In this document: piece after piece, positions 1 through 56,540 of the stretch
Numbering within the stretch: position 1 is the stretch's first letter
Layout of the letters: each line of letters begins with the position of its first letter
Source: Bacteroidota bacterium
Lineage (GTDB): Bacteria; Bacteroidota; Bacteroidia; M30B66
DNA: 56,540 nucleotides
Direction of reading: 5' to 3'
Assembly: GCA_947460255.1 (NCBI GenBank)
Contig: CANHIS010000014.1
Span: forward strand, 1-56,540
Program-made: the position numbers and the translations under genes
The notes under the pieces: model-generated
The model's input: the letters and a program-made list of their open reading frames with translations, nothing else
Told to the model about the DNA's origin: nothing
Database searches by the model: none

Positions 1-2
1 AC

Positions 3-689
3 ACGACTTCAGGAATTGGACCATACCAATATAGTATAAACAATGGAGTTTCATTTCAAGCCACGAATACCTTTACTGGTTTAGTTCCAGGCTCATATAA
101 TGTGGTAGTGCAAGGTGGCTTAAGCAATTGTACGTTTGTGGAGACTGTAGTTGTTGAACTCTGTTCATTTTACATTGCCGACATTGATGTAACGCACGTA
201 ACCTCATCAGCAGATGCAAGTGGTACAATTGTAATCACTCCCGGATCTGGAGTTGAACCATTTCAATATAGCAATGATGGAGGTACAACTTTTTCCTCAG
301 TGAATACTTTTTTAAATCTACCAGTGGGTAACTATAATGTTGTCGCGCAGGATGCTTTAGGTTACTGTGAGTTTAGAGCAACTGTTCCGGTAATGATTAC
401 AACTTCCTTAGAGTTTTTAAAAGATAATCTTTCTGATGATTTAGTGATTATGTACCCAAATCCAACGACTGATCAAATTACGATTGAACTAGTTAAAGGC
501 TCTTCAATTTTAGGCAATTTGAATATCGTGGTTACAGATGTTTTGGGAAGACCTGTACAGCTTGCAACATTAAACAATAAAGAAAACGGTAAATCCACAA
601 TTTCCTTAGAAGGTTATGCTTCAGGGAACTATTTTGTGAAGTGCTACAGTGATAATTATGAGAAAACATTTAAACTCATAAAAATGTGA
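3..689 (+). CDS. SprB-repeat / T9SS-sorted surface protein, 3' part only
   Basis: The reading frame is open to the left edge, so this is the C-terminal 228 residues of a larger protein whose start lies outside the window. It contains two copies of a SprB-like repeat, recognisable by the pattern P-Y/F-QYS-N-GG then F-x-L-P-G-x-Y-NV, each ending in V-x-V/A-Q. These repeats are typical of large Bacteroidota adhesins and gliding proteins. The last ~80 residues are a T9SS type A sorting domain with the YPNPTTD motif, a VLGR turn and the terminal strand FKLIKM. The protein is therefore expected to be exported by Sec and then anchored or released by the type IX system. Function beyond surface location cannot be told from this fragment. 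Confidence 0.85.
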   Translation, partial: TTSGIGPYQYSINNGVSFQATNTFTGLVPGSYNVVVQGGLSNCTFVETVVVELCSFYIADIDVTHVTSSADASGTIVITPGSGVEPFQYSNDGGTTFSSVNTFLNLPVGNYNVVAQDALGYCEFRATVPVMITTSLEFLKDNLSDDLVIMYPNPTTDQITIELVKGSSILGNLNIVVTDVLGRPVQLATLNNKENGKSTISLEGYASGNYFVKCYSDNYEKTFKLIKM

Positions 690-690
690 T

Positions 691-770
691 TTAAGAAGCA
701 TTTAGACCTAATGAAATTTGCTCATAGAGTAATTTTAAGCGAGCCTCATTAGGTCTAAATATGTTTCTTA
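691..770 (+). terminator. long inverted repeat, possible terminator
   Basis: Two 15-nt arms (700-714 and 746-760) are perfect reverse complements, and pairing continues imperfectly outwards to about 691 and 770. The loop is about 31 nt. It starts 2 nt after the stop of the adhesin fragment. There is only a short T run after it, so a terminator or an mRNA 3'-end stabilising hairpin are both possible. Confidence 0.5.
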
Positions 771-1033
771 TTGAGGTGAAAAGCTGTGGATTTCATTCGC
801 TTTTCAGGAACGTTGTTTTGATTTCGGGTTTAAAAAATTACTCAGTTTTATTTCCGATTAATTCTCCTGCAAAGACAACATTATAAATAAAACAATATGA
901 TTAACCCTTAATTATAAAGGCAAAAACAGCCAACTGCAATAAGATTAATTAAAGATCCATCATGGATAAAGCAATGGATCAATTAATGCTATCAAGACGG
1001 AATCAAAGATTGCAATCATAAAAAATAGCAATG
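771..1033. other. gene-free stretch
   Basis: AT-rich non-coding sequence between the adhesin fragment and the convergent T9SS gene. Apart from the inverted repeat before it, the only structure seen is a small 7-bp dyad (954-960 with 973-979). No convincing ORF or RNA gene. Confidence 0.6.
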
Positions 1034-2704
1034 TTATTGAACTACAATTTTCTTCATCACAACGTCATGATCGGTGATGATTGACAATAAATAAATTCCT
1101 TTTTCTAAGTGCGCGCTGCTGATTATTTTAGAATCGCTTCTGAGCACCAATCGACCATTTAAATCGAATAGATCAGCGTGTTTAAAGGAAGTTGCTTCGA
1201 TTTGAATCCAGCTCTGTGTAGGATTCGGATATACTAAAACTTCTTGATTAATTGATTGAGCTACTGTCGTAGGATTTAAATTGTACTGAAATACAAAACC
1301 TTCATTTCCTGCGCTTACAGGAACAATTGGATTTAATGCACCAAAACCTGGATTTGTAGTTCCATCAAGCTGCCCGGCGAGATGCAATACAGTTCCAGAA
1401 AGATTAATATCGTTAGCTGTTTGATTGTTAGAACCACCAACAATATTAATATTCATCAACAAAAAATCATGGTTGTAAAATGCAATAAATGCATCTGCCG
1501 AATCACCCGAATTAACTTCGTAATAGCCAGTATCTGTTGGAAACTTGATGGTTCCAGTGAAATTTCCAGCTACAACTATTTCGTTAGTTGCAGAATATTC
1601 TAGAGCACTCATACTTGCGGCCAAGCCGGCTAATCCTTCTGTTACATAGTTTCCAAGCAAACTTCCATTGTTGCCATAATGCAATAGAAAAGGTGCCGAT
1701 GAAATTCCATTCGATGCAATAGTGGTTGTTCCAAAACCTGGATCTACATCAAATGAAGGACTGTTCATGGTTCCTATGAGAATAATCTCATCATCAGGAT
1801 TAACCAAAACTGCTGTTCCTACTTCTATCGAGTTTGCACCCAAGTTAAATCCCCAAGCAAGGGAACCGTTCGATTTATTGTAACGAATTAAAAAAGCATC
1901 GGTCGCGCAGGTCAGATTCGTTGTTCCAAGACTTGGGTCAATATCAGTTGTTCCGCCTAACAAACCAGTGCAATACAGCGCTCCATCATTTGAAAGTGCG
2001 ATAGAAGAAACAAAATCGATTGCTGGATTTACCGAACCAAATGTATTGGCCCATCCAAATTCTAAGGCAGAACTATACTTCGAAACAAAACAATCGCCTG
2101 AAGTCACAAACGAAGTTCTGTTTTGCGTAAGCGGACCAAAATCGAAATCAACAGTATTGGCATATTGGCCGCCCAAATAGAATGAACCATCAGCTGCATC
2201 TATTTTAATGGATCTGATGTCTAAGGTTCCACCTGGTGAAATGTCTCGAAAATCCAACAGACTTCCATCTTCACCACTAAATTTTGCAAAAAAACCATCC
2301 AAGCCGTTCGCTGGCGCAGATGTGATAACCGTTGCGCCTTCACTTGGATCTAAATCGATGCTTCCAGTAAATCTACCTGAAACCCAAATGTTTCCATCTA
2401 AATCTGTTTCAATTGCCGAGACCTGATCAGTTCCTGCGCCACCAATTGCCTTTGCCCAAACGAGTTGTCCTGTTGAAGAATAACGCGCCAAATAAACATC
2501 CTGGAAACCAAAGCCATCGAGGATTGTAGTACTAACTGAAGCTGGACCGATGAAATTACCAACTACGAAAATACTTCCAGCAGGGCCTGGGCTAATTCTT
2601 TGGGCATTGTCGTTTTGATTGCCTCCAAATGCCTGGCCCCATTCAAATTGTTGGGCGAACAGCATCGAAGGTAAAAGCGCAAGAAGAAGCAGTGTCGATC
2701 TCAT
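1034..2704 (-). CDS. beta-propeller (SBBP-type) T9SS secreted protein
   Basis: A 556-residue protein with a clear Sec signal peptide (MRSTLLLLALLPSMLFAQQ). The body consists of repeated units of about 50 residues with the pattern W-A-x-x-x-G-G, then D-x-x-G-N/A-x-x-x-G-x-F/L-x-G-x-x-D-x-D-P-x-x-G. This is characteristic of SBBP (seven-bladed propeller) repeats. The C-terminus is a T9SS type A sorting domain with YPNPTQSW, an LFDLNGR turn and a final MKKIVVQ strand. It is therefore predicted to be secreted through the outer membrane. The ligand or activity is unknown; families of this kind are usually annotated only by the repeat. Confidence 0.85.
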   Translation of the reverse strand: MRSTLLLLALLPSMLFAQQFEWGQAFGGNQNDNAQRISPGPAGSIFVVGNFIGPASVSTTILDGFGFQDVYLARYSSTGQLVWAKAIGGAGTDQVSAIETDLDGNIWVSGRFTGSIDLDPSEGATVITSAPANGLDGFFAKFSGEDGSLLDFRDISPGGTLDIRSIKIDAADGSFYLGGQYANTVDFDFGPLTQNRTSFVTSGDCFVSKYSSALEFGWANTFGSVNPAIDFVSSIALSNDGALYCTGLLGGTTDIDPSLGTTNLTCATDAFLIRYNKSNGSLAWGFNLGANSIEVGTAVLVNPDDEIILIGTMNSPSFDVDPGFGTTTIASNGISSAPFLLHYGNNGSLLGNYVTEGLAGLAASMSALEYSATNEIVVAGNFTGTIKFPTDTGYYEVNSGDSADAFIAFYNHDFLLMNINIVGGSNNQTANDINLSGTVLHLAGQLDGTTNPGFGALNPIVPVSAGNEGFVFQYNLNPTTVAQSINQEVLVYPNPTQSWIQIEATSFKHADLFDLNGRLVLRSDSKIISSAHLEKGIYLLSIITDHDVVMKKIVVQ

Positions 2705-2796
2705 TAATTTAGATTTGCACGGCTAAAATAAGCAAAGCCATTGGGCTATCAGTGCAAATACCTATGGTTTTTCAACACTTCAGTCGTAACAAACAA

Positions 2797-3921
2797 TCAA
2801 TAATTGATTACTTGTTGCTCCATCACCGCAGGAATTTCTCTGAATTCATATTTCTGGGTGCGAAGTTGAGGCTCAAAACCAGCTTCTTTGATGGCTTTTT
2901 GTATGCCTTCGGAAGTGAATCGATGTGGAGCTCCAGCTGCAGAAACGACATTCTCTTCTATCATGATTGAGCCGAAATCGTTTGCTCCTGCATGCAGACA
3001 CAATTGAGCAGTCTTCTCCCCTACTGTCAACCAAGAAGCTTGAATATTGATCACATTCGGAAGCATGATTCTGCTCAACGCAATCATTCGAATATACTCT
3101 TCGGATGTAACATGGTTTCGAATGCCTTTTACACGTCTTAACAATGTTCCGTCATCTTGAAAAGGCCACGGAATAAAAGCTAAAAAGCCATTTGCGTGTG
3201 CAGGTTTTTCGCTTTGAACTTGCCTGATTAATGCCAAATGTTCGAACCTTTCTTGAAGTGTTTCGATGTGCCCAAACATCATTGTTCCGGATGTTGTAAT
3301 GTCTAATTGGTGAGCTGCTCTCATAACATCTAGCCATTCCTGACCAGAGCATTTGCCTTTCGAAATCATGCGGCGTACACGGTCGTTAAGAATTTCGGCC
3401 CCCGCTCCTGGAAGTGAATCCAATCCTGCCGCTTTCAATCTCGAAAGCACTTCGGTATGTGTGAGTTTCCCAAGTTTGGCAATATGAGCAATTTCAGGTG
3501 GCCCAAGTGCGTGCAACTTAATATCTGGGAAATTTGTTTTTAAATCTTTAAACAATTGTTCATAAAAATCGATGCCCAAATCAGGATGATGACCTCCTTG
3601 AAGTAGCATTTGGTCTCCACCAAATCGGCGCATTTCTTCAATTTTTACGCGATACTCGTCGATTGTTGTGATGTAAGCTTCTGCATGACCTGGAATTCTG
3701 TAAAAGTTGCAAAACTTACAATTGGCAATACATACATTAGTAGTATTTACATTTCTGTCGATCATCCAAGTCACCTTTCCATCAGGCTTTTGGATTTTCC
3801 TGAGCTCATCGGCCACAAAAACCAAGCTGTTCAGCGGAGCATGCTCGAACAAAAAGATGCCTTCTTCAACGGTTAGCCATTCAAAAGCCAACGCTTTTTC
3901 CAGTAATTCGGATGTATTCAT
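2797..3921 (-). CDS. mqnC: cyclic dehypoxanthinyl futalosine synthase (menaquinone synthesis)
   Basis: Radical-SAM enzyme of the futalosine route to menaquinone, closing dehypoxanthinyl futalosine to its cyclic form. The 374-residue product has the radical SAM cysteines in the CX3CX2C order (C64, C68, C71 in CIANCKFC), directly after the DRNVNTTNV segment typical of MqnC. It also has GLDSLPGAGAEIL and FIPWPFQ, both typical of the MqnC/MqnE group; MqnC fits better because of the TMMFGHIET segment. I start at the ATG at 3921, because the longer frame begins with TTG and adds only seven residues without family features. The pathway partners are not in the window. Confidence 0.9.
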   Translation of the reverse strand: MNTSELLEKALAFEWLTVEEGIFLFEHAPLNSLVFVADELRKIQKPDGKVTWMIDRNVNTTNVCIANCKFCNFYRIPGHAEAYITTIDEYRVKIEEMRRFGGDQMLLQGGHHPDLGIDFYEQLFKDLKTNFPDIKLHALGPPEIAHIAKLGKLTHTEVLSRLKAAGLDSLPGAGAEILNDRVRRMISKGKCSGQEWLDVMRAAHQLDITTSGTMMFGHIETLQERFEHLALIRQVQSEKPAHANGFLAFIPWPFQDDGTLLRRVKGIRNHVTSEEYIRMIALSRIMLPNVINIQASWLTVGEKTAQLCLHAGANDFGSIMIEENVVSAAGAPHRFTSEGIQKAIKEAGFEPQLRTQKYEFREIPAVMEQQVINY

Positions 3922-4037
3922 GCAGAAATTAACAAGCCGCAAGGTAGAAAGTTCATCGGAGAGATCGTCATATTTGATATCTTCTACATGAATATTTAGA
4001 TTTGATTAGATACGCTTTACAAATCAATCATTCCGAT

Positions 4038-4045
4038 TACATTTG
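4038..4045 (+). promoter_or_regulatory. -7 promoter element TACATTTG (pepA)
   Basis: Perfect match to the Bacteroidota -7 consensus TANNTTTG, 26 nt before the pepA start codon. No good TTTG -33 element at the usual spacing; CTTTAC at about 4015 is the nearest. Confidence 0.5.
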
Positions 4046-4071
4046 CCACGAAACCACAACAGCGAGAATGT

Positions 4072-5505
4072 ATGTCAACGCTTATCAAGAAAATTTCGAA
4101 AGCCTCAGCAGGCGACAAAGTATATATCTTTCAGGATATCAAAGATTTGCCAAAAGATAGTTTTGATAAAGATCAACTTGGTCATATCAAAAAACAACTC
4201 GATAAAGGCAAAAAAACGATCACCATCAATCATTATGGAGCCTACAGCTTTTTGGTAAAACCCGATGAAAAGAAAACCCGTTTTCTAACACTAGAATCTT
4301 GTAGAGTTGCCGGAAATGCCATTCTTGCAAGTGTAAATGGAAACAACATTAACGAAATTCAAGTTATTGATACCGGTAAACTTCCATTCGAAACCCTTTG
4401 TTTTGCTGAAGGAATGCTTTTAGGCAATTACCAATTTTTGAAATACCGAAAGGGTAAATCGACAGAAAAAAACAGCCTATCGAAGATTCAAGTGCTTTCT
4501 AGCGGCATCGATAAGAAAGAAATTGAATTTCTACAAACTATTGGTGAGGCAGTATACATTTCCAGAGACCTTGTAAATGAGCCTGTTTCGTTCCTCAATG
4601 CACCACAATACGCGAAGGAAGTAACGAAAATGGGTAAAGAAGCAGGTTTTAAGGTGGAAGTTTTCAATAAATCGAAAATTGAATCCCTTAAAATGGGCGG
4701 CTTACTCGCCGTAAACCAAGGTTCTATTGATCCTCCAGTGTTTGTTGTGATGGAGCACAAACCAAAAAATGCTGTAAACAAGCAGCCTTACGTATTTGTA
4801 GGGAAAGGCGTTGTTTACGATACCGGTGGAATCAGTCTAAAACCAAATGATGGAATGATGACTATGAAATGCGACATGGGCGGCGCTGCAGCTGTTGCAG
4901 GTGCCATGTTTGCCATTGCAAAAGCTGAATTGCCTGTTTGGGTGGTTGGATTAACGCCAGCTACCGACAATCGTCCAGATGGAAACTGTGTTGTTCCTGG
5001 TGATGTGATTACCATTTCCGATGGCACTACCGTGGAAGTTTTGAATACCGATGCCGAAGGTCGCTTGATTTTAAGTGATGCTTTAGTTTACGCCAAAAAA
5101 TACAAACCGAAATTCGTAATCGACTTGGCTACATTAACAGGTGCTGCTGCGCGTGCGATTGGCCGGTTCGGGATCGTTTCGATGAGTAACACATCCGAAG
5201 ATTACGAAGTACTTAAGCACAGTGGAAACAATGTACACGAGCGCTTGGTAGATTTTCCACTTTGGGATGAATATGCCGATATGTTGAAAAGCGACATTGC
5301 CGACTTGAAGAACATTGGCGGTGTAATCGCAGGAGCAAATACAGCTGGTAAATTCCTTGAACATTTCACTGATTATCCTTGGGTGCATTTAGATATTGCT
5401 GGACCAGCATTCACCGAATCCAACGACAGTTACCGTGGAAAAGGCGGAACTGCATCAGGGCTTCGTTTGTTATTTGATTTTATCAGAACCAAAGCAGAGC
5501 TATGA
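4072..5505 (+). CDS. pepA: leucyl aminopeptidase (M17 family)
   Basis: Cytosolic zinc or manganese aminopeptidase that removes N-terminal residues from peptides. The 477-residue length is usual. The M17 signature NTDAEGRL is at residues 325-332. The metal- and substrate-binding segment VGKGVVYDTGGISLKP and the following MKCDMGGAAAV are intact. The region ending GKGGTASGLRLL is the usual C-terminal end. The start is the ATG at 4072, supported by a TACATTTG promoter element just upstream. It overlaps pdxA by ATGA at 5502-5505, so the two are probably one transcript and translationally coupled. Confidence 0.93.
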   Translation: MSTLIKKISKASAGDKVYIFQDIKDLPKDSFDKDQLGHIKKQLDKGKKTITINHYGAYSFLVKPDEKKTRFLTLESCRVAGNAILASVNGNNINEIQVIDTGKLPFETLCFAEGMLLGNYQFLKYRKGKSTEKNSLSKIQVLSSGIDKKEIEFLQTIGEAVYISRDLVNEPVSFLNAPQYAKEVTKMGKEAGFKVEVFNKSKIESLKMGGLLAVNQGSIDPPVFVVMEHKPKNAVNKQPYVFVGKGVVYDTGGISLKPNDGMMTMKCDMGGAAAVAGAMFAIAKAELPVWVVGLTPATDNRPDGNCVVPGDVITISDGTTVEVLNTDAEGRLILSDALVYAKKYKPKFVIDLATLTGAAARAIGRFGIVSMSNTSEDYEVLKHSGNNVHERLVDFPLWDEYADMLKSDIADLKNIGGVIAGANTAGKFLEHFTDYPWVHLDIAGPAFTESNDSYRGKGGTASGLRLLFDFIRTKAEL

Positions 5506-6578
5506 GCGAGTTGTATGATCATCCAGTTCGTGTTGGGATAACCCATGGAGATTTCAACGGTATTGGTTATGAAGTAATTATGAAAACTTTCGAGGAGCAT
5601 GGTATGCTTGAAATCTGTACGCCAATTGTGTACGGAATTCACAAAGCAGCCAACCACCATCGAAAGTCACTTAACATCCAGGATTTTAGTTTTTATGGCA
5701 TTTCAGATGCCGACAAAGCCGTAAAGCACCATTGCAATTTCATCAATCTAACAGATGTCGATGTTGGAATTGATCCTGGTAAAAGTACACCTGCAGCGGG
5801 TTCTTGGGCTGTAAAAGCACTCAATCGTGCTATGGACGATTTGCAAGCCGGTAAAATTGACGTGCTTGTAACGGCGCCCATCAACAAGCAAAATGTGCAG
5901 GGCAACGAATTTAATTTCCCAGGCCACACTGAATTTTTAGCCGCAAAAACCAACACCACAAATTATCTTATGTTGTTGGTTAACGAAGGCTTGCGTGTTG
6001 GAACTGTTACGGGACATATTCCAATTCAAGAAGTGTCTTCAAAGCTTACGGTTGACCTAATTGTTTCTAGATTAAAGGTAATGGCCTCAAGTTTATTGCA
6101 AGATTTCGGGGTGAGAAGTCCGAGAATTGCGGTACTGGGACTAAATCCGCACGCAGGCGACAATGGTTTGATTGGGAAAGAAGAAGAACAGATTATCATT
6201 CCAGCACTTAAAAAGGCGCAACAAGACGACATGTTGGTTTTCGGGCCTTTTCCTGCGGATGGATTTTTCGGTACAGGCGCATGGAAAAAATTCGATGGCG
6301 TGATGGCAATGTACCACGATCAAGGTTTGATACCGTTCAAGTCGATTGCTTTTCACCATGGCGTTAATTTTACTGCTGGATTACCCATTGTAAGAACTTC
6401 ACCAGATCATGGTACTGGATATGATATCGTTGGACAAAACATAGCAGATCCATCATCCTTCAGAGAAGCTATATATCAAGCGATTGACATTTACAGACAC
6501 CGAAAAGTGAATGATGAAATCAATTCCGATCCTTTGAAACAGATGCAAAAAAGGGAGAAAGAAAGAGATCGACATTGA
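5502..6578 (+). CDS. pdxA: 4-hydroxythreonine-4-phosphate dehydrogenase (pyridoxal phosphate synthesis)
   Basis: NAD-dependent enzyme that oxidises 4-phosphohydroxy-L-threonine in the DXP-dependent pyridoxal 5'-phosphate pathway. The 358-residue protein has the N-terminal GITHGDFNGIG segment, the GHTEFLA metal/substrate loop (from residue 141), GLNPHAGD, MYHDQGLIPFK and TSPDHGTGYDI, all characteristic of PdxA. It starts inside the stop of pepA (ATGA), which indicates coupled translation. The C-terminus ends in a basic tail without known function. No other PLP genes lie nearby. Confidence 0.93.
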   Translation: MSELYDHPVRVGITHGDFNGIGYEVIMKTFEEHGMLEICTPIVYGIHKAANHHRKSLNIQDFSFYGISDADKAVKHHCNFINLTDVDVGIDPGKSTPAAGSWAVKALNRAMDDLQAGKIDVLVTAPINKQNVQGNEFNFPGHTEFLAAKTNTTNYLMLLVNEGLRVGTVTGHIPIQEVSSKLTVDLIVSRLKVMASSLLQDFGVRSPRIAVLGLNPHAGDNGLIGKEEEQIIIPALKKAQQDDMLVFGPFPADGFFGTGAWKKFDGVMAMYHDQGLIPFKSIAFHHGVNFTAGLPIVRTSPDHGTGYDIVGQNIADPSSFREAIYQAIDIYRHRKVNDEINSDPLKQMQKREKERDRH

Positions 6579-6771
6579 TAACTCCTCTCACCCTAAAGGG
6601 TTAAAATCATCCATTTATTTGCACTGAATATCCAGATAGAATAATATTGCTGCTACAAACGGCAAGAAATTGAATTCTACCAGAATAATTTTCAGTCTTG
6701 AAAATACAACATCAAGTACTGTTCAATGGATCTCAAATGCTCAATTTGAGACAGTTGTAGGAGATAGTTAT

Positions 6772-6885
6772 ATGGGTTTCATCACTGAAACGGCGCGCGC
6801 TCTGAACATTGCTTTTTTTTCAGTGCTCATTTTAGTGATGTTGTATTTAATGATTGGAAAAAAGTCGAAAAAGAAAACCGATTAA
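6772..6885 (+). CDS. possible small membrane protein, 37 aa
   Basis: A short frame with one strongly hydrophobic segment (IAFFSVLILVMLYLMI) followed by a lysine-rich tail (GKKSKKKTD). This is the layout of a single-pass small membrane protein with a cytoplasmic C-terminus. AGGAG at 6759-6763 lies 8 nt before the ATG at 6772. A longer version from TTG at 6670 exists but its extra 34 residues have no features. The stop overlaps the end of the convergent DUF2237 gene by 4 nt. Unrecognised; it could be spurious. Confidence 0.4.
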   Translation: MGFITETARALNIAFFSVLILVMLYLMIGKKSKKKTD

Positions 6886-7250
6886 TAGTTCAAATCAAGC
6901 GCATACTCCATAAGTAATTCTAACGGAATTAATTCTAATGCACGTTGATGGGTAGAACTCAGCACAACCGAAGGCGCTACACCTGCATCGTAAGCTTCTT
7001 TCCAGCGCGCAGCACACAAACACCACTGATCTCCTTCAATTAGCCCTGGAAATTCATACTCAGGCCTTGGTGTGCTAAGATCGTTACCTACCTTACTGGA
7101 AAATAACAAAAAGGCCGTAGTCATTCTCACACAAACAGTATGTGAGCCTGTATCCTCAATACTGGTGTTACAATAACCGTCGCGGTAAAAACCGGTAATT
7201 GGTGCAAAACAGCAGGATTCTAGCTCGCCACCTAAAACGTTCAGTTGCAT
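6882..7250 (-). CDS. DUF2237 family protein
   Basis: A 122-residue protein matching the DUF2237 family: it begins LNVLGGELESCCFAP, followed by TGFYRDGYC and GDQWCLCAARW, with conserved cysteines throughout (CC, GYC, WCLC). The function of the family is not established. It sits 9 bp downstream of the thioredoxin-like gene on the same strand and is probably co-transcribed with it. The conserved cysteines might point to metal binding or redox activity, but that is inference. Confidence 0.8.
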   Translation of the reverse strand: MQLNVLGGELESCCFAPITGFYRDGYCNTSIEDTGSHTVCVRMTTAFLLFSSKVGNDLSTPRPEYEFPGLIEGDQWCLCAARWKEAYDAGVAPSVVLSSTHQRALELIPLELLMEYALDLNY

Positions 7251-7259
7251 AGCTATAAT

Positions 7260-8663
7260 TTAGAGATTTCGTTTTGAATAATTCTTTAGGAAATCTTCCA
7301 AGTTCTCTACGTCAATGCGTTTGGCAATAATCTTCTTGTTTCGATCGAGCACATAAATAACTGGAGTGCTGTAAATATCATAGTAAGCACGGAAGTTGGT
7401 TTTCAAAGTGAGGTCGGCAGCGTTGATCCAATTCAATTCCTTCTCCTTGATGTATTTGAACCATTCTGTTGTATCTGTTTCGATATACACACCGAGTACT
7501 TCCACGTCAAGCTTAGTTTTATTGGCATTGTAGAATTCCCGAAGCTTAGGTGTAACCTTCTGACAGTGACCGCAGCTTGGATCCCAGAAATAAACAATGG
7601 TATAGTTACTTTTAATGTCGTTGAAAGAAATTGGTTGAAAATCTGGCTTTAGCAAACGCATGTTGTAAGCTTGCTTTCCAATCAAACAAGGTTTTAGAGC
7701 GTTTACACGTTCTTGAATCTTCACCACTTGAGCAGAATCGACCCAAAAGGCTTTTCCACTTAAGTAGTATTGTTCTGCCATGCAAACGAAAACTGCATCC
7801 ATGCCCATTACATTCGACTTTTCATAGGTGTTGGTGATGTAATAGACAAGGTATTTGAATATGTCACTCTTCTCGTCGGTGAGAGAAATCATTTTCGTTG
7901 CTGATGCACAAACAGAATCAGGAATTTGAGGAGTGATTCTTTCTATGTACTGCTTGATTTTTCCTGCAAAAACTGGAGTTCGCAACAATCGATCATCCTT
8001 CATATTGATATTATCAAAATAATGTGATCTGTAGTAACGGTATGGAAATGTTGAGTCTTTCGAACCGTCGGCTTTGGTTGGCATTGGTGGAACTTCAGGC
8101 TCCATTGATGCTTTGAAAATCTGACTCAACAATAAATCAGGATGTTTAGAAATGATATTGTTTTTGTAATCCTTCACCTCTTTATCGATGGCTTCTTGTT
8201 GCGATTTAAGTGTGGCTAATTTTGCATCATCACCTTTAGAAGCATCCATTTCTTTTTTCAAAGATTCCATCGTTTTTCCACGAAGTGAAATCCATTTTAG
8301 GTACTCATAAAAAATCTCATTGTCGTTAGATCCTTTCACCTTCATGGCATTGATCAAATCTTCGGCATCTGTATCAACACTGAATACTTGCTCTTTGTCG
8401 ACAATGATTTCGAAATATTTCTTGCCGGGAATCACAATCATGTAAATTCCTCCAGGAAGTGATTCTTCCCCCTTGAAAATCAAATTGCCTTTCGCATCTG
8501 CACGCGCTGAATCTTTGATGTACTGTTTGTCGCCGAAGTAATAAGCGAGCTGACAGGTCGAGTCTTTTACTCCTTTTACTGTGGCCTTTATTTCGAAGCC
8601 TTTAGCACTCAATCCTTTAACAAGAGAAAATAGCAAGGAAAACAGAAATGTGTATTTCAACAT
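7260..8663 (-). CDS. TlpA-like thioredoxin-domain protein with DUF4369-type N-terminus
   Basis: An exported 467-residue protein: it has a signal peptide at the N-terminus (MLKYTFLFSLLFSLVKGLSA), then a beta-rich DUF4369-like domain (ATVKGVKDSTCQLAYYFGDK), then a long helical middle part. The C-terminal thioredoxin fold has the redox pair CGHC at residues 364-367 in FWDPSCGHCQKV and the cis-proline segment YSTPVIYVLD. It probably acts in periplasmic thiol-disulfide exchange or cytochrome maturation, as family members do. CGHC rather than CGPC suggests a more oxidising or isomerase-like couple (inference). DUF2237 follows in the same direction. Confidence 0.85.
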   Translation of the reverse strand: MLKYTFLFSLLFSLVKGLSAKGFEIKATVKGVKDSTCQLAYYFGDKQYIKDSARADAKGNLIFKGEESLPGGIYMIVIPGKKYFEIIVDKEQVFSVDTDAEDLINAMKVKGSNDNEIFYEYLKWISLRGKTMESLKKEMDASKGDDAKLATLKSQQEAIDKEVKDYKNNIISKHPDLLLSQIFKASMEPEVPPMPTKADGSKDSTFPYRYYRSHYFDNINMKDDRLLRTPVFAGKIKQYIERITPQIPDSVCASATKMISLTDEKSDIFKYLVYYITNTYEKSNVMGMDAVFVCMAEQYYLSGKAFWVDSAQVVKIQERVNALKPCLIGKQAYNMRLLKPDFQPISFNDIKSNYTIVYFWDPSCGHCQKVTPKLREFYNANKTKLDVEVLGVYIETDTTEWFKYIKEKELNWINAADLTLKTNFRAYYDIYSTPVIYVLDRNKKIIAKRIDVENLEDFLKNYSKRNL

Positions 8664-8745
8664 AGAGATAGTTTTAGCGGGCGCAATTTCAGCAAATATT
8701 GTGCTAAATTGTAAATCTTTAAATCAAATCGTTGCATCAATTTTC

Positions 8746-9438
8746 ATGTGTGGAAGATATACCCTTGCGGGGAAACCTATAGATCTCGAAAAACAGCTCA
8801 GAGCCAACCTGTTACATGGTGCCAAAACAGAGCCTTCCTATAACATTTCTCCTGGCATGGAAGTGCTTGCGGTGACCAATGATCGGCCAGATATAATTAG
8901 ATCAATCACTTGGGGACTTCGACCCTATTGGACCAAACCAGGAGAAAAGTCACAATTGCTTGTAAATGCACGCGAAGAATCCTTGCGCGAAAAACCTGGA
9001 TTTAGAAAGTATATGAGCCAACGGTGTTTGATTCCTGCTTCAGGATTTTACGAATGGAAACAATCAGGAAATCTTAAACAACCGTATTACATCAGTTTGC
9101 CCAATGAATCCGTGTTTTGCTTCGCAGGAATTTGGGAACAATCAATCAATCCAGATGGAAGTAAAAAAGACTCAGTAGCCATTATTACCACCACGCCAAA
9201 TCGATTAATGGATGGGATTCACAACAGAATGCCCGTGATCCTCAAAAGAGAAAATTATGAACAATGGTTAAGCAATGAAAATACGTCCGATCTTGCGCAA
9301 CTACTACTACCCTTCCCTACTGAGGAAATGGATGCCTGGCCTGTGAAAAATCTCGTGAGCAAGGCAAAAAAAGACGGACCTGAACTAATAGAAAAAGACA
9401 AACCATTACCCACCCAAACGAGCTTATTCGATGAGTGA
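8746..9438 (+). CDS. SRAP domain protein (abasic-site DNA-protein crosslinker, YedK/HMCES family)
   Basis: SRAP proteins form a covalent link to abasic sites in single-stranded DNA through the N-terminal cysteine that is exposed after Met removal. The start MCGRYTL places that cysteine at position 2, which decides the start at 8746; a longer frame from 8581 would bury it. Other active-site segments are present: NISPG, VNAREESL, ASGFYEW with the glutamate, and GIHNRMPVIL with the histidine. The length of 230 residues is normal. It overlaps the AddB-like nuclease by 8 bp, so the two are likely translated together, which fits a shared DNA repair role. Confidence 0.92.
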   Translation: MCGRYTLAGKPIDLEKQLRANLLHGAKTEPSYNISPGMEVLAVTNDRPDIIRSITWGLRPYWTKPGEKSQLLVNAREESLREKPGFRKYMSQRCLIPASGFYEWKQSGNLKQPYYISLPNESVFCFAGIWEQSINPDGSKKDSVAIITTTPNRLMDGIHNRMPVILKRENYEQWLSNENTSDLAQLLLPFPTEEMDAWPVKNLVSKAKKDGPELIEKDKPLPTQTSLFDE

Positions 9439-12259
9439 AATTAAAGAGAAGTTTCTGCGGAAAATCGCCCGCCGATACCTCGAATTATCTGCAGAAGGCA
9501 ACGATTCTATCTGCCTTGTTTTTCCCAACCGCAGAGCTGCTGTATTTTTCCGCAAGGAACTTATTAGCATAAATCCGAAGAACCAATGGGCTCCCGAAAT
9601 TTTTTCGGCAGATGATTTTGTTCGCGAAGTTATTCGCAAACCCATTCTCGATCCAATTGCTCGATTGTTTGAGTTTTACAATGTGTATGTGAAGTCGGAA
9701 GGTCCTGAAGCTGAGCCATTCGATACTTATCTCACCTGGGCGCCTCAATTGTTGCACGATTACGAAGAAACAGATTTGTACAGTGTAGATGCCCGTAAGT
9801 TATATGGATCGGTAGATGCCGCCTACGCGATGAAAAATTGGTCGCCAGATGGAAAAATCATCACAGCCACACAGGAGCAATACATTCGCTTTTGGTCGAG
9901 AATGGGCGAATGGTATCATTTGTTTCGATCTCATCTAGAAAGCAAGAAAATGGTAAGTCCCGGAATGGCTTACCGTGAAGTGGCGGCCAACATTGCCACT
10001 TTGCAAGACGAACTTCCTTGGAAACACATCGTTTTTGCCGGATTTAACGCACTGAATGCTTCCGAACAAAAGTACATGCGCCACCTAGAAAAATCGGGAA
10101 AGGCTGAAATTGTTTGGGATACAGATCCTTATTACTTAAACGACCCGCTCAACGAGGCTGGGTATTTCTTTCGTAAGTATAAAAAGGAATTTGGTATCGG
10201 GAAGTTCAATTATTCAGAACCAATGCTGAATGATGCAAACCAAGAAATCAACATTATTGGTGTAGCCAAGAATATGGGCCAAGCGCTGGTTGCTGGCTCA
10301 GTACTCAAAAACTTGATCGCTTCTGGACACGATCTTACCGATACCGCTATTGTTCTTTGCGACGAGAAATTGATGATGCCTGTTCTCGAAATGCTTCCAG
10401 AAGAGGTTGATGCCGTTAACATTACGATGGGTTATCCGCTTCATCAATTGCCTATGAGCGGAATGTTCCAAATTCTGTTCGACATGCACCGAAAGGCTCG
10501 GAATAGTTCATCGGGCAAAGGTGCTGCCTTTTATTTTCGTGATTTACAGAAGCTTTTCCGTCAGCCCGACATTAGAACGATCTTAGGTCAGGCTGATTCT
10601 ACTGCTTTATTGAACCTCGTAAACTCGGAGAAATTTATCTATCTATCTTCGAAAACACTGATCGACAGAGCGCCATCATTGAAAAAAATCAGCTTCTTGT
10701 TTGAATCGTGGAACGAAGATGTTGATACAGCCATCAATCGTTTGTTAGAATTGGTGAAGATTCTGTTTGATTATTACAAAGACGATAATCGAGAAATTGG
10801 TTATCATTTAGAAACGTTGCACACCTTGAAATCGCTACTGATTAGGATTCAAAAATGGAATGCCGATTATCCTGGTTATGCGAGCTTGAGAACATTGCAG
10901 AAGATTTTTGCGCAGTTGCTCCGTCAGAAAACACTTCCATTTTACGGAGAACCTTTACAGGGATTGCAGTTGATGGGCTTGCTGGAAACCCGAAACCTGG
11001 ATTTTAAGCAACTCATTTTGCTTTCCGTAAATGAAACCGTCATGCCGGCAGCACGGGTGCAGAAATCGTTTATTCCCACCGATATTGCCACGCACTTTGG
11101 TTTGCCCACCTACAAAGAGCGCGATGCTATTTATGGCTACCATTTTTACCGAATGCTTCAACGGGCCGAAAAAGTTTGGCTGATCTACAATACCGAAAAC
11201 GACGAGTTTGGAAAGGGTGAGCAATCGCGTTTTATCACGCAAATTTTAAAGGAATTTACCAAGCCGAATATCAAGACGAGTGTTGTAGTACCGGAACTTC
11301 CGAGTCCGACTGACTACCCGATAGTTGTTGAAAAAACCGACGAGGTTCTGCAAAAAATCATTGAACGTTACGATGGTTCTGAACCGTGGAAACAGTTGTC
11401 GCCGTCGGCTATGCAGAAATTTGTGAGCTGCAGTTTGAAGTATTATTTATCGTATTTCAGTGGCATAAAGGTGCAAGACGATCGCGAGGATGATTTGGAA
11501 AGCAATCAAATTGGCACGATCAGTCACAAGGTATTGGAAGATCTATTTAAACCATTGCTCGACAAGCCTTTAAAATCTGAAGATTATCAACACATGTTGA
11601 AGGAGATGCCAGAGCTTTTGCGGAAGGAGTTTTTGGAAATAATGGAAGCTGCGGATCTAGACAAAGGCAATAATTTGCTTGTTTACACTGGTATTGAGCA
11701 AATGCTGAGGAATTATTTGTTGTTCGAAAAGAGCGAAATTGAGACAAAGGCAGCAAGTGGAATACCTACAACTTTACTTGGATTGGAGCGCAAGGTTCAA
11801 TTTGAGATGCAAGTTGAATTTGGCAACGGTAATAGGCCTGTTTATTTAGGTGGAACAGCCGACAGGATAGATCGTGAAGGCAATACCGTTCGGGTGTTGG
11901 ATTACAAATCAGGTAAAGTTGAGGCGAAGAACTTGAAGTTGAAAGATCTGCTGGAGATTGCTGAGTCGCCCGAAAAGGAAAAGTCGCTTCAGTTGTTGCT
12001 TTACATGCTCGCTTGGAAAACACAATCACCTGAAATTGATATTGTTCCGGGAATTATTGCCATCAAGATGCCTTCTAAGGGTGTACTTACGATCAATTTC
12101 GACGATAACCGCGATTTGAGTGAAATCGGTCGCGATGAAATTGAAGAAGTTTTTTCTGTTTTGGTGAAACGAATATTGAATCCGAATGAACCGTTTGCTC
12201 AAACCGACGATTTAAAACAATGTGCATATTGCTCTTTCACAGGCATTTGCAATAGATAA
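9431..12259 (+). CDS. AddB-like PD-(D/E)XK nuclease with inactive helicase part and Fe-S cluster
   Basis: A 942-residue protein of the Bacteroidota AddB-like group, involved in double-strand break end processing. The N-terminus starts directly with the motif-Ia-like VFPNRRAAVFF and shows no Walker A motif, so the helicase-like part is probably not a motor. GLLETRNLDFKQLILLSVNE is a conserved helicase-fold segment. The C-terminal nuclease has GGTADRID and LDYKSG (D824, K826) followed by LQLLLYMLAW. C667, C931, C934 and C940 match the four-cysteine 4Fe-4S pattern of AddB-type nucleases. The partner helicase AddA is not adjacent. Confidence 0.88.
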   Translation: MSEIKEKFLRKIARRYLELSAEGNDSICLVFPNRRAAVFFRKELISINPKNQWAPEIFSADDFVREVIRKPILDPIARLFEFYNVYVKSEGPEAEPFDTYLTWAPQLLHDYEETDLYSVDARKLYGSVDAAYAMKNWSPDGKIITATQEQYIRFWSRMGEWYHLFRSHLESKKMVSPGMAYREVAANIATLQDELPWKHIVFAGFNALNASEQKYMRHLEKSGKAEIVWDTDPYYLNDPLNEAGYFFRKYKKEFGIGKFNYSEPMLNDANQEINIIGVAKNMGQALVAGSVLKNLIASGHDLTDTAIVLCDEKLMMPVLEMLPEEVDAVNITMGYPLHQLPMSGMFQILFDMHRKARNSSSGKGAAFYFRDLQKLFRQPDIRTILGQADSTALLNLVNSEKFIYLSSKTLIDRAPSLKKISFLFESWNEDVDTAINRLLELVKILFDYYKDDNREIGYHLETLHTLKSLLIRIQKWNADYPGYASLRTLQKIFAQLLRQKTLPFYGEPLQGLQLMGLLETRNLDFKQLILLSVNETVMPAARVQKSFIPTDIATHFGLPTYKERDAIYGYHFYRMLQRAEKVWLIYNTENDEFGKGEQSRFITQILKEFTKPNIKTSVVVPELPSPTDYPIVVEKTDEVLQKIIERYDGSEPWKQLSPSAMQKFVSCSLKYYLSYFSGIKVQDDREDDLESNQIGTISHKVLEDLFKPLLDKPLKSEDYQHMLKEMPELLRKEFLEIMEAADLDKGNNLLVYTGIEQMLRNYLLFEKSEIETKAASGIPTTLLGLERKVQFEMQVEFGNGNRPVYLGGTADRIDREGNTVRVLDYKSGKVEAKNLKLKDLLEIAESPEKEKSLQLLLYMLAWKTQSPEIDIVPGIIAIKMPSKGVLTINFDDNRDLSEIGRDEIEEVFSVLVKRILNPNEPFAQTDDLKQCAYCSFTGICNR

Positions 12260-12287
12260 AAGGGAGTACCTCAAGGTATATGTAGCT

Positions 12288-13247
12288 CTACGTGAATCGT
12301 ATCAGCTCAAAATACAGTGGCATTCCGATGGTGATGTTGAATGGGAATGTGATTCCGATGGCCATGGGAATGTACAAGCCAGGATCTGCTTTGGGTGCAG
12401 CTATTTTCATTGCGGCTGGCACGGCGATGTAGGAAGCGCTAGCAGCAAGGATGGCAAACATGAAACGGTTTCCTTCTGATGAAGTGATAAAACCGCTGAG
12501 GACTGCGGCCAAACATCCATTGATGGCAGGAATGAAAATCGCGAACAAGGCTACGAACAAACCATACTTTCGGAAAGCAGAGATGCGACGTGCAGTGGTG
12601 ATGCCCATTTCTAGTAGGAAAATCGCGAGAAATCCTTTAAAAATATCAGTGGTGAAAGGCTTGATACCTTCGGCTTGTTTGGCATCGGAAATTAAACCGA
12701 TCACAAGACTGCCCAATATGAGCAATACCGATCCGTTGGTGAGTGAATGGTGAAGGATTGATTTTATGTTGTCGATGCCATCGTCTTTGTCGTACTTCAT
12801 TTTAAGCGCAACGCCCACAATGATCGCTGGGGCTTCCATGAGTGCCATTACAGCTACCATGTGACCACCAAACAATAGTTGTTGTTGCTCTAAAAAGCCG
12901 GATGCCGCAACAAACGTAACAGCACTCACTGAGCCGTAGGCGGCAGAAATAGCACCTGCATCACTAATACTGAGCCGTTTACGTAGGATATGAAATGTAT
13001 AAAATGGAATTACGGAGGCAAGGATGAGACCGAACAACAGCGAATTCCAAATTTCGGCGCCTGGCTCACTATGAGAAAGCTCTTGGCCACCCTTGAACCC
13101 GATGGAAAACAACAGATAAAGTGATATGAAACGAACAGATTGTGCCGGAATTTCTAAATCCGACTTAACGACTGCTGCAATAATACCAAGAACAAAGAAA
13201 AGTAAAGTCGGATTGGTGAGATTCGAACTTAGAATGGCAAAATCCAT
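12288..13247 (-). CDS. sbtA: sodium-dependent bicarbonate transporter (SbtA family)
   Basis: A 319-residue polytopic inner-membrane protein with about ten hydrophobic segments in two inverted halves. It carries the family segments FKGGQEL (first half) and ISAAYGSVSAVTFVAA, with MEAPAIIVGVAL and AILAASASYIAVPAAMKIA in the second half. SbtA proteins import bicarbonate with sodium. In a heterotroph this would supply anaplerotic carboxylation (inference). A perfect -7 element lies just upstream. No SbtB-type PII regulator is next to it, and it faces the AddB-like gene tail to tail. Confidence 0.88.
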   Translation of the reverse strand: MDFAILSSNLTNPTLLFFVLGIIAAVVKSDLEIPAQSVRFISLYLLFSIGFKGGQELSHSEPGAEIWNSLLFGLILASVIPFYTFHILRKRLSISDAGAISAAYGSVSAVTFVAASGFLEQQQLLFGGHMVAVMALMEAPAIIVGVALKMKYDKDDGIDNIKSILHHSLTNGSVLLILGSLVIGLISDAKQAEGIKPFTTDIFKGFLAIFLLEMGITTARRISAFRKYGLFVALFAIFIPAINGCLAAVLSGFITSSEGNRFMFAILAASASYIAVPAAMKIAAPKADPGLYIPMAIGITFPFNITIGMPLYFELIRFT

Positions 13248-13264
13248 CTTTTTCTATTTTGAGG

Positions 13265-13272
13265 CAAAAGTA
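13265..13272 (-). promoter_or_regulatory. -7 promoter element TACTTTTG (sbtA)
   Basis: Perfect TANNTTTG on the minus strand, 17 nt upstream of the sbtA ATG at 13247; transcription would start roughly 11-14 nt before the start codon. Confidence 0.5.
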
Positions 13273-13327
13273 GACAGATCTGCCATGTATTTATTAGATT
13301 TTTTTTGGCTTAGTTTAATGCTCTTGA

Positions 13328-15034
13328 CTAAATCTCGGCAGATCTCGCTTTTAATTCTGTTTCTGAAAAATCGGGCGGATGAATTTTACTGTCGCGTTTC
13401 CGTTTATGTTCGGGCAGAAGGAGATTTTCGGCGACTTTATTGAAACAAGTTTGCATGGCAGCTAAAGTGTATTGTCCAAAAAAGGTCATGCCGCGCTCGT
13501 AACTTGCAAATTGATACTCTTCAAAAGTTGTAGTGTAGCCGATGTAGTCGTTGGCGTTTGAAGTGATAATTACATCAAGAATACCGCGGTGGTGCAATTT
13601 TTCCATGATGCTCTTTTTGAGTCGGACTCCCGCTGTAGTTGTTATTTCGCCTGGATATGCAGCAATGGCGATTTCGCCGAGCACAAAAATTTGAATGGGC
13701 ACAATTACCGGCATCCAAGAATGCTCTACCAATCCGCCTTTATTGAATTGTCTTTTTAGTTCATTGCCAGCATCCGACAATGTTGGTGGCACGATTAAAT
13801 TGTTAAGATTACTAAACCCGAGCACTTTTTTTTCTTGAAACTCTGCCAGAATTTGTTTAGCACCTTGAGCTTCGCGCAATCGGCGAAATTCGGATCTGGC
13901 GGTTTTTCCCGACAAAATTGGAATTTTACGAAGAAAATTTCGGTAACGAACAAAAGTGGTTACAAAGAAATTGGTTACCGAATCGATTCCTGGATTATCA
14001 ACAGGTGAACCGTTAAGGAGTGCCAATCCTGCTGCTGCCTGACCTGTGAGGTGAGGCTTATTGTCGTTTGTGTAGGCAGGTGCACAAGTAATTGAAGAGA
14101 GATTGAAATAGTGCATTTCAAAATCTATCGTAGGCGACAATGGTATCTGTTCTTGTTCGTCTTCCATCAGCGCCTTACTGAGCTCAAACTGCTGAAAACC
14201 ATTAAAGTATGCGCTTTTAAATTGATCTTCGTATTTACCTCTAGGCCACCATTTTGCTCTCCCATGGTAGTTTGGCGAAACATCGGCGCAGGCGTCGCAA
14301 GCAAAACCGGCTACGAAACTGCGAATATCAGACTGATCGTTTTCGAGCAATGACGCAGCGTAGCCTTTGTTGTCGGAGTGAATTTTGGTATTTTCCGAAT
14401 CTATACAAGTTCCTTGTACACCAAACCAGTTTATTAGTCCGATGCTGTGGCCTTTTGTATCTTCTATTCTGATTTGACGTGCAAAGCGATCTATTGCTAA
14501 GTGCGTGTTGTTTTCGTCTCTCTGATCAACATCTGGATTGCTATTGTATCTTTCTAGCGATCGGTTAAAAGCCACATCGCATCCAGCGCTAAATGCCCCA
14601 ACATTGAGAAACAATTTGGATTCAACTGGTTGCTTAAATGCTAAATGCAAGGCATTAACACAAGCTTCCACGTAGCTGTCAAAAACATCTTTTCTAAATC
14701 CTTTTGTAGTGATGTTAAAAAAAGCGTAATGGTGATGACCGCCAGGTGCACTGTGGGTATTTTGTGTGCAGATTAGTAGGTTGTCATCTTGAATTGCTGC
14801 ATTCGAATGCTTTTCGTTGAATCGTTTAAGTACTTCTTTTTTTAGGTGGTGTGAAACGTTGTAGCATTCGAGAATGACAATGGCGATTAACTTTTTCTCT
14901 TGTTGAAAGTAAAAGGCTCTTGCAAAAAGGTCTGTTTCTGAACCATCAGATTGATGCATAAGTCGACCATAGCCCAGCATAGGGAACTGTGCTTTTCGAA
15001 AAATCACTTTAGATTTACCAACTCCAACCAGCAT
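13328..15034 (-). CDS. neutral/alkaline ceramidase family protein, possibly with altered metal site
   Basis: Homologue of neutral ceramidases, which hydrolyse the amide bond of ceramide. Family segments are in order: VGVGKSKVIF, THSAPGGHHHY, NWFGVQGT followed by SDNKGYAA, ADVSPN with the serine that is the nucleophile in known enzymes, AYPGEITTTAGVRL and NDYIGYTTTFEEYQFASYE. Two positions that are zinc-binding histidines in the Pseudomonas enzyme read Asn (NTHS instead of HTHS) and Gln (GVQGT instead of VH-type). I chose the ATG at 15034 (568 aa): a perfect TAGCTTTG promoter element lies at 15053-15060, inside the longer frame that begins with GTG at 15190. No signal peptide is evident from this start. 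Confidence 0.82.
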   Translation of the reverse strand: MLVGVGKSKVIFRKAQFPMLGYGRLMHQSDGSETDLFARAFYFQQEKKLIAIVILECYNVSHHLKKEVLKRFNEKHSNAAIQDDNLLICTQNTHSAPGGHHHYAFFNITTKGFRKDVFDSYVEACVNALHLAFKQPVESKLFLNVGAFSAGCDVAFNRSLERYNSNPDVDQRDENNTHLAIDRFARQIRIEDTKGHSIGLINWFGVQGTCIDSENTKIHSDNKGYAASLLENDQSDIRSFVAGFACDACADVSPNYHGRAKWWPRGKYEDQFKSAYFNGFQQFELSKALMEDEQEQIPLSPTIDFEMHYFNLSSITCAPAYTNDNKPHLTGQAAAGLALLNGSPVDNPGIDSVTNFFVTTFVRYRNFLRKIPILSGKTARSEFRRLREAQGAKQILAEFQEKKVLGFSNLNNLIVPPTLSDAGNELKRQFNKGGLVEHSWMPVIVPIQIFVLGEIAIAAYPGEITTTAGVRLKKSIMEKLHHRGILDVIITSNANDYIGYTTTFEEYQFASYERGMTFFGQYTLAAMQTCFNKVAENLLLPEHKRKRDSKIHPPDFSETELKARSAEI

Positions 15035-15052
15035 AATTGCGACAACTTGCTG

Positions 15053-15060
15053 CAAAGCTA
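15053..15060 (-). promoter_or_regulatory. -7 promoter element TAGCTTTG (ceramidase homologue)
   Basis: Perfect TANNTTTG on the minus strand, 18 nt before the ATG at 15034. It supports the shorter start of the ceramidase-family gene. Confidence 0.45.
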
Positions 15061-15155
15061 TTAATAAACTGCGGCAGAAAAAGGGCTGTGCAAAAATCCA
15101 TTGTGTCAGAAAATCAGTGCATTGAATAAAATAGTCGTTTTTTTTTGTTCTAAAG

Positions 15156-15186
15156 TTTGGAAGGAATCGATAAATCTGTATTTTTG
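15156..15186 (+). promoter_or_regulatory. promoter of tRNA-Asp, TTTG-N19-TATTTTTG
   Basis: TTTG at 15156-15159 and a perfect TANNTTTG (TATTTTTG) at 15179-15186 are separated by 19 nt, the ideal Bacteroidota housekeeping spacing. The mature tRNA begins 14 nt further on. This is the best promoter in the window. Confidence 0.75.
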
Positions 15187-15200
15187 CCACCCTGAATAAC

Positions 15201-15274
15201 GGATCGGTAGTTCAGCTGGTTAGAATGCCGCCCTGTCACGGCGGAGGTCGCGGGTTCGAGTCCCGTCCGGTCCG
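15201..15274 (+). tRNA. tRNA-Asp (anticodon GTC)
   Basis: A 74-nt cloverleaf. The acceptor arm pairs GGATCGG with CCGGTCC (one G-U), and the discriminator base is G. The D arm contains GTTCAGCTGGTTAGAA. The anticodon stem CCGCC/GGCGG encloses the loop CTGTCAC with GTC at 15235-15237. The T arm has GGTTCGAGTCC. CCA is not encoded. A promoter lies just upstream and a terminator just downstream, so it is a single-gene transcription unit. Confidence 0.97.
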
Positions 15275-15275
15275 C

Positions 15276-15307
15276 AAAAAGCCTTCTCAAAACGAGAAGG
15301 CTTTTTT
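15276..15307 (+). terminator. Rho-independent terminator of tRNA-Asp
   Basis: GCCTTCTC (15281-15288) pairs with GAGAAGGC (15294-15301) around a 5-nt loop, flanked by A5 on the left and T6 on the right. It could work in both directions. Confidence 0.9.
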
Positions 15308-15583
15308 GTTTCAAATACTGGCAGCAAATACAGTTTCAATTTATGAAGCAGTAAATTGGATTTCTCAGCTGCATGATTGTTCTCTTTGAGTTGAAGTTGT
15401 TTCTGCGTCACTGATTATTTGCGCAGCCGAAAAGCTATTAAATCCTCTCGTCTTAGTTTGAGATCACTAATTTTTCGAAATGCTCCAATTCACGATTCAA
15501 TTGGAATCTCAATAATGGATCAAGAACAAAATGAAAAAAGAAATGAACCAAGGTGTTGATTTCAATTTTTCTATTCATGTTGA

Positions 15584-15674
15584 TCCTATCCTCAAATCTC
15601 CGAACTTTCCACTTGGGTAGGGGAATAACTTGGGTTTATCCCACAAAAAAAGACCGTAAATTCCAAATTTTGTT
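15584..15674. repeat. 91-bp direct repeat, copy 1
   Basis: Matches 15907-15997 with only two differences over 91 bp, at an offset of 323 bp. The core holds three G runs (TTGGGTAGGGG, then TTGGG) followed by TCCC, and the repeat ends AAATTTTGTT. The sequence on each side is unrelated between the two copies. Confidence 0.93.
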
Positions 15675-15906
15675 ATCCACCGAACAGAACAATCATTGTA
15701 GAATTTGATTCTTAAAACCATTGTGATTTTAGATAATTGGATAGGCACTCGATAAAGCTAAGTAGCACGAGTTTATTTGAATGCCTCTGTGGTGTTGACT
15801 CCTAGGTTGATTCAGCATTAGGTTGTTACTGTTACATTTATCAGAAGATAATTTTTCAACCAGGTTGGTTCGAAACTTCAAAGCTTAAGCTCATTTTCCA
15901 CTTCCC

Positions 15907-15997
15907 TCCTATCCTCAAACCTCCGAACTTTCCACTTGGGTAGGGGAATAACTTGGGTTTATCCCACAAAAAAAGACCGTGAATTCCAAATTTTGTT
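15907..15997. repeat. 91-bp direct repeat, copy 2
   Basis: Second copy of the repeat at 15584-15674, with two base differences. It lies about 137 bp upstream of the TatD-family start. Confidence 0.93.
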
Positions 15998-16133
15998 TCT
16001 AACAAAGAGCAACCATTTAGGTCAAAAGTACTGATGAAAATGAGTGAAATTATTCCATCAGTGTAATCAAGATTTCAACATCCGTTTATCACTTTACAAT
16101 CCAATAAACATCTATTTTTAAACGGAAAGAAAA

Positions 16134-16796
16134 ATGATAAATCTCCATCCATTCATCAACCTTCACACCCATCGGAAGCCTCGGCTTTCGCAAGAACATG
16201 TGGTGCGAAACGGCTATTTACTTCCTCTCGACATACTAAAAAATCTGCCTTATGCTGTGAGTTGTGGCTTACACCCATGGCTCATTTCCAACAATCACTT
16301 CGAACAGCTAAATCACCTCGAAGACCTCATCAATAATGTTCCAAATATCTGTGCTTTAGGAGAATGTGGATTAGATCGGGTAAAAGGACCCGCGATGGAA
16401 ATCCAATTGGAAGCTTTCAAAATTCAAATTCAACTTGCAAACCATTACAGAAAAACGCTCATCCTTCACTTGGTAAAAACCTATTCCGACTTTCTAGCCA
16501 TTTCAAAAAAAATCCAAGTGCCTTGCATTGTTCACGGTTTCAAAGGAAACGCAACAGAGGCCAATCAACTCATACAATCGGGTGCTAGTTTATCGTTCGG
16601 ACCACGATTGTTAAACGACCTCAAAACGCAAGAAATTTTCACTCAAATTCCGCTCAACAAGGTTTACTTGGAAACCGATACTAAACCAATCATGATTGAT
16701 GTTGTTTACAACAAGGCCGCTGCGCTGAAGAATTTAGACCTCGTTGTGGTTCGAGAAACGATTTGGAATAATTTCGCACGCGATTTTAATCAATAA
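16134..16796 (+). CDS. TatD family metal-dependent hydrolase
   Basis: A 220-residue TIM-barrel hydrolase of the TatD group, whose members are DNases or act on other phosphoester or amide substrates. Metal-binding residues are visible in order: HTH near the N-terminus (LHTHRKPR), the glutamate in LGECGLD, the histidine in LILHLVK, the histidine in IVHGFKG and the aspartate in LETDT. It is somewhat shorter than the usual 250-260 residues and diverged, as seen in a Bacteroidota subgroup. tcdA follows after 2 bp, so the two form an operon. The exact substrate is unknown. Confidence 0.85.
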   Translation: MINLHPFINLHTHRKPRLSQEHVVRNGYLLPLDILKNLPYAVSCGLHPWLISNNHFEQLNHLEDLINNVPNICALGECGLDRVKGPAMEIQLEAFKIQIQLANHYRKTLILHLVKTYSDFLAISKKIQVPCIVHGFKGNATEANQLIQSGASLSFGPRLLNDLKTQEIFTQIPLNKVYLETDTKPIMIDVVYNKAAALKNLDLVVVRETIWNNFARDFNQ

Positions 16797-16798
16797 AC

Positions 16799-17590
16799 AT
16801 GGATAATCAGATCCCTCAATGGATGGGCAGAACGCAATTGCTCATTGGCGATGAACCAATTGTGAAACTCATGAATGCCCATGTTTTGGTAGCAGGGCTC
16901 GGCGGAGTTGGTGGAATAGCAGCAGAAATGCTCGTTCGTGCTGGAATTTCAGAAATATCCATCGCTGATGCAGACACCGTTGAAGCAAGCAATAAAAACC
17001 GACAAATCCCTGCACTCACAAGTACCGAAAATCAGTTAAAGACTGAGGTGATGGCACAACGGCTTCTCGACATCAACCCTGACTTAAAGTTGCATGTGAT
17101 TGATCGGTACCTTAAAGAACAGTTCATTCCTGAAGTACTAGAACGCTATAAATACGACTACGTTTTAGATTGCATTGATACGCTAACCCCCAAGGTTAAT
17201 TTAATTTACCATTGCAAACGATTAGGACTTCCTGTTGTGAGTTCAATGGGCGCTGGAGGAAAGGTGGATCCAACTGGATTGATGGTAACAGATATCTCTG
17301 AAACCAAACACTGCAATCTTGCGAAATATGTGAGGAAACGTTTGGTAAGAATGGGGATAAAAACTGGTGTTGACGTAGTTTTTAGTAAGGAATATGCAGA
17401 CCCTAACCGAATCATTGAAGCCCCCGAAGGAAACCCAAAGAAAAGTTTAATCGGTACTATGTCTTATATGCCTGCAATTTTTGGATGCACCGTCGCAAGT
17501 GTTGCCATCAGAAACATTGCCCAAGTTAAAGCATACGAACCAGGCGCTCGAAAAAAGGAAAGAGATCCTTTTAAGATTTCTCGGAAATAG
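16799..17590 (+). CDS. tcdA: tRNA threonylcarbamoyladenosine dehydratase (ThiF/E1-like)
   Basis: ATP-dependent enzyme that converts t6A37 in tRNA to its cyclic form. The 263-residue protein opens with a segment GRTQLLIG, then the nucleotide-binding GLGGVGG at 33-39, [13 protein letters not shown] (ATP-contacting Asn/Arg) and [13 protein letters not shown]. The C-terminal part with [16 protein letters not shown] fits TcdA/CsdL rather than ThiF or MoeB. It follows the TatD-family gene after 2 bp. Its last 20 bp overlap the end of the convergent tatA gene. Confidence 0.88.
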
Positions 17591-17768
17591 ACTCAGGTGT
17601 AGATTTCGTATCAACCTTACCATCTTTTGCATCTTTAAATTCTTTGATGCCTTGGCCAATACCTTTCATTAAGGATGGAATCTTTTTGCCACCAAACATA
17701 ATCACCACCACAGCAGCAATTAATATAAACTCCGTTGGGCCAAATGCCCCTAAAATGATTGCTGTCAT
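17571..17768 (-). CDS. tatA: Tat translocase subunit TatA/TatE type (65 aa)
   Basis: Small component of the twin-arginine export channel. One N-terminal membrane helix ([14 protein letters not shown]) is followed by the hinge [11 protein letters not shown] and the amphipathic helix [11 protein letters not shown], then a short polar tail. Its start overlaps the stop of the other TatA-type gene (ATGA at 17765-17768), so the two are coupled. Its 3' end overlaps the convergent tcdA by 20 bp. TatC is not in the window. Confidence 0.9.
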
Positions 17769-18028
17769 TGATCTAAAGTTTTATTGATATCGGTTTTGAT
17801 GTCCTGAATTTCTTTTGAGACTCCGGTTTCATCCTTGATTTTTTCTGCCTCTCTTACGATTTCCTGCTTAATGCTGTTCGATGCATCTTTGATTTCTCTC
17901 AGGCCCTTTCCTAATCCTCGCGCAATTTGAGGAATATTCTTAGATCCAAAGAACATCAGCACAACCACCATGATCAATAGGATTTCTCCTCCTCCAACTT
18001 CGAAAAATAACAATACAGGTGTGGTCAT
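17765..18028 (-). CDS. second TatA/TatB-type translocase subunit (87 aa)
   Basis: Another TatA-family protein: membrane helix [14 protein letters not shown], hinge [10 protein letters not shown], amphipathic helix [11 protein letters not shown] and a longer charged tail (87 residues from the ATG at 18028). The longer tail could mean a TatB-like role, but Bacteroidota often lack a true TatB, so I leave the symbol empty. The start at 18028 is chosen because the alternative TTG at 18064 would translate a terminator hairpin. The ATG directly follows the T run of that hairpin, an unusual layout described under findings. Confidence 0.85.
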
Positions 18029-18061
18029 AAAAAAACAGCAGGCTCCGTTTGGAACCTGCTG
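18029..18061 (-). terminator. hairpin terminator of secDF abutting the tat start codon
   Basis: On the minus strand an 11-bp stem (18051-18061 with 18036-18046, one U-G pair) with a 4-nt loop is followed by T7 (18035-18029). The ATG of the tat gene begins at the next base. The U-G pair forms only in minus-strand RNA; the plus strand would have a mismatch. Confidence 0.85.
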
Positions 18062-18069
18062 CAAAATTA
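18062..18069 (-). promoter_or_regulatory. -7 promoter element TAATTTTG (tat genes)
   Basis: Perfect TANNTTTG on the minus strand, touching the outer base of the terminator hairpin. Initiation 4-7 nt downstream would fall inside the first arm of that hairpin. A small perfect dyad (6-bp arms, 18078-18083 and 18089-18094) lies just upstream. Confidence 0.5.
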
Positions 18070-18099
18070 TTCAAATCAACTGAATAAATCAGTTAATCA

Positions 18100-21000
18100 T
18101 TATTTATTCTCATTTGACTCTTTTTCAGCATTCAAGCGGTTGGTTCTTCGGAACAAATCCACAACCACCGGCGATGCAACAAAGAGTGATGTATAAGTAC
18201 CAACAATTACTCCTAACAACATAGCGAAAGAGAATCCACGAATAACCTCACCTCCAAAGAAGAAGAGAATAATCAACACGCCCATCGTTGTTAAACCTGT
18301 AACTACTGTTCTACTTAACGTACTATTCAAGGCATTGTTGATCACTGTTGCCATGTCTTCTTTCTTGCTACCATGCTGACCTAAGTACTCACGAATACGG
18401 TCGAAAATTACAACGGTATCGTTAATTGAATAACCTACAACAGTTAAAATCGCTGCAATGAATGCTTGATCAATATCCAATGAGAAAGGAAGAATTCCGT
18501 TAAAGATCGAGAATACCGCAAGAATAAAGATTACAACATATGCAAGTGCTGCAATTGCTCCAACACCATACTGCCATCTGCGGAAACGAATCTGTAAGTA
18601 TGCAAACAAAATCAACAAGGAGAAAACAATCGAAAGTATCGCCGAATCCTTTATATCTTTTGCCACTGTGGCTTCCACTTTATCAGACGATACAATTTCT
18701 GGCGCCTTTCCGGTAAGTTTCGTTAATTCAGAAACAACTTTCGCTTCTACAATCGAATCTGCACCCAACGACTTATCATCAACCATGAAGTCGGTAGTTA
18801 CTTGAAGCTGGTTTGATGCTCCATAAACTTTTACATCTGGTGTCTGCTTCAATGCAGCATAAAGATTGGCTTTTGCAGTTTCAGATGAAACCGTTTTATC
18901 AAACTTCAATACATAAGAACGACCTCCTTCGAAATCTACACCATAACCAAATCCTTTGAAAATCATTGAACCTAAACCAACCACAATAACAATCGCCGAA
19001 ACAATGTAGAAGCGACGGCGCTGATTGATGAAGTCGAAATTCGAATCCTTTAAAATGTTAGCAGTCATCGGAATCGAGAACTTCAATTGCTTGTTTCTAC
19101 CGTTAAAGAATTCGAAAATCAAACGGGTGATGAAAATCGCTGAAAACAATGACGTCAAAATACCAATGATTAATGTAGTCGCAAAGCCTTGGATTGGTCC
19201 AGAGCCAAATACATACAATACAACACCAGTTAACAAGGTAGTAACGTTCGAGTCGATAATCGCTGAATAAGCGTTTTTGTAACCATCCGATATGGCTAAC
19301 TTATATCCTTTACCTGCGGCTAATTCCTCACGTATCCTTTCATAGATAAGTACGTTCGCATCCACCGACATACCAATCGTTAACACGATACCAGCAATAC
19401 CAGGAAGTGTAAGTACTGCACCAAGCGATGCCATAACACCCATCAAGAAGAACAAGTTGGCAATCAAAGCCACATCGGCTACAACTCCACCACCACTGTA
19501 GTAGAAGCCCATGAACAAGAAAACCAACAGAATACCTACCAATGATGAAAGCAATCCTGCGTTGATAGCAGCTTGACCAAGTGATGGACCTACAATCGCC
19601 TCTTGAACGATACGTGCAGGTGCATCCATTTTACCTGAATTCAAGATGTTCGACAAGTCTTCCGCCTCTTCAATGGTGAAATCACCTGTAATTTGAGAAA
19701 CACCGCCAGCAATTTCCTGCTGAACATTTGGAGCCGAATACACGAAATCATCCAATGAAATTGCAATGGCTTTCTTCACATTCTCACCTGTTAAACGCTT
19801 CCATAGACGAGCACCTTCGCCATCCATAGTCATAGAAACTTCTGGACGGTTGTTCAATTGCCCATAAGCCATACGTGCATCTACAATGTGATCTCCAGTT
19901 AACTTTGGTTTGCCGTCGCGCGGTACTTTAATAGCAAACAACTCAAGGAATGGAGATTTGTCTTTTTTCGACTTCACACCCCACAACAAACGAAGATCAG
20001 ATGGCATAACCGACTTCACTTCAGGTTTGTTAAAGATGGCATTTACCTTAGATGTATCTTTTGGCAATGCAATAGCAACTGCAGCACCTGGCTTATACAA
20101 ATAAGGACCTTCAGGAGTTTCCTGATATACATTTTGATTTAAAACTGCGTAAAGCGGATTCTCACGGATAAACTTCTCACGATCTGCTTTTTGCGCTGAT
20201 GTTGAATCTGTAACTCCTGTATCTTTCTTCGCTGCTAATTTATCAGCCAATGAAGCCGCCGAATCTTTTGCTGCATTTGTAGAATCTAATGCTGCTTTAG
20301 CTGCAATTCCTGCTGCTGAAGTGTCAACCGCTGCTTTTGTGGTATCAACTACTGCAATTCCGTTTAACTCGCGAAGTTTCACATTCACTTTCTCAAGTGA
20401 TGCCCAAATTTCGTTTCCGTTTTCGAATGTTTCCCAGAACTCAAGTTTTGCCGCACCTTGTAAAAGTTTACGAACACGATTAGGCTCTTTAACACCAGGA
20501 AGCTCAACCAAAATTCGGTCAGAACCTTCTAAACGTTGAATATTTGGCTGCGTTACACCGAACTTGTCGATACGATTACGCAATACCAAATAAGCATTAT
20601 CGATAGATGATTTTGCCTGATCACGAACAACTTGAAGCACTTCATCGTTGGTCATTTTTGAGTTCACTTTCGCCTGCATGTCTTTGTTACCAAAGAATCC
20701 CGGTGAAGAGAATTTCACATTTGGATCAATTTGCTTGGCAGCATTCGCGAAAAGCGTCACGAAGTCGCCGCCGTTTTTGCGTTGTTCTGCTTGCGCTTGC
20801 TCGATCGACTTCATGAAGGTTGGATCTTGACTGTTGTTTGCCATGGTGCGGACTACATCCGCCACAGAAACTTCCAACATCACATTCATCCCTCCTTTGA
20901 GGTCAAGACCTAGATTGATCTCCTTTTCTTTAACTTCTGAATAAGTTTTACCTAAGTAAACTACCTCACTCGCAATAGAATCGAGGTAAGTTCTCGCCTT

Positions 21001-21132
21001 TGCTGAATCACCTCCCGCGTAAGCCCAAGCATCTTTTTCCACTTTGCCTGAAACATAAGTGAAGGATAGCTCATACAGGCATACAAGGCTAAGTAGAATC
21101 GCGAAAAAGCTAATGGCACCTTTGTTTTGCAT
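18100..21132 (-). CDS. secDF: protein translocase SecDF fusion
   Basis: Inner-membrane accessory of the Sec translocon that uses the proton gradient to help pull proteins out. The 1010-residue protein is a natural fusion of SecD and SecF, normal for Bacteroidota. The SecD half has LGLDLKGGMNVMLEV (residues 74-88), the ELPGVKEPNR segment and the membrane bundle with GMSVDANVLIYERIREE. The SecF half has GVDFEGGRSYVLKF and VGYSINDTVVIFDRIRE. Residues ~262-318 are an Ala/Lys/Asp-rich low-complexity insert in the SecD periplasmic part. A TATATTTG promoter lies upstream and a terminator after the gene. Confidence 0.96.
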   Translation of the reverse strand: MQNKGAISFFAILLSLVCLYELSFTYVSGKVEKDAWAYAGGDSAKARTYLDSIASEVVYLGKTYSEVKEKEINLGLDLKGGMNVMLEVSVADVVRTMANNSQDPTFMKSIEQAQAEQRKNGGDFVTLFANAAKQIDPNVKFSSPGFFGNKDMQAKVNSKMTNDEVLQVVRDQAKSSIDNAYLVLRNRIDKFGVTQPNIQRLEGSDRILVELPGVKEPNRVRKLLQGAAKLEFWETFENGNEIWASLEKVNVKLRELNGIAVVDTTKAAVDTSAAGIAAKAALDSTNAAKDSAASLADKLAAKKDTGVTDSTSAQKADREKFIRENPLYAVLNQNVYQETPEGPYLYKPGAAVAIALPKDTSKVNAIFNKPEVKSVMPSDLRLLWGVKSKKDKSPFLELFAIKVPRDGKPKLTGDHIVDARMAYGQLNNRPEVSMTMDGEGARLWKRLTGENVKKAIAISLDDFVYSAPNVQQEIAGGVSQITGDFTIEEAEDLSNILNSGKMDAPARIVQEAIVGPSLGQAAINAGLLSSLVGILLVFLFMGFYYSGGGVVADVALIANLFFLMGVMASLGAVLTLPGIAGIVLTIGMSVDANVLIYERIREELAAGKGYKLAISDGYKNAYSAIIDSNVTTLLTGVVLYVFGSGPIQGFATTLIIGILTSLFSAIFITRLIFEFFNGRNKQLKFSIPMTANILKDSNFDFINQRRRFYIVSAIVIVVGLGSMIFKGFGYGVDFEGGRSYVLKFDKTVSSETAKANLYAALKQTPDVKVYGASNQLQVTTDFMVDDKSLGADSIVEAKVVSELTKLTGKAPEIVSSDKVEATVAKDIKDSAILSIVFSLLILFAYLQIRFRRWQYGVGAIAALAYVVIFILAVFSIFNGILPFSLDIDQAFIAAILTVVGYSINDTVVIFDRIREYLGQHGSKKEDMATVINNALNSTLSRTVVTGLTTMGVLIILFFFGGEVIRGFSFAMLLGVIVGTYTSLFVASPVVVDLFRRTNRLNAEKESNENK

Positions 21133-21165
21133 CTGAATTCGTTAAAATTTCTTAAAATCGAGCGG

Positions 21166-21173
21166 CAAATATA
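21166..21173 (-). promoter_or_regulatory. -7 promoter element TATATTTG (secDF)
   Basis: Perfect TANNTTTG on the minus strand, 33 nt upstream of the secDF ATG at 21132. Confidence 0.5.
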
Positions 21174-21244
21174 GAACATCAAACGAAAATTCACCCTCGG
21201 TAAATGAATAAAAAATGGCATTTTTGCACATACGCATTTTCTGA

Positions 21245-23431
21245 ATGAAAAAATTCCTTCTGCTTGTTAGTCTGCTTATTAACATTTTTGGCAACATCCT
21301 TTATTCACAACAAACTACGCTAGCCTTACAACGCAACGCCGGAATTCAGGTTTTTAATGAAGACAGTTTGCTCCTTCCCTATCCTTGGACTGGCGGCTTC
21401 AATTTTTGCCAAATCGGAACTTGCGATGTGAATAACGACAATCAAAAAGACCTCGTTATTTTCGACCGAAGCGGCGACAGAGTCACTCTTTTGCAATTCA
21501 ATGGCACGCCTGGAAATCCATCTTGGATTCAAAACATCGAAGCTGAACCAAATTTTCCTGATGTTCAGCATTTTATGTTAATGAAAGATTTTAATTGCGA
21601 CGGACGTGAAGACATTTTCGCATTCTTCAATAGTGGTATTCGCGTTTTCAAAAACGAAGGATTTAATGGAACCGGTCCGCAATTCAGCCTCTACATGGAG
21701 CAATTGAAAACCTCCGTCAACAATAACCCAATCGATATTTTCACAATTCCAGTTGACGTGCCTGCTTTCGAGGATTTAGATAGCGATGGAGATCTTGACT
21801 TGCTTGTTTTCAACATCTTAGGGTCTTGCGTAGAATACCACAGAAACTATGCGCAAGAAAATTTCAATCGTTGCGATTCTTTGGTCTTGAAACTCGAAAC
21901 CGACAATTGGGGCCGTTTCACCGAGAGCTTTTCCACCAACGAAGTTGTGCTTAATGATACTTGCGACGGTTTTGGTGGAGGCCGCTTCGGTCAAATTCGG
22001 CATGCAGGATCTGCACTAACAGTTTTCGATAGCGATGGCGACAACGATTACGATCTGATGTTGGGCGATATAGCTTATCGGACGCTAACCAAATTAATCA
22101 ATGGAGGAACTTCCTCAAATGCCTTGATTACCAGCCAAACACCAAATTATCCCGACAACACCACTTTTGTGAATCTCGCCATTTTTCCAGCTGGCTTCTA
22201 CATCGACGTCGACCAAGACGGAAAGCGCGATTTAGTTGTAGCTCCTAATTCAGAAACTGGCTCGGAGAACTATCGAAGTTTCCTATATTATAAGAACAAC
22301 GGAGCCGACAATTCACCCGAATTTAACTATCAAAGCAATACGCTTTTCTCTTCTTCAACGCTCGATTTTGGTGAAGGTGCAATACCTTATTTTTTCGATC
22401 ACAATCTTGATGGTAAAAAAGATCTGCTTGTAGGGAATTATGGCTACTTTCTCCCAACGGGCGACTATAAACCGCAAGTTGCGTTGCTCGAGAATATCTC
22501 CGACGAAACCGAAATTCGCTTTCAGCTTAAAAACCGCAATTATGCTACAGCTGGTAATCTCGCTGGAATTTCGGTGAACTTCCACCCTACTGCTGGCGAT
22601 CAAGACAACGATGGCGATCAAGACTTGCTCCTTGGTGCATCCGATGGTAGAATGTATCATTTCGAAAACACCGCACTTCCCGGCAATCCCGCAAATATGG
22701 TTTTTATCACACCAGCATTCGAGGATATTGACGTTGGAACTTTCGCTACTCCTTGCCTCTTCGATGTTGATCAAAACGGCAGAATCGACCTGCTGGTAGG
22801 CAATAGAAACGGAAAAATCTCCTATTACAAAAACACAAGCACTGGAAATTCGCCCGTACTTGAGCTGCAAACTGAAGAATTTGGTGATGTAAATACAGCC
22901 CTCACTGGAGAGCCAAACGGTTTCAGTACACCTTTCATGTTCAGAAAAAGCGGCGTAACATACTTAATAAGTGGCAGTCAAAACGGTTTCTTCGAACTTT
23001 ACGGCAACATCGACAACAACCTCGACGGCCAATTCGAATTGCTCGACAGCACTTTTCTCGGGAACCGCTTTGGTGAAAGAACGTCCATCACGCTTGCCGA
23101 CTTAAACGATGATGGCAATCCAGAAGCTGTAATCGGAAATTATGCTGGAGGCATCACTTTTTTCAACGGAATCTTTCCTACACTGATCGAAAATCAAACG
23201 AAAGAGAGTTTCAAATTGTATCCAAATCCTGGGCAAAACGAAATTTACATTTCAGCAAATTCTTCAACTAACGCAGAGGTTTCTGTGCTCGATTTAAGTG
23301 GTCGTCTTTTATCAACCGAGAATATTTCCCTACCGGGGAAACTGAGCCGAGTGCCCAACATGAAGGGTTTATACCTCATCCGTATCGCGAATTCCGAAAC
23401 AAATCAAACCTTGAAATGGATTCACCAATGA
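21245..23431 (+). CDS. FG-GAP/VCBS repeat T9SS secreted protein
   Basis: A 728-residue exported protein with a signal peptide (MKKFLLLVSLLINIFGNILYS). It has many calcium-binding-type repeats of the FG-GAP/VCBS kind, recognisable as D-x-D-x-D-G/N-x-x-D-L: DVNNDNQKDLVIF, DLDSDGDLDLLVF, DVDQDGKRDLVV, DQDNDGDQDLLLG, DVDQNGRIDLLVG and DLNDDGNPEAVIG. These form a beta-propeller. A T9SS type A sorting domain with LYPNPGQNE ends the protein. It is probably a surface or secreted binding protein; the ligand is unknown. Its last 4 bp overlap the cupin gene. Confidence 0.87.
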   Translation: MKKFLLLVSLLINIFGNILYSQQTTLALQRNAGIQVFNEDSLLLPYPWTGGFNFCQIGTCDVNNDNQKDLVIFDRSGDRVTLLQFNGTPGNPSWIQNIEAEPNFPDVQHFMLMKDFNCDGREDIFAFFNSGIRVFKNEGFNGTGPQFSLYMEQLKTSVNNNPIDIFTIPVDVPAFEDLDSDGDLDLLVFNILGSCVEYHRNYAQENFNRCDSLVLKLETDNWGRFTESFSTNEVVLNDTCDGFGGGRFGQIRHAGSALTVFDSDGDNDYDLMLGDIAYRTLTKLINGGTSSNALITSQTPNYPDNTTFVNLAIFPAGFYIDVDQDGKRDLVVAPNSETGSENYRSFLYYKNNGADNSPEFNYQSNTLFSSSTLDFGEGAIPYFFDHNLDGKKDLLVGNYGYFLPTGDYKPQVALLENISDETEIRFQLKNRNYATAGNLAGISVNFHPTAGDQDNDGDQDLLLGASDGRMYHFENTALPGNPANMVFITPAFEDIDVGTFATPCLFDVDQNGRIDLLVGNRNGKISYYKNTSTGNSPVLELQTEEFGDVNTALTGEPNGFSTPFMFRKSGVTYLISGSQNGFFELYGNIDNNLDGQFELLDSTFLGNRFGERTSITLADLNDDGNPEAVIGNYAGGITFFNGIFPTLIENQTKESFKLYPNPGQNEIYISANSSTNAEVSVLDLSGRLLSTENISLPGKLSRVPNMKGLYLIRIANSETNQTLKWIHQ

Positions 23432-23934
23432 TGCCATCGAATTCCGCTCAATATTGGATAGAGAAGCTTCACATGACAGCACATCCAGAAGGTGGATGGT
23501 TTACCGAAACATTTCGAGATGATCGAAAAGTGAAAGCATTCAATCTCAAAGGTGAACTGAAAGAATATGCTGCATCAACTGCTATCTATTTCCTCCTCGA
23601 CGATCAATCATTTTCGGCATTTCATCGCATTGGTGCAGCCGAAGCGTGGCATTTTTACGCAGGAACTGGCATCACCATCTACTCAATTGATGAGGCTGGA
23701 AATCTGAAAACGGTCGAATTGGGTGCAAGTCCAGAATTGGGTCAAACGCATTCAACTGTAATTCCTGCTGGAGTTTGGTTCGCTTCTCGTGTTAATGAGC
23801 CAGGTGGTTTTGCGCTTTGCGGATGCACCGTTGCACCAGGATTCGAATTTGAGGAATTTGAATTAGCCGCAAAAAACGACCTCATTTCTAGGTATCCAAT
23901 TCACAAAAATGTAATTGTCGGATTAACACTTTGA
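23428..23934 (+). CDS. DUF985 cupin family protein
   Basis: A 168-residue single-domain cupin of the DUF985 family. Family segments are LHMTAHPEGGWFTETFRD, STAIYFLLDD, FHRIGAAEAWHFYAG and VIPAGVWFASR. The histidines in FHRI and AWHFYAG are in the right places for a cupin metal or ligand pocket. Function is not established for the family. Possible starts are 23416, 23428 and 23431; I choose 23428 because it gives an ATGA overlap with the preceding stop. Confidence 0.83.
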   Translation: MMPSNSAQYWIEKLHMTAHPEGGWFTETFRDDRKVKAFNLKGELKEYAASTAIYFLLDDQSFSAFHRIGAAEAWHFYAGTGITIYSIDEAGNLKTVELGASPELGQTHSTVIPAGVWFASRVNEPGGFALCGCTVAPGFEFEEFELAAKNDLISRYPIHKNVIVGLTL

Positions 23935-23960
23935 TTATTTAACATTTTTTTTAGTATTGA

Positions 23961-23995
23961 TTTGCTTTTTCAAGGCATCCGATCAACTACCTTTG
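23961..23995 (+). promoter_or_regulatory. promoter TTTG-N23-TACCTTTG (acyl-CoA dehydrogenase)
   Basis: TTTG at 23961-23964 and a perfect TANNTTTG at 23988-23995, 22 nt before the start codon at 24018. The spacing is a little longer than ideal. Confidence 0.55.
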
Positions 23996-24017
23996 CGCCG
24001 ATTTCTGATAGAACACT

Positions 24018-25157
24018 ATGGAATTTAGCGAAAATGAAAATCAGCGGATGATCCGCGAAATGATCCGGGACTTCGGCGACAAACACATTCGCCCGAAAAT
24101 GATGGAATGGGACGAAAGTCAGTATTTCCCTAGAGAAGTATTCACAAAACTTGGAGAACTCGGATTGATGGGCGTACTCGTTCCTCAACAATACGGCGGA
24201 TCAGGCTTTGGTTACTTCGAATATGTTACTGCCATTACCGAACTTGGTAAAATTTGTGGCTCCATTGCATTGTCGATGGCCGCGCACAATTCGCTTTGTA
24301 CAGGTCACATCATGGCATTCGGAAACGAAGAACAAAAGCAAAAGTATCTTCCAAAACTTGCCACTGCAGAATGGATTGGCGCTTGGGGACTTACCGAAGC
24401 CAACACCGGTTCTGACGCAATGCGTATGAAATGCGTTGCACAAGAAGATGGCGACCACTACATATTAAATGGTACAAAAAACTGGATCACTCACGGAATT
24501 AGTGGAGATGTAGCTGTTGTACTTGCACGTACAGGCGAACTACTAGATTCACGTGGAATTACTGCTTTCGTTATCGAACGCGGAACGCCAGGTTTTTCGG
24601 CAGGTAAAAAAGAAAATAAGTTGGGTATGCGTGCCTCAGAAACCGCCGAACTCATATTTGACAATTGTCGCGTTCACAAAAGCCAAGTATTAGGCAAAGT
24701 GGGCGACGGTTTCATTCAAGCAATGAAAGTGCTCGATGGTGGTAGAATTTCTATCGCTGCGCTGTCGTTAGGAATTGGTAAAGGCGCCATCGAGGCATCT
24801 GTGCGCTACTCCAAAGAACGCCAGCAATTCGGTCAGCCGATTTCTAATTTCCAAGGAATCAGTTTCAAACTAGCCGACATGAGCACCAAATACGAAGCTG
24901 CCGAATTACTTACCATGCGCGCTGCCGATCTAAAAAACCGTGGCGAAAAAGTTACCACCGAGTCGGCCATGGCGAAACTGTATGCTTCCGAAATGTGCGT
25001 GTATGCTTCAACAGAAGCTGTACAGATTCATGGCGGTTACGGCTACACGAAAGATTTCCCAGTTGAAAAGTTTTATAGAGATTCAAAATTGTGCACAATT
25101 GGCGAAGGAACATCAGAAATTCAAAAACTGGTGATTGCTAAGAATATCCTCAGCTAA
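24018..25157 (+). CDS. acyl-CoA dehydrogenase (short/branched-chain type)
   Basis: FAD enzyme that introduces the alpha-beta double bond into acyl-CoA during fatty-acid or branched-chain amino acid breakdown, passing electrons to ETF. The 379-residue length is standard. Family segments are WGLTEANTGSDA (FAD/substrate loop), NGTKNWITHG, KLGMRASETAEL, RQQFGQPIS and VQIHGGYGYTKDFPVEKFYRDSK in consecutive order, and IGEGTSEIQKL, where the catalytic glutamate of the short-chain branch is expected. Chain-length specificity cannot be read reliably. It is flanked by its own promoter and terminator, so it is probably monocistronic. Confidence 0.92.
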   Translation: MEFSENENQRMIREMIRDFGDKHIRPKMMEWDESQYFPREVFTKLGELGLMGVLVPQQYGGSGFGYFEYVTAITELGKICGSIALSMAAHNSLCTGHIMAFGNEEQKQKYLPKLATAEWIGAWGLTEANTGSDAMRMKCVAQEDGDHYILNGTKNWITHGISGDVAVVLARTGELLDSRGITAFVIERGTPGFSAGKKENKLGMRASETAELIFDNCRVHKSQVLGKVGDGFIQAMKVLDGGRISIAALSLGIGKGAIEASVRYSKERQQFGQPISNFQGISFKLADMSTKYEAAELLTMRAADLKNRGEKVTTESAMAKLYASEMCVYASTEAVQIHGGYGYTKDFPVEKFYRDSKLCTIGEGTSEIQKLVIAKNILS

Positions 25158-25179
25158 TTTTCCCCTTTCGTTTCAGTTT

Positions 25180-25215
25180 AATCGCAGGTTATTTTCGGAT
25201 GGCCTGCGATTTTTT
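25180..25215 (+). terminator. terminator of the acyl-CoA dehydrogenase gene
   Basis: AATCGCAGG (25180-25188) pairs perfectly with CCTGCGATT (25203-25211) and is followed by more T residues. Confidence 0.85.
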
Positions 25216-25492
25216 ATTGATGCCTATAACAAGCCTATTTTTTATTCTAATGCATTTTAATGTAACCTTCAAGGGTTACACCAATTTATAATTCTCTCTA
25301 AATCAATGTAATTTCGATTGCACAATTATTACAAGGGCGCTAAATGCTCATTATCAAAACATTAAGCATTCATCAGAGTTCAACTATTCAATACTTGCCA
25401 TAATTTCCTTACATGGCTGAGTTCCCCGTCGTTGTTGGGGTTTCCAAAAAAATCACCCGGAGTAGGTTTGCTGAGCATCATCATGTTCAAAA
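25216..25492. other. gene-free stretch before the PKD protein
   Basis: Non-coding, AT-rich. Two small hairpins are seen: a 6-bp stem (25262-25267 with 25274-25279) and a C4/G4 stem at 25424-25440. The latter would lie in the leader of the next gene. No RNA family was recognised. Confidence 0.55.
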
Positions 25493-26212
25493 ATGAAAGC
25501 ATCTATACATCCACTATTTACAGCACTTTTTGTTGTGCTGTCGCTCACCCAAACAGCAGAAGCTCAAACTGAAACTTTTGCTGGCGATCCCATTGCCTTC
25601 GGACAAACGGCTCCGGGCTACGATCTATTGAGCGAATTGTCGGCCGATTACAAAACTTCTGGAAACGTTAAAACCAAGAAGAACATCGACCTCGAAATCA
25701 AAGCATCGCGTATTCACGTTGATCTGAACAATGAACAAGAAGTTGAGTTTTCGGCCCGAACCGGCTGGGCTACAGATTTTGTTTGGAAATTTGGCGACGG
25801 AAAATCCACGAGTGGTTTCCAACATGTCAAGCACAAATTCAACAAGGCAGGAACCTATCAAGTAACTCTTTTAGCCAGCAACGAGGAGGAAACGATCAAG
25901 AAAACTGTAGAAATCGTAGTTGTTGATTCCAGAAAACCGCTCGAACTCGAGGAAATGGAACACTACATCGTTTTTCCACACGACAACAAGCTCGAAGCCG
26001 ATATCAAGCTCCAACTTCCCCGGAAGGAAAAGAAACTTCTGTTTCAGGTGCAAGATATTGAAGGCCAGCAGGTTTTCGAATATTCTTTGGGAAGAGTTCG
26101 GAAAAATGAGCAGGTACGAGTTGACCTAAAAAATCTCCCCGACGGAAAGTACTACGCCGTTTTAAAAGGCAAAAAGTACAGCTTGGTTTCGAAGCTCACC
26201 GTGATGCGTTAA
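25493..26212 (+). CDS. exported PKD-domain protein
   Basis: A 239-residue protein with a signal peptide (MKASIHPLFTALFVVLSL, cleavage probably after AEA). A PKD-type Ig-like domain occupies about residues 75-145, shown by FVWKFGDGKSTSG and KHKFNKAGTYQVTLLASN. The C-terminal ~70 residues resemble a T9SS-type sorting domain in layout (DLKNLPDGKYYAVLKG, then KLTVMR), but lack the YPNP motif, having VFPHDNKLE instead. It is therefore a secreted or surface-linked small binding protein. Its function is unknown. Confidence 0.75.
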   Translation: MKASIHPLFTALFVVLSLTQTAEAQTETFAGDPIAFGQTAPGYDLLSELSADYKTSGNVKTKKNIDLEIKASRIHVDLNNEQEVEFSARTGWATDFVWKFGDGKSTSGFQHVKHKFNKAGTYQVTLLASNEEETIKKTVEIVVVDSRKPLELEEMEHYIVFPHDNKLEADIKLQLPRKEKKLLFQVQDIEGQQVFEYSLGRVRKNEQVRVDLKNLPDGKYYAVLKGKKYSLVSKLTVMR

Positions 26213-26992
26213 TCAACGACTGAGTTTTTCGTTCACCCCCATCCCGAAAAGTGCATAGTCGAACCGCACAGGATCCGCTGCATCCAATTGGCGCAGAAAA
26301 CCTGTAAGTTCTTCAACAGCTCTCCAATCGTCCTGCTTTCTTTGCAGGATTCCGAGTTTCCTAGCAACGCCGCCAGAATGCACGTCCAAAGGAATCATGA
26401 GATCCGCCATGGGGATCGACTTCCAAATTCCGAAGTCGATTTTTCGTGCGTCGTTTCTCACCATCCACCGCAGGTACATATTGATTCGCTTCGCAGCTGA
26501 ACCAGCCGATGGATCTGCCAAATGCTTTGAGGTGCCTGGCGGAACCTCCGAATCGAACATGACTTGACGAAAATGCACAATTCCATCGAAAACACTTCCG
26601 CTTTTGCGGGCAAATAAATGTTCAATGCTTTCTTGTTTTTTATACACTTCGCCTAAACGGCGGATAAAAAACTGACAGTCGTTTCCATTAAAAGTGCGGT
26701 GCACAAAATGCTGAAATCGTCGTAAATCGGTTTCCGAATGGTGCAGCACGAAATCATGCGGCGCATCATCCATTCGCGTCATCATTTCTCGAGCATTTCT
26801 GATCAACGTTTTTCTTTGTCCCCAAGAAATGATTGCAGTGAGCAAGCCCGATATTTCGATGTCTTCCTTTTTCGAAAACAGGTGCGGTATACTGATCGGA
26901 TCATCTTCGATAAATGTTAGCCGATTGTACAGATCCGCTTTTTCTTCGAGAATTTCCTTTAGTTCCAAAAAAGCTTTATGCTTCATCATCAT
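26213..26992 (-). CDS. TIGR02757 / DUF2400 family protein
   Basis: A protein of about 259 residues of the TIGR02757 family, common in Bacteroidota and spirochaetes, of unknown function. Typical segments are DPISIPHLFSKKEDIEISG, ISWGQRKTLIRNA, KRINMYLRWMVR and PLDVHSGGVARKLGI, the last resembling the helix-hairpin-helix/DNA-glycosylase fold region. A DNA-related role is thus possible but unproven. Several ATG codons in a row (26992, 26989, 26986) could serve as start; all overlap the upstream gene, which indicates coupled translation. Confidence 0.8.
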   Translation of the reverse strand: MMMKHKAFLELKEILEEKADLYNRLTFIEDDPISIPHLFSKKEDIEISGLLTAIISWGQRKTLIRNAREMMTRMDDAPHDFVLHHSETDLRRFQHFVHRTFNGNDCQFFIRRLGEVYKKQESIEHLFARKSGSVFDGIVHFRQVMFDSEVPPGTSKHLADPSAGSAAKRINMYLRWMVRNDARKIDFGIWKSIPMADLMIPLDVHSGGVARKLGILQRKQDDWRAVEELTGFLRQLDAADPVRFDYALFGMGVNEKLSR

Positions 26993-27587
26993 TCGAAAAA
27001 TCAACATCACCTAACACTTCCCAATCCGATTGGTCTGGTGCATTTGGTAATTCGTTGATCGCATCGATGGCAGTTTGAATCAAATCATCAAAAATCATGA
27101 CCAATGATTCTATATCATCCCCTGTTGATCTGAAAAAAACACGGTCGATGGTTGCTTCCCAAACCGCCAAAATGTCATCACCTGTGATCTTTTCTTGGGT
27201 GCGCTGGTTCATCAATTTAACAACGGTTTCACGCATCCAATCTTCGGAGGGTTCTGCCACCCACAAAATGGTATAAGACGCTCCAAAAACGATAGAATCG
27301 CCAGCTTCGTTGAGCAAAGCAGAAGGTGTTGTATCGAAATGAAAATCTTCCTCCTTTAATTCTTCTGGCGAAAATCTGTAGCCTGCATATTCTTTTGCTT
27401 CACGTGTGTTTTGAAGAACCGGTTTTGGAATTTTCGCCTGTAATTCCTCCAAACTTAAAGCCCAATGAGCCTCATCGAAACTTGCAATTTGATATCCTTT
27501 TCCGGGCACAAACTGTGTAGCGGCATTTTTTAGCAATGCATATCCTGGAAGTTCCTTATCAACAAGGTATTGGAGAAATGGTGTCAT
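26976..27587 (-). CDS. conserved hypothetical protein, acidic C-terminus
   Basis: A 203-residue soluble-looking protein that I do not recognise. It begins MTPFLQYLVDKELPGY, has no signal peptide or membrane segment, and ends with a very acidic stretch (DVDFSNDDEA). The start at 27587 is preferred; the longer frame to 27692 adds a basic stretch with no start signals. It overlaps the TIGR02757 gene by about 16 bp and is the first gene of that two-gene unit. A near-consensus TATCTTTC lies ~20 nt upstream. Confidence 0.65.
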   Translation of the reverse strand: MTPFLQYLVDKELPGYALLKNAATQFVPGKGYQIASFDEAHWALSLEELQAKIPKPVLQNTREAKEYAGYRFSPEELKEEDFHFDTTPSALLNEAGDSIVFGASYTILWVAEPSEDWMRETVVKLMNQRTQEKITGDDILAVWEATIDRVFFRSTGDDIESLVMIFDDLIQTAIDAINELPNAPDQSDWEVLGDVDFSNDDEA

Positions 27588-27831
27588 GTTTAAATTTTTG
27601 CCGAAAGATATAAAACGAAGTCCCTTTTGCCTTTCTAATTTAAAATTCAATTTAATTTTAAAATATCGATTGCCGAAATCGTCGATTCCCACTCAATCAG
27701 TTAACAGTAATGCAACATAATTCGTTTATCGTTAAGTAAACAACAATGATTTGTCGATAACGTTGTTTGATCTATTTTTCAAAATTGCAATAATGGTCTG
27801 ATCTTTGGAAGGTCATTAAAAACGAAATCGC

Positions 27832-28650
27832 ATGAAACGATTTATACATTTTGCACTTATTACTTCACTGCTCCTTCCGCTGAAATCGCTCATTGCACAA
27901 GCTAATTTATGGAGCGACAATTTTGAAAGTTATACCGGAACTGGCTCCATTCCCACTGATTTTGGCGGAGGAATGAGAGTGTATTCTACACATGGCACAT
28001 CAAATTCAAAAGCTTTGTGCATTCAGTTTTCACCATTTAAATCGGCAGATTCCACAATTACACCAGCATTTGGTCCAATTGTTCAAGGCACTAATTTCAC
28101 TTTCGATTATCGATTTGTTGCTTACATCGCAGGAACTGCCTTTAACGGGTATACAATAAACACCGACAAAGTAGAAGTTTTTGCGGCAGCAGAAGGAAGT
28201 ACAAATTTCGGTTTGCCTATCTTCACCATCAATTCATCAAACCATGTTTCTGCGTTGGATTTTGCAAGCAGATCGGTTGATTTAAGTGCATTTGCCGGAC
28301 AAAACATTCAACTTAAGCTAAAAGGCGTTCGTGGAAATTCTTCAGATTTTTGGTTGGATGTAGATAATTTCGCCGTTACAACTGGAGCAAATAGTATTCA
28401 ACAAAGCAGTATTCCTGAATTCAGTGTGTTTCCTAATCCAGCTTCAGACGGAATTGTGAATTTGCAGCTTTCAGAACCAATGCACGGTGCAAAGCTTGAG
28501 TTGCTCAATATGCTGGGTACGGTGGTTTTAAAGAAAACCTTACAAAGTACCAAAATCGATCTTGAAGTGGAACATTTGCCTCGTGGAGTTTATTATATCA
28601 AACTCGACAATGGCAAAAAACAAGCGCTCCGAAAACTGGTATTACGATAA
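27832..28650 (+). CDS. T9SS secreted protein with jelly-roll-like domain
   Basis: A 272-residue exported protein: signal peptide (MKRFIHFALITSLLLPLKSLIA), then a beta-rich domain beginning WSDNFESYTG and ending in FWLDVDNFAVTTG. This pattern is shared with 'choice-of-anchor' or MAM/jelly-roll-like binding domains of Bacteroidota. A T9SS type A sorting domain follows with FPNPASDG, a LLNMLGT turn and a final LRKLVLR. It is probably a secreted carbohydrate- or surface-binding protein (inference). It has its own strong terminator. Confidence 0.82.
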   Translation: MKRFIHFALITSLLLPLKSLIAQANLWSDNFESYTGTGSIPTDFGGGMRVYSTHGTSNSKALCIQFSPFKSADSTITPAFGPIVQGTNFTFDYRFVAYIAGTAFNGYTINTDKVEVFAAAEGSTNFGLPIFTINSSNHVSALDFASRSVDLSAFAGQNIQLKLKGVRGNSSDFWLDVDNFAVTTGANSIQQSSIPEFSVFPNPASDGIVNLQLSEPMHGAKLELLNMLGTVVLKKTLQSTKIDLEVEHLPRGVYYIKLDNGKKQALRKLVLR

Positions 28651-28671
28651 AATAAAACTTTTAAAACGCAA

Positions 28672-28706
28672 AAGCGGCCTGATCATACCCCCTGATCAGG
28701 CCGCTT
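28672..28706 (+). terminator. strong hairpin after the T9SS gene
   Basis: Fourteen perfect base pairs (28672-28685 with 28693-28706) around the loop TACCCCC, followed by T-rich sequence. It starts 21 nt after the stop codon. Confidence 0.85.
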
Positions 28707-29053
28707 CGTTTTCAGCGTGTTTTTTGTTTCGGCACTTCGAACTTTAGAAAAATAATCTAACGTATCGAAGTGTGAAAATGAGTCGCTTTCCCATCGAACT
28801 CATTTTCGTTACAAACGATTTCATTGTTTAAGTTTTTGTGCTGTGTAGCGTTTTGTGCTTACTTCAGATAAACGAGTGACCATTAGCATTGTTGCGCCTT
28901 ATTTAAACTATTTATTACATGAAAGTTATCAAATAGAGTTGCTTGATTATTAGATAGATAAAATAGCTTGTTAACAGGTTTATCCACCAATACAGTGAAT
29001 TATTTTTATCCCAACATGAGGCCGAAAAACCAATGCAGCGCTCAAAATTGGTC
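28707..29053. other. gene-free stretch upstream of gatB
   Basis: Non-coding AT-rich sequence. It holds one perfect 10-bp dyad (28774-28783 with 28798-28807). No gene, RNA family or clear origin signature was recognised; a single TTATCCACC at about 28980 is not enough to call DnaA binding. Confidence 0.6.
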
Positions 29054-29061
29054 TATATTTG
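29054..29061 (+). promoter_or_regulatory. -7 promoter element TATATTTG (gatB)
   Basis: Perfect TANNTTTG, 26 nt before the gatB start codon at 29088. No good -33 element was found. Confidence 0.5.
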
Positions 29062-29087
29062 AAGCCGGATAAAATTCCGCTCATCGC

Positions 29088-30536
29088 ATGAATCAAAATC
29101 AATACGAAGCAGTTATCGGTCTGGAAGTGCACATACAGCTGTTAACTAAAAGTAAAGCATACGCAGCCGATCCTGCAACTTTCGGTTCCCATCCAAACTC
29201 AAATATTAGTGTAATTACGCTTGGTCATCCTGGCACTTTACCAAAGGTGAATAAACGCTCGATCGAATTTGCAGTAAAGCTCGGTTTGGCCTGCGGATGT
29301 TCAATTACCCGTGAAAATCAATTTGCCAGGAAAAATTATTTCTACGCCGATCTTCCGAAAGGATACCAAATTACACAAGACAAAACACCTATCTGCACAG
29401 GAGGAAGCATCCATATAAAAACGGCATCTGTCGACAAAGACATTAATATCACAAGAATTCACTTGGAAGAAGATGCTGGAAAAAGCATGCACGACCAAGA
29501 TCCTTATGATTCCCTGATCGACTTAAACCGAGCTGGTGTTCCATTGTTGGAAATGGTGTCGGAACCAGAACTTACATCTGCCGAAGAAGCAGGCGCATAC
29601 CTAACAGAAGTGAGGAAGCTAGTTCGCTATCTCGACATTTGTGATGGAAACCTTGAAGAAGGAAGCATGCGTTGTGATGCTAACATTTCTGTTCGTTTGA
29701 AAGGTGAAAAAGAACTCGGTACAAAGGTCGAAGTGAAAAACATGAATTCGATTCGCAATGTAATGCGAGCGATCGATCACGAGATTCAACGCCAAATAAA
29801 GCTCAGTGAAGCAGGCGTAAGAATTGATCAAGAAACCCGCAGTTTCGATGCCGTAAATGGCACCACTTTCACGCTCAGAAGTAAAGAAAAAGCCAACGAT
29901 TATAGATACTTTCCAGAACCAGACATTTGTCCGGTGATTGTTGAAGAATCCTACATCGAGAAAATCCGGAGCGAAATGCCGGCGCTTCCAAACGAGCTCC
30001 ACAAGAGATTCACGCAAGACTTCCAACTCTCAGAGTACGATGCTGGAATTCTTACTGAGAACAAGCAAATCGCCTTGTATTTCAACGAGTTAAGCAGCCT
30101 TACTCCTAATTATAAAGCCGCAGCCAACTGGATCAACGGACCAGTAAAATCGTGGTTGAACGAAAACGGTTTAGAAATCGAGAGTTTCCCATTAAAACCT
30201 GCAGCACTGGCCGAATTAATCAGCTTGATTGATGCTGGACAGCTTAATTTCTCCATCGCGAGCCAAAGAGTTTTCCCTGAACTCTTAAAAAATCCAGATC
30301 AAAGCGGAATCCAAATCGCCACAGCCAATAATTGGATTCAAGCAAACGATTCAAATGAATTGCGCGTTTGGATCGACGAAGCCCTTGCAAAATATCCAGG
30401 AAAAGTAGAAGAATACAAAGCTGGAAAAACCGGACTTATTGGATTATTCATGGGAGAAGTCATGAAAATCTCCAAAGGAAAAGCCGATCCAAAATCATCT
30501 AGTCAATTGTTAAAAGAAGTTCTCGATAAAGCATGA
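29088..30536 (+). CDS. gatB: Asp-tRNA(Asn)/Glu-tRNA(Gln) amidotransferase subunit B
   Basis: The tRNA-binding and kinase subunit of the GatCAB enzyme, which amidates mischarged Glu-tRNA(Gln) and/or Asp-tRNA(Asn). The 482-residue length is standard. Typical segments are YEAVIGLEVHIQL at the start, GHPGTLPKVN, FARKNYFYADLPKGYQITQ, IHLEEDAGKS, DLNRAGVPLLEMVSEP, and GSMRCDANISVR with EVKNMNS. The C-terminal YqeY-like tail ends the protein. GatA and GatC are not in the window. The stop overlaps the next start by ATGA. Confidence 0.97.
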   Translation: MNQNQYEAVIGLEVHIQLLTKSKAYAADPATFGSHPNSNISVITLGHPGTLPKVNKRSIEFAVKLGLACGCSITRENQFARKNYFYADLPKGYQITQDKTPICTGGSIHIKTASVDKDINITRIHLEEDAGKSMHDQDPYDSLIDLNRAGVPLLEMVSEPELTSAEEAGAYLTEVRKLVRYLDICDGNLEEGSMRCDANISVRLKGEKELGTKVEVKNMNSIRNVMRAIDHEIQRQIKLSEAGVRIDQETRSFDAVNGTTFTLRSKEKANDYRYFPEPDICPVIVEESYIEKIRSEMPALPNELHKRFTQDFQLSEYDAGILTENKQIALYFNELSSLTPNYKAAANWINGPVKSWLNENGLEIESFPLKPAALAELISLIDAGQLNFSIASQRVFPELLKNPDQSGIQIATANNWIQANDSNELRVWIDEALAKYPGKVEEYKAGKTGLIGLFMGEVMKISKGKADPKSSSQLLKEVLDKA

Positions 30537-31663
30537 AAACCCTCGCTACAATAAAGTCTATCTCCCTTGCCTTGCTCGTGTTTACGGCTGGCTTAACTGC
30601 CTGCGGATCCGATACTGCAAAAAATCCTCAGCTATCTGGAACCGTTTCAAAGCATACCAAAACTTGGTTATTCTTGGAGCAGATACAAGGAAATGACATT
30701 GCTTCCATTGATTCTGTTCAAACCGATGAAAAGGGCAATTTTAGTTTTAAAGCTCAAGTTAAAGTAAAAGACTTTTATCGCCTGAAAGTGAGTGCTAATA
30801 ACACTGTATTCTTAGTGCTCGATCCAAAAGAATCCATCAAATACATCAACGATGGCGTTTTGCTTCAGCAAGAATACAAGCTCGAAGGCAGCGACGAAAG
30901 CAAGCTTACACTTGAAATCAAAGCGATTCGTTTAGGCATTAATAACCACCGTGATTCGTTGATGAAAGCGATCAACAATGCGCCTCCGGCTGAAAGAGGT
31001 CAACTACAAATCTCGATGGAAAAGGGCTTCAATGAATTTGTAGGCATGCAGCTAGAAAAGGCTCGCCAAATCATTCAAAACAATCCTGATAAGATTGCCA
31101 CAATTACAGCGGCCGAATTGCTCGATCCGGATCAAGATTTTGCATCTTACGAAAAATTGGCCAACAGCCTGCAAAAAAACTATCCTGAATCAGGTTTTGC
31201 AAGAAGCTTCATCAATCGCGTTGAACAAATGAAAGCCACAGCAGTTGGAGCATTGGCACCTGAAATTAATCTTCCAACACCAGATGGGAAAAACATTCCG
31301 TTGTCTTCGCTCCGCGGTAAAGTGGTGCTCATCGATTTCTGGGCTTCTTGGTGCGGACCATGTAGAGCTGAAAATCCGAACGTAGTGAAGTTGTATCAAG
31401 CCAAGAAAGACCAAGGCTTCGACATCTATTCAGTTTCTTTAGACAAAGACAAAAATGCTTGGATCAAGGCTATCGAAAAAGATGGATTAACGTGGCCATC
31501 ACATGTGAGCGATTTGGGCTATTGGAGCTCTTCAGTAGTGAAACAATATGGATTTCAAGGCATTCCATTCACAGTATTAGTTGATCGAGAAGGAAAAATT
31601 GTGGCTAAAGGCCTCCGAGGACAACAGCTGGAAGAAGCTGTAACCGAATTCTTGAAAAAATAA
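30533..31663 (+). CDS. TlpA-like thioredoxin lipoprotein with DUF4369-type N-terminus
   Basis: A 376-residue envelope lipoprotein. The lipobox LTAC (Cys24) ends the signal peptide. Then come a DUF4369-like beta domain (GTVSKHTKTWLFLEQIQGND), a helical middle part and a C-terminal thioredoxin domain with FWASWCGPCRAE. CGPC is at residues 274-277 and the cis-proline in GIPFTVLVDREG. It is a membrane-anchored periplasmic thiol reductase, probably for cytochrome c maturation or protection of exported thiols (family knowledge). It is coupled to gatB by ATGA, though the functional link is unclear. Confidence 0.9.
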   Translation: MKTLATIKSISLALLVFTAGLTACGSDTAKNPQLSGTVSKHTKTWLFLEQIQGNDIASIDSVQTDEKGNFSFKAQVKVKDFYRLKVSANNTVFLVLDPKESIKYINDGVLLQQEYKLEGSDESKLTLEIKAIRLGINNHRDSLMKAINNAPPAERGQLQISMEKGFNEFVGMQLEKARQIIQNNPDKIATITAAELLDPDQDFASYEKLANSLQKNYPESGFARSFINRVEQMKATAVGALAPEINLPTPDGKNIPLSSLRGKVVLIDFWASWCGPCRAENPNVVKLYQAKKDQGFDIYSVSLDKDKNAWIKAIEKDGLTWPSHVSDLGYWSSSVVKQYGFQGIPFTVLVDREGKIVAKGLRGQQLEEAVTEFLKK

Positions 31664-31717
31664 ACATCAGTGTAACATAATCGTTGGCGTTGAACTCTGA
31701 TGCCAAATCGTGAACTT

Positions 31718-34700
31718 ATGAAAAGAATCTCTACCTCTTTGGCAGCTGTTTTTGCGCTGCTTGTTAGTCAAACCGCTACATCTCAGAAGTACTTCCAACA
31801 GAAAGTAGATTACTCGATTCGTGTGCAATTAGATGATGTTCGACACATGTTATTGGCCGAACAAGCCGTTAATTACACCAACAATTCCGACAGTACACTA
31901 AAGATTATCTGGTTTCATTTGTGGCCCAATGCATACAAAAACAATGAAACCGAATTTGCTAAAGCTGAACTTTTATCGGGCAGCACGAAATTCCAGTATG
32001 CTAGCGAAAAATCGCGTGGATATATTGATAGCTTAGATTTTAAAGTAGATGGTCAATCGGTAAAAATGGAATACCATCCAGATCATCAAGATATTTGCAA
32101 AATCACTTTGAATAAGCCACTTAATCCGGGCGAAGCCATTACGATTACTACACCGTTTCGGGTAAAAATTCCTTCCTCTGCTTTTTCAAGATTAGGTCAT
32201 TATCAGCAACAATATCAATTGTGCCAATGGTATCCAAAGCCGGCAGTTTTCGATCGAAAAGGCTGGCATCCAATGCCTTATTTAAACCAAGGTGAATTTT
32301 ATTCTGAGTTTGGAAACTTTGAAGTAAGCATCACGCTTCCCGAAAATTATGTGGTGGCATCTAGTGGAGAGCTGGTTTCAAATCCCGAAGAACAAGCTCG
32401 AATCGAAGCCAACATTGAGCAAACCGAAAGTTGGATGAAAGCAGGAATGGTAGTTTCTAAAGACACACTTCGATCAGCTTCCAAAATGAAAACCGTTGTT
32501 TACAAGCTCGACAATGTGCATGATTTCGCTTGGTTCACCGACAAAGAATACAAGATCAAACGTGGCAGCGTGACGCTCGAAAGATCAGGAAGAACTATCG
32601 ATACAGAGATTTATTTCACCCCGAAAAATGCAAAAGCTTGGGCAAATGGAGTTTCCTATGTTAACGATGCCGTGAAATATTATTCTCGTTGGGTGGGTGA
32701 TTATCCTTATAAAGTTTGCAAAGCGTTAGATGGTGCACTCAGCGCAGGCGGTGGAATGGAATATCCAACCATTACCATTATCTCCCCTACTTCAGATACC
32801 ACACAATTAGATGAAGTAATCGCCCACGAAGTTGGTCACAATTGGTTTTATGGCATCCTTGCATCAAACGAACGCGATCATCCTTGGATGGATGAAGGTA
32901 CCAACTCATATTACGAAAACCGTTACATGCGGGAGAAATATCCCAACCACAGCTTGATGGCAACAATGCTTCCTGATGGATTTATGAAAGCGCTTGGTTT
33001 TGACAAGTTCAACATGTATTATTTGCAAACAATTCCATATTTATTGTGTGCTAGAAATGCTATAGATCAGCCGCTTAATCTTCATTCACACGATTATACG
33101 TCCATTAATTATGGAACGATGATCTACATGAAAACCGCAGTGACTTACAATTATTTGGCAGCATATCTCGGACAAGAAAAGTTTGATGCAATGATGTTGG
33201 CTTATTTCGAAAAATGGAAGTTCAAACATCCTTATCCTGAAGATTTTAGAGAGCACGTGGAAGGTTTTACTGGTGAGAAATTAGATTGGTTTTTTGATGG
33301 TTTAATTGAATCCCGAAAGCGCGTGGATTATGCGATTGGTGCTGCTAAAAAAACTGACTCTGGCTATCGTGTAACCGTTAAAAACCGCGGGGAAATCGAC
33401 AGTCCAATAGCCATATCGATTAAACAAGATGCTAACTTGAAAACCTACTGGTTTAAAGGAAGTAACAAAAAGCAACGCCTAGAGATTCCTGCCGATTTAA
33501 CCAAGAAAACCGATTTCATTTCAGTAAACGGAACAGGTGAAGTGTTGGATATAAATCCGAAAAACGACCAAAGAAAAATGCACGGCATCTTTAGAAAAGG
33601 TGCGCCAAGAATTGGTCTTCTCACTGGATTAGAACGCCCTGGTATCAGAAACATTTATTTGCTTCCTGCGATGGGTTTCAATGCATACAATGGCTACATG
33701 ATCGGTTTGGGCGTTTCGAATTTTGGCATCTTCCGTCGAAGATTCGAATATTTCGCCGTGCCGATGTTTGGAACTAAAAACCAAGAATTGGCAGGTTCTG
33801 CAATGGCTTCATACCAAATCAGACCTGTGAAAGGTGTTGTTCAAACAATCACTTTAGGGACCACTGCCGAAAGATATGCATTGTTACTAGCACCCAATTT
33901 TACGCGATTTACTGGAAGTATTAAAATAAGATTCAAAGACAAAAACCACATTCGCAAAACGCTTGTCAAAGAACTGAACTACAGATATATTCATGTTGAA
34001 AGAGCATTCTATACTGGGCTAGGCACATTTATCAAGAATTACAATGTGCTCAATTTCATCCTTACAAACAACCATGTATTGAAACCATGGACAATGAACA
34101 CTGAAATTCAGCAAACAAACACATTTGTAAAGAGTCAGGTTACATACGAACGTTTCATTTCCTATCAAAAGAAGAAGAAAGGCCTGAATCTGAGAGTTTT
34201 TGGTGGTGCATTCTTGTTTAAACGAGACGATTATGGACAAGGGGTTGATGCTCGTTTTCGATTAAGTGGCCAAAATGGAAATCAAGATTATCTGTTCGAC
34301 AATATATTCTTGGGACGGCAAGAAAATACGGGTGTTTTTTCAAGACAGATGTCGAATACCGATGGAGCATTTGCACTTCCAACGTTTTTGGGGCAGTCGG
34401 ATTTATTCATGACTGCTGTAAACTTAAAAACATCGCTTCCGTCCAAAATTCCGTTTAAAGTTTTTGCAAATCTGGCTTTCTTTGGAACTACCGTTCAAAC
34501 AAACAATGATGGAGAAATTATTCTTTCAAACGAAACTGACTTCGCCGCTGAAGCAGGAATTAGTTTACCCTTGATTGCCAACAATTTCGAAATATTCTTC
34601 CCTCTTGTTTACACAAAGAATTTAGGTGATGTATTTAAGTTGAATAGCAGTAACTTATTCGAACAGCGCATCCGCTTCACGCTCAACATCAAATTATTCA

Positions 34701-34735
34701 ACCCGATGGGTGCCATTCGCAACCTTGGATTGTAA
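31718..34735 (+). CDS. M1 family metallopeptidase (exported)
   Basis: A zinc aminopeptidase-like protein of about 1005 residues. A signal peptide is visible from the ATG at 31718 (MKRISTSLAAVFALLVSQ); an ATG at 31700 adds six residues. The exopeptidase-type segment SAGGGMEYPTI precedes the zinc motif HEVGHNWFYG, with the third ligand in WMDEGTNSYYENRY. The C-terminal ~350 residues are beta-strand-rich, reminiscent of an outer-membrane or surface domain, and are longer than in the classic M1 enzymes. It lies between the thioredoxin lipoprotein and lpxH-like gene on one strand with short gaps. Confidence 0.88.
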   Translation: MKRISTSLAAVFALLVSQTATSQKYFQQKVDYSIRVQLDDVRHMLLAEQAVNYTNNSDSTLKIIWFHLWPNAYKNNETEFAKAELLSGSTKFQYASEKSRGYIDSLDFKVDGQSVKMEYHPDHQDICKITLNKPLNPGEAITITTPFRVKIPSSAFSRLGHYQQQYQLCQWYPKPAVFDRKGWHPMPYLNQGEFYSEFGNFEVSITLPENYVVASSGELVSNPEEQARIEANIEQTESWMKAGMVVSKDTLRSASKMKTVVYKLDNVHDFAWFTDKEYKIKRGSVTLERSGRTIDTEIYFTPKNAKAWANGVSYVNDAVKYYSRWVGDYPYKVCKALDGALSAGGGMEYPTITIISPTSDTTQLDEVIAHEVGHNWFYGILASNERDHPWMDEGTNSYYENRYMREKYPNHSLMATMLPDGFMKALGFDKFNMYYLQTIPYLLCARNAIDQPLNLHSHDYTSINYGTMIYMKTAVTYNYLAAYLGQEKFDAMMLAYFEKWKFKHPYPEDFREHVEGFTGEKLDWFFDGLIESRKRVDYAIGAAKKTDSGYRVTVKNRGEIDSPIAISIKQDANLKTYWFKGSNKKQRLEIPADLTKKTDFISVNGTGEVLDINPKNDQRKMHGIFRKGAPRIGLLTGLERPGIRNIYLLPAMGFNAYNGYMIGLGVSNFGIFRRRFEYFAVPMFGTKNQELAGSAMASYQIRPVKGVVQTITLGTTAERYALLLAPNFTRFTGSIKIRFKDKNHIRKTLVKELNYRYIHVERAFYTGLGTFIKNYNVLNFILTNNHVLKPWTMNTEIQQTNTFVKSQVTYERFISYQKKKKGLNLRVFGGAFLFKRDDYGQGVDARFRLSGQNGNQDYLFDNIFLGRQENTGVFSRQMSNTDGAFALPTFLGQSDLFMTAVNLKTSLPSKIPFKVFANLAFFGTTVQTNNDGEIILSNETDFAAEAGISLPLIANNFEIFFPLVYTKNLGDVFKLNSSNLFEQRIRFTLNIKLFNPMGAIRNLGL

Positions 34736-34738
34736 GCA

Positions 34739-35479
34739 ATGAAAAAAGTCTATTTCGCAAGCGACTTCCACCTTGGAACGCCCGATGAAGCATCAAGCCT
34801 CATTCGGGAAAAGAAGATCGTGGAATGGTTGAATGCAGCTTCAATCGATGCTGAGTGCATTTATTTGGTTGGCGACATTTTCGACTTTTGGTTCGAATAC
34901 AAACATGCAGTTCCTAAAGGCTTCACTAGACTTCTTGGAACTTTATCTCACCTCCGCGATCGTGGCGTTCGGATCGAAATCTTCACTGGCAACCACGACA
35001 TGTGGATGTTCGATTATCTTGAAAAAGAATGCGGATTAATCATCCACAGAAAGCCTATTGTAGTTGAATACCAAGGCAAGAAAATCATGTTAGGTCATGG
35101 CGACGGACTCGGGCCTGGCGACCATGGATACAAATTCATCAAGAAAGTTTTTGCTAATCCCATTTGCCAATGGCTGTTCGCGCGTTTACATCCAAATTTA
35201 GGAATCGGAATGGCGAATTATTGGTCGAGAAAAAGTCGGGCAACTGCTGCCGAAAAAGATCGTTACAAAGGCGAAGAATACGAATGGCTGCTTATCTATG
35301 CCAAAGAACAGTTGTTATTGCAACCTGATTTAAACTATTTCATCTTTGGTCATCGCCATCTTCCCCTTGATTTACAAGTTTCCAGCACTGTGCGTTACAT
35401 CAATCTTGGCGACTGGTTTACCAAGTGTACTTATGCAGTTCTCGAAAACGGGCACCTTGAATTGAAATCCTTTTGTTGA
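34739..35479 (+). CDS. lpxH: UDP-2,3-diacylglucosamine diphosphatase (LpxH-like)
   Basis: A calcineurin-like phosphoesterase that removes UMP from UDP-2,3-diacylglucosamine in lipid A synthesis. The 246-residue protein has all metallophosphoesterase motifs: DFHLG at the start, GDIFDFWFE, GNHDMW, GHGDGLG and GHRH. The DFWFEYKH and the C-terminal NLGDWFTKCTY segments fit the Bacteroidota LpxH-type group. It starts 3 bp after the M1 peptidase gene. Narrow substrate assignment rests on family resemblance. Confidence 0.88.
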   Translation: MKKVYFASDFHLGTPDEASSLIREKKIVEWLNAASIDAECIYLVGDIFDFWFEYKHAVPKGFTRLLGTLSHLRDRGVRIEIFTGNHDMWMFDYLEKECGLIIHRKPIVVEYQGKKIMLGHGDGLGPGDHGYKFIKKVFANPICQWLFARLHPNLGIGMANYWSRKSRATAAEKDRYKGEEYEWLLIYAKEQLLLQPDLNYFIFGHRHLPLDLQVSSTVRYINLGDWFTKCTYAVLENGHLELKSFC

Positions 35480-35540
35480 TCAATTCTTAATCAGAGGTTT
35501 ACAATTTTTAAACAAATGCCCCACCCGCATCCAATCGCGG

Positions 35541-35548
35541 TATATTTG
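35541..35548 (+). promoter_or_regulatory. -7 promoter element TATATTTG (dnaB)
   Basis: Perfect TANNTTTG ending 7 nt before the dnaB ATG at 35556, so the mRNA would have almost no leader. Confidence 0.55.
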
Positions 35549-35555
35549 TTTACTT

Positions 35556-37145
35556 ATGGCAGAATCAGATAACAGAACGGTTACAACACGCAAACGACAA
35601 ATGATTCCCGGCATTGGGCAGGTGCCTGAATATGTGCAAGGAAAGCTTCCACCGCAAGCGGTAGATGTTGAAGAAGCGGTACTTGGTGCATTGATGCTCG
35701 ATAAGGACGCACTTTCGAATGTGATTGATTCCTTGAAGCCCGATACTTTTTACAAACAAGAACACCAGAAGATTTTCGAGGTTGTACATTATCTTTTCAA
35801 CAACTCGAAACCAGTTGATATCCTTACAGTTGTGCAAGAACTTCGTCGCCGCGGAGAACTTGACCTAGCTGGCGGTGCTGGATACGTTACCTTTCTCACG
35901 AACCGTGTAGCATCTACCGCCAATATTGAATACCACACCCGAATTCTGAATCAGAAACAGATTCAACGTGAACTGATTAAAGTTTCTTCGAACATTATTT
36001 CTAAAGCTTACGAAGAAAGTACAGATGCACTTTTGTTACTCGACGAGGCGGAGAAGGAGCTTTTCGCCGTTGGACAAGGAAACATCAAGAAGAATTTTGC
36101 TCAAATGAGCGACCTCGTTACTGAGGCTAAGAAACAAATCGAACTTGCTGGTTTACAAACGGATGGATTGAGCGGAGTGCCGTCTGGCTTCACCGAACTC
36201 GATCGATTTACTGCTGGTTGGCAACGTTCGGATTTGGTGATTCTCGCTGCTCGTCCTGGTATGGGAAAAACCGCATTGGTATTGGCTTTAGCTAGAAATG
36301 CGGCAGTCGATTTCAAGCGTCCTGTGGCATTGTTCTCGCTTGAAATGTCGAGCATCCAATTGGTGATGCGTTTGATTTCTGGGGAAGCCGAACTGAGTAA
36401 CGAAAAGTTAAAGCGTGGTAAGCTCGAAAACCATGAATGGCATCAGTTAGACACGAAAATTCGTGAACTTACAGAAGCCCCGATTTTTATCGACGACACG
36501 CCTGCCCTATCCATTTTCGAATTGCGTGCAAAAGCACGACGACTCAAAGCCAATCATGGAATTTCGATGATCATCATCGACTACTTGCAGCTTATGACAG
36601 CTGGCTCCGAAGGAAAAGGTGGCGGAAACCGTGAACAAGAAATTTCAATGATTTCGAGATCTTTGAAAGGAATCGCTAAAGAACTCGACATCCCGGTAAT
36701 TGCACTCTCTCAGCTAAGTCGTAACGTTGAACAGCGCGGTGGTTCCAAAGTGCCTCAGCTTTCCGACTTACGTGAATCGGGTGCGATTGAACAAGATGCC
36801 GACATGGTAATGTTCATCTATCGTCCTGAATATTATCAAATTACGGAAACTGAAGATGGGCGTCCAACTGCCGGCCTCGCAGAAATCCACATTGCAAAAC
36901 ACAGAAACGGATCGTTGGGTGCAGTTCCACTTCATTACGTGGCTCACTTGGCGAAATTCGTAAACCAAGGTTACACAGGCTCTAGCAGTCCGTCGCCAAC
37001 TGCCTACGTGGAAGGAGCTGGTGCTATGAATCCATCTGCAGGCATGCAACCAAACCAATCGTTCGACGAAAATCCATCCACCATTACCAGAGGTTCAAAA
37101 ATGAACACCCAAGACCCTTGGGATTCGGATGCTATGCCTTTCTAA
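35556..37145 (+). CDS. dnaB: replicative DNA helicase DnaB
   Basis: Hexameric helicase that unwinds the chromosome at the replication fork. The 529-residue protein has the N-terminal primase-interacting domain (PPQAVDVEEAVLGALMLD), the linker, and the RecA-like core. Walker A is ARPGMGKTA (232-240), followed by LFSLEMSS, and Walker B is IIIDYLQLM. Then come SQLSRNVEQR and DLRESGAIEQDADMV, and the arginine-finger region IAKHRNGSLG. A 60-residue polar tail follows, ending in QDPWDSDAMPF. No intein is present. Confidence 0.97.
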   Translation: MAESDNRTVTTRKRQMIPGIGQVPEYVQGKLPPQAVDVEEAVLGALMLDKDALSNVIDSLKPDTFYKQEHQKIFEVVHYLFNNSKPVDILTVVQELRRRGELDLAGGAGYVTFLTNRVASTANIEYHTRILNQKQIQRELIKVSSNIISKAYEESTDALLLLDEAEKELFAVGQGNIKKNFAQMSDLVTEAKKQIELAGLQTDGLSGVPSGFTELDRFTAGWQRSDLVILAARPGMGKTALVLALARNAAVDFKRPVALFSLEMSSIQLVMRLISGEAELSNEKLKRGKLENHEWHQLDTKIRELTEAPIFIDDTPALSIFELRAKARRLKANHGISMIIIDYLQLMTAGSEGKGGGNREQEISMISRSLKGIAKELDIPVIALSQLSRNVEQRGGSKVPQLSDLRESGAIEQDADMVMFIYRPEYYQITETEDGRPTAGLAEIHIAKHRNGSLGAVPLHYVAHLAKFVNQGYTGSSSPSPTAYVEGAGAMNPSAGMQPNQSFDENPSTITRGSKMNTQDPWDSDAMPF

Positions 37146-37167
37146 AAAGAATCTACCATACAACCGA

Positions 37168-37196
37168 TTGTGATTTTCAGCGTTTAGGTAATTTTG
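37168..37196 (+). promoter_or_regulatory. promoter TTG-N18-TAATTTTG
   Basis: TTG at 37168-37170 and a perfect TANNTTTG at 37189-37196, 9 nt before the ATG at 37206. This supports the ATG over the TTG at 37194, which lies inside the element. Confidence 0.6.
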
Positions 37197-37205
37197 AATA
37201 TTGAT

Positions 37206-38468
37206 ATGAAAAAACTGCTCATACTTTTCGCCCTCATTTTTTGCCTTTCAGGGATGAAAATCCGCGCGGCTTCGATGCTCATTCAGATGGACCAAACGCA
37301 GCAGAACCATCTGAAGGCTTACGGAGTTGCATTTTGGATACTTCAACAGGAAGTAGAACTCCACTGGCTGCTCAATTACAAAGGTGGAAGCTTCATGATG
37401 AAACACATCAAACAGATTGAAAACGAATGTGTCATCCGTGGAGTGAGTTATACCATTATTGCTGATGCTCAAGCCAATGCGATCTTTGAAGAAGTTGCAC
37501 AACCTGAGGCAAATATGGACGCCGTGAAGCTTGAAAAAGCACCTAAAGTTGCAGTGTATTCACCAAAAGACAAAGCGCCTTGGGACGATGCAGTAACGCT
37601 TGTACTTACCTATGCAGAAATTCCGTACGATGTAATCTACGATGAAGAAATCATGGGCGATAAACTTCCAACCTACGATTGGCTTCACCTGCATCACGAA
37701 GATTTTACCGGGCAATATGGACGTTTCTGGAACGCGTACAGAAATCAAAAGTGGTATCAAGACCAACAAGCATCGGCAGAAGCAACAGCTAGAAGATTAG
37801 GATTCAATAAAGTTTCAGAATTAAAACTTGGAGTGGCTAAGAAAATCCGCGATTTCACAGTTGGAGGAGGTTTCCTTTTTGCGATGTGCTCTGCAACAGA
37901 TAGCTACGACATTGCACTAGCTGCTGACGGCGTGGATATCTGCGAAACCATGTTTGATGGCGACCCTTCCGATAGATCCATGCAGAGTAAAATCAACTTC
38001 GACCATTGTTTTGCATTCACAGATTTCATCTTAAGTCAGAACCCAACCGAATACGAATTCTCAAGTATCGATGCCACACAAGGCCGTCGAATTCCCGAAA
38101 AAGAAGATTATTTCGGTCTATTTGAATTTTCCGCAAAATGGGATCCTGTTCCAACCATGCTTTGTCAGAACCACGAAAAAATCATCAAAGGTTTTATGGG
38201 TCAAACCACTGCATTCGTGAAAAAGAACATCAAAACCAATGTACTTGTAATGGGCGAAAACAAAGCCGCCGGAGAAGCCAGATACATCCATGGTGAATAT
38301 GGAAAGGGTACCTGGACATTTTACGGAGGCCATGATCCAGAAGATTACGAGCACAAAGTAGGCGATCCACCAACGGATCTTGCCTTACATCCGAACTCTC
38401 CTGGTTATAGATTGATTCTGAACAACATACTATTTCCTGCGGCCAAAAAGAAAAAGCAGAAGACCTAA
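37206..38468 (+). CDS. exported conserved Bacteroidota protein (often labelled 'asparagine synthetase B')
   Basis: A 420-residue protein with a signal peptide (MKKLLILFALIFCLSGMKIRA). Strongly conserved-looking segments include IQMDQTQQNHLKAYGVAFW, WLHLHHEDFTGQYGRF, FAMCSATDSYDIALA and YGKGTWTFYGGHDPEDY. I recall closely similar Bacteroidota proteins carrying the database name asparagine synthetase B, but neither the glutaminase Cys-at-position-2 nor the synthetase PP-loop SGGxDS is visible. The fold around FAMCSATDS and FYGGHDPEDY is more like a class I glutamine-amidotransferase-like or DUF4159-like domain (inference). The function is unknown. The next gene starts at the last base of its stop. 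Confidence 0.75.
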   Translation: MKKLLILFALIFCLSGMKIRAASMLIQMDQTQQNHLKAYGVAFWILQQEVELHWLLNYKGGSFMMKHIKQIENECVIRGVSYTIIADAQANAIFEEVAQPEANMDAVKLEKAPKVAVYSPKDKAPWDDAVTLVLTYAEIPYDVIYDEEIMGDKLPTYDWLHLHHEDFTGQYGRFWNAYRNQKWYQDQQASAEATARRLGFNKVSELKLGVAKKIRDFTVGGGFLFAMCSATDSYDIALAADGVDICETMFDGDPSDRSMQSKINFDHCFAFTDFILSQNPTEYEFSSIDATQGRRIPEKEDYFGLFEFSAKWDPVPTMLCQNHEKIIKGFMGQTTAFVKKNIKTNVLVMGENKAAGEARYIHGEYGKGTWTFYGGHDPEDYEHKVGDPPTDLALHPNSPGYRLILNNILFPAAKKKKQKT

Positions 38469-39091
38469 TGCGTTTCATTTCCTTGATCGCAATATGGGCG
38501 ACACTCAGCTTTAGCGGAAAGGCGCAGATAGCGATCTCAACTACAAACATTTATCGAGATAGTTTAGCCTTGGAAATGGATTTCATGCGGAACAAAACCG
38601 AGAAACGTGCAATGGCAGTTTTAGGAACTTGGTCGGCGTTAAATATCACGTCCAGCTTAATATTAGCTAGAAATTCGACTGGTATAGAAAAGCAATTTCA
38701 CACCATGAATGGAATGTGGAACATTGTGAATGGTGGCTTGGCATTGAGTGGATTTTTGAAAGGGAAAAAGGCCACAATTTCATCGGATGCCATTCAAGCA
38801 ATAGACAAATACCAAAAGCTTGAACGTACACTTATCTTCAATTCAGGACTTGACCTCGCATACATTGCAGCTGGCTTCTATTTGGATGAACGAGGAAAGC
38901 ACGAAACCGATGTCAAAAGATCGGAGCAATTTCGAGGATTCGGTAAGAGCTTGATTTTGCAGGGGAGCTTTTTGCTTGCCTTTGATGCCATATTTTATTC
39001 ATCGCTTCGCTACCAATCGTCTTATTTTAAAAACGTTATGCAAATAATTTGGTTGAGAAACGGTAGCGCAGGAATCAACATCCGCTTTTGA
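38468..39091 (+). CDS. membrane protein of unknown function (DUF6992-like)
   Basis: A 207-residue protein with a probable signal peptide or first helix (MRFISLIAIWATLSFSGKAQ) and about four further hydrophobic stretches: AVLGTWSALNITSSLILA, MWNIVNGGLALSGFL, NSGLDLAYIAAGFYL and LILQGSFLLAFDAIFY. The FHTMNGMWNIVN segment resembles a Bacteroidota family I associate with DUF6992, with limited certainty. Its start overlaps the preceding stop by one base, so the pair is probably co-translated. Confidence 0.72.
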   Translation: MRFISLIAIWATLSFSGKAQIAISTTNIYRDSLALEMDFMRNKTEKRAMAVLGTWSALNITSSLILARNSTGIEKQFHTMNGMWNIVNGGLALSGFLKGKKATISSDAIQAIDKYQKLERTLIFNSGLDLAYIAAGFYLDERGKHETDVKRSEQFRGFGKSLILQGSFLLAFDAIFYSSLRYQSSYFKNVMQIIWLRNGSAGINIRF

Positions 39092-39147
39092 TAAGTATCG
39101 AAACAGAAATAAAAAAAATCACTGCGGCTTGATTAGCTTGCAGACCA

Positions 39148-41457
39148 ATGAACATGAGCGCTTTTCCGTTACGTTTTGGCTGGCAGGTTGTCTTTCACGC
39201 ACTTTTGGTTGCCCTATTTCTGGTTCCGGAAATGCATCCACAGTTGGAATACACCAATTTCAATCAGATTGGAGAGGCAACCTTAAAAAGAATTGATATT
39301 CCGGCACGACTTGGCTCGTTTTATCAATATCTGATTGGATTTATAATTGTTTTATTGATTTCAACAGTGCTTTCAGGTTTGCAGTTTTTCCGATTGCCAC
39401 AAAAACTTGAAGCTTACAATAAAAGCCTTTCAGCAGCAGGAATTGTACTCACCATCTCCACTTTTTGGAATGAGGCATTTCTTTTCCCAGCTTGCTGGAT
39501 ACTTAGTTTACAGTTGCTTGTTTGGATCTTTAAAAAATCCTTGACGAAACAGGCATTTCCAGCACTAACACTGCACGTTTCGATCTTTTTGTCGTTACTA
39601 GTTTGGTTGAATTTTAACTGGATTTACCCTGATCAAGCAGAATTCGGACTTCAGCTTTTCATGCTTTTGGTTTCCACAGGATCGTTGATGTATCTTCAAG
39701 TAAACGGGACTTTTGATGGAAGCAAAAAACTGTTATCGAACACGTTACCTTTATTTTTCACAGCTATTTTTCCATTCATCATCACCGAATTAAGGTACTT
39801 CTTACAAATTCGATTTCAGATGAGTGCTTCGCCCGATTTCTTATTCCTGCTGGGCTTGGTGTTGTTAATTGCTTTTTCTTTTTGGAGAAGGAAGTTCATC
39901 ATTTCACTTAATAGAAGTTTCCAAATTGCTGCGTTGCTGGTAGTTTCGGGTTTTGCCATCCATCAATTTTACGTGCCTTACGGAGAAGCTCCACAGGAAA
40001 TGTACGAAATGGCGAACCGCGTATTGCCTTTGATGGAATACCATTATTTCCAGGTAGTTCCGTTGTTGGAAAAAGCCTCATCGCATTTTGTGTCGGATTA
40101 TGGATTTGGCTTGATTTATCAGGCGCTGTTCGGCTACCACGGACTCGATTTCCTGATTTTCGACGTGCTCGAAATGATCCTTTGGATATGCTTAGTTTAC
40201 GTGTTGGTGAAAAAACTCAGTAGATCGATCATGTTTGCCTTTTTCGTGGCAGTCCTCTTTCCATTTACATTCGCCACGTTTTCGAATTACTACCTCATGG
40301 CCTTGTTGCCACTGTTTGCTTTCTTGCTGCTGATGCGTCAAAATACGGTGATCAACAGATGGTTATTTGGCATCAGCTTGGTTTTACTGATTCCTTGGCG
40401 AGCCGATTTGTCGGTGGCTTATTTGGTAGCCATGATCGGTGTGATTGCTGTGGTTTACTTAACAAGGAAGTTAAAATCGTACCATTGGGTTGTACCGACC
40501 ATTTTGGTTGCACTCGGCATGGCGATAACCTTTTGGACGGTTTGCTTGATGAATGATATAGATTGGATGAAGAATCTTCGTGCGATTTTAGATTATCTAT
40601 CCAGTTCGCAATCTTATGGCTTAGATTTCATGGGTGACGAACAAACCACAGCTTGGAAGTTGCACCATTTGTTGCTGCCGCTGATGAGTGCCATTGTACT
40701 CATATACAGCTTATTGAAAATCGTAAAAACTAAAGGAAAATCTGCAGCCGAACCTTGGATTATCACCTTTTTCATAAGCATCTTCGTTTTGGTAAACTTT
40801 CCCCGGGGATTGGTACGCCATGGATTTGCCGAATCGACAGATAACTTCTTGTTGTCGCTCGGTTTTGTGGTGATTCCGTATGCAATTATCCGCGGAGCGA
40901 AAATACAGAAACTCAATGCCAACGTGCTCTTGATGGCAAGTTGGGCGTTAATGTCGGTGTGGATGCGATTTCCAGAACGACTTCCTGAAACTACCGGATT
41001 TACAGCTGCTTTTGCAAATCCCGTAAAATCTAATTTTGTTGGGAAGCACCATGAAAAACGCAGATACACTGAAAATGAGCAATTTAAAGCTGAAAAAATC
41101 AACAAAATAGTGGAGTATTTGAGAAGTTCATTGAAAGATGGTGAAACATTTTACGACTTCTCAAACACGCCGATGTTGCACTATTATGCCGAAAAAGAAG
41201 TGCCTTCTTTCTTCTTTCAAAATCCACAGAATGTGCATAGTATGACACTTCAGCAAGATTGGACTTCAAGAATTCAATCTTGGAAAGTGCCCTTGGTTTT
41301 GTTTCGACACGACCCTCCAAATTGGTGGGATGCAACAGATGGTGTGCAAAATGAGCTTCGACATGGCATTATTGCGCTGTATATCAGGCAGAAATACCAA
41401 TTTGAAACCAAGGTTGACGGATACGAAATTTGGAAACGAAAACCGCTGAAGCCATGA
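39148..41457 (+). CDS. polytopic membrane protein, GT-C-like architecture
   Basis: A 769-residue protein with roughly 14 membrane segments over the first ~610 residues and a soluble C-terminal domain of about 150 residues, which begins NKIVEYLRSSLKDGETFYDF. This layout, with an extracytoplasmic loop containing YGEAPQEMYEM and a C-terminal periplasmic domain, is that of GT-C fold lipid-linked sugar transferases. No diagnostic DxD motif is certain, so this stays an inference. The stop overlaps the GT9 gene by ATGA, which supports a role in glycan assembly. Confidence 0.7.
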   Translation: MNMSAFPLRFGWQVVFHALLVALFLVPEMHPQLEYTNFNQIGEATLKRIDIPARLGSFYQYLIGFIIVLLISTVLSGLQFFRLPQKLEAYNKSLSAAGIVLTISTFWNEAFLFPACWILSLQLLVWIFKKSLTKQAFPALTLHVSIFLSLLVWLNFNWIYPDQAEFGLQLFMLLVSTGSLMYLQVNGTFDGSKKLLSNTLPLFFTAIFPFIITELRYFLQIRFQMSASPDFLFLLGLVLLIAFSFWRRKFIISLNRSFQIAALLVVSGFAIHQFYVPYGEAPQEMYEMANRVLPLMEYHYFQVVPLLEKASSHFVSDYGFGLIYQALFGYHGLDFLIFDVLEMILWICLVYVLVKKLSRSIMFAFFVAVLFPFTFATFSNYYLMALLPLFAFLLLMRQNTVINRWLFGISLVLLIPWRADLSVAYLVAMIGVIAVVYLTRKLKSYHWVVPTILVALGMAITFWTVCLMNDIDWMKNLRAILDYLSSSQSYGLDFMGDEQTTAWKLHHLLLPLMSAIVLIYSLLKIVKTKGKSAAEPWIITFFISIFVLVNFPRGLVRHGFAESTDNFLLSLGFVVIPYAIIRGAKIQKLNANVLLMASWALMSVWMRFPERLPETTGFTAAFANPVKSNFVGKHHEKRRYTENEQFKAEKINKIVEYLRSSLKDGETFYDFSNTPMLHYYAEKEVPSFFFQNPQNVHSMTLQQDWTSRIQSWKVPLVLFRHDPPNWWDATDGVQNELRHGIIALYIRQKYQFETKVDGYEIWKRKPLKP

Positions 41458-42689
41458 AAACCAACGTTCAGGTAAAAACCGATCGGTATTTAGGTTGGCT
41501 GCTCTGTGTAGTGCTTCGAATTTTCGTGAGATTCTTAGGTTTTGTACTGCGAATAAATCACCAACTGGATCGAAAATTTGACCGTATTGTGGTGTGTAAG
41601 TTCAAAGGCATGGGTTCAATTGTGCAAGCCTCTGCCCTACTTAAATCGCTTCGAGATTCCTTTCCTGACGCGGAAATTGTATTTGTGAGCAGTCGAGCCA
41701 ACGCAGGAATTTTGGAGGCTTATCCAGATCAAATAAACCGCAAGATTTTGGTGAATGATGGCAGTTTATTGAGCCTTATAAAAACCAGTGCAGGATTGCT
41801 GTTCAACCTCTGGAAATTTAAACCACAGGTCTACATCGATCTTGAAGTGTATTCGAATTTTTCGAGTTTGATTTGCACGTTGAGCGCGGCTACCAACCGA
41901 TTGGGCTATTACAAAAGTGACAAAGATTACCGAAGTGGATTGTACACCCATTTGATGTATTACAACATCAAAGCTCCGTTGAGTGAGATTTACTTGCAGA
42001 TGGGAAGAGTTTTGGCGGGGCAAAAAATCAGTTCATCGTTGGTTGCACCGATTTACTCTGAAAATGCGTGGCAATCATGTAAAGTGAAACTTTCACTTGA
42101 GGATCATAAATATTTGGTAATCAATCCAAATGCATCCGACCTCAGACTAGAGCGTCGTTGGGGAAAATTGTCATTTATCGAGCTTATTTCAAGCCTTGTA
42201 AATTCTCATCCAGATTACACTTTGGTATTAACTGGAAGTGGTGTTGAGCGCAGTTATGTAGAGGAGATAAAAGCACAATTTCCTCATGAAAGTCGTGTGG
42301 TACAGTCGGCTGGTTTGCTCAATTTGAATGAGCTGTTTGCACTAATCGATCATTCGGATGCCGTTGTAACGAACGATACGGGTCCGCTTCATTTGTCGTT
42401 GGCATATCAGAAGCCTGTTTGCGGGCTTTTCGGACCCTGTTCGCCCTCGCAATATGGCCAAATGGAAACCTGCGTGCCGATTTACAAGAATGTGTATTGT
42501 AGTCCGTGTGTGCATGAATTCGCCGTTCCGCCTTGTTTGGGCAACAACCAGTGTATGCAGAAAATCGAAGTTAAAGAAGTTTTGACAGGGATCAACAAAG
42601 CACTGGAAATGAATCCGAAAGGCCCCATTGAGCAAATCATTTTCATATCTTCAGAAACCACATTGGGTTATTTTAAAAACCGACCATGA
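41454..42689 (+). CDS. glycosyltransferase family 9 (heptosyltransferase-like)
   Basis: A 411-residue GT-B-fold enzyme related to ADP-heptose:LPS heptosyltransferases. The N-terminal half has the segment VVCKFKGMGSIVQASALLKSLRDSFPDAEI, interrupted here only for length (positions 41593-41682). The C-terminal half has LVINPNASDLRLERRW, the acceptor/donor region VVTNDTGPLHLSLAY and CGLFGPCSPSQYG, and a cysteine-rich part YCSPCVHEF with PPCLGNNQCM. I start at the ATG at 41454 (ATGA overlap with the upstream gene) rather than the in-frame TTG at 41430. It probably transfers a sugar to an envelope glycolipid. Confidence 0.87.
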   Translation: MKTNVQVKTDRYLGWLLCVVLRIFVRFLGFVLRINHQLDRKFDRIVVCKFKGMGSIVQASALLKSLRDSFPDAEIVFVSSRANAGILEAYPDQINRKILVNDGSLLSLIKTSAGLLFNLWKFKPQVYIDLEVYSNFSSLICTLSAATNRLGYYKSDKDYRSGLYTHLMYYNIKAPLSEIYLQMGRVLAGQKISSSLVAPIYSENAWQSCKVKLSLEDHKYLVINPNASDLRLERRWGKLSFIELISSLVNSHPDYTLVLTGSGVERSYVEEIKAQFPHESRVVQSAGLLNLNELFALIDHSDAVVTNDTGPLHLSLAYQKPVCGLFGPCSPSQYGQMETCVPIYKNVYCSPCVHEFAVPPCLGNNQCMQKIEVKEVLTGINKALEMNPKGPIEQIIFISSETTLGYFKNRP

Positions 42690-43732
42690 GTAAGAAATTT
42701 TTCGCATCCGACAACTGTTCGGGTATCCATCCACAGATTATGCAAGCCATAATGGAAGCCAATACAGGGCACGTAAAAGGTTATGGATATGACAATTACA
42801 CCATTTCGGCTGAACAAGAATTTAAGCGATTGTTTGGAAACGATATTGAAGTATTCTTTGTTTACAGCGGAACTGGAGCCAATGTTTTGGGTCTTCAAGC
42901 ATGCTTGCATCCATTTGAAGCAGTGATTTGTAGCGACATGGCGCACATTCACACTGATGAAACAGGTGCACCAGAACGTAACTTGATGTCAAAGTTGATA
43001 CCACTCAAAAGTGTGAATGGAAAAATCTCGGTTGATCAAATATCAGAAGTCCTTGTTGGGCGTGGCGTCGAGCATCATGCCCAGCCCAAAGTAATTTCCT
43101 TAACTCAGAGTACAGAATACGGAACGCTTTATCAACCTTCAGAAATCAAGGCTTTTGGAGATTTTTGCAAGAAAGAAGATTTGTATTTGCACTTAGACGG
43201 AGCGAGAATTTCGAATGCCTCGGCGGCTTTAGGAATGAGTCCAAGAGAGTTTGTTCGAGAATCCGGAGTTGATGTGATGAGTTTTGGAGGAACGAAAAAT
43301 GGGATGATGATGGGCGAAGCTGTGGTATTTTTCAAACCAGAATTGGCAAAGTACATGAAGTTTCAACGGAAGCAAGGCATGCAGTTGTTTTCGAAAATGA
43401 GGTTTATTTCTGCACAGTTTAGTGCGTTTTTTAAAGACGATTTGTGGTTAAACCTTGCGAAACATTCGAACAATTTAGCGCAACATTTGGCTAAATCGCT
43501 TCGAGAAATAGAAGGAGTGCAAATCACTCAACCTGTGGATGTTAATGCAGTGTTTGCGATTTTCCCTCAAGGCGTTTCGGAGCAGTTGGCTGAAGAGTTT
43601 CCATTTTATGTATGGAATGAAGCCCTGAACGAAGTACGATTGATGTGCAGCTGGGATACTGAAATAAATGATATTGAAGTGTTTATAGAACGTGCGAAGC
43701 AATTGTGCGACGGTGTTGAAACAGTAAACTAA
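42686..43732 (+). CDS. ltaE: low-specificity L-threonine aldolase
   Basis: A PLP-dependent enzyme that cleaves L-threonine or allo-threonine to glycine and acetaldehyde. The 348-residue protein has the fold-type-I segments FASDNCSGIHPQI, GYGYDNYT, FVYSGTGANVLGLQA, HIHTDETGAPE, LHLDGARISNAS and SFGGTKNGMMMGEA, the last holding the PLP-binding lysine. It is joined to the glycosyltransferase by ATGA, an odd metabolic neighbour in what looks like an envelope-glycan operon. The call could also be a related beta-eliminating lyase. Confidence 0.9.
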   Translation: MSKKFFASDNCSGIHPQIMQAIMEANTGHVKGYGYDNYTISAEQEFKRLFGNDIEVFFVYSGTGANVLGLQACLHPFEAVICSDMAHIHTDETGAPERNLMSKLIPLKSVNGKISVDQISEVLVGRGVEHHAQPKVISLTQSTEYGTLYQPSEIKAFGDFCKKEDLYLHLDGARISNASAALGMSPREFVRESGVDVMSFGGTKNGMMMGEAVVFFKPELAKYMKFQRKQGMQLFSKMRFISAQFSAFFKDDLWLNLAKHSNNLAQHLAKSLREIEGVQITQPVDVNAVFAIFPQGVSEQLAEEFPFYVWNEALNEVRLMCSWDTEINDIEVFIERAKQLCDGVETVN

Positions 43733-43832
43733 GCTTCAGAAGTTATTGTACAAATTTAGCTTCGCAGTGAGCATTTAAACTGCCTTTTTCTCAATTTGAG
43801 AAACTGGGCTTCACGTGGGAAATCGAAATTGT

Positions 43833-43840
43833 TACTTTTG
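43833..43840 (+). promoter_or_regulatory. -7 promoter element TACTTTTG (ttcA)
   Basis: Perfect TANNTTTG ending 4 nt before the GTG at 43845. It rules against the longer frame that starts upstream at 43815. A perfect 8-bp dyad (43787-43794 with 43796-43803) lies just upstream. Confidence 0.55.
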
Positions 43841-43844
43841 CGCC

Positions 43845-44642
43845 GTGGAAAATACGCGAACCTACACCCATGAACAAATCACCAAAAGGCTGAGGAAGTC
43901 GTATTGGGATGCCCAAGAGAAGTTTCAGTTGGTAGAACCAGGCGACAAAGTGATGGTTTGCCTTTCGGGAGGGAAAGACAGTTATACGATGCTCGACATT
44001 TTACTTCACCAGCAATTGGTGATGGGCAATTCGTTCGAAATTGTGGCTGTAAATCTCGATCAAAAGCAGCCTGATTTCCCAGAGCATATTTTACCGGAAT
44101 ACCTCACAAAACTGAACGTTCCATTTAGAATTTTGGAACGTGACACCTATTCTGTTGTAACTGAGAAAACACCTGCTGGCAAGACCATGTGCAGCTTATG
44201 TTCTCGCTTGAGACGTGGAATTTTGTATGATGCAGCCGAGGAAATGGGATGCACAAAAATTGCACTTGGACATCACCGCGAAGACACCTTGGAGACATTT
44301 TTCTTGAATTTGTTTTTCGCTGGTAAATTAGAAGCCATGCCCGCCAAGTTTAGAACCGACGACGGTCGGCATGTGGTTATTAGGCCGTTGATTTTTTGCA
44401 AGGAAGATGAAATTGCGCAGTACGCCATAGAGCGCCAATTTCCAATCATACCATGCAATTTGTGTGGATCACAAGAGAACATGCAGCGACAGGTTGTGAA
44501 ATCGATGATGAATGAGTGGGAAAAGAAATATCCAAACCGCAAAGAAATCATGATGACGGCCTTGTCGAATATTCATGCCTCTCACCTATTCGACCCGAAG
44601 ATGTTCGACTTCGAAGGATTAGAGGAATTGGTGAAGAGATAA
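43845..44642 (+). CDS. ttcA: tRNA 2-thiocytidine(32) synthetase
   Basis: ATP- and iron-sulfur-dependent enzyme that thiolates C32 of certain tRNAs. The PP-loop SGGKDS (residues 41-46) follows VMVCL. The conserved CSLC pair (116 and 119) in [11 protein letters not shown] and a second pair CNLC (204 and 207) fit the cluster-binding TtcA group and not Til[18 protein letters not shown] is another family segment. The start is set at GTG 43845, since a promoter element occupies 43833-43840 inside the longer frame. No ATG occurs near it in frame. The mRNA may be leaderless. Confidence 0.87.
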
Positions 44643-44689
44643 TCGGAGGTTTTCCTAAGATCAATTTTGCTGAATGAAGATGGGATTTG

Positions 44690-44751
44690 TGACCGGACCA
44701 GGGATCGCAGCTAGGCACCGCGTGCCGCGAAGAGCCCGTTTTATGGCCCCC
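44690..44751. other. GC-rich structured island between ttcA and dnaE
   Basis: About 62 bp of clearly higher GC than everything around it, with a GGCAC-CGC-GTGCC hairpin at 44714-44726 and a run of five C before A6. It is not part of any ORF. It could be an intergenic repeat, a small RNA or a foreign fragment. Confidence 0.5.
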
Positions 44752-44893
44752 AAAAAATACTTTTCAAACCACCTTGTGGAAATGTTTTGTAACGCTTGAA
44801 TGTCAGATAATTCACAAGTTTTCAGACGCGCATTTCACAGCCATGTTGATAATCATTCTCTAAAGTTAGTCGGGCTTTGTTGATCTTTGTTGC

Positions 44894-47800
44894 ATGCCTT
44901 CTTTCTCGCATTTACACGTACACACACAGTTTTCGTTACTCGATGGAGCTGCTGATATTTCTAAGTTGTTTAAAAAGGCAACTGCCGATGGAATGCCCGC
45001 GATGGCGATCACAGACCATGGGAATATGTTTGGAGCATTTGCCTTTGTAGCAGAGGCTTACAAAAACAAAGGGGAAGATGGAAAACCCAAAGTAAAGCCC
45101 ATTGTTGGGTGTGAATTTTACATGGTTGAGGATCGTTTCAAACGGTCGTTTACGAAAGACGACCGCGATGTACGAAACCATCAGTTGCTGCTTGCGAAGA
45201 ACGATGTAGGCTACAAAAATCTTGTGAAGTTGTGTTCATTGGGATACATTGAAGGCTTGTATGGCAAGTATCCAAGAATTGATAAAGACCTGATTCTTAA
45301 GCACCATGATGGCCTTATCGCAACCACTTGTTGCATTGGCGCTGAGGTGCCTAGAACCATCCTAAAGAAAGGAAAAGAGGCTGGCGAAAAGGCATTTAAG
45401 TGGTGGCTAGATCTTTTTGGTGAAGATTATTACGTTGAACTTCAGCGGCATGCAATGCCTGAGCAAGAACAAGTAAATCAGGTTTTGCTTGAATTTGCCG
45501 ACAAGTACAATGTAAAAGTGATCGCATCAAACGACTCGCATTATGTTGAGCGTGAGGATTGGAATGCACACGATATCTTACTGTGTATCAACACCGGAGA
45601 GAAAAAATCGACGCCTACAAATAAAGATTTCTCCGACGATGATGCAAGTGTGAAAGGAAAGCGATTTGCGTTTTTTAATGATCAATTCTATTTCAAGAAC
45701 CAGCAGGAAATGACTGCGCTGTTTCGGGATATTCCTGAAGCGATCGACAATACAAATGAGATTGTATCGAAAGTAGAACTGCTTGATTTAAAGAGAGATA
45801 TCATGTTGCCGAATTTCCCGTTACCCAAGGAATTTGACAACCAAATGAATTATTTGCGCCACCTCACTATGGAAGGCGCACACCATCGTTATGGAACACT
45901 AACTGCTGAAGCTGAGGAACGACTGAATTTTGAGTTAGGCGTAATCGACCGGATGGGCTTTGCTGGATACTTTTTAATTGTATCAGATTTCATCAAAGCT
46001 GGTCGCGATTTGGGTGTTTTTATTGGACCTGGACGTGGTTCTGCAGCGGGATCAGCAGTGGCATATTGCATTGGAATAACGAATATCGATCCGATCAAGT
46101 ACGATTTGCTCTTTGAGCGTTTCTTAAATCCCGAACGTGCGTCGATGCCCGATATTGATACGGACTTTGATGATGAAGGCAGGCAACGCGTAATCGACTA
46201 TGTAGTAGAGAAATACGGCAAGAACCAGGTAGCACAAATTGTAACTTATGGTTCGATGGCTGCCAAGTCGAGTATCAAAGACGTGGCTCGCGTAATGGAT
46301 CTTCCACTTCCTGATGCAAATGCGTTGGCGAAATTGGTTCCAGAAAAGCCTGGCATCAAGCTTAACAGAGTGATTAAGGCTCCTTTAGAAGGAGAAGGCA
46401 GTTTGAAAACCAAGGAAGGATTGGGCAGTGAGGAAATGGATGGAGTGAAGAAACTTCGCGAAATCTACGAACGCACTGGATCACTGGAAAGTCAGGTTTT
46501 ACACGAAGCCTTAATCTTAGAAGGATCTGTTCGAAATACAGGAGTGCATGCGGCAGGAATAATTATCGCTCCGGAAGATCTTACAACCTTGATTCCTGTA
46601 GCAACAGCAAAAGATTCAGATTTGCTCGTGACGCAATATGAAGGTTCGGTGATTGAAGATGCGGGCGTAATCAAGATGGACTTTTTGGGCTTGAAAACCC
46701 TCACCATTATTCGAGATGCTTTGCAATTGATCAAAGAAAATCATGGGGTTGAGATCGATATCGATACGATTCCATTAGACGATATCAAAACATACGAACT
46801 TTATCAACGCGCTGAAACGAACGCAACTTTCCAGTTTGAAAGTGCTGGAATGCAAAAGTATTTACGCGACTTAAAGCCAGATAAATTCGAGGATTTGATT
46901 GCGATGAACGCCTTGTATCGACCAGGGCCGCTTGAATATATTCCCAACTTCATTAAGCGTAAGCACGGCTTAGAAAAAGTGGCTTACGATTTACCAGAAA
47001 TGGAAGAATACCTGAAAGAAACCTATGGTATAACGGTTTATCAGGAACAGGTAATGTTGTTGTCGCAGAAGCTGGCTGGATTTACAAAAGGCCAAGCCGA
47101 TAAGTTGCGAAAAGCAATGGGAAAAAAGGATCGTAAGACGCTTGATGAGTTGAAACCGAAGTTCATCGAAGGAGCTACCAAATTGGGAATGGATGCCAAG
47201 AAATTGGAGAAAATCTGGACCGACTGGGAAGCATTTGCATCTTATGCCTTCAATAAATCGCACTCTACGTGCTATGCATTTGTAGCCTTTCAAACAGCAT
47301 ACTTAAAAGCCCACTACCCTGCCGAATACATGGCAGCCAACTTGACGAACAATTTGAGTTCGATGGACAAGATTACGTTCTTCATGGAAGAATGTAGGCG
47401 AATGGGAATTCCGGTGCTTGGGCCAGACATCAACGAATCGAAGTTGAAATTTTCGGTAAACAAGAAAGGTCAGATTCGTTTTGGATTGGCGGCAATTAAA
47501 GGTGTGGGTGAAGCTGCAGTTGAAACCATCATTGTAGAACGCGAGCAAAATGCTCCCTTTGAAAGCATTTACGATTTCCTGAGACGCGTCAACCTTCGCT
47601 CTGCCAACAAGAAAAACTTAGAAAACTTGGCTCAGGCAGGCGCGTTTGATGGCTTAATGGGGAACAACAACAGAGCTGTGTTCTTCTACTCGGAAGTTCC
47701 TTCAAAACCTGGATTCTTAGATACATTAGTCCGCTACGGACAAAGTGTACAAGAAGGAAAAGACAGAGCCTCCACCAGCTTGTTTGGCGACAGTACCGAT

Positions 47801-48499
47801 GAAATCAGTATTCCAGAACCTGTTATCCCGCAAGTAGAACCTTGGCATGTTTTAGAAATGCTCGAAAAAGAGCGTGAAGTAGTTGGAATTTATTTGAGCG
47901 GCCATCCGCTAGATGATTATCGTCGGGAAATGGAAAGCTTCAAGTTTATTCCAATCGTTGAATTGGATGATCAAGAAAAGCTAAAATCTAGGCAGGATCA
48001 ACGTTCTGGAGGAATGATCACGACGGTAAACCACAGAATGACCAAAGCTGGGAAACCTTACGCCAGCTTTGTTTTGGAAGATTACACAGGAAACAAAGAA
48101 TTCATGTTGTTTTCGGAGAAATATCTAAAATTGAAGCATTTCATTGTTGTTGGTACTATTGTATTCATCAATTGGAAAGCCGACAAGAACTTTAGAAGTC
48201 CCGATTTATTGGAAGCATCAATCAATTCGATGGGCTTAATGGCCGACCTGAAAGACAAGTACAAGCAGGTTACGCTTAACATCCACGAAGGGAATTTGAA
48301 CGAAAAATTCGTGAACGACATTTCCGATATTATCAACCGATTTCCTGGAAAGTGCAACTTGCGAATCAACCTAACCACAGTACAAGATGATATGGGAGTG
48401 AGCATGGTTTCAGAAAATGCAAAAGTGGATGGCAGCAATCCTGAATTTCAGCAGTTGATGGCAAAAGTAGTTGGACAAGAATTCTTCCAGCTTAACTAA
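44894..48499 (+). CDS. dnaE: DNA polymerase III alpha subunit
   Basis: The main replicative DNA polymerase. The 1201-residue protein begins with the PHP domain ([23 protein letters not shown]). The polymerase core has [19 protein letters not shown] and the catalytic aspartates in PDIDTDFDD (D420 and D422). [31 protein letters not shown] and [14 protein letters not shown] follow, then [24 protein letters not shown], given here as a family landmark in two parts around 47236-47316. Helix-hairpin-helix and OB-fold regions complete it. It is followed by the photolyase gene after 86 bp. Confidence 0.96.
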   Translation: [1201 protein letters not shown]

Positions 48500-48585
48500 G
48501 AGATTAATTGGTTGCTATGTTTTGTGCACTGTGAAACAATCACTCGGGTTTCGAACCGTTTGCATTTCCTGCTGTTGTTTGATGG

Positions 48586-50118
48586 ATGAAAAAACTCAGA
48601 CTCATTCTTGGCGACCAGTTAAACGAGCAACATTCTTGGTTCAGTGAAGTAAACGATCAACATTTCTATGTGATCATGGAGATGCGCCAAGAGGCTGGTT
48701 ATGTTTTACATCACATCCAAAAGCTGGTAGGATTTTTTGCAGCCATGGAGCAATTTGCTGCGATGCTCCAATCGAAAGGCCATAAGGTTATCCAACTTCA
48801 GTTTGATGATCCAGAAAACACTGGAGATTTAATCAAGAACTTGAGTCATTTGATTGCAAAAAATCAAATTGAGCAATTCGAATACTTGCTGCCCGACGAA
48901 TATCGATTGGATGCACAGCTGAAATCTTTTGCGGAAAAAGCACCAGTGCCAGTTATAGCTTTCGACTCCGAACATTTTCTAACATCCAGAAACGATTTAG
49001 AAGATTTTTTCGCGGGCAAGAAGCAGTATTTGATGGAAAGTTTCTATCGAATGATGCGGAAAAAGTGGAAGGTATTGATGGAAGGTTCCGAACCAGCTGG
49101 TGGGCAGTGGAACTTTGACCACGACAACCGCCAAAAAATGGATGCTGACGTTAAGCTACCACCAAAATCGGCGGTTAATTCGGATGTTTCAGTGGTGTAC
49201 AAAAGAATACAAGATGCAGGCATTGAATCGTTTGGCAAGATTAAGCCAGACGAATTCATGTGGCCATTAAATCGCATCCAAGCGCTTCAGGTTTTGGAGG
49301 AGTTCATTGCATTTAGATTACCACTTTTTGGAACGTATCAAGACGCAATGACCGACAGAGACGCCTTTTTGTTTCATTCGAGAATTTCGTTTGCGCTAAA
49401 CGTCAAGCTGTTGCATCCAATGGAAGTGATTACAAAATGCGTGGAGGATTTTCACAAAAATCCTGGACGCGTGAGCATGAATCAACTTGAAGGATTTGTG
49501 CGCCAGATACTTGGATGGAGAGAATACATGCGAGGCATTTATTGGATGAAGATGCCAAGCTATGCAAACTTGAATTTCTTTAACCACAACCGGTCGTTAC
49601 CTGATTGGTTTTGGAATGGAGAAACGAAGATGAAATGCTTGCAACATTCGATTGGTCAGAGTTTGGAACATGCTTACGCACACCATATTCAGCGCTTGAT
49701 GGTGATTGGAAATTTTGCTTTGTTGGCTGGCTTGTCGCCCGATGAACTAGATGGTTGGTATTTGGGCGTTTACATCGATGCGATTGAATGGGTTGAGATC
49801 ACAAATACAAGAGGCATGAGTCAATTTGCCGACGGTGGAATTGTTGGTTCAAAGCCTTACACAAGCAGCGGTGCTTACATCAAAAAGATGGGTTCGTATT
49901 GCGATGGTTGTCATTACGACCACAAGATAAAACTTGGAGCAAAGGCATGTCCATTCAATAGTTTATACTGGCATTTTCATGCTCGGCACCGAGAAAAGCT
50001 GGAGCGAAATCCTCGTATTGGTATGATGTACCGAACTTGGGATCGAATGGAAGACTCCGACAAAAAAGCTATTTTGGACCAAGCAGAGAAACACATATTG
50101 GCATTAAACCATTTATAA
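48586..50118 (+). CDS. phrB: iron-sulfur bacterial cryptochrome/(6-4) photolyase
   Basis: A light-driven DNA repair enzyme of the FeS-BCP class. The N-terminal LRLILGDQLNEQHSWF and the C-terminal PIGMMYRTWDRM-type end (RIGMMYRTWDRM) are characteristic. Cluster ligands are C351, C439, C442 and C455, in YCDGCHYDHK and KACPFNSLYW. The spacing equals that of Agrobacterium PhrB as I recall it (350, 438, 441, 454). The FAD pocket segment HAYAHHIQRLMVIGNFALL is present, with LGWREYMRGIYW before it. It is 510 residues long and probably transcribed on its own or after dnaE. Confidence 0.93.
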   Translation: MKKLRLILGDQLNEQHSWFSEVNDQHFYVIMEMRQEAGYVLHHIQKLVGFFAAMEQFAAMLQSKGHKVIQLQFDDPENTGDLIKNLSHLIAKNQIEQFEYLLPDEYRLDAQLKSFAEKAPVPVIAFDSEHFLTSRNDLEDFFAGKKQYLMESFYRMMRKKWKVLMEGSEPAGGQWNFDHDNRQKMDADVKLPPKSAVNSDVSVVYKRIQDAGIESFGKIKPDEFMWPLNRIQALQVLEEFIAFRLPLFGTYQDAMTDRDAFLFHSRISFALNVKLLHPMEVITKCVEDFHKNPGRVSMNQLEGFVRQILGWREYMRGIYWMKMPSYANLNFFNHNRSLPDWFWNGETKMKCLQHSIGQSLEHAYAHHIQRLMVIGNFALLAGLSPDELDGWYLGVYIDAIEWVEITNTRGMSQFADGGIVGSKPYTSSGAYIKKMGSYCDGCHYDHKIKLGAKACPFNSLYWHFHARHREKLERNPRIGMMYRTWDRMEDSDKKAILDQAEKHILALNHL

Positions 50119-50241
50119 TTCAGATTGAAATTTAGTTTGAAAAAATGATACAGAAATCATATTTAAATGACGTGAATTGTTTGAAGTTTCTGTATTTTTC
50201 AGAAGTTTCTAAAAATAACTATACAGTTTAAACGCCATATT

Positions 50242-52530
50242 TTGGGCAAGTCATTTTTCTCTTACTTTTTAACAATTGTAGCAGCAGTTGTAGCAGTATT
50301 TCTTATCATTAAGGCAGGAGGTGCATTCGAATCTGAAGAGGTCAAAAACGTTGCGGAGCAAATCGTACATGTTTCACCGCAAGATCAAGTATCAGAAACG
50401 TTTAGCGAAAATTTGGGGCATTCGTTGCCGATGTTGATCATCCAGATTATCACCATCATTGCTTTTTCTCGCTTCTTGGGATTGTTTTTTTCTAGAATTG
50501 GTCAACCGAGTGTGATCGGTGAAATACTCGCCGGAATTCTTTTAGGCCCTTCCCTACTCGGCTTGTATTTTCCAGAAATTTCTGCTGCAATTTTCCCCTT
50601 GAGTTCTTTGGGAAATCTTCAGTTTTTAAGTCAAATCGGTCTCATCTTGTTCATGTTTGTGATCGGCATGGAACTCGATGTGAGTGTCTTAAAAAGCAAA
50701 GCCCGCGATGCAATTTTTATATCGCATGTTAGTATTGTTTTTCCATTTTCGTTGGGTGTTGGTTTAGCGTATTTCACCTTTCAAGAATTCGCACCAGAAA
50801 ATATCCGATTTATCTCATTCGCCCTATTTATGGGTATTTCGATGAGTGTTACAGCATTTCCTGTTTTGGCGAGAATTGTACAAGAGCGAGGCCTCACAAA
50901 ATCGAAACTTGGAATTATTGCGATCACAAGTGCTGCAATCGACGACGTAACTGCTTGGTGTTTATTGGCTGTTGTGATTGCTATTGTTAAAGCTGGAGCA
51001 TTTTCACCGGCAATCGTTACCATTGGGCTATCATTGCTTTATGTGCTATTTATGTTGCTGGTATTGAGACCATTCCTAAATAGATTAGGTTCAATTTATT
51101 CGAACAAAGAATCTATTTCGAAAGGTATCATTGCTTTGGTATTTTTAATTATGCTCAGTTCGGCATGGGCCACAGAAGTAATTGGAATCCATGCGCTGTT
51201 TGGCGCTTTCTTGGCTGGAGTGGTGATGCCGCCAAACTTGAACTTCAGGAAGATCTTGGTCGATAAACTCGAAGATGTTGCATTGGTATTATTGCTTCCA
51301 TTGTTCTTCGTTTTTACTGGATTACGGACACAGATTGGCCTTCTCAATGATCCTTCACTTTGGGTCACTTGCTTACTGGTTATACTTGTAGCTATTGTAG
51401 GAAAATTTTTAGGCTCTGCGCTCGCTGCACGTTATGTAGGGCAATCATGGAAAGACAGTTTATCCATTGGTGCCTTAATGAACACGAGAGGATTGATGGA
51501 ATTGATCGTGTTAAACATTGGTTATGATTTGGGCATATTAAGTCCCGAAATGTTTGCCATGTTGGTACTTATGGCCTTGGTTACGACTTTCACTACTGGC
51601 CCAATGTTGAGCTTGATCAATTTTGTATTCAAAGACAAATCAAGCGATATTTCAATCAATACATTAGAAAATAACGAAACCTATAAAGTCCTCATTTCAT
51701 TTGGCCTAGCCACATCGGGAAGGACTTTGCTACGACTAGCCACTCAAATGTTTGGTCAAAATAAGCAACAGGTATCCTACACTGCAATGCACGTTACATT
51801 GAGTGCAGAGGTAAACTTGATGGATTTAGAAGAATTTGAGCGTCAGAGTTTTAAACCAATTCTATCGGAAGCACAAAAGCTTAACCTTGAAATTGGGAAG
51901 GAATACAAAACCTCTCCTGATCTACACAAGGAGGTAAATGCTATTGTGGATCGCGACGCTGTTAACTTTCTTTTGATTGGTGCTGGAAGATCACTCTACA
52001 CAGGTTCGATTTTAGGAAATATTGTTGGTGTAACGAAGTCTTTTTCACCTGAAAATCTCCTTGGAACAATTACAGGAGCTCGTCCAATTCTTCCCGCTAA
52101 CGACTTAATTGATGAGAAGGCTCGTGAGTTTTTGTTGGATACATCTTGCGACGTTGGCGTTTTGCTCGATAGAGATTTCACTGGGTCAGGAAAATTGTTT
52201 GTTCCTATTTTCAATCAAGAAGATACCTTCTTATTGAATTACGCACAACGTTTCGCCGATAACGGAAGATCAGATATTGCCTTGTGCGACACATCTGGAC
52301 TGTTTGATTCATCCCATGAAACGAAAGAAAAATACGATCAATTGCTTGCTAAGCATTCAGATAAACTGACCTTGCTTCAGGAAAAAATCATCCACAAAGA
52401 TTTTCTGGATAAACAAGAACTGATGTTGGTGAGTTACAAAAGTTGGAAAGCATTAGTAGAAAGCAAAAGCCTATGGCTCGATGATGTGCCGAGTGTTCTC
52501 ATCATCCGACCAATGCTTCAAACTGAATAA
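50242..52530 (+). CDS. Kef-type cation/proton antiporter with C-terminal Usp-like domain
   Basis: A 762-residue CPA2-family exchanger. About 12-13 membrane helices lie in residues 1-460, including GQPSVIGEILAGILLGPSLLG, written as positions 50500-50562, FMFVIGMELD, AAIDDVTAWCLLA with the ion-site Asp pair, and MNTRGLMELIVLNIGYDLG. The C-terminal 290 residues form a soluble domain resembling universal stress protein folds, common in Bacteroidota members. The only plausible start is TTG at 50242; an in-frame stop lies 57 nt upstream and no ATG occurs before residue 65. The last helix of the gene's 3' end overlaps the terminator of the convergent subtilase. Confidence 0.86.
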   Translation: MGKSFFSYFLTIVAAVVAVFLIIKAGGAFESEEVKNVAEQIVHVSPQDQVSETFSENLGHSLPMLIIQIITIIAFSRFLGLFFSRIGQPSVIGEILAGILLGPSLLGLYFPEISAAIFPLSSLGNLQFLSQIGLILFMFVIGMELDVSVLKSKARDAIFISHVSIVFPFSLGVGLAYFTFQEFAPENIRFISFALFMGISMSVTAFPVLARIVQERGLTKSKLGIIAITSAAIDDVTAWCLLAVVIAIVKAGAFSPAIVTIGLSLLYVLFMLLVLRPFLNRLGSIYSNKESISKGIIALVFLIMLSSAWATEVIGIHALFGAFLAGVVMPPNLNFRKILVDKLEDVALVLLLPLFFVFTGLRTQIGLLNDPSLWVTCLLVILVAIVGKFLGSALAARYVGQSWKDSLSIGALMNTRGLMELIVLNIGYDLGILSPEMFAMLVLMALVTTFTTGPMLSLINFVFKDKSSDISINTLENNETYKVLISFGLATSGRTLLRLATQMFGQNKQQVSYTAMHVTLSAEVNLMDLEEFERQSFKPILSEAQKLNLEIGKEYKTSPDLHKEVNAIVDRDAVNFLLIGAGRSLYTGSILGNIVGVTKSFSPENLLGTITGARPILPANDLIDEKAREFLLDTSCDVGVLLDRDFTGSGKLFVPIFNQEDTFLLNYAQRFADNGRSDIALCDTSGLFDSSHETKEKYDQLLAKHSDKLTLLQEKIIHKDFLDKQELMLVSYKSWKALVESKSLWLDDVPSVLIIRPMLQTE

Positions 52531-52564
52531 AAAATGCCGATTCAAACTTTCATCTGAATCGGCA
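52529..52564 (-). terminator. terminator of the subtilase gene
   Basis: A perfect 10-bp stem (52535-52544 with 52555-52564) with a 10-nt loop and, in minus-strand direction, T6 at 52534-52529. It overlaps the antiporter stop codon by two bases. Confidence 0.82.
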
Positions 52565-52582
52565 GTATCGAATCTTTAAGTG

Positions 52583-55180
52583 CTATCGGATTACCAACTT
52601 CTTCACCGACCTGCCAAACTCAGACTCGAGCATTATCAGGTAAATACCGGCATTTAAATTTGAAGTTTCAATTCTAGAAAGGGTTTGATTTTCATGCAGA
52701 ATCTTCTGAAGGATTTCCTTACCAGCGATATCGAACAATGACAAAGTTCCTTGGCTTTTCAATGCATCGAATGATACATCAACGAATTCATTCGCAGGAT
52801 TTGGATACACGTTAAACGTTTGGTTATAAATCGTTTTGATCGATGCTGGACTCACTGCATCATACACGAAAATATTGTCGATATAAAGATTTGAGGCATT
52901 ATCGTTAATCGCTCGAAATCTGAAAATGATTTCATTCCCATCCACTTGAGAAATTAGATTCTGACGCTCGTTGTTCCAATGCGTTGATGCAAACGGACGG
53001 AAATTGGTCCAAAATGTATCGATGGTTGAAAGTTGTTGACCACCTTTATAAAACACTGTATTCCAAGTGATTCCACAATCGTCCGAATAACTAACCTCTA
53101 AAGAATCCGATAAAGTTGCACTTCTGTATCTATAGGCATAATCGAAACTAAAAATGAGTGAATCTGAATTCTGTGGAACCGCAATAAATGGAGTGTAAAC
53201 GATATCCTTGGGATCGCGAGATGTGTAAGTGAGAAACTTCATGCAGCCAGAATAACTACTGTTCAACAATCCACCAGTTTTCGTGGTGTCCCATCCCATT
53301 TTATAATCTCCATTCACCAAAAGCCAATTGTTTCCTGTAAAATCATTGTATTCGAAACTTTCTCCAAAGGGCATTGACACTTGCGGTTGGGTTTGCATTC
53401 TGAGGACTCTGCTATTATTCACAATGTCTCTTTCTTCAACATCAACTAATGGAGTGATTACCGCACGAACTTCATTGATGCCAGCGTTAAAAAGTATTGC
53501 CGGACTAAAAATGGTATCTCGTTCACCCGCTTCCAGTGTTCCAGAATAAGTACCTGATCCAATTGAAGAACCGTTGATAGAATACTGAATGATTCCACCT
53601 GCGAAGTTTGTAATACCAGCATTTCTGATTACCAATTGAAGCGGATAACTTCCTGCACAATTGATTTCCGAACCTAGAATTTTCTCGATTTCTACATCGA
53701 ATTCAGAACTGTTTGGTGGCACAGGGACATACAATTGCGACAGATAATCGTAAGCGAATTCTAGATTGATGATGCCTCTTCCATAGGTATTGTCTTCACC
53801 TTCTGCGCCAAGATCAATAGCAGTTAAATACAATGCTCTAAGAATTTCCTTTCCGGTGAGGTAAGGAAACGCTTCCTTCAACAAAAGAACTGCACCTGCA
53901 ACGTGCGGACCAGCCATTGAAGTTCCGGAATACTGTGCATATTGATCTTGTTGTACTGAGGATCTGATGTTTACACCAGGAGCAGAAACTTCAGGCTTAA
54001 TTTTCAATTGATCTGTTTCACCACAACTTGAAGGTCCACGGCTTGAAAATGAGGCTATAGGAAAATTGGGAGAAGATGCATCAACCGCTCCAACCGAAAA
54101 AACAGTTAAGCTATCCAAAACAACATAGGCGGGCATTCCTGCTGTGCTAGGTCCAGGACCTTCGTTTCCAGCCGAAAATTCAACGGCAATTCCAGCTGCA
54201 TCCAATGCGTCGTAAAGTGAAAGGATGAACGGATTGGTGCAGAGTCCGTCGATAATCGTATCTCCAAATCCCCATGAATTACAAATTACGTCTGGTACAT
54301 CATCAAACGTGCTAGGGTCCTCGTCGGGATCTAATGCAAATTCAAATGCTGATAGGATCACTTCCAAAGGTTTAACATCCGCAAGATCTTCAACAATCGG
54401 ATCAGATGCCATGTATGTAGCATTGAAAGCCACACCAATCGTGTCGTTTGTTGCTGGATCTAATCCAAGTACTGTACCTGTTACATGTGTCCCATGTGCA
54501 TCAGGTTTATCGGCAGGATTCAGAAAATCAAAACCGAGCCACACCTGCGATTCTGGAAAATAATTCCCTCTCCACTGCCGTTGAATTGCAGGATGAACTG
54601 GCCAAACTCCGGTATCAACTGTGTATAATCTTCTTCCCAATCCAGTATAACCAAGATTCCACATAAAGGGCGCGCCAATAGCATCGAGGCCTGGTTCATG
54701 ACCTCCTACGGATCTACCTTGGCTGTTTTCCATCAAAACAGGTTTGTCGTAGGTCACTTTGAGTCGATCAGCCAATTCGATAAACTCTACATCAGCTCTC
54801 GCAGCAATTGCAGGAATCAGGTCGGCAGGAACGGTTGCTGAAACCATATTCACAATATAAAATTGCTTATTCACAACAATGCCTGGATAATCATTTTGCT
54901 GACTATCGAGAAATTCAAGCAGTTCCGATTGTGATGTTTGTGCAATCTGCATTAAGTGCTGCTTCACTTGTCCTGAACGGTATTTTACAGGAACTGCATT
55001 TGAAACAAAGACAACTCTTAATGCTTGCAAATCAGCATTTTCTCTTAGAAAAATATGAACTTCACAAGGCGCATTTGAATCAACAATCTGGAGCCGACTA
55101 ACAAGCGATGTACTAATCGTTGACTGTGCAGTTATCCAATTTGTTGAAACCAATAAAATGAGCGTAAGTAATCTTTTCAT
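52583..55180 (-). CDS. subtilisin-like S8 peptidase with T9SS sorting domain
   Basis: A secreted serine protease of 865 residues. Signal peptide MKRLLTLILLVSTNWITA, an I9-like inhibitory propeptide (to about 150), and the catalytic domain with Asp189 (TVDTGVW), His229 (DAHGTHVTG), the oxyanion Asn in NSWGFGD or SAGNEGPG, and Ser421 (GTSMAGPHVAG). A beta-rich CARDB-like region and a jelly-roll region follow (about 500-780). It ends with a T9SS type A domain (VYPNPANE, LFDIAGKE, VKKLVIR). It starts 6 bp after the marR-type gene in the same direction. Confidence 0.93.
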   Translation of the reverse strand: MKRLLTLILLVSTNWITAQSTISTSLVSRLQIVDSNAPCEVHIFLRENADLQALRVVFVSNAVPVKYRSGQVKQHLMQIAQTSQSELLEFLDSQQNDYPGIVVNKQFYIVNMVSATVPADLIPAIAARADVEFIELADRLKVTYDKPVLMENSQGRSVGGHEPGLDAIGAPFMWNLGYTGLGRRLYTVDTGVWPVHPAIQRQWRGNYFPESQVWLGFDFLNPADKPDAHGTHVTGTVLGLDPATNDTIGVAFNATYMASDPIVEDLADVKPLEVILSAFEFALDPDEDPSTFDDVPDVICNSWGFGDTIIDGLCTNPFILSLYDALDAAGIAVEFSAGNEGPGPSTAGMPAYVVLDSLTVFSVGAVDASSPNFPIASFSSRGPSSCGETDQLKIKPEVSAPGVNIRSSVQQDQYAQYSGTSMAGPHVAGAVLLLKEAFPYLTGKEILRALYLTAIDLGAEGEDNTYGRGIINLEFAYDYLSQLYVPVPPNSSEFDVEIEKILGSEINCAGSYPLQLVIRNAGITNFAGGIIQYSINGSSIGSGTYSGTLEAGERDTIFSPAILFNAGINEVRAVITPLVDVEERDIVNNSRVLRMQTQPQVSMPFGESFEYNDFTGNNWLLVNGDYKMGWDTTKTGGLLNSSYSGCMKFLTYTSRDPKDIVYTPFIAVPQNSDSLIFSFDYAYRYRSATLSDSLEVSYSDDCGITWNTVFYKGGQQLSTIDTFWTNFRPFASTHWNNERQNLISQVDGNEIIFRFRAINDNASNLYIDNIFVYDAVSPASIKTIYNQTFNVYPNPANEFVDVSFDALKSQGTLSLFDIAGKEILQKILHENQTLSRIETSNLNAGIYLIMLESEFGRSVKKLVIR

Positions 55181-55186
55181 GTGGAA

Positions 55187-55675
55187 TTATTTTGAGTTCA
55201 CTTTTAAAAGGCTTCTTAAATCATCCTGAAAGGAAAGCGAATTCAAGCCAAGATTCATTAGAAAATCTTGGTCAGTTTTATCCACAATTTTACCTGCCGC
55301 TTTAAGAAGCTCCTCGCCTGATTCACTCAATGCAAGGGTTCTCGCACGAGTGTCCATCTTGTTTTTTTTTCTGCTCAACAATCCCTTTTTCTGAAGTGTT
55401 CTAAGGATTTTTGAGGTCATCATTTTATCGATTTTCACATGCTTCGCTAAATCTTGTTGTGACACGATATTCTGTTTTGTACTAAGAAACGACAATGCTG
55501 CTAAAAGCAGAAATTGTGCATGCGTAATTCCGATGGCATCTAGTCCATTCTTGAGTTTTCGTTGCCAGAGCATAGAGACCTGCCACATCAAAAAGCCAGC
55601 ATTTTCTTCAAGATCCGAGAATGCATGTTTAGTAGAGGAAGGCTTCTGAGTTGTTTCGTTTACTTTCTTTGCCAT
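55187..55675 (-). CDS. MarR family transcriptional regulator
   Basis: A 162-residue winged helix-turn-helix protein. The DNA-binding part is seen in ITHAQFLLLAALSFL, VSQQDLAKHVKIDKMMTSKILRTLQKKGLL and the wing RKKNKMDTRARTLALSESG, given in parts around 55290-55520. The start is the ATG at 55675; a longer frame to 55795 begins in a stretch with no family features. It is the first gene of a unit with the subtilase. Such regulators usually repress their own operon and respond to a small ligand, which cannot be identified here. Confidence 0.87.
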   Translation of the reverse strand: MAKKVNETTQKPSSTKHAFSDLEENAGFLMWQVSMLWQRKLKNGLDAIGITHAQFLLLAALSFLSTKQNIVSQQDLAKHVKIDKMMTSKILRTLQKKGLLSRKKNKMDTRARTLALSESGEELLKAAGKIVDKTDQDFLMNLGLNSLSFQDDLRSLLKVNSK

Positions 55676-55811
55676 TGGGGATATGATAGAGCTTGCAATG
55701 ATAAGGAAAAATGAAGATTTGAAATTCAAAAAACAAGCTTTTGTTGCAATAGCTACTGTATGGGGTTGATCGTGCTGATTTTCATTACATTTCAATTTTC
55801 AAGTGAGATTT
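55676..55811. other. region upstream of the MarR gene
   Basis: Non-coding. Probably holds the MarR-subtilase promoter, but no perfect TANNTTTG was seen on the minus strand and no clear operator dyad could be picked. Confidence 0.4.
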
Positions 55812-56540
55812 CAACAGCTGATTGGATATCTTTTTTTGAGACGATAAGTTTCTCCTTGACGAGCTTTTAAAAAATTCAGAAATTGATACTGGGAAGGGGT
55901 TAGCATTGGGAAGCTTCCCCAACAACATTTCAGCCAATTCAACAAATTTTGTTATAAACAGGAGGTCTGAATTTCAAATATCATTTGTGATATAGTTTCT
56001 ACCAAAAATGAAATTCGATGTGATTTTCCTTCTTCCAATTTCTCAAGAATACCTGATAATTCTGTGAAGCAAAAAATCCATCCAAGCACTTTTCTGCTCA
56101 TCGACATTTAATCAACAGCTGATTGGATATCTTTTGCTGAAACGATAAGTTTCTCCTTGATGAGCTTTTAAAAAATTCAGAAATTGATACTGGGAAGGGG
56201 TTAGCATTGGGAAGCTTCCCCAACAACATTTCGGACAATTCAACAAATTTTGTTATAAACAGGAAGTCTGAATTTCAAGTATCATTTGTGATTTAGTTTC
56301 TACCAAAAATGAAATTCGATGTAATTATGCTTCTTCCAATTTCTTAAAAATACTTGATAATTCTGTGAAGCAAGAATTCCATCCAAGCACTTTTCGACTC
56401 ATCGACATTTAATCAACAGCTGATTGGATATCTTTTGCTGAAAATATAAGTTTCTCCTTGACGTGCTTTTGAAAAATTCAGAAATTGATACTGGGAAGGG
56501 GTTAGCATTGGGAAGCTTCCCCAACAACATTTCAGGCAAT
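55812..56540. repeat. 301-bp tandem repeat, 2.4 copies, cut by the window edge
   Basis: Units start at 55812, 56113 and 56414 (period 301). Units 1 and 2 differ at about 19 of 301 positions; the third is cut after 127 bp with about 7 differences from unit 2. Each contains the 12-nt palindrome GGGAAGCTTCCC (55908-55919, 56209-56220, 56510-56521), inside a block identical in all copies. There is no ORF in any frame, and the conserved block is flanked by more variable parts. Confidence 0.95.

Follow-up and report, generated by a model that had tools for sequence, protein, structure and literature searches.

A dispersed family of tandem, promoter-like intergenic elements in one Bacteroidota family, part of which shares an upstream box with competence genes

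A tandem repeat without reading frames lies at the right end of the DNA analysed here, and the question that it raises is what such a repeat does. The window, that is, the whole stretch of 56,540 nucleotides, spans contig C14 from end to end; this contig belongs to the source genome, G000, which comprises 246 contigs and 4.13 Mb. The array lies on the plus strand (55811–56540) and is cut by the contig end, so that two complete units (55812–56112 and 56113–56413) and part of another (56414–56540) are visible. Tandem Repeats Finder gave a period of 301, 2.4 copies, 93% matches and zero indels, in agreement with the 301-bp unit described in the first-pass annotation. Units 1 and 2 differed at 19 of 301 positions (6.3%), matching the variation of about 6% that had been given, and no ORF of 60 aa or more was found within the array, in line with the claimed absence of reading frames. 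To its left lie a diverging MarR-like gene (55187–55675, minus strand) and a gene for a subtilase-like secreted protease (52583–55180, minus strand), both families being read from the sequence only. The adjacency to this MarR-subtilase pair is real but incidental, since other copies of the element flank unrelated genes and six loci lie in convergent gaps.

The repeat had been said to run past the window, with the advice to extend the assembly rightward and count the units. The last 150 bp of C14 matched the first 150 bp of the reversed contig C164 with a single mismatch, and C164 carries the same repeat; its last unit stops after 142 bp and gives way to unique sequence and then a CAP-like gene. 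Because of this overlap, the array is most simply read as four units, the last one truncated, located between marR and the CAP-like gene. The window contains exactly three occurrences of the palindrome GGGAAGCTTCCC (55908–55919 in unit 1, then 56209 and 56510), against a chance expectation of 0.08. The core that had been called invariant is the same in the three visible units, but the last unit, in C164, reads GGGAAGCCTCCC at this position and carries other changes within the same 62-bp block. No longer run is identical across all the visible units. With the number of variable sites that was observed, p is 0.009 for the part covered by three units, but 0.10 for the longest uninterrupted match between units 1 and 2 when these are taken alone. 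Given the latter value, the window on its own argues only weakly for selection.

A search of the whole genome and of related genomes with the core, which had also been recommended, revealed dispersed copies in G000, in its sister species G001 and in more distant relatives. With up to three mismatches, the core occurred 11 times in G000, on five contigs. A profile (R1) built from these 11 copies and those of G001 matched 39–41 times in G000 and 34 times in G001, and a second profile (R2), built from 51 diverse copies, gave 54 matches in G000, 44 in G001, 12 in G003, 10 in G004, 10 in G006 (another genus of the same family) and one or two each in G002, G007 and G009. In 30 further genomes of the class, R2 gave weak, chance-level matches only. 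G001 (CAMCXT01) is labelled a Chitinophaga pinensis MAG; it is congeneric with G000, and the species label is probably wrong. The 54 matches in G000 correspond to about 27 intergenic loci, 19 of them multi-unit and mostly tandem pairs or triplets, with a period that is near-constant within a locus and differs among loci from 135 to about 350 bp. Because many arrays sit at contig ends, true copy numbers are probably higher. Many arrays occupy divergent gaps, convergent gaps contain six loci, two loci face away from the next gene, and the distance from the array to the next gene varies widely. Comparison with Rfam and with viral contigs gave no match, which led us to reject a known RNA family and a phage origin, and no description of the family was found in the literature searched.

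A second array of the family lies within the window itself, on the plus strand. Its first unit (15576–15682; GGGTAGGGG starting at about 15615) matched R1 with 39.5 bits (E 1.8e-5) and R2 with E 6e-17, and its second unit (15898–16005; GGGTAGGGG starting at about 15938, period 322) matched both profiles. The two units (15576–16005) stand 300 bp past a tRNA-Asp gene (15201–15275); a related single unit in G001 (L104) follows a tmRNA gene. The sequence AAAATGAAAAAAGAAATGAACC at 15500–15560 resembles the tail of the unit of a 141-bp subfamily and is perhaps a degenerate extra unit preceding this array.

Copies in G001 often occupy the same gene gaps as those in G000, and flanking genes identified orthologous loci at rimM/carboxyltransferase, dinB, folP, ruvX-ygiD and others. 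Identity was compared in 11 orthologous pairs (ten G000/G001 and one G003/G004). It was 80% at -12 to -1, 100% at +1 to +9 and 86% at +10 to +32, counted from the predicted start, and 58–62% in the flanks, about the level that gapped alignment of unrelated AT-rich DNA yields. The nine core bases GGG(A/T)AGGGG were identical in all 11 pairs. The palindrome, which had been described as an invariant core, varies between copies and is outranked by these nine bases and the promoter-like bases that precede them. In the rimM array, units were 98–99% identical within a genome and about 85–89% identical between species. Since the core is conserved across orthologues and units are homogenised within a genome, these sequence comparisons indicate that selection and concerted evolution both act on the elements. 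The earlier alternative of selection or gene conversion on the core therefore holds in both its parts, on the evidence of the cross-locus and cross-species comparison and the rimM array rather than of the three visible units. An assembly artefact, which had been named as a possible refutation, fails as an explanation: related arrays stand at orthologous sites in an independently assembled species, G001, and these also rule out a lone satellite. Single arrays at L091, L087 and L101 mix units of different core subtypes, and at the ruvX-ygiD site the core subtype differs between G000 (L026) and G001 (L118).

To describe the layout of the element, the first G of GGG(A/T)AGGGG was set as +1 and 66 non-redundant copies were scored. 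Of the 66, 22 had TTG at -35/-36, compared with some 2 per position as background, and 35 had [TG]AnnTT at -12. In many copies the -7 box reads TAnATTGC, and TAGATTGC, TAAATTGC and TACATTGC are variants found in many copies; the window array has GAAATTGA. Flavobacterial sigma-A (TAnnTTTG) and SM5 (TAnnTTGY) promoters place their -7 box at -12 to -5 (PMC9723704), and the geometry of the element fits this Bacteroidota consensus. The sigma-A form TAnnTTTG also stands upstream of three RNA genes from these genomes, one each for a tRNA, a tmRNA and the SRP RNA. By its layout the element is directional and promoter-like. In unit 1 of the window array, all on the plus strand, a -35-type TTG lies at 55856–55858 (recurring at 56157 and 56458), the -7-type box GAAATTGA at 55879–55886 (56180 and 56481) and the predicted transcription start, GGGAAGGGG, at 55891–55899 (56192 and 56493); the palindrome follows as the start-proximal hairpin or C run, and then box C, CAAATTTTGTTATAAACAG, at 55943–55961 (56244).

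The same order is seen in the family, with more G runs after +1, a C run able to form alternative hairpins, and then box C (CAAA...TT.T..AC), which lay about 43–54 nt past +1 in 43 of 51 copies. GGGAA motifs abound in the core, both as repeats and in inverted orientation. Box C was within one mismatch of the DnaA box TTWTNCACA in 11 of 43 copies, against 0.7 in shuffles. Most copies nevertheless carry A at a position where DnaA needs C, so that box C is at most a possible DnaA box.

A further element was found upstream of 46 of 120 copies (about 40%), namely a phased box of two to five direct repeats, (T)AnnCGnTT, with a CG every 10 bp. CG–CG distances of exactly 10 bp occurred 67 times, against at most 10 at neighbouring values, and the box had 71 strand-matches in G000 against none for a control pattern. 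The distance from the phased box to the -7 box was 47–48 bp in 31 of 35 measurable copies, whereas that from the -7 box to the G-run varied from 11 to 16. Activator sites typically show phasing of this rigidity. With similar spacing, the box also precedes genes for ssb, an HHH/ComEA-like protein and a 23S_rRNA_IVP protein in three genomes (G000, G001 and G006) and comEC in two (G000 and G001). In G000, it stands upstream of an ssb paralog (L256:807, contig C19), an HHH_3 ComEA-like gene (L259:2330, C10), comEC (L261:2377, C25) and a gene for a 23S_rRNA_IVP four-helix protein (L258:2327, C88). At comEA of G000 and G001 the -7 sequence TTTCCTTTGC lies at the same box spacing; because the ATG is only about 14 bp further on, transcription is suggested to start at this -7 box. 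These genes (ssb, comEA-like, comEC and the four-helix protein gene) can be regarded as a candidate competence regulon, which G001 retains and G006 retains for the most part. The shared box makes the competence link of the box-bearing part of the family well supported, and natural competence probably induces this part. The window array and its close relatives lack the phased box, and the evidence for a competence link does not extend to the window array.

The phased box is common both in G006 and in the source genus, and most other genera of the family have it too; beyond the family only G024, from another family, and, weakly, G018 and G049 stand out. G024 had 30/29 phased-box matches, and its locus L154:1468 has the same layout with GGGTAGGGGGCGTTAGCCCCCG. 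In several subfamilies (L183, L184, L189-L192, L194, L199, L206-L208, L096, L111 and L113), a palindrome of the ACAGnnCTGT type near -66 replaces the phased box, and TTGTCAAG stands where box C otherwise is. In one of them, the palindromic junction GAAATCAACAG..CTGTTGATTTC at about -66 was read as an operator. A mobile element with terminal inverted repeats was considered for the subfamilies with 141–155-bp units but judged the less likely reading, the palindrome having a fixed upstream position that we likewise read as that of an operator.

What follows the start differs among core types. At box-bearing sites, variant cores read GGGGTCAG-AGGGAA-CTGGCCCC or GGGGAAGC-GGGT-GCTGTCCCC, and G024 has TATAAATTGCCCTTGGGTAGGGGGCGTTAGCCCCCG. 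In G006, the cores GGGGAGGGGATGGAGTCCCCC or GGGGTGGGAAATGTAGTTTCCCC are followed by 5–8 T in 9 nt, and in eight elements the T tract directly follows a hairpin that starts at +1 and measures about 22 nt. A hairpin with a T tract is the mark of an intrinsic terminator, and because the G006 arrangement looks like one, this form is predicted to encode an RNA of about 30 nt; at L293, L295, L296, L297, L300 and L301, the box and promoter are followed at +1 by such a hairpin and T tract. A G-run/C-run hairpin, compared by eye only, was seen across the different core types, so that the start-site hairpin seems to be retained despite different core sequences. In the lineage of the window, downstream terminators were not enriched, occurring in 4 of 66 copies against 8 and 10 in controls. 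Folding was scarcely better than in shuffled sequences, with a mean z of -0.69 and similar values for the two strands, and two alignments of the core contained no compensatory changes, which speaks against a strong conserved RNA structure. The complement of the core was also considered as a target site and rejected, because all 15 exact genome matches to CTWTCCCCTTCCC fell within element loci and no target set emerged.

We favour, as somewhat probable, the reading of the array as tandem paralogous units of small-RNA type, each with a promoter and a start-proximal hairpin. Each promoter, with TTG at -35 and (T/G)AnnTT at -12, would start transcription at GGG(A/T)AGGGG, and the transcript would at once enter a short G-run/C-run hairpin, so that the elements probably make very short RNAs, which may act as regulatory RNAs. 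The copies would have been tandemly duplicated, probably for dosage, and locally homogenised. Whereas the box-bearing 40% or so of copies would probably be induced with natural competence, the window array, with its different upstream sequence, probably answers to another signal. This reading is supported by the conservation of the core, the promoter geometry, the rigid phasing of the box, its presence before ssb, comEA-like and comEC genes, the terminator-like ends in G006 and the six loci in convergent gaps, where there is no downstream gene to serve. Against it stand the terminator counts in the lineage of the window, the weak folding, the absence of compensatory changes and of an Rfam match, and the lack of the phased box in the window array. 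The open-ended structural, regulatory or recombination role first proposed is thereby narrowed, the evidence favouring a promoter with a start-proximal hairpin.

The main rival, which we consider unlikely, is a DNA-binding site that needs no RNA: the core, with TGGGAAG, TGGG and inverted CCCA, would be a protein-read operator or chromosome-organising site, and tandem copies would raise occupancy or titrate a regulator. The abundance of repeated and inverted GGGAA motifs, the better conservation of primary sequence than of structure and the positions kept between species agree with such a site. It accounts less well for the directionality of the element and its fixed -35/-12/+1 layout, for a 47–48-bp box arrangement that also drives protein genes, or for the terminator-like ends in G006. 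Moreover, GGG(A/T)AGGGG is kept in arrays without the phased box, so titration of the activator of that box cannot be the whole role. Alternatively, the elements could be promoters of downstream protein genes, duplicated to boost expression. The phased box does directly serve ssb, comEA and comEC and many arrays lie in divergent gaps, but the six convergent loci, the two that face away from the next gene, the widely varying distances and the T tract that ends the G006 units make this explanation very improbable; the convergent loci in particular led us to reject the idea that an element drives the next gene in cis.

A mobile or selfish repeat (a MITE, REP/RAYT or attC-like cassette) multiplied in tandem, with the core as a recombinase or transposase site, is rather improbable. 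It would explain the many dispersed copies with hairpin-like cores, the mixing of subtypes within L091, L087 and L101 and the difference of subtype at the orthologous ruvX-ygiD site, and a part of the family is co-regulated with DNA uptake. Against it, neither terminal inverted repeats nor duplications of the target were noticed, orthologous positions persist after the flanks have become saturated, the viral contigs gave no match, and the core, judged by eye, does not seem to fit the attC core sites RYYYAAC / GTTRRRY. The three Y1/RAYT-type transposase genes of the genome (L048, L049 and L050, on C6, C18 and C24 of G000) carry their own, different REP-like hairpins (AGGCCTAAAGGCCC, CCCCGGACTGAAGTCCGGGG and CAGTGACGGTTTAAACCGTCACTG), and a REP of a resident RAYT was rejected accordingly. 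Non-functional satellite DNA or an artefact of assembly, to which the homogenised units and the many arrays at contig ends might point, is scarcely credible in view of the conservation across species at orthologous loci of separately assembled genomes.

If the units of the small-RNA reading are transcribed, they would constitute a very large paralogous small-RNA family for one bacterial genome (54 found, probably more), built of units with a hairpin directly at the start of transcription. Through the shared box, a connection of small RNAs with natural competence in Bacteroidota can be put to a direct test, and ssb, comEA-like, comEC and the four-helix protein gene are singled out as a candidate competence regulon. 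More tentatively, and with doubt on our part, the family could be a previously undescribed competence-linked, multi-copy system of tiny RNAs (or ssDNA hairpins), co-regulated through the phased box with ssb, comEA and comEC and conserved in one Bacteroidota family with a trace in that of G024. Such arrays are also points at which the short-read assemblies of these bacteria break.

Among known systems, REP/RAYT elements are short, dispersed, intergenic, palindromic repeats. The elements described here are so too, but they are unrelated to the resident REP-like hairpins, have a promoter layout and are conserved at orthologous sites. They share with SM5-type and sigma-A flavobacterial promoters the -7 box at -12 to -5, which in many elements reads TAnATTGC, although the window copies, with GAAATTGA, are a weaker match and those promoters mostly drive protein genes (PMC9723704). 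Closer in kind is FopS, a 14-member paralogous sRNA family of Bacteroides in which the seed is single-stranded and a Rho-independent terminator is clearly present (PMC11697453). Both are multi-copy paralogous intergenic non-coding units in Bacteroidota, each unit having a housekeeping-type promoter to itself and a short 5' part that is conserved, and the elements have the Bacteroidota -7 promoter at a fixed distance from the start as FopS does. They differ from FopS in their tandem copies, in the hairpin near +1 and in that a terminator was seen only among the G006 relatives; the two families showed no relation in sequence. The CiaRH csRNAs of streptococci are intergenic small RNA genes of 51–202 nt with terminators and with direct repeats (TTTAAG-N5-TTTAAG) at a fixed distance from the -10 box, and the CiaRH regulon affects competence (PMC3091779). 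The repeat of our elements is a different one, (T)AnnCGnTT with a 10-bp period. By analogy, the elements may work like FopS or the CiaR csRNAs; it is with the latter that about 40% of them share phased direct repeats at a fixed promoter distance (47–48 bp in 31 of 35).
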